From Prosopocoilus inquinatus (Eukaryota; Arthropoda; Insecta; Coleoptera; Lucanidae), in the NCBI GenBank assembly GCA_036172665.1, contig CM069877.1, positions 26,561,001 to 26,625,000 on the forward strand: 64,000 bases of DNA, given 5' to 3'. Below the pieces are notes generated by a model that saw only the letters and a list, made by a program, of their open reading frames with translations, ran no database searches and had not been told where the DNA came from. The number at the start of each line of letters is the position of its first letter. Position 1 is the first letter of the stretch. The translations under genes and the position numbers were made by a program. Shown here piece by piece: positions 1 to 64,000 of this stretch.

Positions 1-743
1 CTCCACATACTTTGATAGTCAGGTTTACCGCTTGATGTCTTCTTAGTGACTAAATAATGCACGTGGTGCCTCCGATCTGCCGTCGAATCAATGATCTGCA
101 AGCTCTTGCCTACCATGGGATGCTGTCTTCGTAGCTCCTCGATTTGGCCAAATTTCTTCCTAAACACCTGAGCGATTCCTTTGGACATTTTCAGGTCTTC
201 TGCTACGCAGTGGGCCAGACTGTACTCCAGTGGCACTTTAAAGAGATCTTGTTGCTTCTCCGTGGTCACTCCAAACCGTGCCTTGCTTCCTTCAGCGTGA
301 TGAGACATGAAGGTTTCGAAGTTCACTTCGGAAACTTGCGCCCTTTGTACTGTCCCTTCATCTGCTTCTCCATGGTAAGGGGCTATCCGGTTGAAGTGGA
401 TTACTTTGGGTTTGCCATGGGGGACCTTCTTGATGCGGTAAACGACGTCGTTGATCCGTTTCATCACTTTGTAAGGACCTTCCCAAGAGGTCTGCAATTT
501 TGTGGAGAGGCCTCGACGTCTTTGGGGGTTATAAAGCCAGACCAGTGCTCCAGGTTGGTATCCCCCGTGTTGAGCGTTGATGTCATAGTGCTCCTTCATC
601 CGATCGCTGGCCGTCTGTATATTGTGACGCACTTGGTTGTGGATGTCATCCATTTTCCTGCGTAATTTGCTCACGTAATCTTCGTCGGCAAAGACTTCGC
701 CAGGCTTCACACCAAACTTCAGGTCGCAGGGCAGTCTCGGCTC
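1..743 (-). pseudogene. Integrase C-terminal domain plus TARG1/OARD1-like macrodomain (partial)
   Basis: In frame with the integrase core but after a TGA, about 247 codons stay open to the window edge. The first ~150 residues hold the integrase C-terminal SH3/GPY-type region (WEGPYKVMKR, VVYRI, KPKVIHFNRIAPYH). From about position 255 down to 1 the translation matches the start of a TARG1/OARD1-type macrodomain: QDLFKVP, SLAHCVAEDLKMSKGIA, FRKKFG, then HYLVTKK and KPDYQS. In that family DLF, SLAHC, GIA and the lysine of TKK line the ADP-ribose site, the lysine being catalytic. Known members hydrolyse ADP-ribose from protein carboxylates or O-acetyl-ADP-ribose. The catalytic aspartate would lie beyond the window. 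Role in the element is unknown. Confidence 0.88.
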
Positions 744-1175
744 TCACCCGAATACCACTTTCGCGGGAGCCTCCCCTGTTGTCTCATGAACAGATGAGCG
801 GTATGCCATTAGAAACAGGGGGATGTACGTGTCCCAGTCCCTCTGATGATTGGAAACGACCTTGGACAAATGTCGGTTGATGGTTCTATTGAACCTTTCC
901 AGCATTCCGTCCGACTGTGGGTGGAGTGCAGTTGTTCTAGTTTTTCGTACGCCGAGCAGAGTACACACGTTCTTGAAAAAGGTCGATTCAAAGTTCCTTC
1001 CTTGGTCTGAATGCAGTTCCATAGGTGCACCATACCGACTGATCCATTCCCTGACAAGGACTTCCGCAATAGTGACTGCCTCTTGGTTAGGTAGGGCGTA
1101 AGCTTCAACCCACTTGCTAAAGTAGTCCATTACCACGACGATGTACTTGTTTCCACCATTCGTTTCTGGAACCGG
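744..1175 (-). pseudogene. Integrase catalytic core
   Basis: Retroviral-type DDE integrase core. The first Asp is at the end of the preceding segment (VAIDVAG); the frame then shifts by one base near 1175 and continues YIVVVMDYFSKWVEAY. The second Asp is in HSDQGRNFES and the Glu in PQSDGMLERFNRT, with DD35E-like spacing. It catalyses 3'-end processing and strand transfer of the cDNA. The segment ends in TGA at 744-746 just after a conserved FG, and homology resumes immediately in the same frame, so that stop is a point lesion, not the natural end. Confidence 0.93.
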
Positions 1176-2179
1176 CCGGCTACATCGATGGCAACTCTCT
1201 CAAAAAGACTTCCAACGTTGTACTGTCTCATGCGGGCCTTACCCCGCCTGTGGGGACCGTTACTGGCTGCGCAGACTGCACACTTTCTGCACCAATCCTT
1301 CACGTCTTCCTTGCAGTTCACCCAGTAAAATCTTTCGCGCACCTTCTCCATAGTCTTCTTAACTTCCAGATGCCCTCCCGAAGTTCCATCGTGAAGTTCC
1401 CTCAGAACTTCTGGCACCCTATTCTTGGGGATTAGTAACTGTGTCTTCTGTTCCATGCCTTCCTGATTCTCTATGCTTCGTCTCAGAAGACCACGATCCA
1501 ACACTATGGAGTCCCACTGCGCCCAGTATGATTTTACGGACGGTGCACATGGTGCTACCTCTTCCCAGGTAGGCCTCGCGTCCCTGCTTTTCCATTCTAG
1601 CATTAATTTCAAATCCGGGTCGTTCTCCTGGTCTCTTCGCAGTTCTTCGCCTTGCCATTTGTCATCAACAACGGCTGTCCTCGCAGTCGTGGCTACTTTC
1701 TCGTCCAAACGACTACAGTGCTTACAGTCTTCGGCACAGGGTCTTCTCGACAAAGCATCGGCATTTCGATGGCTAGTTCCTGCCCGATGCTGAATTTCAA
1801 AATCGTACTCCTGAAGTCGTTCGATCCATCGTGCAACTTGCCCTTCTGGGTTCTTCAAACGGAGAAGCCATTTTAGAGCGGCATGGTCGGTCCTCAGGAG
1901 GAAGCGTCTACCATACAAGTACTTGTAGAAATGTTCTATCGTTTTTACGATGGCTAGCAATTCCCTTCTTGTGACGCAATAGTTTCGTTCCGGCTTTGAT
2001 AGGACTTTACTGAAGTAGCCGATCACCCTCTCTTGCCCCTCTTGTATCTGGGAGAGTACGCCACCAATCCCAACGTTGCTAGCATCTGTGTCCACGACGA
2101 ATTTTCCTTCCGGGAGAGGATAACTCAGAATAGGAGCACTAATCAAGTACTGCTTTAGTTGTTCAAAGCCAATTTGACA
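1130..2179 (-). pseudogene. RNase H and integrase zinc-binding domain
   Basis: The region continues the RT frame directly after the TAG at 2180-2182. RNase H is shown by FVVDTDASNVGIGGVLSQ, a Glu in TRRELLAIVK, RTDHAALKWLL and the HRNADALSRRP tail. It degrades the RNA strand of the RNA:DNA hybrid. A spacer follows, then the HHCC integrase zinc finger (LHDGTSGGH ... CRKCAVC), which multimerises integrase. The last residues before the stop (FQKRMVETSTSSW) come from reading past a one-base deletion near 1175. The first methionine here is internal to the polyprotein and is not a start. Confidence 0.93.
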
Positions 2180-5100
2180 CTATTGGTCCCATTCAAATGG
2201 ACGACCTTCTTCAGTGAGTTTTGTCAACGGTTTAGCAATGTCTGCAAATCCAGGAACGTAGCGCCGATAGTAAGTGCACAGGCCAAGGAAACTCATTATT
2301 TGGTGTTTATTTCTGGGAGTTGGCCAGTCTTTCACCACCTGAATCTTCACAGGGTCCACGGCGATTCCATTTCCATTAGCAATGTGCCCCAGGTAATTCC
2401 CTTCCTTCTGGAACAGGTGACACTTCTTGAGGCTAAGCTTTAGTCCAGCTCCGCGAAGCCGCTGGAACACTCCTTCCAGGTTCCTTAGGTGTTCGTCGAA
2501 CGTCTTTCCCACGACAATTATGTCGTCAAGGTACACCATGCACGTTGTCCAGGACAGACCTTTCAGAACCGTCTCCATTAACCTTTCGAATGTCGCTGGA
2601 GCATTACATAACCCGAATGGCATGACTGTGAACTGCCACAGACCCATACCAATGGAAAACGCCGTCTTTTCTCGATCTTCAGGCGCCAGCTCCACTTGCC
2701 AATATCCACTCTTTAAGTCCAAAGTTGAGAAGATCTTTGAGCCGGCCAGGGTGTCCAGGGTATCATCAATCCGTGGCAGGGGATAGCTGTCCTTCTTGGT
2801 GACATTGTTGAGTAACCGGTAGTCTACACAGAACCTGGTGGACCCATCCTTCTTCTTCACAAGCACTACTGGTGACGCCCACGGGCTGCTTGATGGTTCT
2901 ATCACATTATCCTTTTCCATCTCGCGAATAATGCGTTCCGCTTCCTCACGCTTCGCCAACGGTAATCGCCTTGGAGCTTGACGGATAGGTCTTTCTTCTC
3001 CAGTCTCTATTTTGTGTTTCACGACATCAGTTCTTCCCTTGGATCCATTTTCTACCTCAAATACACCTTGATAGCGGCCGATCAGATTCTTTGCTTTTGT
3101 CTTCTGGTCTGGAGTCAATTCCTGGGCTGTTGACATAACCATTTCCCATAATTTCCTTGGGACTTTCGCTTCTGGCACGTTTGCTTCAAGGTGGCGGGAG
3201 ATGGAGGACACCATGGTGCAGCTTCCCAAGATGGTTCCTTTCTTGATACTGACGGAGAAACAATTGACGTTCATCAGGCGGACAGGTACTTCCTTCTTCG
3301 CTGTCAACAACATTTTCCCAACGAGGACTCCTCTTCCAATCCTTTGATCATCAGTATGAGGTTCAACCATAATGACTTGCCCATCTTGAAAAACACCGTC
3401 CAGTTTAGCGTCGACGATAACCTCAGTCCTGCTGGGTAATACAACGTCTTCAGCGAGGACTACTCGAGCGGCCACGTCTCCTCGTTGATGTAGAATCAAC
3501 TCCTCATTATTGACTGCCATCACGCCACGCTTTAAGTCCAATTGGAACCCGTGGGCACACATGACGTCCATGCCCAAAATTGCCTCGTCCTCTATGTCTG
3601 CCACCAGTGCACGGTGTTTTATTGGAGTTGAACCAATGGTGATGATAACCTCTACTTCACCGTGGACAGTTGCTGATGTTCCAGTTGCAGTTTTCAGTCT
3701 CCACTTGGTCGGCTCGGTGCGTCCAGATGACTTAATGACGTCGGGTCTTAGGATGGTCTTCGTCGCGCCCGTATCCAATAACATGGTGTGAGGAATGTCA
3801 TCAATGGTAACATCCACGAAGACACTGCTGGTTAACTGCCGTAGGGATATTACTTGTTTGGATTTCGTCTTTGGGGGCCTTTGAATACGGGTCGGCGTCT
3901 GCCCCTCTGCACCGACCAGGCTTAGTTTAACTGTGGCTTCCTTGGATCCTGTCTGGGCTTTGGACATCGCCTGCGAACATGTCCTTCCTCCTGGCCACAC
4001 TAGCGGCTTCTTCTGCTTGAAGACCTGTTCCACAATGCGGCGAACATCCTCGGCGGTGGTATATTCCCTGGGTTGCTCCTTCATAGCAGATCCCACCTTG
4101 GAGTTAGCGAATTCTTCCTCTTCTTCCTCTTGGAAGTCCATAGCCGCTCGTACCTTGACATGCCCTCTTGAAACTCGTCTTGCCGCTTCAAATTCCAAGG
4201 CATAAGCCAATGCGTTCTTGGACGTCTTCGGATGGGTCATTCTCAATGCCTGCTGGTTGTCTGGGTCACGGATTCCATCTATGAAGGTCTGCACCGTCAA
4301 ACATTTGAGGAATTCAACAGGAGCTGTGGGATATGCCAACTGGGCCAGACGCGCTACGTCTGCTTCGAATTCCTGAAGACTTTCTCCGGATTTCTGACAG
4401 CGATTCCTCAACTGCGCATGGTATACCTCGGTCAGATGGGCCTGTCCGTAACGCATTTCCATCCTATTCACCAGCTTGTCGAAGTCTTCTTGTTCCTCTG
4501 GCGGCATCGTCTGTAGCACATCGATAGCGTCCCCTCTCAAGGCCACAATTAACGAAGTGGCTTTTTCGCTGGCCGTCCATCTGTTCGCCTTTGCTGCTGC
4601 TTCGAACTGTTTGAAGTAGTTGGGCCAAGAAGACTTTCCATCGAACGTTGGTGGTTTTATTTTCAATTTCGAATTTTCTGCTGGTCCTTCCACAATTCGG
4701 GTTTCATTATTTTCTAGTATTTCTACTGGTAGCTGATCCCGGAACACTCGCAACCCCGCCATGATTTGTTCCAGATTTTTGATTTTTTTATCCTGCTGGA
4801 ATATTATTTCTTCCACATTTTCTTGCAGGTTTCTTGTTTCTTCCGATATTTTTACCACTAGTTTATCTTCGAGTCCTTTCGTCTGTTCTAGAAATTCACC
4901 CTTCAAATTTCCGGACTGTTCTAGAAGTTTCTCGTCGAAATTTCTGGATTGTTCTAGAAATTTCTCGTCTAAGTCTCTAGATTGTTCCAACAATTTATTT
5001 TGTAATTTGTCGAAATTTCCAGATTGTTCTAGAAGCTTCTCCTCTAAATTTCTAGATTGTTCTCGAAGTTCGTCCTTGAAATTTCCAGATTGTTCTAGAA

Positions 5101-5605
5101 GCTTCTCTTCTAAATTTCGGGATTGTTCTCGAAGTTCGTCCTTGAAATTTCCAGATTGTTCTAGAAGCTTTTCCTCTAAATTTCTGGATTGTTCTCGAAG
5201 CTTCGGTAAATTTCCAGACTGTTCTTGAAACTTCTCGTCCAAATTTCTGGATTGTTCTCGAAGTTCGTCCTTGAAATTTCCAGATTGTTCTCGAAGTTCG
5301 TCCTTGAAATTTCCAGATTGTTCTTGAAGTTCGTCCTTGAAATTTCCAGATTGTTCTAGAAGCTTTTGCTCTAAATTTCTGGATTGTTCTCGAAGTTCAT
5401 CTTTTAGGATTTTATTAAAATCGGCGGGACCACACGAAATTTCGAAGAGGAACGTCTCTGGATCTTCACCAGCTATCAACAAATCGCATCGGAGACGCTG
5501 TTGAAGTGCGCCTTTCAAACCACCGGTTTCTAACTCTCGTTCTTCCAATTCGGTTTTTAATTCGGCCACTTTTAAGTCTTTCAACAACACTTTTCTCGTA
5601 GCCAT
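2180..5605 (-). CDS. Gag-protease-RT polyprotein, truncated by TAG
   Basis: A 1141-residue frame starts 96 bp inside the 5' LTR. Residues ~8-45 resemble a SAP DNA-binding domain (VAELKTELEERELETGGLK). Residues ~70-265 are a heptad/hendecad coiled coil made of 11-residue repeats (LLEQSGNFKDE, LREQSRNLEEK). Residues ~317-480 are a Gag capsid domain (PPTFDGKSSWPNYFKQFE). Protease is at ~600-700 with catalytic DTGA, and RT at ~900-1130 with WASPVVLVKKKDGSTRFCVDYR, the YLDD active site at ~1024 and FLGLCTYYRRYVPGF. The frame ends at a TAG where homology continues in frame, so the stop is a mutation. The usual CCHC knuckle between Gag and protease is absent in this frame but visible as a remnant in another. 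Confidence 0.94.
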   Translation of the reverse strand: MATRKVLLKDLKVAELKTELEERELETGGLKGALQQRLRCDLLIAGEDPETFLFEISCGPADFNKILKDELREQSRNLEQKLLEQSGNFKDELQEQSGNFKDELREQSGNFKDELREQSRNLDEKFQEQSGNLPKLREQSRNLEEKLLEQSGNFKDELREQSRNLEEKLLEQSGNFKDELREQSRNLEEKLLEQSGNFDKLQNKLLEQSRDLDEKFLEQSRNFDEKLLEQSGNLKGEFLEQTKGLEDKLVVKISEETRNLQENVEEIIFQQDKKIKNLEQIMAGLRVFRDQLPVEILENNETRIVEGPAENSKLKIKPPTFDGKSSWPNYFKQFEAAAKANRWTASEKATSLIVALRGDAIDVLQTMPPEEQEDFDKLVNRMEMRYGQAHLTEVYHAQLRNRCQKSGESLQEFEADVARLAQLAYPTAPVEFLKCLTVQTFIDGIRDPDNQQALRMTHPKTSKNALAYALEFEAARRVSRGHVKVRAAMDFQEEEEEEFANSKVGSAMKEQPREYTTAEDVRRIVEQVFKQKKPLVWPGGRTCSQAMSKAQTGSKEATVKLSLVGAEGQTPTRIQRPPKTKSKQVISLRQLTSSVFVDVTIDDIPHTMLLDTGATKTILRPDVIKSSGRTEPTKWRLKTATGTSATVHGEVEVIITIGSTPIKHRALVADIEDEAILGMDVMCAHGFQLDLKRGVMAVNNEELILHQRGDVAARVVLAEDVVLPSRTEVIVDAKLDGVFQDGQVIMVEPHTDDQRIGRGVLVGKMLLTAKKEVPVRLMNVNCFSVSIKKGTILGSCTMVSSISRHLEANVPEAKVPRKLWEMVMSTAQELTPDQKTKAKNLIGRYQGVFEVENGSKGRTDVVKHKIETGEERPIRQAPRRLPLAKREEAERIIREMEKDNVIEPSSSPWASPVVLVKKKDGSTRFCVDYRLLNNVTKKDSYPLPRIDDTLDTLAGSKIFSTLDLKSGYWQVELAPEDREKTAFSIGMGLWQFTVMPFGLCNAPATFERLMETVLKGLSWTTCMVYLDDIIVVGKTFDEHLRNLEGVFQRLRGAGLKLSLKKCHLFQKEGNYLGHIANGNGIAVDPVKIQVVKDWPTPRNKHQIMSFLGLCTYYRRYVPGFADIAKPLTKLTEEGRPFEWDQ
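4893..5400 (-). repeat. 33-bp/66-bp tandem repeats coding a Gag coiled coil
   Basis: About 15 tandem units of 33 bp, many paired as 66 bp, lie within the gag frame. Each codes an 11-residue block of the type E-Q-S-x-N-F/L-x-x-x-L-x. Because units are multiples of three, copy-number change keeps the frame. One unit is shortened near 5200 (reads NLPKLREQ). Confidence 0.9.
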
Positions 5606-5682
5606 TGTTTTTTCCGATACTGTACTTATCTAATAATCTGATTAAATTTAATTTACTTTAAATCGTTTATTTATTTGCACAA

Positions 5683-5700
5683 ACCCGCACACCGACACCA
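5683..5700 (-). other. Putative primer-binding site
   Basis: One base inside the LTR edge the minus strand reads TGGTGTCGGTGTGCGGG, beginning with the TGG expected for pairing to a tRNA CCA end. I cannot name the tRNA without a comparison. Confidence 0.6.
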
Positions 5701-5701
5701 C

Positions 5702-6050
5702 TGTTACGTTTCTAGGGTTTTAATTTATTTATTTAAACGAATAAAACACTCGATAAAATCTTAACCGTAATTTAATAAAGCTTAAAAACTAATTTATTTG
5801 TAACAATTTATTTACACACTAAAATCTAACTTCGACGATCGCTGTTCGAATTCGACTGACTGGTGAGTCAACTCCGGGCGATTTTATATCATTTGCTGCC
5901 GTCTGGAATTCTCTACGCTGGAAGATTCGAGTTTGTTCCATCGCCGGAAAAGTCTAGGCTGTTCGATGTGGACCCCGGTGGCGTGGCAGCCAATGACGCA
6001 TAACGAACCGACTTCTTGACGCCTTGAGCTAAACCGGCTGGCGCGCCACA
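5702..6050 (-). repeat. 5' LTR of the gypsy element (349 bp)
   Basis: Ends are TGTGGCGCGCC...CGTAACA (minus strand). The whole length aligns by eye to the solo LTR at 32035-32393, with small indels. It contains a TATA box and several AATAAA-like signals near its 3' side. Confidence 0.93.
5881..5890 (-). promoter_or_regulatory. LTR TATA box
   Basis: GATATAAAAT on the minus strand, in the middle of the LTR. The same sequence is kept in the solo LTR at about 32204-32213, which supports it as the core promoter. Confidence 0.6.
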
Positions 6051-6302
6051 ATATGTTCTTTTTTTTAATGGAACACCTATATATTATTGCACTATCAGAT
6101 GTCTCATTATCAGTGGACGAAATTAATATAAGGTTTTATTTACCTAAAGTTTATCGTTTTCAAGATATTGACAATTTACCGGTAAAAAGTTTGCAAAATT
6201 TGTTATGCCATAAATTAGTTATTTTTAAATATTTTGTTTTAAATTTTGGTGGATACCAAAATTTAAAATTATTTAATTATTAGAAAACAGAAATGTATAT
6301 TT

Positions 6303-6366
6303 CAAGCTATGTTTCTGCTGACGAAGCCTCAAACAGGGCTGAAACAGCTGTACAGAGGCTGCTCGA
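6303..6366 (+). ncRNA. Hammerhead ribozyme, family A copy 1
   Basis: Core CUGACGA and GAAAC are separated by stem II AGCCU/GGGCU. Stem III is the self-complementary ACAGCUGU and the base at the cleavage position is A. Stem I is UUCUG/CAGAG. The outer stem I arm is mismatched (UCAAGC instead of UCGAGC). Confidence 0.65.
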
Positions 6367-7233
6367 GGTTTTCACTGCAATCAAAAACGATTTGCAATAA
6401 AATTTTTTAAACTTTCATTTTGCTTTGATATCAAGCATGGCCGCCTTGCATTGGGACTTATTAGGCAGCAAATCCGCTTCAGCTTGTCTATCCTACTGCA
6501 ATGTCAGGTCAATAAGCGACCGTAGCATGTCGCTGTTTTATATATTCATTAAGATTTTAGAGATATAAATTTAAAAAATTTCTACGTTCAAAGTTTAATA
6601 GCTATACGTAAAAAATCTTATACTATTTCCATTTAGATTTTTTTAGAAAAATGGTAATTTGCGTTGTGAATAGCCCTATGTAAATTACCCGGAAAAATCG
6701 AGTTCATCATACATTTCTGTTTTCTAATAATTAAATAATTTTAAATTTTGGTGGATACCAACTCGATTTGGTGGATATCAACTCGATTTTTCCGGGTAAT
6801 TTACATAGGGCTATTCACAACGCAAATTACCATTTTTCTTGGTATCCACCAAAATTTAAAATTATTTAATTATTAGAAAACAGAAATGTATGATCAACTC
6901 GATTTTTCCGGGTAATTTACATAGGGCTATTCACAACGCAAATTACCATTCTTCTAAAAAAATCTAAATGGAAATAGTATAAGATTTTTTACGTATAGCT
7001 ATTAAACTTTGAACGTAGAAATTTTTTAAATTTATATCTCTAAAATCTTAATGAATATATAAAACAGCGACATGCTACGGTCGCTTATTGACCTGACATT
7101 GCAGTAGGATAGACAAGCTGAAGCGGATTTGCTGCCTAATAAGTCCCAATGCAAGGCGGCCATGCTTGCTATCAAAGCAAAATGAAAGTTTAAAAAATTT
7201 TATTGCAAATCGTTTTTGATTGCAGTGAAAACC

Positions 7234-7297
7234 TCGAGCAGCCTCTGTACAGCTGTTTCAGCCCTGTTTGAGGCTTCGTCAGCAGAAACGTAGCTTG
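7234..7297 (-). ncRNA. Hammerhead ribozyme, family A copy 2
   Basis: This is the inverted partner of copy 1 in the palindrome. The same core and stems are present on the minus strand, with an A at the cleavage position. Confidence 0.65.
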
Positions 7298-7387
7298 AAA
7301 TTCCCACTGCAATGTCAGGTCAAAAGCCGATCGTAGGATGTCGCTGTTTTATCTGTTCATAAATAAATTGGACAAGTCGTGGGAATT

Positions 7388-7452
7388 TCGAGCTACGTTT
7401 CTGCTGACGAAGCCCCAAACAGGGCTGAAACAGCTGTACATAGGCTGCTCGA
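7388..7452 (+). ncRNA. Hammerhead ribozyme, family A copy 3
   Basis: CUGACGA, stem II AGCCC/GGGCU, GAAAC and stem III ACAGCUGU are intact, and the outer stem I UCGAGC/GCUCGA is perfect. The inner stem I is weakened (CAUAG instead of CAGAG). It lies about 100 bp after copy 2 in the opposite orientation. Confidence 0.65.
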
Positions 7453-7499
7453 GGTTTTCACTGCAATCAAGAACTATTTGCAACAAAATTTTCTAAAAT

Positions 7500-8171
7500 C
7501 TTAGTTATAATTGTAATTTAATAAACAAAATTGATTTATTTGTGTTTTTATGTACAATATTATGGTGACGGAAATCTGGAACATTTTCTATAAATTTTTC
7601 ACACAACTAACGGTCTTTTAATAAATGCATTCATGTTTTATCTCTCTAGTCATGTTTTATTATCGGTTTGTATTTTGTGAGACGATTCTTATCTTCTGTG
7701 TCTAATTTAGAATTATTTCTTTTAATTTTTGATGAGCGTTTCACGAAATAGCAATTAAAATATGTGGTTTAAGCATGATGAAGTACCATCATATTACAAC
7801 AATGACACTAGAAAATGATTTAACTAAATAGTTAATTCGATAAATAAGTGCGTAAGAATTTTGAGTTGCTACCCGAACTTCCGTCTGATTTCACTATCTC
7901 TTTACGCCAGAATATAAATGGGTTTCCTATGGACCTCGAGATCAAGAAACAGAAATATTTAGAATTGCATTTGTGTGTATTATATTATACTATTAATAAA
8001 TTTTTATATATTTTTTAATCTCCGAATTAAAAATGTATAGAATAAATTGTAGTATGTGATAGTTTTTCCTTGTTAAACTAAGTTTACTGCTTTTGTGGTA
8101 TTTTGTATATTTCGTACTATGAATACAATGCAAAACAACTGAACAATGATATGATTTATTAAAAAAAAAAA
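7500..8171. other. AT-rich, no gene seen
   Basis: No coding similarity, RNA gene or repeat boundary recognised on either strand. A poly-A run at 8160-8172 abuts the next family A fragment. Confidence 0.6.
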
Positions 8172-8278
8172 AACTTTCATTGTGCTTTGACAGCAAGCAT
8201 GGCCGCCTTGCATGGGGGACTACTACGACAATGTCTGGTCAAAAAGCGATCGTAAGATGTCGCTATTTTATCTATTAA
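8172..8278 (+). repeat. Family A fragment lacking the ribozyme
   Basis: Matches the 3' half of the family A unit (GCATGGCCGCCTTGCATGGGGG, then GTCAAAAAGCGATCGTAAGATG), with an internal deletion. The hammerhead part is missing. Confidence 0.85.
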
Positions 8279-8469
8279 TGATATGATTATAAAGAAATTG
8301 AATTTAGTTCAATTTAAAATTTTTTTTTTTAATTAAAAAAATCGGTGTATTCTAAATGTAGGTTCAAACATTAAAACACATCTACTGTTATATGCTACAA
8401 TGTTATTACCAAATGTATGCATTAGAAACAAAACAAAATCCAATTTTATTTATTAAATTACAATACAGC

Positions 8470-8660
8470 TGAGATTTTAAAGATTCAAATTTAAAAACTT
8501 TCTACGTTCAAAGTGTAAGAGCTATACGTAAAAAAGTCTGGAAACCTTAGTAAGGGATGTTTTAAACTATGTGTTCATATACAGGGCGTTCCGTTTACAT
8601 TTTTTTAGAAAAGTGGTAATTTGCGTTGTGAATCACCGTGTGTAAAGTACCCGGAAAAAA
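8470..8660 (+). repeat. Family A-associated flank with CAGGGCGTTCC end
   Basis: It is similar to 6560-6700 and, inverted, to 6900-7050 and 39130-39240 (TTTCTACGTTCAAAGT, GGTAATTTGCGTTGTGAAT). It holds an ACAGGGCGTTCCGTTTACA junction, a sequence type common at insect repeat ends. Confidence 0.7.
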
Positions 8661-8869
8661 ATCGACTATACTTTTCAGAATTAATAAAAAATGTCTTAGA
8701 TGTGTCCGATTTTCACTGAATTTATCCTTCGAAATTGTGCACTTTTTGTAGGTACGATTTTTCAAGTTTTTTTTTTTAATTTTTACTCATGTCTACATAA
8801 TACGATTTTCATATAAGAACCTTTCTGTAAGTGTGATAAGTTAAATACTATTAGCTTTGGTAAGGGGAG

Positions 8870-10046
8870 CCCCCAAACCAAAAGTGCCAGGGACCACCAC
8901 ATATCTTAAGACGGCACTATACACTGAGAATCTTATAAGACTGCACATAGTAATTATTATCAACGGAAGCATTATTACATTATTTTCAAATTTATTTTAT
9001 TCGCCATGGGTACCGTGCGTTGTTAGTAATGACACTACTGATTTTGAATTGTCAGATTGAATTAAATTATTCTTTCGATTTATTGTAAAATGCATACAAC
9101 CGTCAAAAAATGTAATGTAATAAAATGGAAATGTAGGTACACATTATTCTCAAATGGAGCTTCATTGACAGAGGTCTTTGCGTTATTTGCCGCCAAATTT
9201 CCAGATAGATCAATTATTCCCTTCCTTAATAATTCCTATGTGCAATTTGTAAATGATTCAGCATTAAGAATTAAGTAGTAACTATAGCAACGTAATGTTA
9301 AAACCCCTATGTGCAATTTTATATGATTCAGAAATGTATTATCTGATCACGTAATTTTCGTCTATGTGCAGCGTTACAAGATTCTCACTGTATATTGTAA
9401 ACAATAAAGGACCAAGGACGAATGTTGTGATACTTCACATTTTAAAGATTTGTTTTTGGGAAAAAAGTTCTTTGCCACTCGACTTGCTGTATTCTATTCT
9501 TTAAAAATTTCTAATGGTTTACCTGCAATGGTATAGTAATAAAATTTCCACTATAGCTGACTGATACTGTTAACTTACTATCAAGCTGTCTTTGTGTTAG
9601 TAAATCGCATGATTTCAAAAATATTACTAATATTTCTTTCGTTGCAGCAATTTCTATTATTTTAGAGAACACTGGTAATATTGATGTACGTCTGTGATTA
9701 TTACAAGACTTCGGTTTTATAGATTGGCACCACTATTCCAAATTTAAGAATATCTGGAAAGATACCGTCTTTTATACAGTAATTTGTAACTCCGAAAGTT
9801 GTCCTGCTATTTCTCTCGTATGCAGCAATTTACAGTCGAGGTGGAAAGACCATATAAATATACCGGGTCTTGCTTTACTTTTCACGGCGTTGATGATCCT
9901 CCTGATTTCAATTTCATCTATTGGAATCAGAAAAAGTGATGAATGTAGAACTGCTGATGTCTTGGTTTGCTTCTTACTTGATTTTCTTATGCAATTACTG
10001 CAGTGTTTTCTTTTTGATTGATCTGTTGTAAATCTGTACTTTTTCT
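8870..10046 (-). pseudogene. Decayed jockey/CR1-like non-LTR reverse transcriptase
   Basis: On the minus strand, broken frames give a recognisable non-LTR RT order. First comes INAVKSKARPGI (9900s) with EIAGQLSELQI, then NYCIKDGIFPDILKFGIVVPIYK (9690-9790, another frame), a PVFSKIIEIA-like stretch, and FVLGPLLFTIYSENLV at about 9370-9430. Similar TIYSENLIRLHI-like codons recur at 8905-8960, suggesting a second overlapping fragment. Many stops and shifts show it is dead. The part 9778-10046 is duplicated at 10232-10500. Confidence 0.7.
9778..10046. repeat. 269-bp direct repeat, left copy
   Basis: Starts AGTAATTTGTAACTCCG and ends GTACTTTTTCT. By eye it is identical over its full length to 10232-10500. 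The two copies exactly bracket the insertion at 10047-10231. Confidence 0.95.
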
Positions 10047-10231
10047 TTTTCCATAAAAAAGTGTCTGAATAACATCTTGGTTAGAAATACGATTAGTTTA
10101 TCGTGAAAAAATTAAAAACGAAAGCATGAATTGTACTGATTTTGGCTTTGTAAATTTTTTTTCTTTTTCTCAATTTGTTTCATGCTTAATAAAATTTTCA
10201 TTATTATTATTCTTATTATTATTAAGTATAA
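10047..10231 (+). mobile_element. 5'-truncated retroelement with ATT-repeat tail
   Basis: The 185-bp segment ends AATAAAATTTTC followed by an (ATT)n run, the typical 3' end of some non-LTR elements. A second copy lies at 16849-17022. No coding sequence remains. It sits between the two 269-bp direct repeats. Confidence 0.65.
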
Positions 10232-10500
10232 AGTAATTTGTAACTCCGAAAGTTGTCCTGCTATTTCTCTCGTATGCAGCAATTTACAGTCGAGGTGGAA
10301 AGACCATATAAATATACCGGGTCTTGCTTTACTTTTCACGGCGTTGATGATCCTCCTGATTTCAATTTCATCTATTGGAATCAGAAAAAGTGATGAATGT
10401 AGAACTGCTGATGTCTTGGTTTGCTTCTTACTTGATTTTCTTATGCAATTACTGCAGTGTTTTCTTTTTGATTGATCTGTTGTAAATCTGTACTTTTTCT
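10232..10500. repeat. 269-bp direct repeat, right copy
   Basis: Appears identical to 9778-10046. On the minus strand it encodes the same non-LTR RT fragment (SKARPGI, EIAGQLSEL). The short reading frames across it are remnants, not genes. Confidence 0.95.
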
Positions 10501-10892
10501 GGAAATTTTAATAATATGCCACTTCTGAATCTTCATCTCGTTTAACTATTCTTATTATGTTTTAAAACTTCAAGGGTTTTTCTCATCTTTTTTAAATCAT
10601 CGAAACTTCTATAGTGTTTGAATTTGAAATGGTTTACACAAGATTCTTGAAAGAGTTTTACGGTAATTGTTTTACTCATTTTTTTTAAATTCTAATTCTT
10701 ACTTTCTAATTTTCAGGTTTCTTTGAGCAAATTACATATACTAATGTAATTAACAAGGAAAACTTCGAAAGCCTGTAATAAAATATTGAATAGTGATGAA
10801 CAAAACATACTAAAATAAAATTTAATTAAAATAAATACAAGGCGAATGAAGATTCAAGGTATTATATGATACTATTCTGGCAGTGTGTTAAA
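10501..10892. other. AT-rich, no gene seen
   Basis: No motif or repeat recognised. Confidence 0.55.
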
Positions 10893-13038
10893 GATATACA
10901 GGTTGTCCCAGAGCTCCGTAAAAGTTCCATAACTTTCTTGCTATTCCAGGTATCGACTCATTTTTTTTGTACAATAGAAGCGCTTCCATTGCACATTTAA
11001 AATTATTTTCGTTTGTATACAGGGTGTCCAAGTATTATAAAAATATTAAAGTTACGTTTTTTTTTAAATTGAAACACCCCGTTTTGACTTCATTCGTTTC
11101 CAAGATTCCCATGCTAAACATTGAAAAAACTCACCTGTATACATATTAATTTATACTTACTTACATTTAGACATACAGGTGTCCCAGAGCTCCGTAAAAG
11201 TTCCATAACTTTCTTGCTATTCCAGGTATCGACTCAATTCTTTTTTTGTATAATAGAAGTGCTTCCATTGCGCATTTTAAAATTATTTTCGTTTGTATAC
11301 AGATTGTCCAAGTATTATAAAAATATTAAAGTTACATGTTTTTAAATTGAATCATCCCATTTTGACTTCATTTTTGGATTCTACACTAAATTCTGCGTTA
11401 AATTTATTTGAGTCATTTTTACGTATCAACCATACTTTTTGATGTGAGTCAATTTTTTTCTTGAAAATTCCCGGATGCAAGGTTCCATTCAAAAATTCGT
11501 AACTTATAAACCACTACAGATAACGCAACCGATTTTTTTTTTCAGTCAATGCCAAGGCTGTGGCCAATCTTTCGTGATCAAGCCGAGTCGTGAAGGAATG
11601 TTTCAAGGCTTACTACGATTTTTTGAATATGAATAATTATAAATAGTAAAAACTCCATTTTTCGAATAGAACACCCTGTACATTTTTAGACCATTCCATA
11701 GCGTTTTTAACAAGCTTTTCAATTATATACAGTTTGTAGGGTCCAATTCTGTTATTCGACGAGTTATTGAGAAAATAGTAATTTTTAGATGTAAATATTT
11801 AATAAACAACTGAAAATTTCTAGTAGTTTGGTGACAAAATGAAAAGCGATTAAAATTTTCTACCAACGTCGCACCAATTACGGATATACTGTCAAAAAGT
11901 GCGAATTTCATTGATTTAATATTTTATTCGCTGTGCATGATTATCCGCGATCGATCAGTAGGACTGCGGCTTTAATTTCAAATTTATCCTCCCAGTTCGC
12001 GTGAGTTAGATGTTATCCTTATGATTCATGAAAATTCTAACTTAAGTACTCGGGAGAAACTGATATACAATTCAGTTTCTTTTGAGATTTCCCGAGTAGT
12101 CAAGTTAAAATTAGAAAGTGACATACAAATCAGTTTCTCGTGAGATTTTCTGAGTATTCAAGTTAGAATTTTCATGAATCGTCAATAGAACTTCTAATTC
12201 ATGCGAACTAGGAGGATAAATTTGAAATTAAAGCCGCAGTCCTACTGATTGATCGCGGATAATTATGCACAGCGAATAAAATATTAAATCAATGAAATTC
12301 GCACTTTTTGACACAATACATCCGTAACTAATGCGACGTTGTTTTAAAATATGAATCGCTTTTCATTTTGGCACCAATATACTAGAAACTTTCAGTTGTT
12401 TATTAAATATTTACATCTAAAAATTACTCTTTTATCAATAACTCGTCGAATAACAGAATTGGACCCTACAAACTGTACACAATTGAAAAGCTCGTTAAAA
12501 ACGCTATGGAATGGTCTAAAAATGTACAGGGTGTTCTATTTCAAAAAATGGAGTTTTTACTATTTATAATTATTCATATTCAAAAAATCGTAGTAAGCCT
12601 TGAAACATTCCTTCACGACTCGGCTTGATCACGAAAGATTGGCCACAGTCTTGGCATTGACTGAAGAAAAAAATCGGTTGCGTTATCTGTAGTGGTTTAT
12701 AAGTTACGAATTTTTGAATGGAACCTTGCATCCGGCAATTTTCAAGAAAAAATTGACTCACATCAAAAAGTATGGTTGATACGTAAAAATGACTCAAATA
12801 AATTTAACGCAGAATTTAGTGTAGAATCCAAAAATGAAGTCAAAATGGGGTATTTCAATTAAAAAAAACGTAACTTTAATATTTTTATAATACTTGGACA
12901 CCCTGTATACAAACGAAAATAATTTTAAAATGCGCAATGGAAGCGCTTCTATTGTACAAGAAAAAAAAATTGAGTCGATACCTGGAATAGCAAGAAAGTT
13001 ATGGAACTTTTACGGAGCTCTGAGACACTCTGTATATC
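10893..13038. repeat. 2.1-kb foldback palindrome
   Basis: Outer ends are GATATACAGGTTGTCCCAG and its complement ending CTCTGTATATC. Arms run from about 11165-12065 and 12131-13038 with a ~65-bp centre. The left arm starts with an extra direct copy (10893-11055 repeated at about 11170-11325). Internal CAGGGTGTCC and ACACCCTGTA junctions suggest several adjacent repeats were copied in inverted form together. Short reading frames inside occur as mirror pairs with no known domain. Confidence 0.88.
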
Positions 13039-13452
13039 TAATAGTATCTAGATAAATAAAAATATCTCCAGTTTATCAAGTGTAAAATTCAATAACCTAT
13101 GCAGTAGTGGAGATACAGTATTATTTGCGATGCAACTGGAGTTTTTTTTTGTGAAAATTGACGGGGTTTTCGTATGAATATATGAATAATATACGAGCTA
13201 AAACCTGTGATAATTTTTACAATGGACCGTAAATAACACAGTTTTTTTTTAGCAGTGTACCTAATACTTTTTAAATAGGAAATTTACCTTTTGCAATAAA
13301 TGGATCGATGTTAATAATAATCACCTGATTTTGTACGAAATTAAATCAGGTCAATGTAAAATATATTATTGAAGTTTGTTCTTGTCCGATGAAAATTGTA
13401 AGTACATCGTACGTATAAGTACGTGATTATTTTATCGGCATTTCTTGATTAC
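13039..13452. other. AT-rich, no gene seen
   Basis: Nothing recognised except T-rich and A-rich runs. Confidence 0.55.
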
Positions 13453-13615
13453 GAGAACGCTATCTTAGCTACAACAAGGCTACAACTAAGGATCCTAGAT
13501 TCATTTGACATTTAACTTGTTTGATAGGAAAGTAGAGTCGTTTCTGTTGATAATAATACATTTTACGTACAAAGTTTTTTTTAATCTCGAACCGGACAGA
13601 AATATGAAGGGAAAA

Positions 13616-13657
13616 CACTCAACGTTTCGCTATAGATTTATAGCTTCGTCAAGAGTG
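13616..13657 (-). ncRNA. Hammerhead motif, family B copy 1 (core mutated)
   Basis: CACUC/GAGUG stem I, GCUAUA/UAUAGC stem II and GAAACGUU are present, but the core reads UUGACGA instead of CUGACGA, which changes the invariant C3. It is probably inactive. Confidence 0.6.
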
Positions 13658-13774
13658 AAAAAAAGTAAATAAACAAGTTGTCAAGGGAAACAAGTCGTCA
13701 AGAGAAACGAAAAGGTAACATGATTTTTAAACTAAAATACGAGTTGTCCGGAATAAAGAGAAAAGTAATTAGAA

Positions 13775-14745
13775 CTAAATTAAAACTAATTTTTTTTTTA
13801 ACTGACAGATCTGTATCCTGTTTAAAGAGTCTAGAAAACTACAAAATATGTCATTTAAATTTTCAAAGTCGGTACATTTATTAGAATTTGGAGACATTTT
13901 AATTTTACACATTTCTATGAAACGTCTTTTAAAAATATTAGATTCACTGTACAAAATGTCAGTATTATCAAAATCAAAATTATGATTATTTACTAATGAA
14001 TGCTCTACAAGCATTGAATGATTTTGATTATTTTTTTGAATATGATATTTATGTTGGTCTAAACGTTTTTTTTTAATTTTGGCTCGTTTCACCTATATAA
14101 ACAGAATTACAATTTGAACATTTGATTTCATAAACCACGTTAGGTTGTTTTAATTTCGGTATTTAGGTTTTTAAATTCGAAAAAATTAAATTTAAGTTAT
14201 TCACAGATTTACTGGCTAAAATTAAATTATGTTTTTTGAAAATGTGTTTAGATGTATTGTGTAATGGTTCAATATAAGGCAAAAATATGTATTTATGGTT
14301 CGAAGTTTGTCTAATGTTATTAGAGACATTTGAATTTTGTAAGTATTTAATACGATTTTTAATTACTGATTCAATAAGATTTATTGGATAAGAATTTTGA
14401 ATAAGAGTTTTCTTTATTAAATTTAAGTTATCATAAATGAAAACTTTATCAGAAAGTTAAATAGCTCGATCTGTTAATGAAATAATAGTTGCAATTTTAT
14501 AATTTTTGGGTGTGTACCTACCTGACCAGGTAGGTTTATGAAACCAATTTATCATTCTGTCTGATAATATGTACATCAAGAAAACTCAATGAATTATTCT
14601 TTTCTTTTTCCACACTGTAAATTGTAATCTATTATGAAAAGAATTAAATTTATTTAAAACAAAATCTACCTTAACAGAAGGCAAAATCAGTAAAATGTCA
14701 TCTACATAACGAAAATATAACGTTAAATCGAAGGATGAGTTAATA
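13775..14745 (-). pseudogene. Penelope RT C-terminus plus GIY-YIG endonuclease
   Basis: From 14745 downward the minus strand gives NSSFDLTLYFRYVDDILLI, the RT catalytic YVDD box in Penelope style, then LSFLDVHI after a frameshift near 14610. After more shifts comes VVYEIKCSNCNSVYIGETSQ, the Cys pair and GIY-YIG start, with RRLDQHKYHIQK and FKRRFIEMCK downstream. The RT copies RNA at a nicked target and the GIY-YIG domain is the endonuclease. Several stops and shifts mean no functional protein. The final third (13775-14092) is still an open 105-codon frame. Confidence 0.82.
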
Positions 14746-14759
14746 ACATATTTTTCTGT

Positions 14760-15007
14760 TTATATAGGTGAAACGAGCCAAAATTTAAAAAAAGACGTTT
14801 AGACCAACATAAATATCATATTCAAAAAAATAATCAAAATCATTCAATGTTTGTAGAGCATTCATTTATAAATAATCATAATTTTGATTTTGATAATACT
14901 GACATTTTGTACAGTGAATCTAATATTTTTAAAGGACGTTTCATAGAAATGTGTAAAATGTCTCCAAATTCTATTAATAAACGTACGGACTTTGAAAATT
15001 TAAAATA
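14760..15007 (+). pseudogene. Inverted duplicate of Penelope GIY-YIG segment
   Basis: The plus strand repeats the endonuclease end (VYIGETSQ, LDQHKYHIQKNNQNHSMF, NIFKGRFIEMCK) in the opposite direction to the main copy. A frameshift separates VYIGET from the rest. It ends at TAATAAATAAATT. It is a palindrome arm, not a separate gene. Confidence 0.82.
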
Positions 15008-15148
15008 ATAAATAAATTAGTTTTAATTTAGTTCTAGTTACTTTTCTCTTTATTCCGGACAACTCGTATTTTAGTTTAAAAATCATGTTACCTTCTCGTT
15101 TCTCTTGACGACTTGTTTCTCTTGACAACTAATTTATTTACTTTTTTT

Positions 15149-15190
15149 CACTCCTGACGAAGCTATAAATCTATAGCGAAACGTTGAGTG
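15149..15190 (+). ncRNA. Hammerhead ribozyme, family B copy 2 (intact core)
   Basis: CACUC at 15149-15153 pairs with GAGUG at 15186-15190 (stem I). CUGACGA at 15154-15160 is followed by an extra A and the hairpin GCUAUA/UAUAGC (stem II), then GAA. Stem III is only the self-complementary ACGU and the cleavage position is U15185. All invariant hammerhead bases are present. Confidence 0.75.
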
Positions 15191-15371
15191 TTTTCGCTTC
15201 ATATTTCTGTCCGGTTCGAGATTAAAAAAAACTTTGTACGTAAAATATATTATTATCAACAGAAACGACTCTACTTTCCTATCAAACAAGTTAAATGTCA
15301 AATGAATCTAGGATCCTTAGTTGTAGCCTTGTTGTAGCTAAGAGAGCGTTCTCAATATCAAAATAATCAAT

Positions 15372-15527
15372 ACAGTCTTTTTCTTTTGATTTTCTCCTTT
15401 TGTCAGTTGTTTCCCAAAACATTTTCAAGTTTCTGAATCATCAAATCGTATTTCAAATAGAAAAGTCATTTGACAAACTGGAAAACATAATTGACAAAAG
15501 GAGAAGATCAAAAGATAAAGGCTGTAA
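15372..15527. repeat. Short TIR/foldback repeat F, copy 1
   Basis: It begins TACAGTCTTTTTCTTTTGAT and ends with a near complement (GATCAAAAGATAAAGGCTGTA). A second copy is at about 39925-40088. Homology between loci continues past the right end (AAAATCGAAA, GGCATTTCC), so the unit is larger than the hairpin. Confidence 0.75.
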
Positions 15528-15729
15528 AATCGAAAATGGCATTTCCGCCAAAATCTGTTTTATAGAACTTTAAAATGTATCTTAATATCTCAAATGAATA
15601 GATACTTTTATAAATGTATCTACATATATGCAGATATTGATACATTTTTAGTAGTATCAGAGATACGTATTTAGATACTCAAAGAGTATTTAAATACTGT
15701 ATCTAGATACTTGCATCTAAGTACTTAAC

Positions 15730-16741
15730 AACACTATACTCTGGTATATACGTATGTATGTATGTACATACGTGTAATCAAACATAACATTTCTGCACTG
15801 CTTGTGATCGTTTAATCGATGTAGGTTACGTAGTTAGTCGCTCTGGGCCAGCGGATATAACGCCCTCATATAATTTGTAATGTATTGTCTTCGGTCCTTG
15901 AGAGGTAAACACCAACGCTGCTGCTTACTTCCTCTATTCCGTGCGTTGTTTTTTAGCGTGTGCCGTCTCAAAATTTCCATAACGCTAGATAAGACCGGAG
16001 TAAATATTTTCCTCCATTAATTTACGTCAAACAGTTATTAGCTGCCTTATAGTACTACAAATTTTATGAATATCGTTGTTTACAAAACCGAAAGTTCATG
16101 CGTAAATTATTTTTTTTTCTGTATAAAATTTCGTGCATTTAAGGAGTAGAAGAAAACAAGTGTCACTATTATTGATAGATTCAAAGTAAATAAGTATGTA
16201 GTACCAGTATATTTACTATTTACTAAAACAATATTAATGTCCAGCATAAGACCAAAATTTGATTACATTTTCGTTTAAATGGACTGCAAACTAAAATATA
16301 GGGTGAAAGAAGAATATTACGCACAGAGAGTCTTCATTATTGATTGTACTCCACGTGACTAATTGTAAGTCCATTCTGATAATTGGACAGCTAACAGTAC
16401 ACGTGATTGTGGAGAACTGCGGCATCGTTAAATATAAATTATAGATACTAATTCTTCACAATAGCGTCCATCAAGCGCACTATACATTTTATCCAACTAT
16501 TAAGTAATTGGTTTGTTACGTCGGCGATCACTTGAGATACTGTTTTAAATGAAAACTCGATACATACATTTACTGTTTTCAGTGAAACACTCCGTGTTCA
16601 CGAGTGTACATATTTGTCGAAATTATACGTTCTTCTGTGGAGTTATAATTACACTTACCAAGAACATCGCATTGCGTTGAAACAATAGAAAATGCAAAAT
16701 ATAGCGGAAAGATTAATTAACTCTACGCTTATGTGCTTTTG
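15730..16741. other. No gene seen
   Basis: Ordinary AT-rich sequence with a short GTAT microsatellite at about 15750-15772. No reading frame or RNA motif that I can support. Confidence 0.55.
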
Positions 16742-17197
16742 TATAGAACCTGTCCATTTTTCGAGTGCCACAATGGGGATCTTGCTTATCTTAAGAGATA
16801 CGTCATCTTGAAAATTATTGAAAAAGGGATGTCATATTCGAATTCTCCATAAAAAAGTGTCTGAATAACATCTTGGTTAGAAATACGATTAGTTTATCGT
16901 GAAAAAATTAAAAACGAAAGCATGAATTGTACTGATTTTGGCTTTGTAAATTTTTTTTCTTTTTCTCAATTTGTTTCATGCTTAATAAAATTTTCATTAT
17001 TATTATTCTTATTATTATTAAAATCAGAAATTTTGTTTTTTTGTGATATTTTCTAAACTATTGAATATATTTCACATTTCTTTTCAGATTATTATTCAGC
17101 ACGAAAATGCGCAACTTTGCCGTAATTTAACCAACTTCGTATTACTTAAGAAGAACGAGATCCCCATAGTGGCACTCGAAAAATGAACAGACTGTAT
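16742..17197. repeat. Foldback with ATTTTTCGAGTGCCAC ends
   Basis: TATAGAACCTGTCCATTTTTCGAG at the left is mirrored by CTCGAAAAATGAACAGACTGTATA at the right. A related left end occurs at 52684-52760. The interior hosts the retroelement fragment at 16849-17022. Confidence 0.75.
16849..17022 (+). mobile_element. Second copy of the ATT-tailed retroelement fragment
   Basis: Nearly identical to 10051-10225, starting CCATAAAAAAGTGTCTGAAT and ending in the same ATT-rich tail. No long flanking duplication is seen here, unlike the first copy. Confidence 0.7.
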
Positions 17198-17245
17198 ATT
17201 TTGAACGGTACCTACACACTTTATCCTTAAACATATCAGAAAGCG

Positions 17246-17400
17246 TGTCCGCAGAAGAATGAAACCGAAGTAACGAAACTTGCTATATTGCACTTAAATT
17301 ATGCACTCAATTAAGGACTTTTCTTGCACTACAAATACAACATCTGAAGGCCACCGCTTATTACGAATCCAAAGAGGAGAAAATGCTTTGTCTAATTCCA
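17246..17400. repeat. Direct repeat, left copy (~155 bp)
   Basis: Similar to 17674-17826 (GAAGAATGAAACCGAAGTAAC; TTGCACTTAAATTATGCACTC). Spacing between copies is about 428 bp and divergence is moderate. Confidence 0.8.
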
Positions 17401-17673
17401 AGAAATGCCGTAAAATATGTAACAAACGTTACAAATAGTGTTATAAATAGTGCCCATAATGCATTTTGTAGTACGGTCTTTCTGGGTATAGTTAGATAGA
17501 ATGTAAACCTGTAAAGGATCGAATAATCAGTATGTACAGATATGAAAATTAAACATTGCGACTAAATAATGTTATAATATTGGAATGAATCATAACGTCT
17601 ATAAGGTCAGAATGAAATGAGTCAAGCAGCGGAGGCTGATATTCCTGGAATTTTCTATTGTATTTGGCGCGCA

Positions 17674-17826
17674 GAGCGGGTCCGTAGAAGAATGAAACCG
17701 GAGTAACGGAACTTGTTATATTGCACTTAAATTATGCACTCAATTAAGGACGTTTTTTTGCATTGCAAATACAACATCCGATAGCCCCCGCTTAATACGA
17801 ATCCAAGCAGGAGAAAATGCTTAAAT
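17674..17826. repeat. Direct repeat, right copy
   Basis: Partner of 17246-17400. The sequence between the copies is unique within the window. Confidence 0.8.
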
Positions 17827-17829
17827 AGT

Positions 17830-19440
17830 CCGGAAGCGTACAAAAGTAAATAGAAATCTTCCGTGTGGTATGAGTGCTGCCCTAATTACGCGTCGTATTC
17901 CTCGTTGAAAGATTGAAAAAAATGTTTCAATCAGTTTCATTAGTTTGAAATTTATGTTGCGAATGAAGATATATCTAACTTCACGGAGCGTTTTTTTTTT
18001 ATAATCAAATTAAATCCTAACCGATTTTTTTAAAATTAATTTAATCTAAATTCTGTGTTTCAAGAAAGTTAGCGTTGATGCGTTGAAACAAAAATCTATT
18101 TTGCGTATGAAGAAAAGCTATTTTTATTGAAATTCGATTTTCTCTTTTTGTTATATTTAACACTATAACTTCATTGATATTTATTTTGTTATCTAGAATT
18201 ATTTTTCGTTGATTACAAATTTTTTAGTTAACATTTTAAAATCTCATTCGGTCTTAATTAAAAAAAGAAATTCATATACAAAATATATTTTTATTAATAT
18301 AAATGTAAACTAAATTTCACATTTTGTTAATATATTTTTATATTAAATTTTCGAAATTGTAAACTGAGTTGGTTAATATATTTTTGTATTTTAAATTTTC
18401 CTAAATTGTATTGTAAACAGAATTTTTAATATATTATATTAATTTGGGCATTTTTATTTGCGATATTCTCGCAAGTAAAGCTTTATTCGGAACCAGAAAG
18501 AGAGAAATGGGCGAAGCTTTCTCGACAATTCTGAAAATACAGGTAAAACGCCATTCGAGCAACATTGGAAAACAAATTGGAAAATCGATTTTTTTGATTT
18601 TGTGCCAAACCAGAAAACGCTGCTCACAAAGAAAACCTAGATCCAACTTTGTACGGATTGTTTCAAAAAATTGGGGACAAAAGGGGATTAAATAATCTAT
18701 TGTTGAACGAGTGACAAATTTTCATTTTCTTGAAAGAGAGAACAGTTTGCAAATATTTTTGCGAGCTTAAGAAAACGATTTCGAAGAGTTCAACACCATA
18801 CTTTTTCTACGACCCGACTTACTGTTTCTGGTGGAGTGTTAGGAACATTTAAATTAATTTCTAACGAAAGTTAACGTTGAGATTATTCCTCACTAGTCAG
18901 GGAAATGAAACTTTCGCTGGAAAGTATACGGTGACAATAGAATGTTCATAAAGGGTCGTAGAAAAGTGGGTTTCGATCTCCCGTCCGCACGTTACAATGC
19001 TACTTCTAGTAAAAAATCTAGAGGGATATATTATGCTAAGTTTTTCCAGTAGGCGCCACATTCGACAGGGCTGTGTAACACTAAAGCAGTTACTTTGCAT
19101 CTACTGTATAATGATGTTAAATTGGAAGATTTTAGAAGAAGGCTGTCACGAAAAAATGCCTTTTCTTTAAACCAGAGAAATTTTCTTTTGGTATGGTTGA
19201 ATTCTTGGCTTTCAGTTAGAACCGCGTGTCTCGCATTTCTTCTACATTCATTGCAGAAGAAGTTCCTTAAGTCTGCTGCTGCTGGTGGAGCTACTGCTGC
19301 TAGTGGTGTTGCTGCTGCTTCTTGTAAGTAGCTGAGACTGAATCAGAGACATGCGGTTCCAACCGGAAGCCAAGAATTCAACCGCGGACAACGTCCTCGG
19401 AAATCTTCGAGTTAAACTTTCTTTGGATATGTTCATGCAG
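17830..19440. other. No gene supported; (GCT)n patch at 19270-19320
   Basis: Short overlapping frames at 18434-18695 on both strands have no recognisable domain. An imperfect GCTGCT/GGTGCT trinucleotide tract lies at 19270-19320. GC rises slightly at 18890-19400, but no splice-consistent gene model is visible. Confidence 0.5.
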
Positions 19441-19449
19441 AGAAATATG

Positions 19450-19780
19450 ACACTTATAATAAGGGTGCTAAGCTAAAGAACAATAATCTAATTTAGATCG
19501 AACAAAAGCGAAGTAGAGTGTATTACTAAAACCAGCACTGTGTCTAAGAACGAAACTGAACGTTTTTTCTGCTAGTATTTAGCGAAAGTCCGTTGGTATT
19601 ACACCAGTAATTAACGATGCGGTCGGTGTTATCCTGCAAAAGAACGCATTTTGCAATAGTTGAAACATAATAAAAAAAAATAAAAGAAGGCAGTTGCAGT
19701 TCACAGGAGGTAGGTACTAGATTGTTAATGAAAAGAAGAAAGAGAAGAGGTCTTAAATTAGAACCTTGAGAAATTCCTGA
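19450..19780 (-). pseudogene. Jockey-like reverse transcriptase C-terminal remnant
   Basis: On the minus strand, frames with stops give NYWCNTNGLSLNTSRKNVQF, the region after the catalytic box where jockey-type RTs have xWxxxNxLxLNxxK. This is followed by NTLYFAFVRSKLDYCSLA (LVRSxLEYxSxVW in the family). It is a short dead fragment. Confidence 0.65.
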
Positions 19781-19799
19781 ATGGGGCGGGTAGTGATTA

Positions 19800-20355
19800 G
19801 AGACGCGCAGTTCGTGAACGAACTAGGTTATTGAATCTATTCCCTACGATGAGCTAAATTCTTATTTAGCTCGCGAGAAGTTTAGTTCGTTTATTCGAAC
19901 TAACTTGAGATATGAGCAAATCGGTCATCTGTTTGCGGCCGAGCTCGTGAATCATTTAATTTGGATACTACGATGGTTGATGTGACAGTCATTATTATAA
20001 CACAAATTAGGATTTTCACAGCAGTGCAAAAATGGAGTGAAGTGTGAACTTTCCGAGAACATTTCGTATTCGTAATAATCTCAGTTTTTGCAAATTGTAA
20101 AACATGCAAGCGCAAACTTATGCACCGATTAAATGCAATCGTGTCGGATTGTCTCTTTCTACGTATGAACTAAATGAGCTAAATGAACAAGGTTCGCGAA
20201 CTAGTTCCAGACTGGGAATAAGAGCAAAAAATAGGTGAAAACTCGGCTACTTGATTTTGAAGGTGTACGCGATTTTTTTGCAAGCAAGTGTATCTCTCAT
20301 TCATATAGATTCAAGACAAAGAGATGCACATGACTTACAGTTTTGGCTTATTATG
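19800..20355. other. No gene; inverted GTTCG-rich motifs
   Basis: CAGTTCGTGAACGAACT (about 19818) and GGTTCGCGAACTAGTTCC (about 20190) are short palindromes about 370 bp apart and could mark the ends of a small element. Not assignable. Confidence 0.35.
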
Positions 20356-20358
20356 GTC

Positions 20359-21339
20359 GTTGCACACCATAGCGCGGCGAACGGAGGAGCGGCGCGGCTC
20401 CGCGAAGATACCCGCGCACACTGCAAGCGAAACTTCGCCGGGGCCATAAAAGAGGCCGTAAATAAACACAATTTAACATCATAAAGATTCCGAATTTCTG
20501 AACCGTTTTACTGGCATACCCAGCTCGTATTACGACAATTTCAGTTGCGTTAATAATTTTTGTAAATGCACTGTGACTTGAATGATAAAAAAAAATGTTA
20601 GATAATAAAAACATTTGCATCTTAACAGTAAAATAAAATTAATTAATTAATTTAACTACTCTTTGACTGCATGCGACACACATAATTGCAGCCCGTACTT
20701 GATTTGTGCGTAAGGATAGAACTTTAGTTGATTTGATTTGCGTGTTACGACCTTCTCAAGTCTACGAATATTAAATCTTTGTTTATGATGCCACTTACGA
20801 CGTCTGTGCCCCATTTTAATTGTGTATCGCGCAATAAATAACTTTAGGCACTAAAAAGCAATTTTGTGTGTTCCATACTCGTTAGATTTAGAACGTCGTC
20901 GGAAATCAAGGAGACCAAGAACGCTGTTTATTTGAATTGAAGTTGAAGATTGCTGCAATAACAACGTTCTAAAAAAATTTCCTCATTTATACTTTATACT
21001 TTACATAATTTAGATACACAAACGCATGATGTCGTTCTACTACACAGACAAAAATCGGTAGCTAGCCGTTGCTAGCTGAATCACGCACATGTGGCTTCGC
21101 GCAAATATGACAGAATCGTGCCGAAATCATAAATAGATCATAAAAACTCCTCGTTTGAATCCTTTCTCGAGTTCACGTGGACTAGTTTACGCTTCCTCAT
21201 TATTAGCCAATCACGTAACAAAATTCAGAAATTATAACCAATAGTGTTCATCCATTTAGACCAGAGCAAAATAACATTTTCTCCGCGTCGTCCTATGGTG
21301 AGGTAGGGTCACCGCGGTTCGCCGCGCTAGATGTGCAAT
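20359..21339. mobile_element. ~980-bp element with GC-rich terminal inverted repeats
   Basis: GTTGCACACCATAGCGCGGC at 20359 is mirrored by GCCGCGCTAGATGTGCAAT ending at 21339. A second right-end-like copy is at 21421-21440. The interior shows no transposase, so this looks non-autonomous. I could not fix a target duplication or a superfamily. Confidence 0.55.
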
Positions 21340-21720
21340 AGTTGGGTAGCGGCGCCGCTATTCACCGCGGGTCGCAAGAGTGTGCGCACTCTCATAAGAA
21401 TACAGCAAAAGATATTTTCTTCGCCGCGCTAGATGTGCGACAATCTTTAGATTCCGCTTTGCAACCTGCAAATTTGGTGGGATAACAAATTTTACTAAAT
21501 AAGGAACATCTTGAAACAATGATTTTGTCAGACATTACTTCTGTGCTTAATAGGGGAGTATACCAGTATATATAGGGTGTTTGTAAAATAAGTGCAGAAA
21601 TTTAAACCTGTAATACATCACCATAAATGAGAGCGATTGAACTTACATGTCCTTAGCAAAAGTTTTACATATTTCGAGAAAATCAGAGTTGAAAATCGGA
21701 CAACAGATAGTCGTACGTCT

Positions 21721-21960
21721 ATGTCTTTGAAAGTACAAAGTTTTTTAATCTCAAACCGGACAGAAAAATGAAGAGAACACACTCAACGTTTCGCTATAGA
21801 TTTATAGCTTCGTCAGGAGTGAAAAACAGTAAATAAACAAGTTGTCAAGAGAAACAAGTCGTCAAGAGAAACGAAAAGGTAACATGATTTTAAACTAAAA
21901 TACGAGTTGTCCGGAAAAAAGACTAACTAGAACTAAATTAAAACTAATTTTTTTTTTTTT
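21721..21960 (-). repeat. Penelope-like (family B) terminal segment
   Basis: It repeats the end sequence of the 13.5/15.2-kb element (TTTTTTAATCTCAAACCGGACAG ... GTCAAGAGAAACGAAAAGG) without coding sequence. Confidence 0.8.
21780..21821 (-). ncRNA. Hammerhead ribozyme, family B copy 3 (intact core)
   Basis: The minus strand reads CACUC-CUGACGA, hairpin GCUAUA/UAUAGC, GAAACGUU, GAGUG. All pairs of stems I and II and the invariant core are kept. Confidence 0.72.
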
Positions 21961-22680
21961 TAACTTCAATTATGTCTTTGAGATAGGTCAAGAAAAGGAA
22001 ATTTTTTTGAGACCAAAAATAGAAGTGCAATCGGGCAGTGACCTTTGCCGAAGTCGAGAAGAAACCAACAAAAGCATTTAACGTCGCAATAAGTTGTATT
22101 ACAGCTGAGCGAAAGAATTTGTTTCATTTTTTACGATTACGACACACAATTTATTGCTCCGTATTCTTTGGGATCAGCAATTTAGTTTGTGAAATGTAAA
22201 ATGATTTCCCAGACGTTATTTTTTTCATCACGAAAATATTGTGTAAATTGGGCAAGGGCCAACATTTCAATCCATTGAGAAACGAACAGAGAGCGATTTC
22301 TGGTTAATTTCTGACTAACCAGAAACGTTCAAACAAGGGAATTATTAAGGGTTGATTACAGTTCTGGAAAAATATGAAAAAAGCTGCAGTGAAAATCATT
22401 TAATTTTTATTATGATTTTTACTTACTTTACTTAATCCTTAGCCATGATACTTCTCGATGTAGGCTGGTGTGAGTGAGTTGAGTGAGCTTGGTGTATTCC
22501 TTATTTCTCTCGACCTTTCTCTAATCCGCGATAAACTTGTTACCTCTTCCCACCTCACTCCTCTCTTCTGTTGCTCTCTTTACTTCTCTTCATGTTCTTC
22601 CGAGGTTTTCCTCGACTTCGCTTTCTGTCCTCTCTTGCTTCATACACTCTTTTCACTAGTCTTTTTTGTATGTACGACAA
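21961..22680. other. No gene supported
   Basis: AT-rich to 22440. The pyrimidine-rich frame at 22470-22706 on the plus strand has no known domain and partly overlaps the opposite-strand RT remnant. Confidence 0.5.
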
Positions 22681-22689
22681 TGCTCAAGT

Positions 22690-23110
22690 TAAATGATACC
22701 ATTTGACAATTTCGTAGCCCTTACGCTGAATGTTCTTAAGGGTGTGGTTCGCTTGCAGGAGTATCATTTAAGTTGAGCGATGTAGTACCATTCTTTGTAT
22801 GGATCAAAACCACCTCAACTGATTTTATTCTATGTTTCATTGTATCAGCTTTATTGCCAGTGTTTTATCATTTATCATCCTGTCTAGTCTTGTTTTCCGT
22901 TCAATCTTTCTGAGGAATCTCATTTCGGTGCTCCGTATCTTATTTCTGTGACTTTGTGTTGTCCAGATTTGTGGACCTACATGTACCTAAGTATAAGGGT
23001 CGCCAACTTTCTGAAGATTTGTAGTTCTGTTAATTTTGGTATTTCTTTTTTCTCTATGAATGTTTTCTTGATGTTATTAAAGAATTTTACCGCTGCATCT
23101 GTCCTTGCTC
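22690..23110 (-). pseudogene. RTE-like/endonuclease-RT C-terminal remnant
   Basis: With stops and shifts, the minus strand reads RTDAAVKFFNNIKKTF, KKEIPKLTELQIFRKL, IWTTQSHRNKIRSTEMRFLRK and IERKTRLDRMINDK. This is the post-catalytic part of RTE-type RT proteins (xSETWxxTxxxxxxIxxxEMxFLRxIxGxTRxDRxRN). It is dead and 5'-truncated. Confidence 0.6.
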
Positions 23111-23629
23111 TTATAATTGATTAGTTTATTTTATAATTTAACCCCCGCTCCTCACATTAATAGTAGATAGATACGAAAAGATGGATGTGAAAAAACAGTT
23201 AACAATATCGAAAAGAGAAGCAAAGGTAACAATTATGGTACATGATGATAGATAACGAAAGAGACAGGGAGAGATAATATAAACCTTTTTTTCGCTAAAC
23301 ACGAAAATGATCAAAGTTTGTTTTGTCGTAATTTGCAGGGATATACCGGCTGTTTCAAATTGGGTGTGCACAGAATGAATCTCCTAAACCGTAAGAGATA
23401 CAAATTCGGTTAAAGGGAAGAAAAGTTGCACGAATCAATGCCTAATTCGTATCCATTGAGAGAATAATTTTTTTCTTATTTCTTCTTGAGATATTAATAA
23501 AAATGTAAAAAAATCGATTTTCTTTTTCTCTCTTTATCTCTTTTATTATACATAATTTTGAAATTCTGATTAAACTTTCTACATGCACTTTTTGATTCTG
23601 CTTCGAATAGGAGTAATAGAATTGAAGTC

Positions 23630-23682
23630 AAACGTTTCGTCTTTCCACGACCATCATCAGTTTCGATTTTTTAAATACAACT
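23630..23682 (-). other. Hammerhead-like but degenerate motif, family C
   Basis: The minus strand has CUGAUGA, a weak GUC/GAC hairpin and GAAACGUUUGAC, but I cannot form a credible stem I. Same in the copies near 27745-27785 (+), 42866-42905 (-) and 44222-44262 (+). Confidence 0.3.
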
Positions 23683-24164
23683 TATGTTTCTTTATTGTTC
23701 TATTCGATAGCATTTTTTCTCCTGATTGTAATGATATATCACACTTAATAGTTGACATTAATTTGAAACTTAAATAATTCAGATTTTATATGAAAATTTT
23801 ATTTAATACATAATATCAAATTTTTGGTTGATTTTCTTATCTTTTTATTATCTAGTCGATAGCATTTTTTTCTGGTGATTTTAGTGAATATAATACTTAC
23901 TACCTTTTTTTTCAAATAAAGTTAGAATATGACAAAAAAACTGATACAGTTTCGTCATGTTTTTCTTAATGAGTAAATCTATTCCTAACCACTTTTTTTA
24001 TTATTTGTTAAGCATTAGCAACTAATATTCAGTTGTCGTAGAGGAAACCAAATAAACAGCGGTATAAACATGTTAAATTACAAGAACAAAATAAATAAGT
24101 TGAATAAAAATTATAGAAGTACATGAGTTTGTGAAATAAATAAAGTGAAATAAATAAATTAAAG

Positions 24165-24345
24165 TAAATCATCGAAATGTCCTCCACTGTTTTCAAGACA
24201 CACATTCGTTCTCAATCTTGTGTTTTGTCTAGCGTGTCGAACAAGAATTCGCGAAACATTTCTGTCAGAATCTAACATTTGTCTTCTTAGTTCTTCCTTA
24301 TTATTTATCTTAATACTAGTCACTGTTTCAATGTCCAAAATATAA
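24165..24345 (-). pseudogene. Transposase C-terminal remnant, ...NGGHFxxLL type
   Basis: The minus strand reads NNKEELRRQMLDSDRN, RILVRHARQNTRLRTN and CLENSGGHFDDLL then stop. Endings of the form RLxxCIxxNGGHFEHLL are typical of insect DDE_3/DUF4817-type mariner-group proteins. No catalytic domain is left. The same remnant is at 43430-43570. Confidence 0.5.
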
Positions 24346-24984
24346 AGCCTACTTTATCCTGTTTAAATTATGGATTATGGTCCCGATATAACCAAACTTC
24401 AACTGGTCGAAACGAGTGACACTATTTAGTACCATTTTTAGACTTAACCATATTAAAAAAATAAAGATAGTGAAATGTTGAGAGCCACTGAGTGCTAAAG
24501 AAATTTAAAAAAAAAATTATATTGTAGAAAGTATCTTTCAAATTTATCACAAAAATATTCGTTTTTAGCTATGTCTTTGTAAAAGGCACTATTCAGTAAT
24601 ATCTAATTATTTTTAGTGTAATTAGTATTCACTTTTTCTTTTAACCCAACAGCGCGAGTCAAAATGAAAAACTAGGCTTTTTCATTTCTACACCAAAGTT
24701 GAGATACTAATCTATACTCTGTTCACGTTAAGAATATAGTAGTTAGCGCTCGCGTCGGCGTACGTATTACATAGGAGCAATAAGGAAAGAGCGGTAAATT
24801 TCAAAATTTTTATATTTAGAAAAACAGCAAACTAAAGGAGAATTTAATTTGTTGCATGAATACACAAACCAAGCGATTAATTTAATTTACAATTAAATTA
24901 ATCTTAGTAGTAATTTTAATTTGTTATGCATAAATTCACCACAGAGTCTGAATTTTGTTGCAAGTTTTATTCTTTTAGAGATAA

Positions 24985-25370
24985 TTTAAAATTAAAAGCC
25001 CATGTTATTTAATAATAATAATGCCTTTATTTGCCTTATTGGTCAACATGTAAACACATAGAAAAATAAAACGTACTTGAGGTTCAGAAAAGCAATAAAA
25101 AAATTGCTATCTATTTCAAAACCTAACCTTAACCTAATATATCTATTTTTTCTATGTATTCTAACACTGATTCTACTCCAAGCTCTCCTCTAATATCTGC
25201 ACTTTTTATTCATCATCATTCAATGTAACTTCTATGGCTGTACGGAAGTATTCCATTTGTGTACTTCTATTTTTCTTTTCAGGCTACTCGTTTGTATCCA
25301 TGATTCACAGCCGGAAGTTAATATGGATCTGAACATTGTTTTAATCTGACCCTAAAACTAAATCAAAGTA
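24985..25370 (-). pseudogene. 5'-truncated RTE-like retrotransposon with ATT tail
   Basis: The minus strand gives IKTMFRSILTSGCESWIQ, SLKRKI, then a QMEYFRTAIEV-like stretch after shifts. It ends GGCAAATAAAGGCATTATTATT at about 25010-25025. SxLTYGCESW and EMxYxRR are RTE RT hallmarks and the AATAAAGGC(ATT)n end is the usual 3' tail. It is a nested insertion within the DNA transposon. Confidence 0.6.
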
Positions 25371-25665
25371 AACTTGATAAAATTGATCACTGTCAGTTAA
25401 TTGATAGCTATAAAAACATGTTACACGAGACACAAAAATCAAAATGACAAAATACACAGAATAATTTAATAATTGCTGGCACAGCAAGAACAATCATGTT
25501 ATAACAAACAATGTGAATTTATAAATCGAAAACAACCTGCTCTGATAAGTAGGGAAATTTGACTTAATCACTTATTCACTGGGATGACAGATATTAATAA
25601 CAAAAGTGTAGATAATGTGAATTCAGAATTTCTCACAAGATTAATTATTATTTACTTTCGTTAAT

Positions 25666-27110
25666 TTATTCACTTGTAAAATCTAAATCTGAGTCAGGTG
25701 GCGATTCTGATGATGAGCCAGTATTTGCTGTTATAATTAATTCCTCCACCATATCTTCCACAATATTATCAAGTTGGTACATTTTGTTTTCTTCTGCAAT
25801 AGCATGTTTAACGCAATTTTCCCAATGTTCAGCATTTACAAGATCTAATCCCTCGAGCAGCAATGTTTTGACCTCGGGCAACTTGAATGTTTTATTATTA
25901 GCAGCTACATGATGTTTTACTTGAGCCCAAACAAGTTCTATTGGATTTAAATTGCAATGATAAGGGGGCAATCTTAATATTGTACGGCCAGTTTCTGTTA
26001 CCATTTCATCTATAACGTAACTCACTGGATTTTCACTTACATATTTTTTTGTTATATCAAGAAGTTGAACTTTTAATAAAGTGTTGTCTGTTACAATTCC
26101 TTTCAATGTAAGCCATTCAATTATTGCGCCTTTCTTCCATGAAGAATTAGGAATTTTATCCGTCTTGACTGAGTGATAAGGCGCATTGTCCATTACAATT
26201 ACACATCCAGGTTCAAGATTTGGTAATATATTTTTCATCCACTCCGTAAAAACTTGACTGTTCATGTCTTCATGATAGTCACCAGTTTTTTTTGATTCAA
26301 ACAGTAGCAATCCGTTATCAACAAAACCAGTTTCACTACCAATGTGAAGCACAATCAGACGTTTTCCTTTTCCAGAAGGATTTTGTAAACCAAGTGACAA
26401 TCCATCTACAAATGCTTGTCGAGCAGTAGTCACTGTTGTATCTTTCCACACTTTTGGCTTTGTGTGACCGGCATTCACCCACGTCTCATCCACGAAATAT
26501 ATTTTCTTTCCCATTGTACGAAATTTTCTAATGGAGTTTAAATAATTACGTCTCTACAAGACAATATCTTGACGTTCGATTAAAATACAATTTCTGCTTC
26601 GTTTCTCCCATTTAAATCCCAATTTTCTCAAAATTTTCCACAATGTTGTACGATGAATTACAGGTAAAGTATCATCTGTTTGTAGAACCTATAAATTTTT
26701 TTACTTAGTTTCAAAATAACAGTAATAAATGTAAATGTATTTACCGTTAAAATTTTTGAGCAAGTAGGTAATTCATTCTTAAGATAAAAAGAATGCACAT
26801 ATCTTCTAATAGATTTTTCATGAGCTTCATCGAGTTTATTGAAAATTGTATCACGGTTTCGCTTCTTGCTAGGAGATCGTAGAATTCCCGTGCTTTCCTT
26901 TTCTTTTACGATAGCCCACATTGTTGCCTCTCCAATGCCAACCATCTTTGAAGCCAGTTTTATTGAAGCTGACTTGGAATTATCATGGTGGTATTGAACA
27001 AAAGCATTATATGCCATAACTCTTTGGTCACTTCGAATATGCTTCCCTTGAGGGTTTCTCGAGGAGCCAGCTTCCTCTCGTACGTCCATATTAGCACTGT
27101 AATATATCAT
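25666..27110 (-). pseudogene. DDE transposase (IS630-Tc1-mariner group) with one intron and one stop
   Basis: Exon 1 (27110-26745) codes an N-terminal helix-turn-helix region (SASIKLASKMVGIGEATMWA). A 56-nt GT-AG intron (26744-26689) separates it, in phase 0, from exon 2 (26688-25666). Exon 2 continues HRTTLWKILRKLGFKW and, after an in-frame TAG at 26554-26556, the catalytic part. There the residues are Asp in FVDETWVN, Asp in VIVMDNAPYH and Glu in LPPYHCNLNPIELVW. I count 83 residues between the second Asp and Glu, much wider than classic DD34E/D and close to the DD82E 'Sailor' type. The C-terminus is acidic. Alternative start: the methionine at 27089. One stop makes this copy inactive as it stands. 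Confidence 0.88.
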
Positions 27111-28066
27111 AATAAATTCTCTTGAAAATAAACATTATTAATAAAATATTTACCTGTTAATTGCAATTACAGCCGTAGAGCTCTAAAAAGAACAATTTTT
27201 TAAACGATTTTAAATAACAATAAGCACACAAACCAAACACCAACACCAAACCAAAATGACATAAATACAACTGACGTTCACAATTCTAGTTATATTTCGC
27301 TCTATCCAACATAAAATTAATTCGCGGGAACGAGCGCCGGAATGTCAACTTTAACCATTGTAAACTTGCCTCGAATTTCAACCAATCACAAGCCGGAAAA
27401 TATTGCCCTATCCTTTCCAACGCTATATTCTTAACGTGAACAGAGTATAGCAAGTTATATTAGAAGCAATAGATATTTGTCGGTAAAAATTCATTTTCGT
27501 AAGTGCAGTGCATTATTAAAATAACGATATAGAAAAACTTTAAATAGTTTATTATAATTTACACTATAGCTGAGAAAATGAACCAAAAATTTGAAATTAT
27601 GTATTAAATAAAATTTTCATGTAAAATCTGAATTATTTAAGTTTCTAATTAATATCAACTATTAAGTGTGATATATCATTACAATCAGGAGAAAAAATGC
27701 TATCGAATAGAACAATGAAAAAACATAAGTTGTATTTAAGAAATCGAAACTGATGATGGTCGTGGAAAGACGAAACGTTTGACTTCAATTCTATTACTCC
27801 TATTCGAAGCAGAATCAAAAAGTGCATGTAGAAAGTTTAATCAGAATTTCAAAATTATGTATAATAAAAGAGATAAAGAGAGAAAAAGAAAATCGATATT
27901 TTTACATTTTTATTAGTATCTTAAGAAGAAATAAGAAAAAAATGATTCTCTCAACGGATACGAATTAGGCATTGATTCGTGCAACTTTTCTTCCATTTAA
28001 CCGAATTTGTATCTCTTACGGTTTAGGAGATCCCTTCAGTGCACACTCAATTTGGAACAGCCGGTA

Positions 28067-28183
28067 TAGTCCATTCACTTTTTAATATTAAATTAAATTA
28101 AATAGTCTGCATAAAACGTTAGCATCAATGCAGGAAAGGAGTGTGTACGATATTCCCACTACATTCTTATCGTGAATGGACTA
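28067..28183. mobile_element. MITE with TIRs related to the 2.7-kb transposon, copy 1
   Basis: It starts TAGTCCATTCAC and ends GTGAATGGACTA, flanked by TA on both sides (28065-28066, 28184-28185). The right TIR (ACTACATTCTTATCGTGAAT) matches the transposon TIR at most positions. The left TIR is partly replaced by AT-rich sequence compared with the copy at 44542-44712. Confidence 0.8.
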
Positions 28184-28239
28184 TAGGTTCGAAGACGACG
28201 AGCTCTTTTAAGTGATATTTTTCTTTTATCATTTAACTA

Positions 28240-29034
28240 CCAGTCCTTCACACTTTTGTTAGTGTAGTGTGACAATCTACGTAAAACAAAATTTATCTGG
28301 AAAGATACCTAGTTAATTTTACCATGTGAACTGAAACAATGTGGAAGCTTTCGCATTTTTATAGCGATGTGAAATTAAATCACTAAGAGAATTAATACAG
28401 ATTTAGAGTAAATACAGAATGGCAAAATCTAATTTCCAATAAAATAAAATTAATAATAATAAATTATGTAAAAATCGCTTGAAAAAAAATAGTCGCTGTT
28501 ATTGTTGAAACAGCCAAATTAATCAGATCGACAATACACTGCTCGATTTTTGATTGAAGTGATGAGAGTAATGAAAGTAAAAATCCAATATTGTTCGGTG
28601 CGATGAACATGAAAGGGCTGTTTGTGGTTATTGGCGTTCTTTACACTTTGTTCGATAAACAACAAATTTAGTTCCATGAATTTGAATGGCATGCAAGCTA
28701 TTGGTCATTAATAAAGTCACAAGTCACAATCAGACTGCCAGTTCGATAGCTTGCTAACTCTGAATAGAGAATATTAATGAAAAATACATTAAACCCGAAC
28801 ATGAATGACAATTTTAAAGAACAATTTAGAAAATTTAAAATAATATTCTAAGGACGGTGATATCTCTTATACGTATAGTACTTTTTTAGCATTAGATATT
28901 TATTTATGTGCTAAAAATTTTGCCTCATGTTAACTCATGTCCTGTTAAAAATTTTAAGCAAATTTTTGTTTCTAATAACTACATAATTTATTTCAAAGTA
29001 CATATTACTAGAATAAGAGATGCGCCATTAATTC
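28240..29034. other. AT-rich, no gene seen
   Basis: Nothing recognised. Confidence 0.55.
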
Positions 29035-29206
29035 AATTATTTTAATATTTAAAATTGAAATTATTAATGAGCAAATATGAATCGAGTAGGTCAAAGTTTA
29101 TTCGCCACACACATTTTAGACGACAGTGACTAATTTCTATCTAACGTTGATCTACTCGATTGATATTTGCTCATTAAAAATTTCTACTTTTAATATTAAA
29201 ATAATT
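29035..29206. mobile_element. MITE-like element, ~60-bp inverted repeats
   Basis: AATTATTTTAATATTTAAAA ... GAGCAAATATGAATCGAGTAG is mirrored by CTACTCGATTGATATTTGCTC ... TTAAAATAATT, around a ~45-bp centre. No coding capacity. Confidence 0.75.
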
Positions 29207-29587
29207 AAATTCAATATGCACCTGTTATTCTGGCAACGTATAATTTGTAATAAATTATGTACTTAATTGATTTTGACTAAAAACTGAAATTAGCTTAAAA
29301 TTGTGAACAGAACATAATATATTAATAACTTTTATTGCTCAACAGAAAGATAAATTCAATTACAAGGCAATCTGTATAACAGCAAGAAAGCATGTGTAAT
29401 ACTGACGACGCTAAGAGTTGAGGAAAAAACTAGTCCAAGAATATTCATTAATAAACATCGAAATAGCTTTCATTACTACTTATTAGTTTGAGAAAAGAGA
29501 TAAGACTATCAAAGAATAAATCAGCTTTCATACAGCAGATATTAAATGTAGAACACTTTAAATAAACACGCGATCATGATAATAAAT
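29207..29587. other. AT-rich, no gene seen
   Basis: Nothing recognised. Confidence 0.55.
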
Positions 29588-29940
29588 TATGAACATATAA
29601 AATAGCGACATCTTACTATCGCTTCTTGACCTGACATTGCAGTAGGATAGACAAATTGAAGCGGGATTTGCTCCTAATAAGTCCCCCATGCAAGGCGGCC
29701 ATGCTTGCTGTCAAAGCATAATGAAAGATTTTAGAAAAATTTTGTGCAAATCGTTTTTGATTGCAGTGAGAACCTCGAGCAGCCTCTGGACAGCTGTTTC
29801 AGCCCTGCTTGGGGCTTCTTCAGCAGAGACGTAGCTCGACATTCCCACTGCAGACCAAAAACGACTTGCCCAATTTATTCGCAATTGCGATGTAAGAATG
29901 ATGAACATATAAAATAGCGACATCTTACTATCGCTTTTTT
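29588..29940 (-). repeat. Family A, 1.1 units of a ~311-bp monomer
   Basis: GAACATATAAAATAGCGACA... occurs at 29591 and again at 29903, a 312-bp period, so the locus is slightly more than one head-to-tail unit. The unit holds one ribozyme (29775-29839), the GCATGGCCGCCTTGCATGGG segment and CTGCAATGTCAGGTCA. A T-rich run follows the end. Confidence 0.85.
29775..29839 (-). ncRNA. Hammerhead ribozyme, family A copy 4 (best copy)
   Basis: Read on the minus strand: outer stem I UCGAGC/GCUCGA (6 bp), internal loop, inner stem I CUCUG/CAGAG (5 bp). Then core CUGAAGA, stem II AGCCC/GGGCU with loop CAAGCA, GAA, stem III the self-complementary ACAGCUGU, and C at the cleavage site. Every invariant position is satisfied, including a GUC-like UC cleavage dinucleotide. 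Type I topology, in which loops in stem I and stem II could dock. Confidence 0.8.
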
Positions 29941-31020
29941 TTTATTTTTATTTTTCCTAAGATAATAAATTAGTTCTAGTCGTAGAAATGTAGAAAGTAC
30001 TTGTTTCTCTCGTTGCAACTCTAGGAATCCGATTACTTAATTTAACTTAATTTGAGACAAAATTTTTATCACAGTTAAAAAAAGCACTGCAGTAAAAATT
30101 ATGGAAAAGTGGAATGAAAAATTACTGTTAAAATTGTGAACTATAAATTTCTTACATCCCCTCAAACTCAAATTCGAGATCAACTTAAGAGTTAAATATC
30201 TTTATTCTTTCAAGCATTTAAAAATGATCCGTAGAAAAGAGATTTCGAATTGCAATGAGATCTCAAATATGAAATCATAGCAGCTTACCTTGGAAAAGAG
30301 ATCTGGCCGGAAACAAGTGTAATATTCAGGGTATCAATGTTATGGATCATAATTTCTAGTTGATAACTGAGCAAAAAACAAATCTCGGAGTATTGTGATG
30401 AATTATTATATTTAAGGATCGGCCGAGTAAATAAAAAGACAGTTCACATTAAAGTTTCGAATTGACGGTTCGGCTTATGTTTATATAAATTAGTTTATAG
30501 TGTTATTTTCCGCGTTAACATAAATTAGTGTTTGTAGTTACTCTAGTTTATAAATTATATCGAGATTTTATTTTAAAATATTTAAAACTAATCCTAAATT
30601 ACTTACAGTGTATTCATATCACGCTTGATGAAATGTTGAGCTCTACACATTCAAAGTTCTACGATACAGACGTTGCGGTATGAGAAAAATTGAAAAATAT
30701 ATGAAATTATTCTTTTTCATAGATAGAATTCATGATTCCGTATTTGAGATCGTACAATAATACTAAATGACTTCCAAATCAAATTTGCGCATACCGTGGA
30801 AAATAAAGGCACTTTACTCTTCGTCGATTTCAAATATTCTGATTCCCTCGGCATATCATAAGAGGTATTCAATCGTTGATACGTTCATCTTGAATTTGGG
30901 AAGATGCAGGAGCTTTCATAAAAAAGAAATTAAAGCCTTCGTATGGCAAAGCTTGGCAGTGAGCTAATAAATCACTCTGTATATTGACGGTAATGGTAAA
31001 ACTTTTTAAGTTTTTAAAAA
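29941..31020. other. No gene supported
   Basis: AT-rich. A 66-codon frame at 30767-30967 has no recognisable domain. Confidence 0.5.
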
Positions 31021-31590
31021 GTGATTTGCAGTGTTCACGATGTTTTGCCTTTGTGATTATTACTCTGATTAGTTTCTTTATAATGTAAAAACGGTTATAG
31101 CCAGTGTGGAATTTTCCGATAATATCACCCCGTAGGATATTAAACTATGAAATACTTAGTAGTTCCGGACTCAATCACAATCGTAGTTTTCTTAGTGGAA
31201 AAAATTTTTAAGCCAATTTCGCACATAATTTTTTATTATGTGTGCGTTTTCCAGTTCTTCGAATGATCTATTTGAACAAAGCATGGTATCATTATATCAT
31301 TCGCGAAAAGGATGCATTCAGTCCAGGATAAGTGGTATATAAAATAATTTTTGTAAATTGTAAACAGCAGTGGACCCAGGACTTGAGGAAGTCGTGTTGG
31401 ACCATTTTTTTTCTATTGACGTCTGTCCATTGTAATTGTTTCCTGTCTGATAGATAACTATTAATGAACATTAAAAGTAAATCAAGAACTCCACAGAATT
31501 GTAGTTTTTCTATAATACTGGATGTGAAAGCTTTCTTCAGATCGCACAGAATGACAGAATAGCCGCTGTTTTTGCATTTTCAAAATATTA
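31020..31590 (-). pseudogene. Non-LTR reverse transcriptase remnant
   Basis: Translating the minus strand across shifts gives DLKKAFTSSIIEKLQFCGVL and FINSYLSDRKQ, then GLPQVLGPLLFTIYKNY and ILFANDIMIPCF. These are, in order, the DxxKAFDxVxH, SYLxxRxQ, GxPQGSxLGPxLFxIYxND and FADD boxes of jockey/CR1-type RT. The FADD box is mutated to FAND, and there are stops throughout. Confidence 0.72.
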
Positions 31591-32034
31591 ATTATATTTC
31601 CAACTACTGTTTTTTTTGTATTTAAATTTTAGATTTAACCCACCCTCGTTGGTCGTGGATGCTTCTTAGGTACACTTTATTTAAATTAAATTAGGAAAAT
31701 TGACTATAGAAAAAAATGAATTTTGAAAACTTCACGAACAGGAAACTTAAGACGCGTGTTAAATCGGCAACACATTCGGAACTGGCTCGAGTTTTCTTCT
31801 CTTGTTCTATTTATTACGCAATCCAAAGCGACATGCAGCAAATCCTTGCCACTGGAAGCTACGTTATGGCAACTCATAGAACTTCTCTATAAGATTCATC
31901 GATATTTTGCATGCTGCAAAGCTTTGCGTAAGCAAGCTGATTCTTATTTTGTTCAACGTAATGCTCTTGATCTCATTTCTTCGTACATAGCACGCTGATT
32001 AATGCTTTTATTACATAACTTCGCAGCTGCATAT
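31591..32034. other. No gene supported
   Basis: A 91-codon frame at 31723-31998 shows no known domain. Left flank of the solo LTR. Confidence 0.5.
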
Positions 32035-32393
32035 TGTGGCGCACCACCCGGCTTATTACGTTAAGCTCAAGGCGTCAAGAAGTCGGTTCGTTATGCGTCA
32101 TTGGCTGCCACGCCACCGGGGTCTACATCGAACAGACTAGACTTTTTCGGCGATGGACAAAACTCGAATCTTCCAGCGTAGAGAATTCGCGACGGCCGCA
32201 AACGATATAAAATCGGCCAAAGTTGACTCACCAGACAGTCGAATTCTAACAGCGATCGTCGAAGTTAGACTTTTAGTGTGTAAATAAATTGTTACAAATA
32301 AATTAGTTTTTAAGCTTTATTAAATTACGGTTAAGTTTTTATCGAGTGTTTTATTCGTTTAAATAAATAAAATTAAACCCTAGAAACGTAACA
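32035..32393 (+). repeat. Solo LTR of the gypsy element
   Basis: TGTGGCGCACC...CGTAACA, 359 bp, aligned over its length with 5702-6050 (opposite orientation), with a few indels and substitutions. It is flanked by ATAT on both sides (32031-32034, 32394-32397), a 4-bp target duplication. It is the product of LTR-LTR recombination. Confidence 0.93.
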
Positions 32394-32559
32394 ATATGTT
32401 CCATTTGTGTTTTCTATTAAATCATATTCCGATACGAGTCCGAATTTAATAAAGTATCTTAATTAATAAAATAATGATAAGAATATGAATTCTGAAAATT
32501 CAGGACTACAATAACTCAGGATTGCTAAATATTTTGCAGGCAATATCGCCAAATTGTTG

Positions 32560-33600
32560 ACAAAATGTAGCAAAAAGGCGCCAATTTTTTCTGTAAAGTT
32601 AAAGACAAAAGAAAATAAAAAATCGCCGATTTAGGATATCAAAACTTAGAACACATTAAAAAAACAAATTAAACCTGCCAAAAAGTCAGAAACAAAAGAG
32701 AAATGAAAACAACAGCGCCAAAATACATGGAGTGAAGTGAATAAAAAAAACAAAGGAACATCGACAACACCAAGCTGAACAAAAAACAACGATTTTCCGG
32801 ACGAATCAAAAAGTGAAAGCAAACTGTAAAAGAATCAATAATTTGATTAAAAAGAAACAAAAATACAGTGCGCAGAACAAAAGAAGATTACAAACTGCGG
32901 CACAAAACAAAAGAAAAACGATGACCTATAATAGTGTGAATAATAATATGATAAAAAAAACGAAAAAAGAAACGAACGACGAAATACAGCGCATAAAACA
33001 ACAAATGAGAAGCGATGAACTATGCAATACTATGAAAGCACCTAGAACAGAAAAGAAAAAAAAGAGAAGATTAATGGACTAAGATGAATAAGAGCCAAAT
33101 GAATCTCCTGAAGTAAAATTAAAAAAGTAATATTGTAGAAAACAAAAGATAAATGTAAGAAAGGGTCAATCGACAAAATGTAAAAAATAAAATTTGATAA
33201 AAATAAACAAAAGAGAAACACGACGGCATAAAATGAATTAAAAATAAAACAGAGGACACTACGATGAGCAATAAAAATGAAAATCGACGAAAGTTTTTGC
33301 AAATAAAACCAAACTCGTGGGAAACAAAAGGAGAAATGTAAAACGGAGTCAGTAAAATTTGAAAACCAAATTAGATTAAAAGAAGAAAAATGCGAAAAAT
33401 ATATAAAAAAAACAAAAGAATGGACAGGAAAAAAATTATTAAATAAAGAAACGGCAATTCACCGACCCAAGTCAAAAAGTAGCTCGAAATAAAAGGACAA
33501 AATAAAAAAACGAACCGAAACAAAACCAAAACAGAAAGAAAAAATATGAAATTAACAAAAACAAAAGAAAAGGATGTTGGAAGTATTCTCGTCATATAAT
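32560..33600. repeat. Purine-rich, A-dominated tract with recurring ACAAAAGA
   Basis: The plus strand is strongly A/G-biased for about 1 kb. The short motif AACAAAAG(A/G) recurs at least nine times at irregular 40-230 bp spacing (e.g. about 32690, 32876, 32908, 33141, 33207, 33324, 33412, 33560). The long frames on either strand follow from the composition and show no domain. Confidence 0.6.
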
Positions 33601-34254
33601 ACCTACCTATAAATTAAATTAAAGTAGTTGTATGGACAGTTATTATTGATCGCACTGTATATTTTGTTTTTTATTTATCGTTATGTGAAGTAAGGTTCCT
33701 GATTTCCCGGTTTTTTTTTTAATTCACGGGAGTCTTAAGAAAGTTACTTAATTTCTTCTTTAATTTACTCCTGTATCTTCTTAATTAATAAAACTTATTT
33801 CATAAACTGCAAATGTGTTATTAAATAAACTCTAATAAACTGTAAAAGAAAGAGATGAGAACGAGAAATTGTTTAATACTATTAGTCAATCACATAATGA
33901 AATCTAGAAAATTAAACCAACAGTATTCATCTTTGATCTATCTCTTTTCTTTTATTTGTAGGGCTCGCTAGAACCGTGTATTTCCGGTTATTTCGGAATT
34001 ATGTTAAAGAAAATAATACGTTATTTGCGATTAAAAAACTGAGATTGATTGAAACGAGTGCAGCCGCTGCGTGTTTATAAAGAGGTCGTAATTTTTTTTT
34101 GTTTGCTGTCGTTCTCCTTTGTGAAGTGCGAAATTGTGAAACTGCGACTAGCTGAATTACATCGAAGTATACCACAAGAAATCCGCCCTTCCCCAAAACA
34201 TCATAAACGTACATTACGCACATTTCATCATAACATGCCAGGAGCAGAAAACTA
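33601..34254. other. No gene supported
   Basis: The 137-codon minus-strand frame spanning 33999-34412 overlaps the inverted-repeat element at 34255-34416 and shows no domain; treated as chance. Confidence 0.5.
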
Positions 34255-34416
34255 AAGGCCTGTTCGTACAGTATTTCTGACTGATTTGAAACCGTCAGAA
34301 CCAGTTGCCCATCGAAGTAATAACAGGTTTTTACAGCGCCATCAAATGTACAACTTGAATAAATGCATGTTCCTGACGGTTTCAAACTAATCAGATGCTG
34401 CTGTTCGAACAAGCCT
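34255..34416. mobile_element. MITE-like element, AAGGCCTGTTCG termini
   Basis: AAGGCCTGTTCG at 34255 is mirrored by CGAACAAGCCTT ending at 34416 (one mismatch), with an inner inverted pair CTGATTTGAAACCGTCAG / CTGACGGTTTCAAACTAATCAG. No coding capacity; target duplication not clear. Confidence 0.7.
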
Positions 34417-35573
34417 TATAATTCAAGTCAAACTTTCATTCTCGCTAAGTTGGGAATCGCCGACTGTTATTTCCCGGGTTTGGGAATGGAAAAAGCGGCA
34501 AAATTCCCGGGAATTCCGGAACTGTAACCCTAATCCCTAATGTGAAGACAACAAATCAGGCGCCAGTTAAGATTTTTAAACATGAAATGTATCTAGAATG
34601 TAGCCCAAATGGCCCAATCTGGCAACCCCGCAATAACTCTTGGAGACACGTTATTTTACTATTATTGCTAAGGGTCGGACATTCCTAGGATATTTGGTAA
34701 AAACCAGTATAAAAATAAACAAAGCTGAACGGTTTATATGCAACCACCGTTTGATGTAAATTAAGTGTGTAACAGAATTTCCTTTGTAGTTTCTTTCAAA
34801 TTAATAAGTACGAAAATATTATAATTCTTTAATGGAACTTTCAAAAAGACTGGCACAATATATTTAATTCATATCAATTATAGCGCCGTCATTGTAAAAA
34901 GAATGCAAGTTCATTTGGGAATGATTCGGTTATGTAAACAAGTTTTATATCCAGTCGACCAGAACTGTATGGTTACTGCTTTCCGCATAGATTCTCGGGC
35001 TTCGACTGGTTTATTATTTTGTTTTTACAGGCCAGACGCGTTAAAGATTCAAATTTTTTCCGACTATGATCGCTTCAGTGGTTTTTCGTAACGAAACCTG
35101 GCTAAAATGCGCCTAGGTCTGGTTATCGCTCGCATGTGAACATAGACAAGGACCGCTTTGTGAACGTCCGTGATCCTATCGCCACCGCAGCCGCGTTGAG
35201 ATAACCGAAGCGAGGCGCAAGTGACGTCATTATTTGGAACGCTTTCTTGAAGATGGCTGTTAATCAGTCTTGATATATTTTTTATGCAACATTCAGTACA
35301 TTCCAGCGTAGCACTAACGAGTAGCAAATAATGCAAATAATTTTCTTCCTGAATAGAACGACTGTATGAAATGGAACACTGAGCGGTGAGCGATGAGCGC
35401 TAAAAACAAGTTGCTAAATTCAACAAGTGTGTGCTGTGTCGCCGAACGATGGCGTTGCGCGTTGCGTTGTTTGATAACTTCACTTTTGAGCATTATGAGC
35501 GTAAGCGATAAGCGAGAGCGTTGAAGGGGCAGGCTACATTTTTAATCTCCGTTAGATTGTTGTTACTTTAAAT
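34417..35573. other. Upstream region of the MADF gene; no other gene seen
   Basis: Less AT-rich from about 34900 to 35540, with GAGCG/TGAGCG-type repeats at 35380-35520 (GAGCGGTGAGCGATGAGCGC). Probably 5' flank and promoter of the downstream gene, but no TATA or initiator can be singled out. Confidence 0.4.
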
Positions 35574-37052
35574 ATGTCTTTAAAAATTAACTTCTCCAAT
35601 GCTTGCCGAGATATATTAATTTCCGAAGTGCAAACAAAGCCTGCATTATGGAATGATCAGCATGCAGACTATAAAAAGCCCGATATCACTAAGTTGTTAT
35701 GGAATGAAGTTGCAGCGGAAGTAGGTTTGTCGTCAGGTAAGTATTGTTCAGTAGTGAATGTATTATTTCTGTGCGTTGTTTGATTAACGGAGAGTCGATG
35801 TTAAGGTGATATTTTCGTAAATGCCTTTAAAAAATAAACACGTTTAAATTAAAAAATTCAAATTCATTGAAATAACTTAGAAATGTATCGTAAAACTTGT
35901 AACTTTTATAATTTGTCGGACAGATTTTAATATCACTATAAATATCTGCGTTTCGTTGTACACTGAGCATTACAAGTAATGTCACCAATAATATATTTTT
36001 TCTAAATCAAAGGATTATCCATGAGATTAGTGATTTAGTGATTTTTTGAGGAACTTTTTCTTGTTCATGTAACTTAGGTTGGTATTAGGCCTTAATTTAT
36101 GTTGTCATTTGTCTTTTGCCTTATCGGCTTAGTTTGGAAATGGCAGCTGTTAGCGGATTCCGCTTAAACAAATTTGTTATTAGTTTTTTTTTAAAATTTT
36201 GTAAAGATAATTTCATAATATTTTTGTATCGTAGAGTTTTGAAAATGGAATTTTGTTGTATAATAAACGAATTTTTTAAAAATAAATTTTTGAAAATAAC
36301 CTGCAAAATTTTATAGTGACTCAGGGTTTCTCTTTCGATGAATTTTATTCTAAAAAATATATTTTTTTCAATGTTTTACTTAATTGATAACAAAATTATA
36401 GCTTTATAAATATACAAACGTGTAAGTAAGCCTTAACGCAAATATGGCAGCAGAATATGGTTTATAATGTAATTGTTTTTTTTTAGGAAAAGATGCGAAA
36501 ATGAAATGGAAAAATTTGAAAGATAAATTTCGTATAGAACTTCGCAAAACTACAAAAAATGAATACTACACATCCAAATGGCCTTTCTTCAAAAAGATGT
36601 TGTTTGCCAAAAATACTATACTTCCAGGTACAAGAGTTGGAAGTATTTCACAGCAATTGCAGAACATTGACAGCGATGCAGATGCTGAAACTACAGATAA
36701 TATTGACGATACAGATTCGGATATTGGACAGTCAGAAACTCCTGCATTATCGTCACCAGTTAGCTGTTCTTCATCCAGTAACGCTCACAGCAATACTCGC
36801 GCAGCATTAAACCGTAATAAGATGAGACCTTCAGAGAAGGAAATCGATAGATATTTGGAAATAGAGAAAAACGAAGTAGATGTTTTTGAACAGGGACTGA
36901 AGAAATCTGCTAACCTGACAAACAATTCTGAATATCATTTTTTAATGAGTTTATTGCCCTACTTTGATGAATTGGATTGTTTAGAAAAATTAGAAATAAG
37001 AGGAAAAATACAAACCTTGATGACAGATGCAATTCGACGTAAACGGCACTGA
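35574..37052 (+). CDS. MADF-BESS domain protein, two exons
   Basis: Exon 1 is 35574-35736 and exon 2 is 36487-37052, with a GT-AG intron (GTAAGT ... TTTTTTTTTAG) in phase 1, giving 242 residues. Residues ~14-97 form a MADF domain split by the intron: LISEVQTKPALWNDQHADYK, LWNEVAAEVG, then KMKWKNLKDKFRIELRK and WPFFKKMLF. This is the Adf-1-type Myb/SANT DNA-binding fold, with the expected tryptophans. An acidic serine-rich linker follows, then a C-terminal BESS-like motif (HFLMSLLPYFDELDCLEKL) that mediates protein contacts. Such proteins are sequence-specific transcription regulators in insects. It is the only intact multi-exon gene seen here. Some Harbinger transposons carry MADF proteins, but no partner transposase is present. 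Confidence 0.9.
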
Positions 37053-37059
37053 GTGCCAA

Positions 37060-37660
37060 AAAAATTATGCATAACAAATGTTAATTCTTCTTAGCTTAAC
37101 GTTACATAAAGCCATTCCATTTTTCTTTTGAAGTTTATTTTCATTTCTTCCCAACAAAATCAAAACTGTTACGCATAAAAAAATTAAAAAAAGTCAAATC
37201 TTTAATAAATTATATATACCATTTCGATTTAAATAAGGAATCGCATTTTATTTTTTGTTTGCATAAGAATATTCAAAATAATCTTGAATTTTCAAAAAAT
37301 TTGTCGCAAACTGTAGTGTTACTGTTTAGAAGTCAGCACGTTATTCAGATTATTAATATCAAAAAGGCTGACAAAAAACTCGGAAAGTTATGTTCTTGAC
37401 TTCTTTCCGGAAAGAATTAGAAAACTTTGATATTTTGCCTGCAAAATGAAATGTTAATTGAAAAAGTTTTCTTCTTTTTTCTTTTAATTTAAATATTTCT
37501 AGATATTTTTAAATTCCTTTTTCCATTCTAATGATATTGTCATATTACGAAGAAGGGCGCGGCGCCTTCACCATATCAAAATCGAAATTAAAGGAAATTT
37601 TTGGACGATAAGTTTTAATTAAGAAGTTACAATATGAAATGAGATTTGTTAACGATAAGT
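37060..37660. other. 3' flank of the MADF gene; no other gene
   Basis: AATAAATT at about 37204 is a plausible polyadenylation signal for the upstream gene. The rest is AT-rich. Confidence 0.4.
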
Positions 37661-37664
37661 TTAC

Positions 37665-38030
37665 GAACAGATGAAATAGCGACATCTTACGATCGGTTTT
37701 TGACCTGACATTGCAGTAGGATAGACAAATTGAAGCAGGATTTGCTCCTAATAAATCCCCCATGCAAGGCGGCCATGCTTGCTATCAAAGCATAATGAAA
37801 GTTTCTAGAAAAATTTTGTGCAACTCGTTTTTGATTGCAGTGAAAACCTCGAGCAGCTTCTGGACAGCTGTTTCAGCCCTGCTTGGGGCTTCTTCAGCAG
37901 AGACGTAGCTCGACATTCCCACTGCAAACAAAAACGACTTGTCCAATTTATTCGCAATTGCGATGTAAGAGTGATGAACAGATAAAATAGCGACATCTTA
38001 CGATCGCTTTTTGACCTGACATTGCAATGT
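37665..38030 (-). repeat. Family A, 1.2 units of the ~311-bp monomer
   Basis: GAACAGATGAAATAGCGACATC at 37665 recurs at 37976 (311-bp period). It continues into a plus-oriented partial unit at 38031-38165, forming a head-to-head junction. Confidence 0.85.
37849..37913 (-). ncRNA. Hammerhead ribozyme, family A copy 5
   Basis: Same structure as the best copy: core CUGAAGA, AGCCC/GGGCU, ACAGCUGU, C at the cleavage site, outer UCGAGC/GCUCGA. Inner stem I is CUCUG opposite CAGAA, so the last pair is lost. Confidence 0.75.
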
Positions 38031-38165
38031 CATGTCAAGTCGTTTTTGTTTGCAGTGGGAATGTTGTCTCTGCTGAAGAAGCCCCAAGCAGGGCTGAAAC
38101 AGCTGTACAGAGGCTGCTCGAGGTTTTTACTGCAATCAAAATCGAGTTGTACAAAATTTTTCTAA
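38031..38165 (+). repeat. Family A partial unit, plus strand
   Basis: It runs from GTCAAGTCGTTTTTGTTTGC through the ribozyme to AAATTTTTCTAAAGTC. About 8 bases are missing just before the ribozyme (outer stem I, 5' side). Confidence 0.8.
38064..38122 (+). ncRNA. Hammerhead ribozyme, family A copy 6 (outer stem lost)
   Basis: Core, stem II, stem III and inner stem I CUCUG/CAGAG are intact with A at the cleavage position. The outer UCGAGC arm is deleted, which would remove any stem I-stem II loop contact. Confidence 0.65.
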
Positions 38166-38414
38166 AGTCTTTACACTAATCTACTCAAACACATTGGTCC
38201 ATCATTTTAGACTAAACTAATTGTTCGTAATTAATTCCGTTTTATATTTTATCGTAGAACACTCGCTCGCTTGGCATAATATTACCACACATAAAATAAT
38301 CAGTAATAAGTTTCTTCTGTTACCGTCAATGTACTTTTCGCGCTTCATCCGAGGCCAAACAATCACGATTTCACCAACTGCGGCGTACTGAACTCGTTAC
38401 TAACTAATCATCCG

Positions 38415-38515
38415 CTAACTGTCTACTGATTGTTACTGACTAACTGCCTCCTAACTGAATGATTTAACTGCCTACTGATTGTTACTGACTCCCTCTTAAC
38501 TGAATGATTTGAGTT
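38415..38515 (+). repeat. Two-copy minisatellite, ~50-bp unit
   Basis: CTACTGATTGTTACTGACT ... AACTGAATGATTT occurs twice in tandem; the second copy is shortened by about 4 bases. Confidence 0.75.
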
Positions 38516-39234
38516 ACAAATTTCCCATTTTTATACTACTGGTTCAGGATGTAGCAAAGTGAGTTTCTTAAGTTTCGGGTCCAAAGATTGAAATTGTCTG
38601 CGTCTCGCCAAACACATTTAATGACACAGCAGGTTATTTGTTTTGAATATATTACGATATGCTATGTATAGCATTCTTAAGTAAGTTCAAATAAATTGGA
38701 TGTCAATTCTCAGCACGGAATTGCGAGCTAAGCAGTGGTCAGTAATTCATGCTACACAATTTCCGCAGTATTTAAGCCTGTGTCGAAGACCGTACTTACG
38801 AAATGCTAACTGAACAATTTTGTCAATTAAACCTAAAAATACGCGCGTTAAAATCTGTGTAACCCCAAAAGTAAAAATGAATTTTGTTAATAATTTTTCA
38901 AACTTCCTCAAGGTCGTTATATTGATCCAATTTTTCTCACTTTGTAACATATTCTTATCTTCTTTTCTGATCAGTCTTCTCTCACTCTCCAATAATTAGT
39001 CCATTTCGTTTTTCTTAGTGGGGCAGCCGAAAACAACGACGTCGCCGCGACGTCCGATTCTGGGTGAAGCTATCGTGAAAGTGTTGTTTTGTCTTCTTTG
39101 TTTAGTTTGTTTTTTCTTCTGTATATGAACATATAGTTTAAAACATCTCTTACTAAGGTTTCCAATAGTATAAGACTTTTACGGATAGCTCTTAAACTTT
39201 GAACGTAGAATTTTTTTAAAATTTATATCTTTAA
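38516..39234. other. No gene supported; family A flank at its right end
   Basis: An 81-codon minus-strand frame (38747-38992) has no domain I recognise. From about 39130 the sequence matches the AAACATCTCTTACTAAGGTTTCC flank seen inverted at 8545-8575. Confidence 0.5.
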
Positions 39235-39302
39235 AACTGCAGACCAAAAACGACTTGCCCAATTTATTCGCAAATAAATTGGGCAAGTCGTTTTTGGTCT
39301 GC
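39235..39302. repeat. Perfect 34-bp-arm hairpin
   Basis: CTGCAGACCAAAAACGACTT... is followed immediately by its exact reverse complement ending GGTCTGCAG, with almost no loop. It is the family A 5' segment duplicated in inverted form. Confidence 0.92.
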
Positions 39303-39565
39303 AGTGGGAATGTCGAGCTACGTTTCTGCTGAAGAAGCCCCAAGCAGGGCTGAAACAGCTGTCCAGAGGCTGCTCGAGGTTCTCACTGCAATCAAGAACG
39401 ATTTGCACAAAATTTTTCTAAAATCTTTCATTATGCTTTGACAGCAAGCATGGCCGCCTTGCATGGGGGACTCATTAGGAGCAAATCCCGCTTCAATTTG
39501 TCTATCCTACTGCAATGTTAGGTCAAAAAGCGATAGTAAGATGGCGCTATTTTATATGTTCATAA
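39270..39565 (+). repeat. Family A unit, plus strand
   Basis: A nearly complete unit from AAATTGGGCAAGTCG through the ribozyme, GCATGGCCGCCTTGCATGGG and GCGATAGTAAGATGGCGC to TATGTTCAT. It is about one monomer. Confidence 0.85.
39313..39377 (+). ncRNA. Hammerhead ribozyme, family A copy 7
   Basis: UCGAGC/GCUCGA outer stem, UUCUG/CAGAG inner stem (one G-U pair), CUGAAGA, AGCCC/GGGCU, GAA, ACAGCUGU, cleavage C at 39363. All core bases kept. Confidence 0.78.
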
Positions 39566-39750
39566 AATATTCAGTTGGTCATTTTGACAACCCGCTTGTT
39601 CAAAGTCAAATACCCACTGCCAAGTGTCAAAACCATATGATGGCAGTACCTGTGTCCTTAGACAGAGATCGAGTGCCTTAGTTTGCCCTGAGAAAGTCTA
39701 CAGGCGCAAGAGCTATAAGCGTAAATTTTTGCCCGAATAGGAGTATCTAA

Positions 39751-39878
39751 GGGCCAGTTTTTCAACTGGGGTTTAACTTTAAACTCCGTTTTATTCCTAT
39801 GGAAACAATTGTTCTTAAAATTGTTACCATGTGGACAAAGCGGAGCTTAAAGTTAAACTGAGATGGAAAAACTGGGCC
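39751..39878. mobile_element. PIF/Harbinger-like MITE, TAA target duplication
   Basis: GGGCCAGTTTTTCAACTGGG is mirrored at the right by a TIR ending AAAACTGGGCC. TAA flanks both sides (39748-39750, 39879-39881). A 3-bp TWA duplication with GGGCC termini is the Harbinger pattern. 128 bp, non-coding. Confidence 0.8.
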
Positions 39879-39924
39879 TAAATCTTCATCCATGTCAGTT
39901 GCTAGGAATCACCTAACTCATCAA

Positions 39925-40190
39925 TACAGTTTCTTTCTTTTGCTTTTCTAATTTTGTCAAGTATGTTCCCCAATTTATCAAATCGTTTTCAAGTTTCTGA
40001 ACTAACAAGTGGTATTTTAGAAAAGTCATTTGATAAACTGGAAAACGTAATTGACAAAATAGAAAAATCAAAAGAGAGAGACTGTAAAATCGAAAGTTGC
40101 ATTTCCACCAAGGTCTGCTGCTTTTATGTTTAAAAGTATGTAATAGGTATCTTAGTATCTCAAATGAATAGACGCTTTTGTATTTATATA
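39925..40190. repeat. Repeat F, copy 2
   Basis: Related to 15360-15640. The same hairpin-forming TACAGT...GACTGTA unit is present and homology continues to TATCTTAGTATCTCAAATGAATAG. Confidence 0.75.
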
Positions 40191-40757
40191 TACAGGGTGC
40201 TGCGTTTTGAAAAACAACATAAGAAATCCCATGTTAATTTACAGGTTCTGGAATATTGACTGCCCTAATTATTTTACAGCATAATTCCATTTAGGTTTTT
40301 TAAAGTGATCCTCAAGATGAATCTTTCTGTGAAGTTTGAGAATATTTCATTCGCTCAGTTTTGAGATATTTAAAAAAGATCAGTAACGAAATTCAATTTA
40401 TACCAAACTATCGGCACGGCCTTGATCAGCGAATGTTAAAATAAATTACCGGAAAAGTTTTCCTATCAATCTTTTTCAAGAAAGACCATATCTGTTAATT
40501 ATCTATCCGGTTTTCACTATCATTGATCAAGGCTGTGATAATAATTTGGTATAAATTAAATTTAGTTACAGAAACTTTTTTTTTATTATCTTAAAACTCA
40601 GCGTATTGAAAATTCTCAAACTTCACACACAGAGTCAACTTGAAGAGTACTTTAAAAAACCTACTTGGAATTTTACTGTAAAATAATTAGGAAAGCCAAT
40701 ATTCGAGCACCTTTCAGTTAACAAGCTATGTTGCGTTTCAAAATGCAGCACCCTCTA
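40190..40757. repeat. 568-bp foldback inserted in repeat F
   Basis: TACAGGGTGCTGCGTTTTGAAA is mirrored by TTTCAAAATGCAGCACCCTCTA. Arms of about 240 bp surround a centre with CACGGCCTTGATCAGCG and its diverged mirror. The flanking F sequence resumes at GATGCAGATAC, so copy 1 at about 15610-15640 approximates the empty site. Confidence 0.85.
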
Positions 40758-41021
40758 GATGCAGATACAGATATGTTTTTTTAGGACTATCTAAGACACA
40801 TGTCAAGATACTCAAAAAGTATGTAGATACTGTACCTAGATACTTGCTTTTACGGATTGTCTCATATAATTAACCAATTTCCTGTCATTGTCAGTTTTGT
40901 TAAATGCTAAAGATTTGGAAGCCTCAAGAATATTTAAAAGGATAATAATAGTTCATTTCGATATGGTGTAATAACATAAGCGCATATTTTCCAACCTACA
41001 TTTTTTTTCAGGATTTTAGTG

Positions 41022-41710
41022 TGAAAAACGTCATTTCGGTAACTGTCCCAATTTTATAAAAGTCGCTAAAAATAGCTCCCTGTTGTTAGCTAGTCCTATT
41101 TGTCTTTTCTTTATTGATCAGTACTTTAAGTAGAATAAGTGCTTAAGATGATATAAACCTCTAAAATCGCCTTCCGCAGTTTTTTTGCTCTAATAAAATC
41201 CTAAATATTGTAAATTGTAAATTTGTTATTTCGGCAATGTCAAAGTTAAATCATCCTACCTAGTTTATCCAACACATCGACAATCTCTTTTTATGTTAAT
41301 GAAGCAGAGTACAGCTGCGTTAAAGTGCCAGAGCAGGTAAAATATTAAATATTAATGACATGACGATAAATAGCAATAATTAGATGCGTACACTTTTAGC
41401 TCGTCATTTCGGTAACGCATTAAAATGAGTAAAAGAAATAAAACAACAAAAAATCCTTCCCTCTGATATCTAGTATTACGTTACACGTACATAACTCATA
41501 GCGTTTTTCGCTAGCTGCACCGGTGTGCACTAAGTGTATCTCTATCTCGTTTTACTACATAAAACTGAACCGAGATAGAGATACACTCAGTGCGCACTGA
41601 GAGCAAGAAAGTGCGACCAGTGGAAAATGCTATTAAAATGTTCGAAGTTTTTAGACAAAAAAGGTGGCCAATCTTCAAATCTGCCGAAAAAGTCATTTCG
41701 GTAACAAAGT
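41022..41710 (+). repeat. Region with TCATTTCGGTAAC repeated three times
   Basis: The 13-mer occurs at about 41031, 41404 and 41693. A related ATTACCGAAATAAC lies at 46136. A strong hairpin (25-bp arms, CTCTATCTCG / CGAGATAGAG) occupies 41525-41597. No gene seen. Confidence 0.6.
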
Positions 41711-42049
41711 AGCATTACGGCTGCAGCAACAAAATTGTTTTTTTTACATATCATAGGCTAATTTTTTATTAAAATCTTACACATGTTTTCGCGACAATTT
41801 TTTAAATTAAAAAAAATAACGAAATAATAATAATAAATAGGTTGTGTTAAAAAAAACTGCTAATTTTTGTGATTTTTAAATTTTATTAGACGGCTAAAAG
41901 CCCGTTTTACAAGAACTGGAAAGAAGGCCTTAAAAAAATGAAATTAAAAAATTCGAAAATGCCTGAAATTTTGCAGTAGTCAACAATACAAAGAAACTTA
42001 ACTGAAGAAGGATATATTAATACGTACAGATTAATGAATTCTAAAATAG

Positions 42050-42372
42050 TTTTTTCGGGTCTTTGGACTATTTATTTCCTCATTTCCGTGTTGTTTGATT
42101 AGCTCTGATTTGTAAGGTTTTCTGACAGTTAATTTTAGATATTCACATAATTTGTTTTTTTCCGATTAGTACATAACGTATATAGTTTATTTTCAGGATT
42201 TTTACGTATCAAATAACAGGGAATTATATACTTATTTATTCGTTAGAATAAGAAGATTTTTCGGGTCTTTGGACTATTTATTTGCGCATTTCCGTTTTGT
42301 TTGGTTAGCTCTTGTTTGTAAGGTTTTCTGACAGTTAATTTTAGGTGTTCACATAATAATTTTGTTTTTTTT
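42050..42372 (+). repeat. Direct duplication, ~118-bp copies, ~205-bp period
   Basis: TTTTCGGGTCTTTGGACTAT ... AGGTTTTCTGACAGTTAATT is present at 42051-42168 and 42256-42372 with few differences. Confidence 0.85.
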
Positions 42373-42576
42373 TTCGATTTATATATATATGTAACATATA
42401 CCGGGTGTCTCGCGCCATGTGCTCACCTTTCTAGAATCTTTATTATTAATCGATTAACCTGAACTTTGGAGATGATAAATTAAACAAAAAATGGAATTTT
42501 TCGACATACTGATAGTCGTCATAGGACTTCCGGTTTCGCCGGAAGTGATATCAACTTTCTTATTTTAAACACCCTA

Positions 42577-44541
42577 TACCGGCTGTTTCAAATTGAGTGT
42601 GCACTGAAGGGATCTCCTAAACCGTAAGAGATACAAATTCGGTTAAATGGAAGAAAAGTTGCATGAATCAATGCCTAATTCGTATCCATTGAGAGAATGA
42701 TTTTTTTCTCATTTCTTCTTGAGTTATTAATAAAAATGTGAAAAAATCGATTTTCTTTCTCTCTCTGTATCTCTTTTATTATACATAATTTTGAAATTCT
42801 GATTTAACTTTCTACAGGCACTTTTTGATTCTGCTTCGAATAGAGGTAGCAGAATTTAAGTCAAACGTTTCGTCTTTCCACGACCATCATCAGTTTCGTT
42901 TTTTTAAATACAACTTATGTCTTTTTATTGTTCTATTCGATACCACTGTTTCTCCTCATTGTAAAGACATGTCACACTTAATAGTTGATATTAATTTGAA
43001 ACTTAAATAATTCAGGTTTTATATGAAAATTTTATTTAATACATAATTTCAAATTTTTGGTTCGTTTTCTTATCTTTTTATTATTCTAGTCGAAAGCATT
43101 TTTCTTTTGATTTCAGTGAGTATAATACTTAATACCTTTTTTTCAAGTAAAGTTGGAATATGACAAAAAAACTGATATCGTTTCCTCATGTTTTTCTTAA
43201 TAAGTAAATTTCTTTCTACCCTCTTTTTTTTGTTAAGTATTAGCAACAACATTCAGTTGTCGGAAGAGGAAAAGTCAATAAATATTGGCTAAATGATATG
43301 AGGTGGTTAACACAAACCAAATAAACATCAGTATAAACATATTAAATTACAAGAACAGAATAAATAAGTTGAATAAAAATTATAGACGAAGAACATGACT
43401 CTGTGAAATAAATAAAGTGAAATAAATAAATTAAAGTAAATCCTCGAAATGTCCTCCACTGCTTTCAAGACACAGATTCATTCTTAATCCTATATGTTGT
43501 CTAGCGTGTCGAACATGAATTCGCGAAACATTTCAGTAAGAATCTAATATTCGCCTTCCTTAGTTCCAAAATATAAAGCCTACTTTATCCTGTTTAAATT
43601 ATGGATGGTGGTTGCGATATAACATGCCAAACTTCAACTGGTTAAAACGAGTGAACTTAACCATATTTAAAAAAAAATAAAGATAGTCAAGTGTTGAGAG
43701 CCACTGAGTGCTAAAGAAATTTAAAAAAAAAATACATTGTTATAGAAAGTATCTTTCAAATTTATTACAAAAATATTCGTTTTAGCTGCCAATGTATTTA
43801 TAGAAGGCACTATTCAGTAATATCTAAATATTTTTAGTACAATTAGTATTCACTTTTTCTTTTAATCCAACAGTGCGAGTCAAAATTAAAAACTTGGCTT
43901 TTTCATTCCTACACCAAAGCTGAGATACTAATCTAGCAAGTTATATTAGAAGCAATAGATATTTGTCGGTAAAAATTCATTTTCGTAAGTGCAGTGCATT
44001 ATTAAAATAACGATATAGAAAAACTTTAAATAGTTTATTATAATTTACACTATAGCTGAGAAAATGAACCAAAAATTTGAAATTATGTATTAAATAAAAT
44101 TTTCATGTAAAATCTGAATTATTTAAGTTTCAACTATTAAGTGTGATATATCATTACAATCAGGAGAAAAAATGCTATCGAATAGAACAATGAAAAAACA
44201 TAAGTTGTATTTAAGAAATCGAAACTGATGATGGTCGTGGAAAGACGAAACGTTTGACTTCAATTCTATTACTCCTATTCGAAGCAGAATCAAAAAGTGC
44301 ATGTAGAAAGTTTAATCAGAATTTCAAAATTATGTATAATAAAAGAGATAAAGAGAAAAAAAGAAAATCGATATTTTTACATTTTTATTAGTATCTTAAG
44401 AAGAAATAAGAAAAAAATGATTCTCTCAACGGATACGAATTAGGCATTGATTCGTGCAACTTTTCTTCCATTTAACCGAATTTGTATCTCTTACGGTTTA
44501 GGAGATCCCTTCAGTGCACACTCAATTTGGAACAGCCGGTA
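42577..44541. mobile_element. Family C foldback element, copy 2 (empty site preserved)
   Basis: It has the same TACCGGCTG...CAGCCGGTA ends and arms as 23344-28066 but no 2.7-kb insertion; the junction at about 43930-43940 reads AATCTAGCAAG with a single TA. It carries the same short transposase-like C-terminus at 43430-43570 on the minus strand and degenerate hammerhead-like motifs. Confidence 0.85.
43430..43570 (-). pseudogene. Transposase C-terminal remnant, second copy
   Basis: Equivalent to 24165-24345, with LESSGGHFEDL-type ending on the minus strand and a shorter upstream part. Same caution on family. Confidence 0.45.
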
Positions 44542-44712
44542 TAGTCCATTCACGATAAGAATGTAGTAGGAGAACCGTACACTGTACCGTTCCTCCAATC
44601 GCCCACCAAGTCACCGTTGTTAGGAATTAAATAGTCTGCATAAAACGTTAGCATCAATGCAGGAAAGGAGTGTGTACGATATTCCCACTACATTCTTATC
44701 GTGAATGGACTA
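44542..44712. mobile_element. MITE with transposon-related TIRs, copy 2 (full)
   Basis: 171 bp, TIRs of about 27 bp starting TAGTCCATTCACGATAAG, TA on both flanks (44540-44541, 44713-44714). The TIR differs from that of the 2.7-kb transposon at only a few positions, so the same or a sister transposase could have moved it. Confidence 0.85.
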
Positions 44713-44754
44713 TAGGTTCGAAGACGACGAGCTCTTTTAAGTGATATTTTTCTA

Positions 44755-44860
44755 GATTCTAGGCGTTGATTCATGCAACTTTTCTTCCATTTAACCGAAT
44801 TTGTATCTCTTACGGTTTAGGAGATCCCTTCAGTGCACACCCAATTTGAAACAGCCTGTA
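44755..44860 (-). repeat. Family C terminal fragment
   Basis: Repeats the last ~100 bp of family C (GATTCATGCAACTTTTCTTCC ... CAATTTGAAACAGCC) right after the MITE-bearing copy. Confidence 0.8.
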
Positions 44861-45581
44861 TATTTTTACATATTTAAAATCTACGGAGCATTACGAGTCC
44901 GAATACGTATCAATTATTAATTCTGGTTTCCATGACAACGAAAAAAATACTTTTTTATTTTTCAATCTAGAAAGCTATGAATCGCATTTTTTCGATCTAA
45001 TGCGATCAAGTGTTTCGAAAAAATCACTTCTTTGATGGTATTTTGGTTTTTAATATTTTTACAGTATTTGAAATTTTCATTAGCTCTTAACTCATTTTTT
45101 TCGATAGAACCTCATATATTTCTTAGCTTAGTTCAACAGAACATTTTTTTCTGAGTACGCTGATACCAAATACGTCATATTTTCTTTGAAAGTCATTTGA
45201 AATAAAGGGAGTGTAAAATTTCAATAAGACATGCTCTATTTTAAATTATTTTCAAAGAAAATATGACGTATTTGGTATCAGCGTACTCAGAAAAAAATGT
45301 TCTGTTGAACTAAGCTAAGAAACATCTGAGGTTCTATCGAAAAAAATGAGTTAAGAGCTAATGAAAATTTCAAATACTGTAAAAATGTTAAAAACCAAAA
45401 TACCATCAAAGAAGTGATTTTTTCGAAACACTTGATCGCATTAGATCGAAAAAATGCGATTCATATCTTTCTAGATTGAAAAATAAAAAAGTATTCTTTT
45501 CGTTGTCATGGAAACCAAAATTAACAATTGATACGTATTCGGACTCGTAATGATCCGTAGATTTCAAATATGTAAAAATAT
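44861..45581. repeat. 721-bp palindrome
   Basis: Arms of about 340 bp (TATTTTTACATATTT ... AAATATGTAAAAATA) around a ~45-bp centre near 45225. Flanked by CCTGTA and TAGGGTATTCC, the CAGGGTGTTCC-type insect repeat ends. Confidence 0.9.
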
Positions 45582-45912
45582 ATAGGGTATTCCATTTAAA
45601 ATAAGAAAGTTGATATCACTTCCGGCGAAACCGGAAATCCTATGACGACTATCTGTATGTCGGAAAATTCCATTTTTTGTTTAGTTTATTGTCTCCAAAA
45701 TTCAGATTAATCGATTAATAAATAAAGATTCTAGAAGGGTGAGCACATGGCGCGGGACACCCGGTATAGTTTATTTTAGATTTTCACATATTAATTTATA
45801 TTTACTTACATTTAGACATATATATCAAAAAGAAAAAAGAAGACATTTTTATGATTTTGTCAGTGTGATTAGGTTGTTTTTAGATCTTTTTTTAGTGCTT
45901 TTAAGTTGGTAG

Positions 45913-45955
45913 CGTACTGAAGAAGGCACCTTAGCTGCCGAAATACGTATCTACG
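45913..45955 (+). ncRNA. Hammerhead ribozyme, family D
   Basis: Stem I CGUA (45913-45916) pairs with UACG (45952-45955). CUGAAGA is followed by one A and hairpin GGCA/UGCC, then GAA and the self-complementary stem III AUACGUAU. Cleavage C is at 45951. All invariant bases are kept. Only one copy in the window and the host repeat is unidentified. Confidence 0.72.
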
Positions 45956-45959
45956 GATT

Positions 45960-47925
45960 TAAAAATTATTGTGGGCGGAGGTTAATTTCAATTATCTCTT
46001 AAAACTGTCTCCTTTACTATTTTAGTTTAGTCTTCGGGAATCATTTGTTTATTTCTTTTGATAATATAATAAACGTTTTATTATTCTGAATGTGTGTTTA
46101 TTTCTTGTCCAATGGTAAACTGAAATTTGTATAAATTACCGAAATAACTATTGTGCTTTACAGAAATGACTAAAATCAAATCAGTTTCCCTTAGTTATAT
46201 TGAAACGTATGTATGTATGATCTTTGCTGATGCTGAAAATTCAGCCTAATTTTATAATACTGGCAAACAAAATTTGAAATAATTTTCAAATTTTTCACTA
46301 CTTTCTTTGTCAAACTGGACAATTATATATCTACCCTTACGTACTGACTATTCCTATAGACTTCACAGGATACACGTTGTTAGGACACCATTTATACTAG
46401 CCTGCATTTTATGAAGTCGCAGTTTCTCGTTTCTCGACTTCATAAAATACAGGGCGGTGTACATATGGATGACTAGATATACATCAACTTGTCCCGGAAA
46501 ATACAATTTGCCAATTAGTTGAATGTGTGTGTGTAAAGATGACGCACCAATGAACGGAAGAACTGTTTACAATCAAATTACCAATACCAACGTAACTCTA
46601 AATGAATACTAATTTAGATTCAATGAGATAAAATTTTATTAATGTATTAAGTCAACGATATTAAATATTGCAGCCAGACATGCTTTGTTTTGTGGAAAAC
46701 GTCTTCGTCGTATGCATTAGACAGTATACGTATAAATAACTCGCCGGTTAAATCTCAGGCCTCGTCATAAGCGCATTCTATTTATTCTATTGAGTACCGT
46801 TTTAACGGTTCATCACGTATTCAAATACCTACCACCGATGATAATTTTCGTGGTGTTGTAACGATTTTTATATTTTTAGAAGAAAATAAATTAATTGAAT
46901 AAATGATGTTACATGGTTACAAAAATACTTCCAGCCCTTTAATACGTGAACAAATCAAAGACCGCGCGTTTGCGCCGTTGCGCTCTTTGCCAACATCGCG
47001 CTGGTCGAATATTTAACTGGTCGACTGTATTCTCTGCCTCACAATGTGACCGGGACGAAACGCGCGTCCTTGTCTGCGCTGCGGTGGTACGCAATCGAAC
47101 CTCTCTCTCTCCTGACGTCAACCGTAGATGTGAAGGGACCGAGTACAAAAATAGCTGCTATCGCTCAAATGTTTTATAGAGACCAGCATTCGGTTCACAT
47201 GTTTTTCATGGGTTGCTAGATTTAAAAAAAACCGTTTCTCGTTAGAGAGGAAATTGTTAATGCCGCATAAATTAATCTGAAAACTGGAGAGCCGCGTAAT
47301 TTTAATACGTCTGAACTAAGCCGAGTGGATAGTTAAATGATGTAATAGCGGAAAATAAGACTAAATATTTTACGTGGAACTATTTCACCGTCATCTATGT
47401 TTGATATTTTGTTTAATTAAGAAGAAATTTATGTTAATCTGTGTTGCTGTTGTTTTATTGCCGATTTTACAAGTGCACTTGCTGTGTCAAATCGCGCATT
47501 AAGTACAAAGAGATTACAGATATAACTATCTTAACAGCGATAAAATTGCAGCGGGTAAATTTTTTTCAATAATAAAAAAAATATGTCTAATCAGCAAAAG
47601 CAGATTAATTAACTTCACAATAACTAATTGTGCAAAGAAATAGTAATTGAATTCTTTACAGAAAAACTTTTTCGCGACCTCTTTTGCTCCCTATAAATAG
47701 GTAGGTGTAGGTATGTACACAATTAATTACGTTTGCTTAATTAATTTAAAAAAAAATTAAAAAGAAGAGTGTAAGTATTTCTACTTAATTAATTAATTAT
47801 TTTATTTTATTTGCTTAAATGTTTATATGTAAAATGCAAATTTGGTGATTATTTTGTTACAAAGCTTACAGGAAAATACAGTGTGCCCGAAGTTCGTAAG
47901 GACAGCATGGGTAACTTCTGTATTT
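45960..47925. other. No gene supported; one hairpin
   Basis: A 20-bp-arm hairpin (CTGCATTTTATGAAGTCG / CGACTTCATAAAATACAG) lies at 46399-46454. A GC-richer patch at 46950-47150 has mirror frames on both strands but no domain, and a GGTTCGATTGCG string on the minus strand lacks the rest of a tRNA. Confidence 0.5.
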
Positions 47926-49367
47926 TAAGAGATAGAGAGATGATTAAATTAGCAAAAAGGTGCAGGTTCGAGAGCTCATTCAAAATCCATTTTCAAATAT
48001 TACATGTTATGGCCAACTTGGTTAAAATTTTACAAAAAAAACAAAATCTAATTTTTTTATTTGCCGTACTGTTTTTGTTAATCAAGATATTGAGATGCAG
48101 TTTGAACTAATTTACATGATAATTGAATTACTTTTATGGGCACTTAATAAAACTAATTTCATTTTTGTAAATTTTCAGTAATCTAACCTAACCTTAAAAT
48201 TTTAAATTGGTACCCCTTAATTTTTTTGACCCTTTTAAGAGAGAATTTTTTTTTCTGAATGCAATGATATATCACATGATATGGAAACTTCTTCAAAATT
48301 TTGGAAAACCGAACTTATTCTTTTTACGAAGAGAAATCGCTAGTGCCATGATCACAGAAACTTTGCTTTTTGTTTATCAAGTTAGGCTGCAGAGGCACTG
48401 ACCGATTGCAGCCAATGGTGTGCGAGCGATTAAAATTTTAAACTAATATCACATCAGCTAGGGGTATGTTGTGCCAAAAAGATAGAATTTCCTTGGTGAA
48501 ATTTTTAATCGCTTGTACAGGGTGGATTAATTTCGATGTCTCTTATGGGCATCTCCGTAACTATAAGTGATAGAAAAAAATTAGTGGCCAAGTCTAGATC
48601 TCTTTTTTGGAGATTAAATCAATAGCGTAAACAAAAATTGGCTATCTTCTTTTGTTCTCAAGTTATAGGCAAAAATTGCCATTTTCGATTTTTCGTTTTC
48701 CGGTCATATCTCGTTTATTTCTAGAGACATTAAAAAACTGTTTGAACATTATTACGACGCTTTTTGGAATACAATTCAGTGGTGTAGTTGATCTTTTAGT
48801 ATCGGCTTACATTTTCGAGATATAACACAAAGTTTTGTTTTTTTAAATGGAAATCATAATAGGCAATGCCCTCATTAAATAGAGATTTTTTTTCTGTTTT
48901 CAAAAATATATAACTTTATTGGGTTTATTTCTTATAATTAATAAGAAAAATTGCCATTTTTGTTATTATCTTTGCGTACCCTAGTCTCAATAGGCTGGCT
49001 TTAATACAGTGCCGACATTTGCTTTGTTTTTATTAAATATTATCAAATTTCAAACCTTCAGACAGTTTTGCCCGCGTAAAAAATTTCGTATTCACTTTAT
49101 TTTACAAAATTCCGTTTGAGAAATGTAGCACTCATCACGATCGATCTCTGGCAAAAGCTTTTTTGTTTGTTTATATTTTACTATTTGTGTGTTTGTTTTT
49201 GTTTTTTGTGATTTTAATAAAATATAACTCAAGAGAAACAAAAAAAAGAAACCTTAATTTAGTTTTAATTTAGTTATTACTACATTTATGTTTATTTGGA
49301 CAACTCGTTTTTGTGTTTTTGTGTTACCTTTTCGTTTCTCTTGACAACTTGTTTATTTACATTTTTT

Positions 49368-49409
49368 CACTCCTGATGAAACTATAAAGCGATAGCGAAA
49401 GGCAGAGTG
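49368..49409 (+). ncRNA. Hammerhead motif, family B copy 4 (stem III broken)
   Basis: CACUC-CUGAUGA, ACUAU/AUAG-type stem II and GAAA are present and GAGUG closes stem I, but GGCA replaces CGUU, so stem III and the cleavage base are altered. Likely inactive. Confidence 0.5.
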
Positions 49410-49582
49410 TTCTTGCGATTTCACAGTGTCCCTTTTAAAGTTTAAAAACTAATTTCTCTCACATATTTTATCGGACAAGAGTCGAAATTTTTTCTTGAAG
49501 TCACTTCTTGTCCGATGGACATTGTATAAAAATTGTTTGCAACCTTTAAACGGACACTGAAAATTGCACGAACGTTCAACGT

Positions 49583-49625
49583 TTGTTCCTAACGAAGCTA
49601 TCAACCGATAGTGAAACGTTGAGTG
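49583..49625 (+). ncRNA. Hammerhead motif, family B copy 5 (core mutated)
   Basis: GCUAUC/GAUAGU stem II and GAAACGUUGAGUG are present, but the core reads CUAACGA (G5 changed). An outer GCACGAAC/GUUCGUGC pair encloses it. Probably inactive. Confidence 0.45.
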
Positions 49626-50856
49626 TTCGTGCGGTGTTGAACATTTAAAGACTGAAAACAATTTTTCTATAAATTTTCGGTCATAACACGTTTTAATAAT
49701 ACATAGTTGAAAATATTCTTGTTAAAATGTTGATGAAAACGTGATGAATGACAAACTCATTTTCAATAGAAAGTCAGATAGAAGCTTTTGTCAGAACGGT
49801 CGCTGAAAACGATAAAGCGGAATTTTGTAAATTAACGCGAATTATATACGCAGCCAAAACTGTGAAAATATTTGAAAGTTCCTTAAATTTTTTTGCAAAA
49901 CAAAAAATCGGCACCATATTGAACTCAGCCTGTTGAGACTAGGATATTTACGCAAGGATAATAATAAAAATGACAGTTTTTCCTATTAATTATAAAAAAA
50001 CCCAACAACATATATAATTTTCAACAGAACAAAAAAATCTCTATTTAATTAAAGGTTTAATTAATTTAAGGTTTCTCTTTTTGTTTCTCTTGAGTTATAT
50101 TTTATTAAAATCACAAAAAACAATAACAAACACACAAATAGTAAAATATAAACAAACTTGGACATGTATCAAATTAGATTTGTGTGCATTCATATTTAAT
50201 AAAAACAAAAAAGCTTCTGCCAGATCGATAGTGATGGGTGCTACATTTCTCAAACGGAATTTTGTAAAATAAAGTGAATACGAAATTTTTTACGCTGGCG
50301 AAACTGTCTGAAGGTTTGAAAGTTTGATAATATTTAATAAAAACAAAGAAAATGTAAGCACTTTATTAAAGCCAGCCTACTGAGACTAGGGTACGCAAAG
50401 ATAATAACAAAAATGGCAGTTTTTCCTATTAATTATAAGAAATAAACCCAATAAAGTATATATATTTTTGAAAACAGAAAAAAAATCTTTATTTAATGAG
50501 GGCATTGCCTACTACGATTTCCATTAAAAAAACAAAACTTTGTGTTATATCTGGAAAATTTAAGCCGATACTAAAAAATCAACTACATCACTGAATTGTA
50601 TTCCAAAAAGTGTCGCAATAATGTTCAAACAGTTTTTTAATATCTCTAGAAATAAACGAGATATGACCGAAAAACGAAAAGTCGAAAATGGCAATTTTTG
50701 GCCATAACTTGAGAACAAAAGAAGATAGCCAATTTTTGTTTACGCTATTGACTTAATCTCCAAGAAAGAAATCGAGACTTGGCCACCAATTTTTTCCTAT
50801 CTCTTAAAGTTACGGAGATGCCCATAAGAGACATCGAAATTAATCCACCCTGTATA

Positions 50857-51715
50857 TAATTGTCCACGAACGATCAGTGGGACTGTAGCTTCATCTGTAT
50901 AGCCTTTTCTGGATATTGGGCTTCGTATATTTCACGAGTAAGTTCTACGTTCTTGTAGCACTTGGTTACATATAGTCGCGATCAAGTGAATCGAGACCTA
51001 TTTACAGTTCTGCAATCCTTAAAGGGCGCTTACATTACATACATGTCTTCAATAAATTCAAAAACAAATCTTTACAAAACTGTCGACTTGTCGCATACAA
51101 ATCCTGATGAATCTTTGGCACAAGTCTTCGACAAATACTAGCATAGGACATCGTTTACACTGTGTGACTTGTTCGCTACATATCTAGTATTTAATAATAA
51201 AAAAAAGGTGTCGCTCATGGATAACGATCAATTTTTGTTTTTGGTCGCGGCCGCATATTATTACTTTGCTCCTTTTGGATCGTCACAAACCATCAGCTCG
51301 CTTAATAATTTAAAACAGCTAACTATTCTAACCTTTGTATGGTCTGCGATCGCTGTGTTTTCCATTAATTTGGAATACAAATCTGTCTGGTAAAACATGT
51401 CGGATACATGTCAAATACATGAAAAATGTAATAGTAGTATGAGACAAATTTCAGATTCATTCCAGACTTGTCAAACAATATGTAGGACACATGTATAATA
51501 CAAATATGTATGTAATGTAAACGCTCCTTTATTACCAACATTAACAAGGGCGCGGTTAGCTTGCAACAGTCTCGATAAGGATGAATGGGATAAATTTTTT
51601 TAGTTTTCAAAATTTTCCTCTATAAGATAAAGTAAGTAATAACACTGACCCTATTGACAGGAAGGTAAGATAATAAACGTGCTTCTTGATTCGAAACATA
51701 ATTTCACAGGTAATT
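50857..51715. other. No gene supported
   Basis: Unpaired segment within the nested palindrome. A 74-codon frame at 51169-51393 has no recognisable domain. Confidence 0.5.
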
Positions 51716-52683
51716 TGATAAACAAAAAGAAAGTTTTGTGACCATGGCACTAGCGATTTCTGTTCGTAAAAAGAATAAGTTCGGATTTTCAAAATTTTGA
51801 AGAAGTTTCCATATCGTGTGATACATCATTGCATTCACAAAAAAATTCTTTCTTAAAAGGGCCACAAAAATTAGGGGTTACCAATTTAAAATTTTAAGGT
51901 TAGGTTAGATTATTGAAAATTTGTAAAAATCAAATTAGTTTTATTATGTGCCCATAAATGTAAAATTATCATGCAAATTACTTCAAACCGCATCTCAATA
52001 TCTTAAGTAACAAAAAAGTTACGGCAAATAGAAGAAATTAGGCGATTTTGGTTTTTGTAAAATTTTAACCAAGTTGGCCATGACAAGTAATATTTGAAAA
52101 TGGATTCTTAATAAGCTCTCATACCTGCAGTTTTTGGCTAAGTTAATTATCTCTCTATCTCTTTAAATACATTAGTGGCTCTATAAACTAGGCATAGAAG
52201 TTGAAAATAGCCAACTGTTTATGTTGGGTTTATAGAGAATAAACAGAAGATTAAAGTTAAACTATGATTGAAAAAACGGCCCTAAAAGATTAATTCTTAC
52301 GTGTTAGTTGTTAGTTTACTTACCACCATTAGTAACTTCAGATTTTATAGTTTCTAACCTAATTCGATATTATTGTCGGTGATTATTATTCACAGTAAGT
52401 TACTAGATTAGAAAGAATAAAACATTGATATTTCAGTAACGAGTCACTATTTCATTAACGATACGGAGCTCGAAAAATTGACGAATCTGACAAATTGGTT
52501 CCGAACCCTATCAAGTAAGGTAATCGTTAATCAAATCCAGGGACCATAACTAAACTCTTGGACAAAATTAACCACTTTAATATTTTTTAAATAACTCATA
52601 GATTAGAATGATTTTCGACGTACTAATTTTTTACAAGTAAACTGTGGACCTCCGCTGTGGTTTCTTATTACAGCAAATATGTA

Positions 52684-53300
52684 TATACAGCTGTCCCATT
52701 TTTCGAGCTCGAGCATGGGGATCTCTCTTATCTTAAGAGATACGAGGTCGGTTAAATTAGGCCAAAGTTGTGTATTTTTATGCTAATTAATAATCTGAAA
52801 AGCAATTTAAATTATTCCTTTTCGTTTTGAAAATATTGAGAAAAACTAAAATTTTTCATTTTCGTTTTTATTTTTTAAATCGAAAACCGATAAAGCTAGA
52901 CATTTATAACTTACACATTATTAATGCACTTCTTTACGTAGAATCTAAATCTGTCATTACATTTACCCGAGCTGTCAAAATTACAGAGATACGACTGTCA
53001 ACTTTTTTTTTCTTATAGACGCCATATTGGATTTTCATATTTCCAAATAAAGATTTTTACTCCGATTCTAGCAATGTATCACATTACGGTTGATTTGACT
53101 TTTTGACCAGAATTTCTTTTTTTTAATTTTCTTCTGACCATCTGGTAAATGCAACGCTTAAAGAATGGGAGAATGTTCCTCAGGATTTCATTGAAAATTT
53201 AAACTCAAGCATGCCAAGGCGTATGGAGGCAGTAATTAGGAGGGTATGCGCGGTATTAACATCAAAACAAAGATTTGAAGTCAAACATGTTTGGAATTGA
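52684..53300 (+). pseudogene. Tc1-like transposase C-terminal fragment
   Basis: At about 53140-53265 the plus strand reads EWENVPQDFIENLNSSMPRRMEAVI, matching the WxxIPxxxIxxLIxSMPRRxxAVI tail of Tc1-type transposases. The catalytic part is missing. TATACAGCTGTCCCATTTTT at 52684 resembles the foldback end at 16742 and may be unrelated to the fragment. Confidence 0.65.
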
Positions 53301-53364
53301 CGTCATGTTATAAGACTAATCTAATTTGAGTTTAATGCTGCAATTTTGAGCCCGATCGTAAGCC

Positions 53365-53622
53365 TGTAAGGTGTTACAGAGCCATTTAAATACATAGACC
53401 GTAAATATGTTACAATGGTTACGATAGTGCTCAGAATTGCAGCATTAGTCTTGGTTTGATTTTAATTTTTGTACTGAAATTAAGTACGTTTATACGTGTA
53501 TACGTTGTATAAATAGTAGGAGAATTACGTCCCGATCTCTTGGGGGTTTGTTCCCTCGATTCGAGAATAAAGTCTCTTGTGGCTACTGGTTAGTTAAATA
53601 TGGGTAATAGAAGACTTTTACA
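53365..53622 (+). promoter_or_regulatory. Possible solo LTR: TATA box then AATAAA
   Basis: GTATAAATAG at 53508-53517 and AATAAA at 53566-53571 are 50 bp apart inside a segment that can be read TG...CA. No target duplication or second copy was found, so this is weak. Confidence 0.25.
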
Positions 53623-53949
53623 TTTATCATGTCTGTTTCATAAAATTATAAAATAATAAATTCCTCACATATTTGTTTAAGAAAATATCTTTTACCATAG
53701 ATGTTCGTTATGTAAATGTAAGGAATAAAGGTCTGTTAACGTCTGCTATTCATAAAACAAGTCACTTTAAAAAATCATTGACATATAATATAGGAGCCCT
53801 GTTTCAGTGAAGTTGGCCCAATTATTAAAAATATTAATACTGTGGATTTCTTAAAAATATTCTCAGATATTTTCAGTTTCAAGGTGTCGTTTAGTAAAAT
53901 AATTTGAATAAATAGTGAGAAAACCCCTCGACCACATTAATTCACTGAA

Positions 53950-53992
53950 AGCGAATACGTATTTCGGTAACGAAGTTACCATCTTCAGCGCT
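53950..53992 (-). ncRNA. Hammerhead ribozyme, family E copy 1
   Basis: Minus strand: stem I AGCG/CGCU, CUGAAGA, one U, stem II GGUAAC/GUUACC with loop UUC, GAA, stem III self-complementary AUACGUAU, cleavage U. Core intact. Confidence 0.72.
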
Positions 53993-54020
53993 AAACTGAT
54001 ATTAATATCAATATCAGTTT

Positions 54021-54057
54021 AGCGTATTTCGGTAACGAAGTTACCATCTTCAGCGCT
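54021..54057 (-). ncRNA. Hammerhead motif, family E copy 2 (3' part missing)
   Basis: CUGAAGA, stem II and GAAAUAC are present, but the unit jumps to GCUAAACUG after AUAC, so half of stem III and the cleavage base are gone. Confidence 0.5.
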
Positions 54058-54085
54058 AAACTGATATTAATATCAATATCAGTTT

Positions 54086-54128
54086 AGCGCTGAAGATGGT
54101 AACTTCGTTACCGAAATACGTATTCGCT
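54086..54128 (+). ncRNA. Hammerhead ribozyme, family E copy 3
   Basis: Exact mirror of copy 1, with all stems and core bases present. Cleavage base U54124. Confidence 0.72.
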
Positions 54129-54742
54129 TTCAGTGAATTAATGTGGTCGAGGGGTTTTCTCACTATTTATTTGGATTACAGCCACAGGTTTTGTGTTGCT
54201 TTGTGATTATTAAAATAATTTGATTTCAACAAATGTATGACTTAAACCTATTAAATTTGCTAGTCACTTTTTCGAGAATAAAAGAGCTGTTTTGAAGCAA
54301 ATGGTAATGTTTGACGTTGTAATAATGGCGACGTAACACAGTGATAACCATGTGGTAACTCTATCTGTAATTTTCGTCCATTTAGTTTCGTCAGTTTGTA
54401 ATATTACATATATTTTCGTGTACCTATTTTTTTTAGTTATTCCTATTAGTTATAATTTAGTTTTATATGTTAAACGTTAATAAACAATTGACATATCATT
54501 ACAGTATTATATTGCTTTTTATAAATTTTCTTTCTACAAGGAGGGTTTTCTTAGAAAAAACTATATTCGTTAGTTGGGCCAACTTCACCGAGACAGGGCT
54601 CGGAGTTATATTTTATAATAGTGTTCCTGACAGCTACAAATTGCTTCTTGTAATTCACTTTAAGAGAAAGATGCGCACTAAATTACTTAAATAACACACT
54701 TAATATTTCTTTGTAGCCAAAATCTGTACTGTTTTTACATTA

Positions 54743-56473
54743 TACAGGGTCTCCCAAGTTGAGTGGTGTAATAAAAGTTCTCGGAGAAAGGAACGTACAA
54801 ACAATCTGAAACTTAACACACTGCCCTAGGAGGAAATGATCTTTCAGAATAAAGTATTTTTACTTTTAAATCACATCTTGTTATACCGGAAGTCGCCATT
54901 AATTTTCTTATTTTAAGTGGAATGCTATACTTTTTATTACAAATTCTAATTCTACATGCTATTACAAGCAAAAGTTGTTAAGAGCTCTGTATACGTAAAT
55001 GTAACGGTTTTTCAGATATCTTCGAATTGTTGAGAAAAAATATTTCGGTGGCCTTTCATTTAAGAGAATGTATTTACGACACTTCAGCCTATTATTGAAA
55101 AATTCACAGGGTGGTCAAAATATGGTATCGAACCTTGTTCTGTTCAACTGCCCAAAACTCAGTTTTCGTAAATGGAACAGCCTGTATATTTTTGCATTAT
55201 GAGATGCAGAAATAAATTCTATATCGATTAGTAGTAGCATTCCCTCTACCTATTTCCATTAGTTTTTTAGTTATCAATTATTGTTTCTTATAATGGCACA
55301 TTTTGGTATAATTATGGTAATTTTTGGCAGTAAGTGTCAACAAAACAAAAATATTTACTGAGTTATAAGCTAGATTAACAGATAGGTACAAATAAAAAAC
55401 AAAGAAATCAACAAAATTAAAAAAAAAACAAATAAAAAGGAACCTTAATGTTTAATCTTCAAGGACTAGGACACTAATTTCTACAAAGTGAGAGAGATGG
55501 TTACCATTGTAAACATTTATTAGGGAATCGTAGGGACTCGAGCATAATAAATTGTTAAACTGTTTAATTATTTTTACCACTTTACCAATTGTAGGTTCAG
55601 CTTTTGCTTTTTTTAAACAAAAATGTTAGCCTGACAAAGAAAATTGTTTTTGAAAATAGGTCTACTTATTTTTTTAACACCCTTATTCATGAAAATAGTA
55701 AATATTACGATAAACATTTACCTACAGCTTCATTCCAAGATGTACGGCGAAATATTGTTAGAGTTAGCAATTATTCCTTTCTTAAAAAAATAGGAATTCA
55801 ATATCTGCATTTCTTTTTTCAAAGCTAGATACGATTATCTGTATTAATGCCATTAATTAACACAATAAAATAAACAATTATTGATAACAAGAAAACTAAT
55901 GGAAATAGGTATAGGAAATGTTACTACTAATCCATGTAGAATTTGATTCTGCATCTCATGATGTAAAAATATACAGGGTGTTCCATTTACGAAAACTGAG
56001 TTTTGGGCAGTTGAACAGAACAAGGTTCGATACCATATTCTGACCACGCTGTGAATTTTTCAGTAATAACTAGGACAGGATTTGAAAGGCTGAACATTAT
56101 TCTTTCAAACGACAGACAGCTTGAATCTTGAAATTTGAAAGTGTCGTAAATACATTCTCTTAAATGAAAGACAACCGAAATAATTTTTTTCAGAAATATA
56201 TATCAGAGATGTCTCAAAAACCGTTACATTTAAGTATACGGAAGCCTTAATAACTTTTTCTTGGAATAGCATGTATAATTAGAATTTGCAATAAACAGTA
56301 TAGCATTCCATTTAAAATAAGAAAGTTAATGGCGATTTCCGGTATAACCGGATGTGATATAAAAGGGAAAATATTTTATTCTGAAAGATCAGTTCCTCGT
56401 AGGGCAGTGTGTTAATTTTCAGAATGTTTGTATGGTCCTTTTCCCGAGGCCACTCAACTTAGGAGACCCTGTA
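54743..56473. repeat. 1.7-kb nested foldback
   Basis: TACAGGGTCTCCCAAGTTGAG is mirrored by CTCAACTTAGGAGACCCTGTA. Two further junction pairs lie inside on both sides (GGAATGCTATAC about 54930/56300; GGAACAGCCTGTATA about 55175/55985). Arms of about 580-620 bp surround an unpaired ~530-bp centre without a recognised gene. Confidence 0.85.
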
Positions 56474-58745
56474 TATGAATTTTGTGCTTATTTCTACTTT
56501 CAGTTGACTTGGGTGTAAAAGTAAATTTGTGCCTTGGCGCATATGTATCTGAATTTCGCTCAAAATATTCCTGCAGTTACATTTAATTTATTTATTATTT
56601 GTAAATAGACAGTAATAAAGTCATTGTTATTATTAATATGCTGCGTCCAGGCAGATACAAGAACAAAATATTTGAAGGACTTTAATTACACATTAACAAA
56701 GCAAATGGACAAGTACAAGGCAAAAGAAAATTGTTCAATACTTGTTAACTATGTGCCAGTAAGTGCCCGTAAATATGTATTAATGTTAAACAGTTCATAC
56801 TTTTATGTTAGATGTATGAGCTGTTTACATGGTCTACATTGATTATATTGTCTACATAATAATGTCTGATGTAAACTAAGGCATTGTCTACATGTGAACA
56901 ATTATGTAAATTACACTCAACTCTCTTGCACACACGCCCATCACTGGGAGTACGCACAGTCGAATTAACCAATAAACATTCACTATTTGATGAATTATGA
57001 TGAATTATCACCGTATCTTGCGGGTCTACACTTTGAAGTTTGAAACAAAGAACTTGTTCTACATTTCAAGATCATTGTGAATTTTTGGTAAATTTTAATA
57101 ATTTCGTTGCTTAAAGTTTGTCAAGAAAGTGTACTATATCGAGTGAGCTACCTAATTTTACCTAATTTTACCTTGTGGTTGGTCATGGAAAATGAAAACC
57201 TAGTTCGTAAGATGTCAAGGTTAGGTATACGGAGGACGCTGTGCCGTAGAAATTGTAGTATTAAAAACGGGTCCAGTCGAGGGCCCTTAGTATGGCAATA
57301 AGAACGCACTTGTATTTAACTGTTTCAGAACTTCAAATACAAGTACTCCTTTTTATTACAATCTATTCAAAATGTTTCACCTAGAGCCTAGTGCAGAAAC
57401 AATTAACAATATTTGAATTTTAATTAATAACACACAGCTTGTGTAACAGCTTGTAAGACGCTGTTTCATCAGTCCAGTAAGAGTTAAAAAGAAGTCATTA
57501 CAGAGAACCAAAATGAGGAATAATAAAAATCAATTAAAAGAATTGATAAATGAAGGAGTTAATAAAATAATTTGTTGTATCTAGGTAAATATATTTTTAA
57601 TTAGACACAACAGAACAATTATCATTAAGGTCTCGAATCTGAAGGTCCAAACTCAGAGGCGTTGTATTCCGAGCCCAGCGGGACTCGATTTCTCGCTATT
57701 TCGATTTTCGATAAACACGGGGATTCTACGATCGAATTCTGCGTCTCATTAATTTTGATTTTGACGATTCGACATTTATTTGAGTGCTGAGTCTCTCCGT
57801 AAATATTGAAGAGTTAAAAATTTACCTAGAGAAAGCTCTCTCACAACCTGTTATGTTGAGAGATCATTTTCTCGCTTTAAAAGACAAACGGTAAACTCAC
57901 GGCAAATCGAAACGAACGAACGAAAGAAAATTTGGAATGTTATTGAATAATTAATTTGAATAACAATTAATAGCTAAGAAATTTTAGTATTTTCTTCCCT
58001 ATTCGAATTTCGAATACCTAAGAATACTCAATCACGCGTGTCTCTGTTAAACAGGGCAATCGAACGATTCGGATCTGCGCTACACCGGGGGTTTTACGAT
58101 ACGTAATCGGCATCTGGGAGACTGGACGGCCTATTTTCGTCGATGCTTTAATTATCACTAATAATAATAGCGGAAGACATAGCGTATATTATAACTAACA
58201 AGTTGTGTGTTATTTTCAATATATTATTGATTTATTTATAACTTTTGATAACATTATTATATATTTGATTATATTCTCGAAAATTTTATATTCTAAGTGT
58301 GAATTGGTTTTTGTAAGTGTGTAAAAAAATTTTAATTCATACACCTGACAGATATGGTTTTAAATATTGTTCCTTGGTTTTTAAAATACAAATGAAATTA
58401 CAGTCACAAAATAATTATAAAAACCTGAGTTTGTTTAATTTCCATAGCACATTATCAGGAATAACACTGAAAAGTGAAAAAATTAATGTGACAAAGAGAA
58501 AATCATGAGTAGAAAGTGAAAGGTATGAGATAAGTATAAGGAATGCTAAAAGAGTTCGAAAGAACATGTAATTCTGATTCACATTATACAGGACGACTGG
58601 TAAATCGACGTATTTTTTTGAGGGCATGTTAGTAGAGCTTATTTGTAATTGATTTAATTATAATCCTTCATCATATAATATGCATTATTCAAAGTACAAT
58701 ATTTTCTGAGATATTTTAATTTTTGTGTTTTTCTAGGCCGGTGAG
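56474..58745. other. No gene supported
   Basis: Short frames at 56624, 57107 and 58317 show no domain. 57640-58130 is less AT-rich but has no motif I can name. Confidence 0.5.
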
Positions 58746-60061
58746 CACCAACCAAGAGAAATTCAAACTAAATTAGTATATTACTAAAAGAGTAGAAAAT
58801 CAGTGACTTCAATCACAGTAATACATTATCGAAATTATTATAAATTCCTACTCTTTTAGTAATATACTCCATTAGTTTAAATTTCTCCTGTTTGGTGTTA
58901 TGTTTTCCTGATTAGGCTAAATAATAGTACATACTACGTAACAAACATTAAGATAAAAAATTTATTATGTTTGAAATACAACGGCTGAAATGATACTTCT
59001 TAAAAAAAATCAAACATACTTGAACATTCATTCTAATTTATTTCCAAAATTTGATAATACAATCATCTTGCAGATTATACTAAAAACTTGTTTGATTGTT
59101 ATCGTCCTTCGAGTAAGGTATCAAGTTTTAGTAAAAATCTGTGTACATTATACTTCCATTAAACAATAGTTATTAAATGCGGGGTAGGATATTCATTGTT
59201 TTTAATTTAAGAGGTTAACAGCTTCTGTTAAATATTAGTTTTCCAAAAACTTCAATTGAGAAATTCTTTAAAAAGTTACACGACTTCATAAAATTCCAGT
59301 GTAAGCTCAAAGTATGAATTCTTCGTTTTTCAACTAAAGCCGATTCTTCGGGACCATAGAGAATTAATTAGAAGGTGTTTTTCCCTTCAAAGGATATTTG
59401 TATTAAACTTAATTTCAACCAAAAATGGCATATGCATTGGACTTGGTCTGGTCCAAATATGGATTAACACTAAGATAAATTTAAAAATCTAGATACAAGA
59501 TACCTTTCACACCATAAGCAAAAGTTTAATATTATCAATATCAAACAATGCAGTCGTTAAGTGTAATTTTTCCCTTTCTTGTTGTTAATTTTTGTTGATA
59601 TTGTTATGTTCTTGTTCTTGTTGTTCAGTTCTTCCTATTGTCCTTTTTTGAAAGAGTTAGTATATCGGAAGTACGAAAAAGAGCATGTTTTGCATATGAG
59701 TCGGAGGGAACCATTTAGAAAATGAAACATAATTAAAAATGTGGATTATAAATTTACTGAATATTATGTATGTCTATTTACTGTCTAATAAAGACTAGAT
59801 TAAAATCTATAACTATGTCTAGTATAGTTAAGTAATGGAACTTAATACCTCACCTAAATTGTACAAGTTTTTGGAATAATTTGCAAGCTGACTGTATTAT
59901 CTAATTTTGGAAATAAATTAGAATGAACGTTCAAGTAGGTTGGATTTTTTTAGACAACTATTTTTTCAGCCATTGTATTTGAAACTTATTAAAGTTTTTA
60001 ACTTAATTTTTGTTGCGTAGTGGGCACTAATATTTAGTCTAACCAGGAAAACATAAATATT
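58746..60061. repeat. Two overlapping inverted repeats
   Basis: Short one: 58746-58795 mirrored at 58848-58898 (ACTAAAAGAGTAG / CTACTCTTTTAGT). Longer one: about 58895-59100 mirrored at 59880-60061 (GTTATGTTTTCCTGATTAG / CTAACCAGGAAAACATAA), with a ~780-bp centre lacking a gene. A diverged third copy of the arm lies near 62950-63100. Confidence 0.75.
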
Positions 60062-60942
60062 AAGAAAAACTTTTATACTCTCTGAGTAATTTTAGATAAA
60101 TGTACGCAAGGGACGTATTTTTTTTGCAAATGTGCTGTACTAACACACCTTCAAAAGAATACGTCGACGTGACCATGTATATTCACTGCATACAGTTAAA
60201 AACATCAATATTAAAATTCACAAGATGAATTATAATTAGAATTTGTGTATTAAATATAAGTTATGTGACACTGTCTATCAGATGTGTAATTAAGTATTGA
60301 GAAAGCAACATCCGCATAACAACAGAATCAGCTAATTTGATAAATTTACTTATGTTTTTAAGGTAATGAAGTGAATTGATCCAAAATACTATCACGTGGA
60401 ACACCATACTAAGTTTGAAATGCCGTACCTATATAACCAGGGAGCAATTTGGCAACGGTCGCTTAAGAAACTTAAAAATTATTAAATGCAGCGTCGGTAT
60501 ACGGGGTGCCAGTTTTATAACATAAACTTTATATGAAAAATTGTTATTACGCCTTATTGTATAGATGTCATGCCATAAATTAAGTTAAAATTTTTGGTGT
60601 AGAATATTTCATGAGTTATAAGTTTACATACATGTAATACACTATAAAATTTGTACTTATTGGAAACAGATTTTTAGATGATTTAAATGATAAAATAAAT
60701 AAGTAAAGCTCACAATTTGTGCATTGTCAACTGCTTGGTACTGTAGGTTAGGACACTTTGAAGTCGACTCTTGTCCGGTGAAATTTGTAAGTAAATTGTT
60801 TTTAAAAATTGCTTGACAGCTTCCTCAGAAATAAAATAATGATAATAATAAACAAGTTTCTCCGTATAAATCATATAATATAATGTTTTAAAAAATCAGG
60901 TTACCTATTCGTTTCTCTTGACAACTTGTTTATTTATTTTTT
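60062..60942. other. No gene seen; family B flank at the right end
   Basis: From about 60765 the sequence resembles family B ends (CTCTTGTCCGGTGAAATTTG, TTCGTTTCTCTTGACAACTTG). Confidence 0.5.
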
Positions 60943-60984
60943 CACTTCTGACGAAGCCATCAAGCGATAGTGAAACGTAGAGTG
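60943..60984 (+). ncRNA. Hammerhead ribozyme, family B copy 6
   Basis: CACUU/GAGUG stem I (one U-G pair), CUGACGA, GCCAUC/GAUAGU stem II with mismatches, GAA, ACGU, cleavage base A. The core is intact and the stems are weaker than in copies 2 and 3. Confidence 0.6.
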
Positions 60985-61132
60985 CTACTTGTAATTTAAA
61001 ATGTCTGGTCAAAATTTTAGAAATTATTTACTTACAAATTTCATCGGACAAGTGTCTTAAGCTACAGCACAAAGTTGACAGTGCACAAATTCTGAGCTTT
61101 ACTTATTTATATACTAAGTATTTAAGTACTAA

Positions 61133-62650
61133 TGTCGGTGGAAACATTCGTATCGGAGGAAAAAAACGACGATAATGCAAGTATTGCCTTACTAGTAACA
61201 GATCCTACGCCTATAATTGCCGATGATTGGCTCATGGAATGAAATAGGTAGACACAAGTTTTAACCAGTTGTATACCATCGTAAATAATAATCTTCTATC
61301 AGAATCTACCGACAACAATCTAGAAGCACAAATTTTAAGAAACTTCAGCTCTAGTAGTGACACAGAAAAAGTCCTATAAACCAAGAAGACATGAATAATT
61401 TGGACATGGATTGGGAATTTAGGACAGGCCAGCTTGCAACCACCTAGCTCAGACGGTGAAGACGATGATGTTTTAACGAAATACAAGAAAATGAAGCTAT
61501 AATTAAACAGCCCTTGGAGAGTTTGGAAGATATTACTTTGCGAACAAGATCAAGTAACAGTAGAAATAGTCAGGCTTGGGAACAAAGACAAAATAAAAGG
61601 AATAGAGAGGAAAGGCGTGTTTACAAGGGAAAGAAGAAACTAGACGAAACAGAATGGAATTACCGAGTTGAAAGACCATTTCTTTGTGCGGCTTGTAATT
61701 GTTACATAGGGCGGAAGAAAAGCTAATTAAAATACGACAGGACGTACGTTATACGATAGATAAGAAGTCGAGAAGAGCAATTTTCGGCAAATTTTTGACA
61801 TTAAATGTCATGGGGCAAAAATAAGAGTGTATGTAACTTGTATGGTAAAAACTGAGAATGTTCAGAGAAGAAGGGGTGAAAATGGAGGATCGCGTCGAAA
61901 TTTACCGATGAAGACTTCTTAAAATTTGGAGCTGAGACTGAGAGTTTATAAAATATGTTTGTGGAACATTAGGTCTAAAAGAACGCAAGGTACTGAATTG
62001 GGTCAAAAGCAAATTAAAGATAAACGCTGCAGAGAAAATTGTTAATAGGAAAAGTCTTGCAAGAAGGGAAGTGGTAACAAGAAGATGTCTGCCTTGAAAG
62101 AGTTTCTTTGAAAGTATACCGAAAATGGAGTGCCATTACTGTGGATCTTCAAGTAAGAAGCTATACTTGGAGCCAATTTGGCGTTCAAGATCACATTTAT
62201 ATGATTTCTATAAAAATGACTTCCGCAATGAAAAAGTGGTGGAACACGTCTTAGATGTTACTTTTTATTCAACTTTCGAAGAAGTGAATTCATCTCTCTT
62301 TAGACCTAAAAAGATGAATGCGACATTTGCGTCGCTTATAGAACCAAGAACATTAATGAAGACGAATATCAACTACACCAAATTATGAAAGAAGAAACAC
62401 GACAAGAAAAAGAAAAAGACAAATCTTCTGATGATGCAGTTGTATGTACTGTTGATCTTCAATCCGTTCCCTTTAGCCCAAAAACAAATGTGTCTACAAT
62501 GTACTATAAAACAAAGCTTATAGTACACAAATCAAACATACTGATGACAATTGGAGTAATCTTTTAAGACGAGCAAAGAAACCTACGCGTAACACAAATC
62601 TTGCAGGTCTTCATTATCTGTATAATTCTAGAAGGAAGATAAAAAAGTAA
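61133..62650 (+). pseudogene. Decayed transposase-like gene with paired-cysteine motifs
   Basis: The plus strand gives disconnected homologous blocks: an acidic N-terminal start (MSVETFVSEEK), LERPFLCAAC-like basic blocks at 61510-61720, then ESIPKMECHYCGSSSKKLYLEP and RSHLYDFYKNDF. A one-base shift near 62310 moves to DECDICVAYRTKNINEDEYQ and then VCTVDLQSVPFSP and MYYKTKLIVHKSN. This arrangement (HYC, LYLEP, CDxCxxYKT, DLQxxxxxP, YKxKLxVHN) occurs in a large group of transposon-derived insect proteins. I cannot name the superfamily. Multiple stops and frameshifts. Confidence 0.6.
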
Positions 62651-62654
62651 AAGT

Positions 62655-63220
62655 ATGAACATCTCAAAATACTTTTAACAGGTATAAACCAGGAATACCA
62701 CAACTTTTATTTGAGTTAACCACATGAGTGAAATGTTTTCCTGTTTATTTTGTGTGTCAGAATAATAAAGATAAAACATACGTCCATTCGCAATCAGTGT
62801 TTTACTTCTAATGAGAAAAAGTACTTCATTATTGTTTGAGAAAAGATACAAAAAAATTGTGTATATTCTGCAAATGATTTAATTATTTCATTTCTTTAAT
62901 AAAATTGAATAATATTGTTTGGCTGTTTGAAAATACTCAAGAAAGAAACAGTTTTTTGGCTCCACTGTAAAATTACATTAAAAGGAGATATATTATTACA
63001 AATTATTCTAAAAATTTCTTTGATTCATTGTCTTTCGAGCGAGTTTTAAATTTGATTAAAAGTCTTTTACTTCCATTAATAGTATAACTCTACTAGACGT
63101 AAGTACGGATTTCGATTTTTTATTAGACAGATTGGTGAAAAATACCACAGGAGTACCGCAAATAATGCTGAACGCAATTAATAAAGCGGTATTAAATTTC
63201 CCGTCTTCAAAATCAAGAGA
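62655..63220. other. No gene; diverged repeat copy near 62950-63100
   Basis: AAATTATTCTAAAAATTTC...TTCGAGCGAG resembles the arm at 59066-59130. Confidence 0.45.
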
Positions 63221-63221
63221 A

Positions 63222-63286
63222 GATATTGTGACGAGGAAAATATTTTGAAAATTATTTACAGAATATTTTCCTCGTCATATCAATAT
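63222..63286. repeat. Hairpin with 23-bp arms
   Basis: ATTGTGACGAGGAAAATATT is mirrored by AATATTTTCCTCGTCATAT with a ~17-base loop. Confidence 0.85.
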
Positions 63287-63558
63287 ATTCTTTGAAAATA
63301 TTAGATCGATATATTTTCCAATAACTTTTTGATACATATTTTTAGTTTGTGCAGTTTTATTAAGAGTAATTAACTCTATTACCAGATATTCATAGTAACG
63401 TTAAAGAAATCTACTTGAAACATTTTTTTACATATTTCATTTTTCGCATACTCTGTTCTTCAGTACGTATTAAATAAAAAGTTATTTTAATGTTTGGCAG
63501 AAACCCATAATGATGAATCCCCATAAAATGCATTTTTAGAATAATTACTTAAGATTAA

Positions 63559-63710
63559 GGCCCGTGTGACACCTTGCAAAATTTGATATTAAATTTTGTA
63601 CAAAGTGAGAGAGAGAGGCAGGCTACCACAATTAATGTTCATTGGTTGAATCGATACTTCTCTGTCACCTTGCGCAATTGTAATAAATCTTGCATGGTGT
63701 TACACGGGCC
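63559..63710. mobile_element. PIF/Harbinger-like MITE, TAA target duplication
   Basis: GGCCCGTGTGACACCTTGC is mirrored by GCATGGTGTTACACGGGCC (two mismatches), with a second inner mirror pair ACCTTGC. TAA flanks both ends (63556-63558, 63711-63713). 152 bp, non-coding; the frame across it is chance. Confidence 0.8.
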
Positions 63711-63852
63711 TAACCAGGTAAATCCCAGAAAATACGATATCATCAGACTTTATAAACGATCGGCAAATAATTTCTTTCGTCATTTGTTCTTGTGATTTGT
63801 GACGTGTAAAAATTAAGAACAATTATGCCCCGGTTTCTTTGCTATTTTAACT

Positions 63853-63946
63853 AAAGGTTAAATTTATCTGTCAGCTTGAATGTGTCATACAGTTTTTTGT
63901 ACACGCAGTACGTGGCACACTCGAACTGATTGATAAATTTAACCTT
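63853..63946. repeat. Short inverted repeat, ~20-bp arms
   Basis: AGGTTAAATTTATCTGTCAG is mirrored by CTGATTGATAAATTTAACCT. Possible small MITE; no target duplication identified. Confidence 0.5.
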
Positions 63947-64000
63947 TAAAAAAACAACGAAAACAACGAAGTATCCGAGCCTCAGGCGATGATATTTGTC

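Follow-up and report, generated by a model that had tools for sequence, protein, structure and literature searches.

The 312-nt hammerhead unit and its copies in the window

The window, that is, the whole 64,000-nt stretch of DNA analysed, is AT-rich (33% GC) and arthropod-like. It harbours Gypsy-type gag-pol frames (744-5629), whose best relatives (52-64% identity across most of the query length) come from spiders, other animals and metagenome contigs, with one record filed under a moth Wolbachia. A DDE_3 (Tc1/mariner-like) transposase frame (25669-26553) has named relatives mainly in aphids and beetles, and the region 36468-37049 shows a MADF match (E 2.6e-06) and a weak BESS match, as in a type of insect DNA-binding protein. 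The transposon proteins point to arthropods in general as the host. An ADP/ATP translocase frame in locus L030 of the genome had mostly beetles among its named matches, at 76-80% identity, although a fish, a bird and a nematode with longer proteins are among the five highest bit scores; this single gene, which may be a paralogue, makes a beetle the probable source.

Seven hammerhead cores of the form CUGANGA are found in the window, at 6318 (+), 7282 (-), 7404 (+), 29823 (-), 37897 (-), 38073 (+) and 39329 (+). One pattern with no mismatch retrieved them all and gave no match in 100 dinucleotide shuffles. The seven copies of one fold listed in the preliminary description are thus real, although the positions given there lie about 15 nt off the cores and fall in stem I. 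To describe the copies we used one genomic unit (u1-u312) as a ruler, and we call the outer end of an arm P1 when it falls in u296-u12 and P2 when it falls in u160-178, windows that were fixed post hoc. The features are as follows.

6299..6549, plus strand: P1 arm with the hammerhead at 6318 (+), inside a 99% inverted duplication
7051..7502: two-arm head-to-head insertion, P1 arm (7282, minus) and P2 arm (7404, plus)
7039..7050 (left) and about 7492-7503 (right, overlapping the P2 end): its 12-bp target duplication TCTAAAATCTTA
8169..8282, plus strand: eighth copy, without hammerhead, with a P1 outer end, A-rich filler inward and a 12-bp duplication AATGATATGATT
29590..29960, minus strand: retrozyme insertion with its P1 outer end at about 29590, made of about 40 nt of a previous unit and one full 312-nt unit
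29783..29829, minus strand: type I hammerhead core with stem I, stem II and a palindromic ACAGCUGU stem III, matched by Hammerhead_1
within 29783..29829, minus strand: hammerhead cleavage predicted after GAAACAGCUGUC from the core fold
29940-29960: T-rich filler (A-rich in the hammerhead sense) of the 29.6-kb insertion
29578..29589 (left) and 29961..29972 (right): 12-bp target duplication GATAATAAATTA of the 29.6-kb insertion
37665..38172: two-arm head-to-head insertion, P1 arm (37897, minus) and P2 arm (38073, plus)
39236..39563, plus strand: P1 arm with the hammerhead at 39329 (+), in which a 38-nt perfect fold-back replaces the P2 arm

A target duplication was looked for and not found around the 37665..38172 insertion, and the 39236..39563 copy has no clear one. 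The segment 6299-6761 is a 99% inverted duplicate of 7301-6839 and no separate insertion. The seven copies do not form a single head-to-tail array. The inverted duplication (6299-6761 / 6839-7301) is recent, given its 99% identity, and spans a retrozyme arm and part of an AT-rich repeat that we call repeat X. The latter is also the target of the 7051..7502 insertion, with a homologue lacking the insertion at 8423-8687. Repeat X copies lie near 6552-6761, 8423-8687 and 39119-39236, and two insertions (7039-7050 and about 39236) occurred at nearly the same point of it; a target preference of the retrozyme for repeat X is possible.

Rfam searches at gathering scores missed the hammerhead, and none was reported for the 64-kb window at E<=10. 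On a 106-base stretch, Hammerhead_1 scored 25.8 bits (E 9.3e-05), below its gathering score of 34. The covariance-model check proposed earlier thus gave the hammerhead on a short stretch only, with a score under the gathering threshold, and missed it over the whole window. The core pattern, this score and the fold together support the type I hammerhead with tiny palindromic stem III and unit of about 312 nt described at first. A single motif folds best with the CUG of the core paired to the CAG of stem III (-53.3 kcal/mol, as against -47.3 when the hammerhead is forced), whereas two motifs together form a double hammerhead with an 8-bp stem III (-110.5 kcal/mol). Because the double hammerhead forms from two motifs and the single motif folds otherwise, these models indicate that the ribozyme is probably of the dimer kind. 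Its loop sequences, UACGU and CAAGCA, may resemble those of a schistosome hammerhead. Substitutions affect 28 of 1365 core sites and 178 of 5790 sites elsewhere, only a weak sign of selection acting on the ribozyme core.

Genome-wide, the exact core occurs 6,885 times per strand in the 649.6-Mb assembly (both strand counts as printed), and the reversed-pattern control gave none. Full head-to-tail neighbours are present in the genome at 311, 312 and 624 bp, in agreement with the expectation that copies with the 311-bp period exist elsewhere. The 312/311-bp periods reported at 29.6 and 37.7 kb are real as well, but the repeated part amounts to 43-51 bp, i.e. about 1.15 units. ORF and Pfam scans of the window assigned neither a long frame nor a Pfam domain to the unit, no LTR-type ends were seen when the copies were aligned, and a scan of IMG/VR for the core gave 0 matches. 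A match to the plant miRNA MIR2606 was discarded, as it reflects the inverted arm pair. With a type I core, a 312-nt unit carrying one hammerhead each and head-to-tail repetition, the repeat looks, from its sequence, like a non-autonomous metazoan non-LTR retrozyme.

Paired arms and their ends in sampled insertions

We collected loci (L001-L068) for 90 of 100 listed core places in the first 6.2 Mb of contig C1. With the window included, and L009 dropped as a duplicate of L008, they yielded 85 clusters of unit matches; this sample was chosen by the ribozyme core from one contig and is not random. In 62 of the 85 clusters the left arm is on the minus strand and the right arm on the plus strand, so that the heads are together with the sense outward. 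When these 62 two-arm insertions were aligned, 56 had one P1 and one P2 outer end, two were P1+P1 (L028 and L032), none was P2+P2, and four had another end (L003, L023, L062 and the 39.2-kb copy of the window), none of their odd-ended arms exceeding 312 nt. P1 and P2 are 140 nt apart on the 312-nt unit, or 172 the other way round. As P2 lies 60 nt and P1 200 nt from the core region, sampling by the core should favour P2/P2 insertions, yet we found 0 among 62.

Forty-five of the 62 two-arm insertions lie between duplications of at least 10 bp (10-15 bp, exactly 12 bp in 29), as opposed to 18 of 1223 swapped-flank controls. With wider flanks, such duplications were detected in 45 of the 56 P1+P2 insertions; some are low-complexity AT runs. 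In the other 23 clusters, a single arm was recognised or the form was complex. On visual inspection, some of them have a very short second arm (13 nt in L020), and filler that is A-rich in the hammerhead sense replaces the second arm in the single-arm insertions of the window at 29.6 kb (29940-29960) and 8.2 kb (8157-8173) and in L066. The arms, both of their ends and the duplications are read directly from the aligned copies. On this evidence, the P1/P2 head-to-head arm pair is the rule for retrozyme insertions, although head-to-tail units also exist. It takes the place of the head-to-tail dimer, which had first been regarded as the local structure.

We also performed a check free of ribozyme selection, using exact patterns of the P1 and P2 ends and their places alone, which gave 89 clusters. 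Among the 55 with at least two end-pattern matches, 40 were minus/plus, 15 same-strand and 0 plus/minus. Thirty-one clusters have no exact core nearby; 17 of these have at least two matches, namely 12 minus/plus, 5 same-strand and 0 plus/minus. The 40 divergent clusters comprise 22 P1/P2, 8 P1/P1 and 10 P2/P2 pairs (8, 2 and 2 in the core-free set), but this check is cruder than alignment, since an end that carries a mutation escapes it and the pattern next inward is counted in its place. Alignments were available for 12 of these 18 same-end clusters and showed 10 of them to be P1/P2.

The best account of the P1+P2 rule is a shared RNA on which the two target strands prime. An occasional second priming by a LINE reverse transcriptase, yielding inversions as in LINE-type twin priming, would share the target-primed signature, and the window holds a LINE-like reverse transcriptase remnant at about 31.5 kb (a translation by eye, with no Pfam match at E<=0.1). 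It is extremely unlikely to account for the retrozyme insertions: their outer ends have no poly(A), there are two fixed internal starts instead of one 3' end and a variable one, and the two-arm form is the rule, a form that the Penelope element of this genome has as well (see below).

The inner junctions bear on whether a single cDNA could have made both arms. In 59 insertions the inner arm ends fall within 5 nt of each other 5 times and at different unit positions 54 times, and the junction overlap is at least 2 nt in 36 of the 59, compared with 16.6% in simulated blunt joins. The variable junctions and their microhomology, both direct observations, argue against fold-back copying and for the joining, by microhomology, of two independent cDNAs. 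Self-priming, in which one cDNA folds back and copies itself, was proposed for rotifer inverted Penelope repeats from an antisense template and predicts head-to-head inverted repeats (PMC3846280; here and below, PMC numbers stand for excerpts of the articles). The perfect 38-nt fold-back of the 39.2-kb copy and the five near-coincident inner ends are what it would produce. Fold-back should, however, give coincident inner ends throughout, and it yields no second fixed outer end. We therefore consider self-priming very unlikely in general; it is refuted for most copies and may explain a minority.

The arms also report on the template. Arms longer than 312 nt were found for 10 of 58 P1 and 12 of 56 P2 ends (22 in total), the longest being 737 nt or about 2.4 units. 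Nearly all P2 arms (55 of 56) and about half of the P1 arms (30 of 58) continue through the ribozyme cut site, after u112, without having been cut there, and the inner ends do not accumulate at this site. The template was thus not a ribozyme-cut linear monomer. Furthermore, rare variants of a left arm recur in its own right arm in 33 of 129 cases, compared with 87 of 3331 for arms of other insertions, and paired arms are more alike (median identity 98.1%, n=41, against 95.2%). Dual priming on two separate retrozyme RNAs, one per target strand, has been suggested for human L1 (PMC2837659) and would yield two arms and duplications; sister RNAs could even account for the shared variants. We nevertheless regard it as improbable, since sites chosen independently should often have given P1/P1 and P2/P2 insertions, of which 2 and 0 were seen among 62, and rare variants are common to both arms of an insertion.

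If both strands prime on one RNA molecule, an uncut linear multimer is a possible but somewhat doubtful substitute for a circle. In vitro, the recombinant PAc Penelope protein worked on RNA that had not been cut (PMC11167929), and in arms of more than one turn rare variants recur in successive turns in just 4 of 37 cases, which is weaker than one circle copied twice would predict. Against the linear multimer, arms reach 2.4 units, yet the 100 listed places include just 4 pairs of same-strand neighbours within 1 kb of each other, and the RNA of other metazoan retrozymes is mainly circular (PMC7229834). The footprint of the arms lends support to the origin from multimeric or circular RNA put forward initially.

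Penelope-like elements of the same genome

The window harbours copies of two groups of Penelope-like elements.

53907..54210: two-arm head-to-head copy of a Penelope-like 3' part, with minimal hammerheads at 54090 (+) and 53988 (-); outer ends at reference sites 808 (left) and 847 (right)
53895..53907 (left) and 54211-54223 (right): 13-bp duplication TAAAATAATTTGA of this copy, read from the sequence
45843..46028, plus strand: fragment from another Penelope-like group, carrying a minimal hammerhead at 45917 (+) and 91% identical to L074

A search of the genome for GIY-YIG domains (PF01541) gave 150 scored matches of 2232 candidates; among these 150, neighbours within 10 kb are minus/plus in 47 cases, minus/minus in one and plus/minus in none. 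One locus, L088, combines RVT_1 (E 7.5e-14) and GIY-YIG (E 6.9e-07) in a single frame, with an open frame of 788 aa, and its 3' part contains the minimal hammerhead seen in the window at 54 kb. The 53907..54210 copy belongs to this family (98.5-100% identity in the 3' part), which thus unites a reverse transcriptase and GIY-YIG with head-to-head ends, a tail and a minimal hammerhead, as expected of Penelope-like elements. The group of L074 carries GIY-YIG too, and the genome has at least two Penelope groups. The hammerhead of the first group has 366 + 354 exact copies genome-wide. At 100 listed places, its neighbours within 6 kb are minus/plus in 36 cases, same-strand in 8 and plus/minus in none; three same-strand spacings of 2603-2604 bp correspond to the apparent unit length.

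Both ends could be placed in ten two-arm Penelope copies: L089-L094, L078, L081, L069 and the window copy at 53907-54210. L089-L094 were selected for close minus/plus GIY-YIG matches and are head-to-head by that selection, which did not concern their ends. L080 was excluded because one end lies beyond the sequence piece, and the end of L069 at 808 was settled by its duplication. In all ten, one end falls near 808 and the second near 847, so that one arm has a 39-nt tail, and the duplications measure 11-15 bp. Retrozyme and Penelope copies, as sequenced, thus share the heads-together form, two different fixed ends and duplications of about 12-13 bp, a common footprint that strengthens the early proposal of mobilisation by a Penelope-like reverse transcriptase.

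A similarity between the two RNAs was not significant (149 of 200 shuffles were as good, and 31 of 500 for the post-ribozyme regions), and a common 3' sequence in the style of SINE-LINE pairs was sought and not found. With its 312-nt, apparently non-coding unit and no significant similarity, the retrozyme is, judging by sequence, not a Penelope element, though it is inserted like one.

Other arrangements of hammerheads were observed. Two identical copies of a 65-bp palindromic unit occupy 53958-54089, where the two arms of the Penelope copy meet, and represent the repeated part of the Penelope hammerhead region. At G000:C1:53562804-53564633, three Penelope hammerheads lie on one strand with a 471-bp spacing, followed by an inverted one; their source was perhaps a short circle, non-autonomous and of Penelope origin. 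The window also contains a third family of hammerhead-like motifs, family B, at 13654 (-), 15154 (+), 21816 (-), 49373 (+), 49587 (+) and 60948 (+). Its motif consists of CUGANGA with one extra A, a stem II of GCUAU/AUAGC, GAA, a 5-bp stem I and, in most copies, a 4-nt palindromic ACGU. The copies have diverged, 13654 (-) and 15154 (+) are head-to-head, and family B matches none of the Penelope loci sampled here.

A model for insertion and comparison with known systems

Taken together, these sequence features make it likely that a Penelope reverse transcriptase inserts the retrozymes, using the two strands of the cut target as primers at two fixed positions on one RNA, circular or multimeric. 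We infer the involvement of the Penelope protein, a circular template and a single RNA molecule for both reactions. A retrozyme copy would be transcribed, and pairs of hammerheads sharing the 8-bp stem III ACAGCUGU would trim the RNA to 312-nt units, which would be re-ligated into circles by analogy with other retrozymes. A Penelope-like RT/GIY-YIG protein would cut the two strands of AT-rich DNA at points staggered by about 12 bp, and both 3' ends of the cut would prime on the retrozyme RNA, one at P1 (~312) and the other at P2 (~172). Each cDNA would extend over a variable distance, sometimes more than one turn, before the two cDNA ends are joined via short microhomology. The outcome would be arms with heads together, two unlike fixed outer ends, a variable middle and target duplications of about 12 bp.

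One mechanism might even serve both Penelope and retrozymes, and we see the chances of this as evenly balanced. A single RNA, probably circular, would bridge the staggered double-strand cut, and two reverse transcriptase units, perhaps a dimer, would start at its two fixed sites, one per strand. If so, pseudo-LTRs would result from more than one turn of the template and inverted pseudo-LTRs from the second cDNA, the Penelope 'tail' would correspond to the distance separating the two start sites, and retrozymes would be SINE-like parasites of Penelope. A testable prediction of the model is that each target strand has its own fixed start site on the 312-nt RNA.

These findings address which enzyme moves metazoan retrozymes and how the inverted, tailed ends of Penelope arise. 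Metazoan retrozymes, reviewed in PMC7761336, are described as short tandem repeats whose mover is unknown, with Penelope being 'a strong candidate' (PMC7229834, Cervera and de la Pena 2020). Purified Penelope protein cuts both target strands and extends them, starting inside the RNA; in vitro it uses two RNA start sites bounding the 'tail', with both strands behaving alike, and the later insertion steps are left unvalidated (PMC11167929). The thousands of young retrozyme copies and the abundant Penelope family of this probable beetle provide a statistical footprint that ties both questions together, and their sequences suggest that a Penelope enzyme puts such RNAs into chromosomes by copying a single RNA from two fixed starts at once.

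The repeat resembles the metazoan non-LTR retrozymes of PMC7229834 in its type I hammerhead, one per unit, its 312-nt length within the reported range of ~170-400, its low GC, its many dispersed copies and its short helix III. It also resembles them in the coexistence of Penelope-like elements with minimal hammerheads and in duplications of more than 4 bp. Unlike those retrozymes, which form tandem repeats from dimers up, it has head-to-head arms and duplications of about 12 bp, and the excerpts of PMC7229834 contain no description of a head-to-head, two-end architecture for metazoan retrozymes. In the open-access literature we recognised no report of such a retrozyme insertion form or of a beetle retrozyme.

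The cave-cricket and schistosome satellites have a hammerhead with a weak palindromic stem III that forms best as a dimer, and, like the newt satellite, they form mainly long tandem arrays, in contrast with the dispersed short insertions found here. The newt satellite likewise shares the weak palindromic stem III and the hammerhead that is best as a dimer (PMC7229834).

Penelope-like elements come close to the retrozyme in their head-to-head inverted repeats, minimal hammerhead and internal start of reverse transcription (PMC3846280; PMC11167929). Their inverted pseudo-LTRs, usually head-to-head and read as self-priming, have an optional 'tail' of 30-40 nt on one repeat and 8-10-bp duplications (PMC3846280). 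The retrozyme differs from the Penelope element in having no recognised protein and in the distance between its start sites, 140 nt (172) instead of 39. The rule of one end of each kind is seen here, and the excerpts of PMC3846280 and PMC11167929 contain no statement of it. As in L1 twin or dual priming, both target strands would prime cDNA, leaving an inverted arm and target duplications (PMC2837659). In L1, however, the second start varies and such insertions are occasional; in the retrozyme neither start varies and two arms are the norm.
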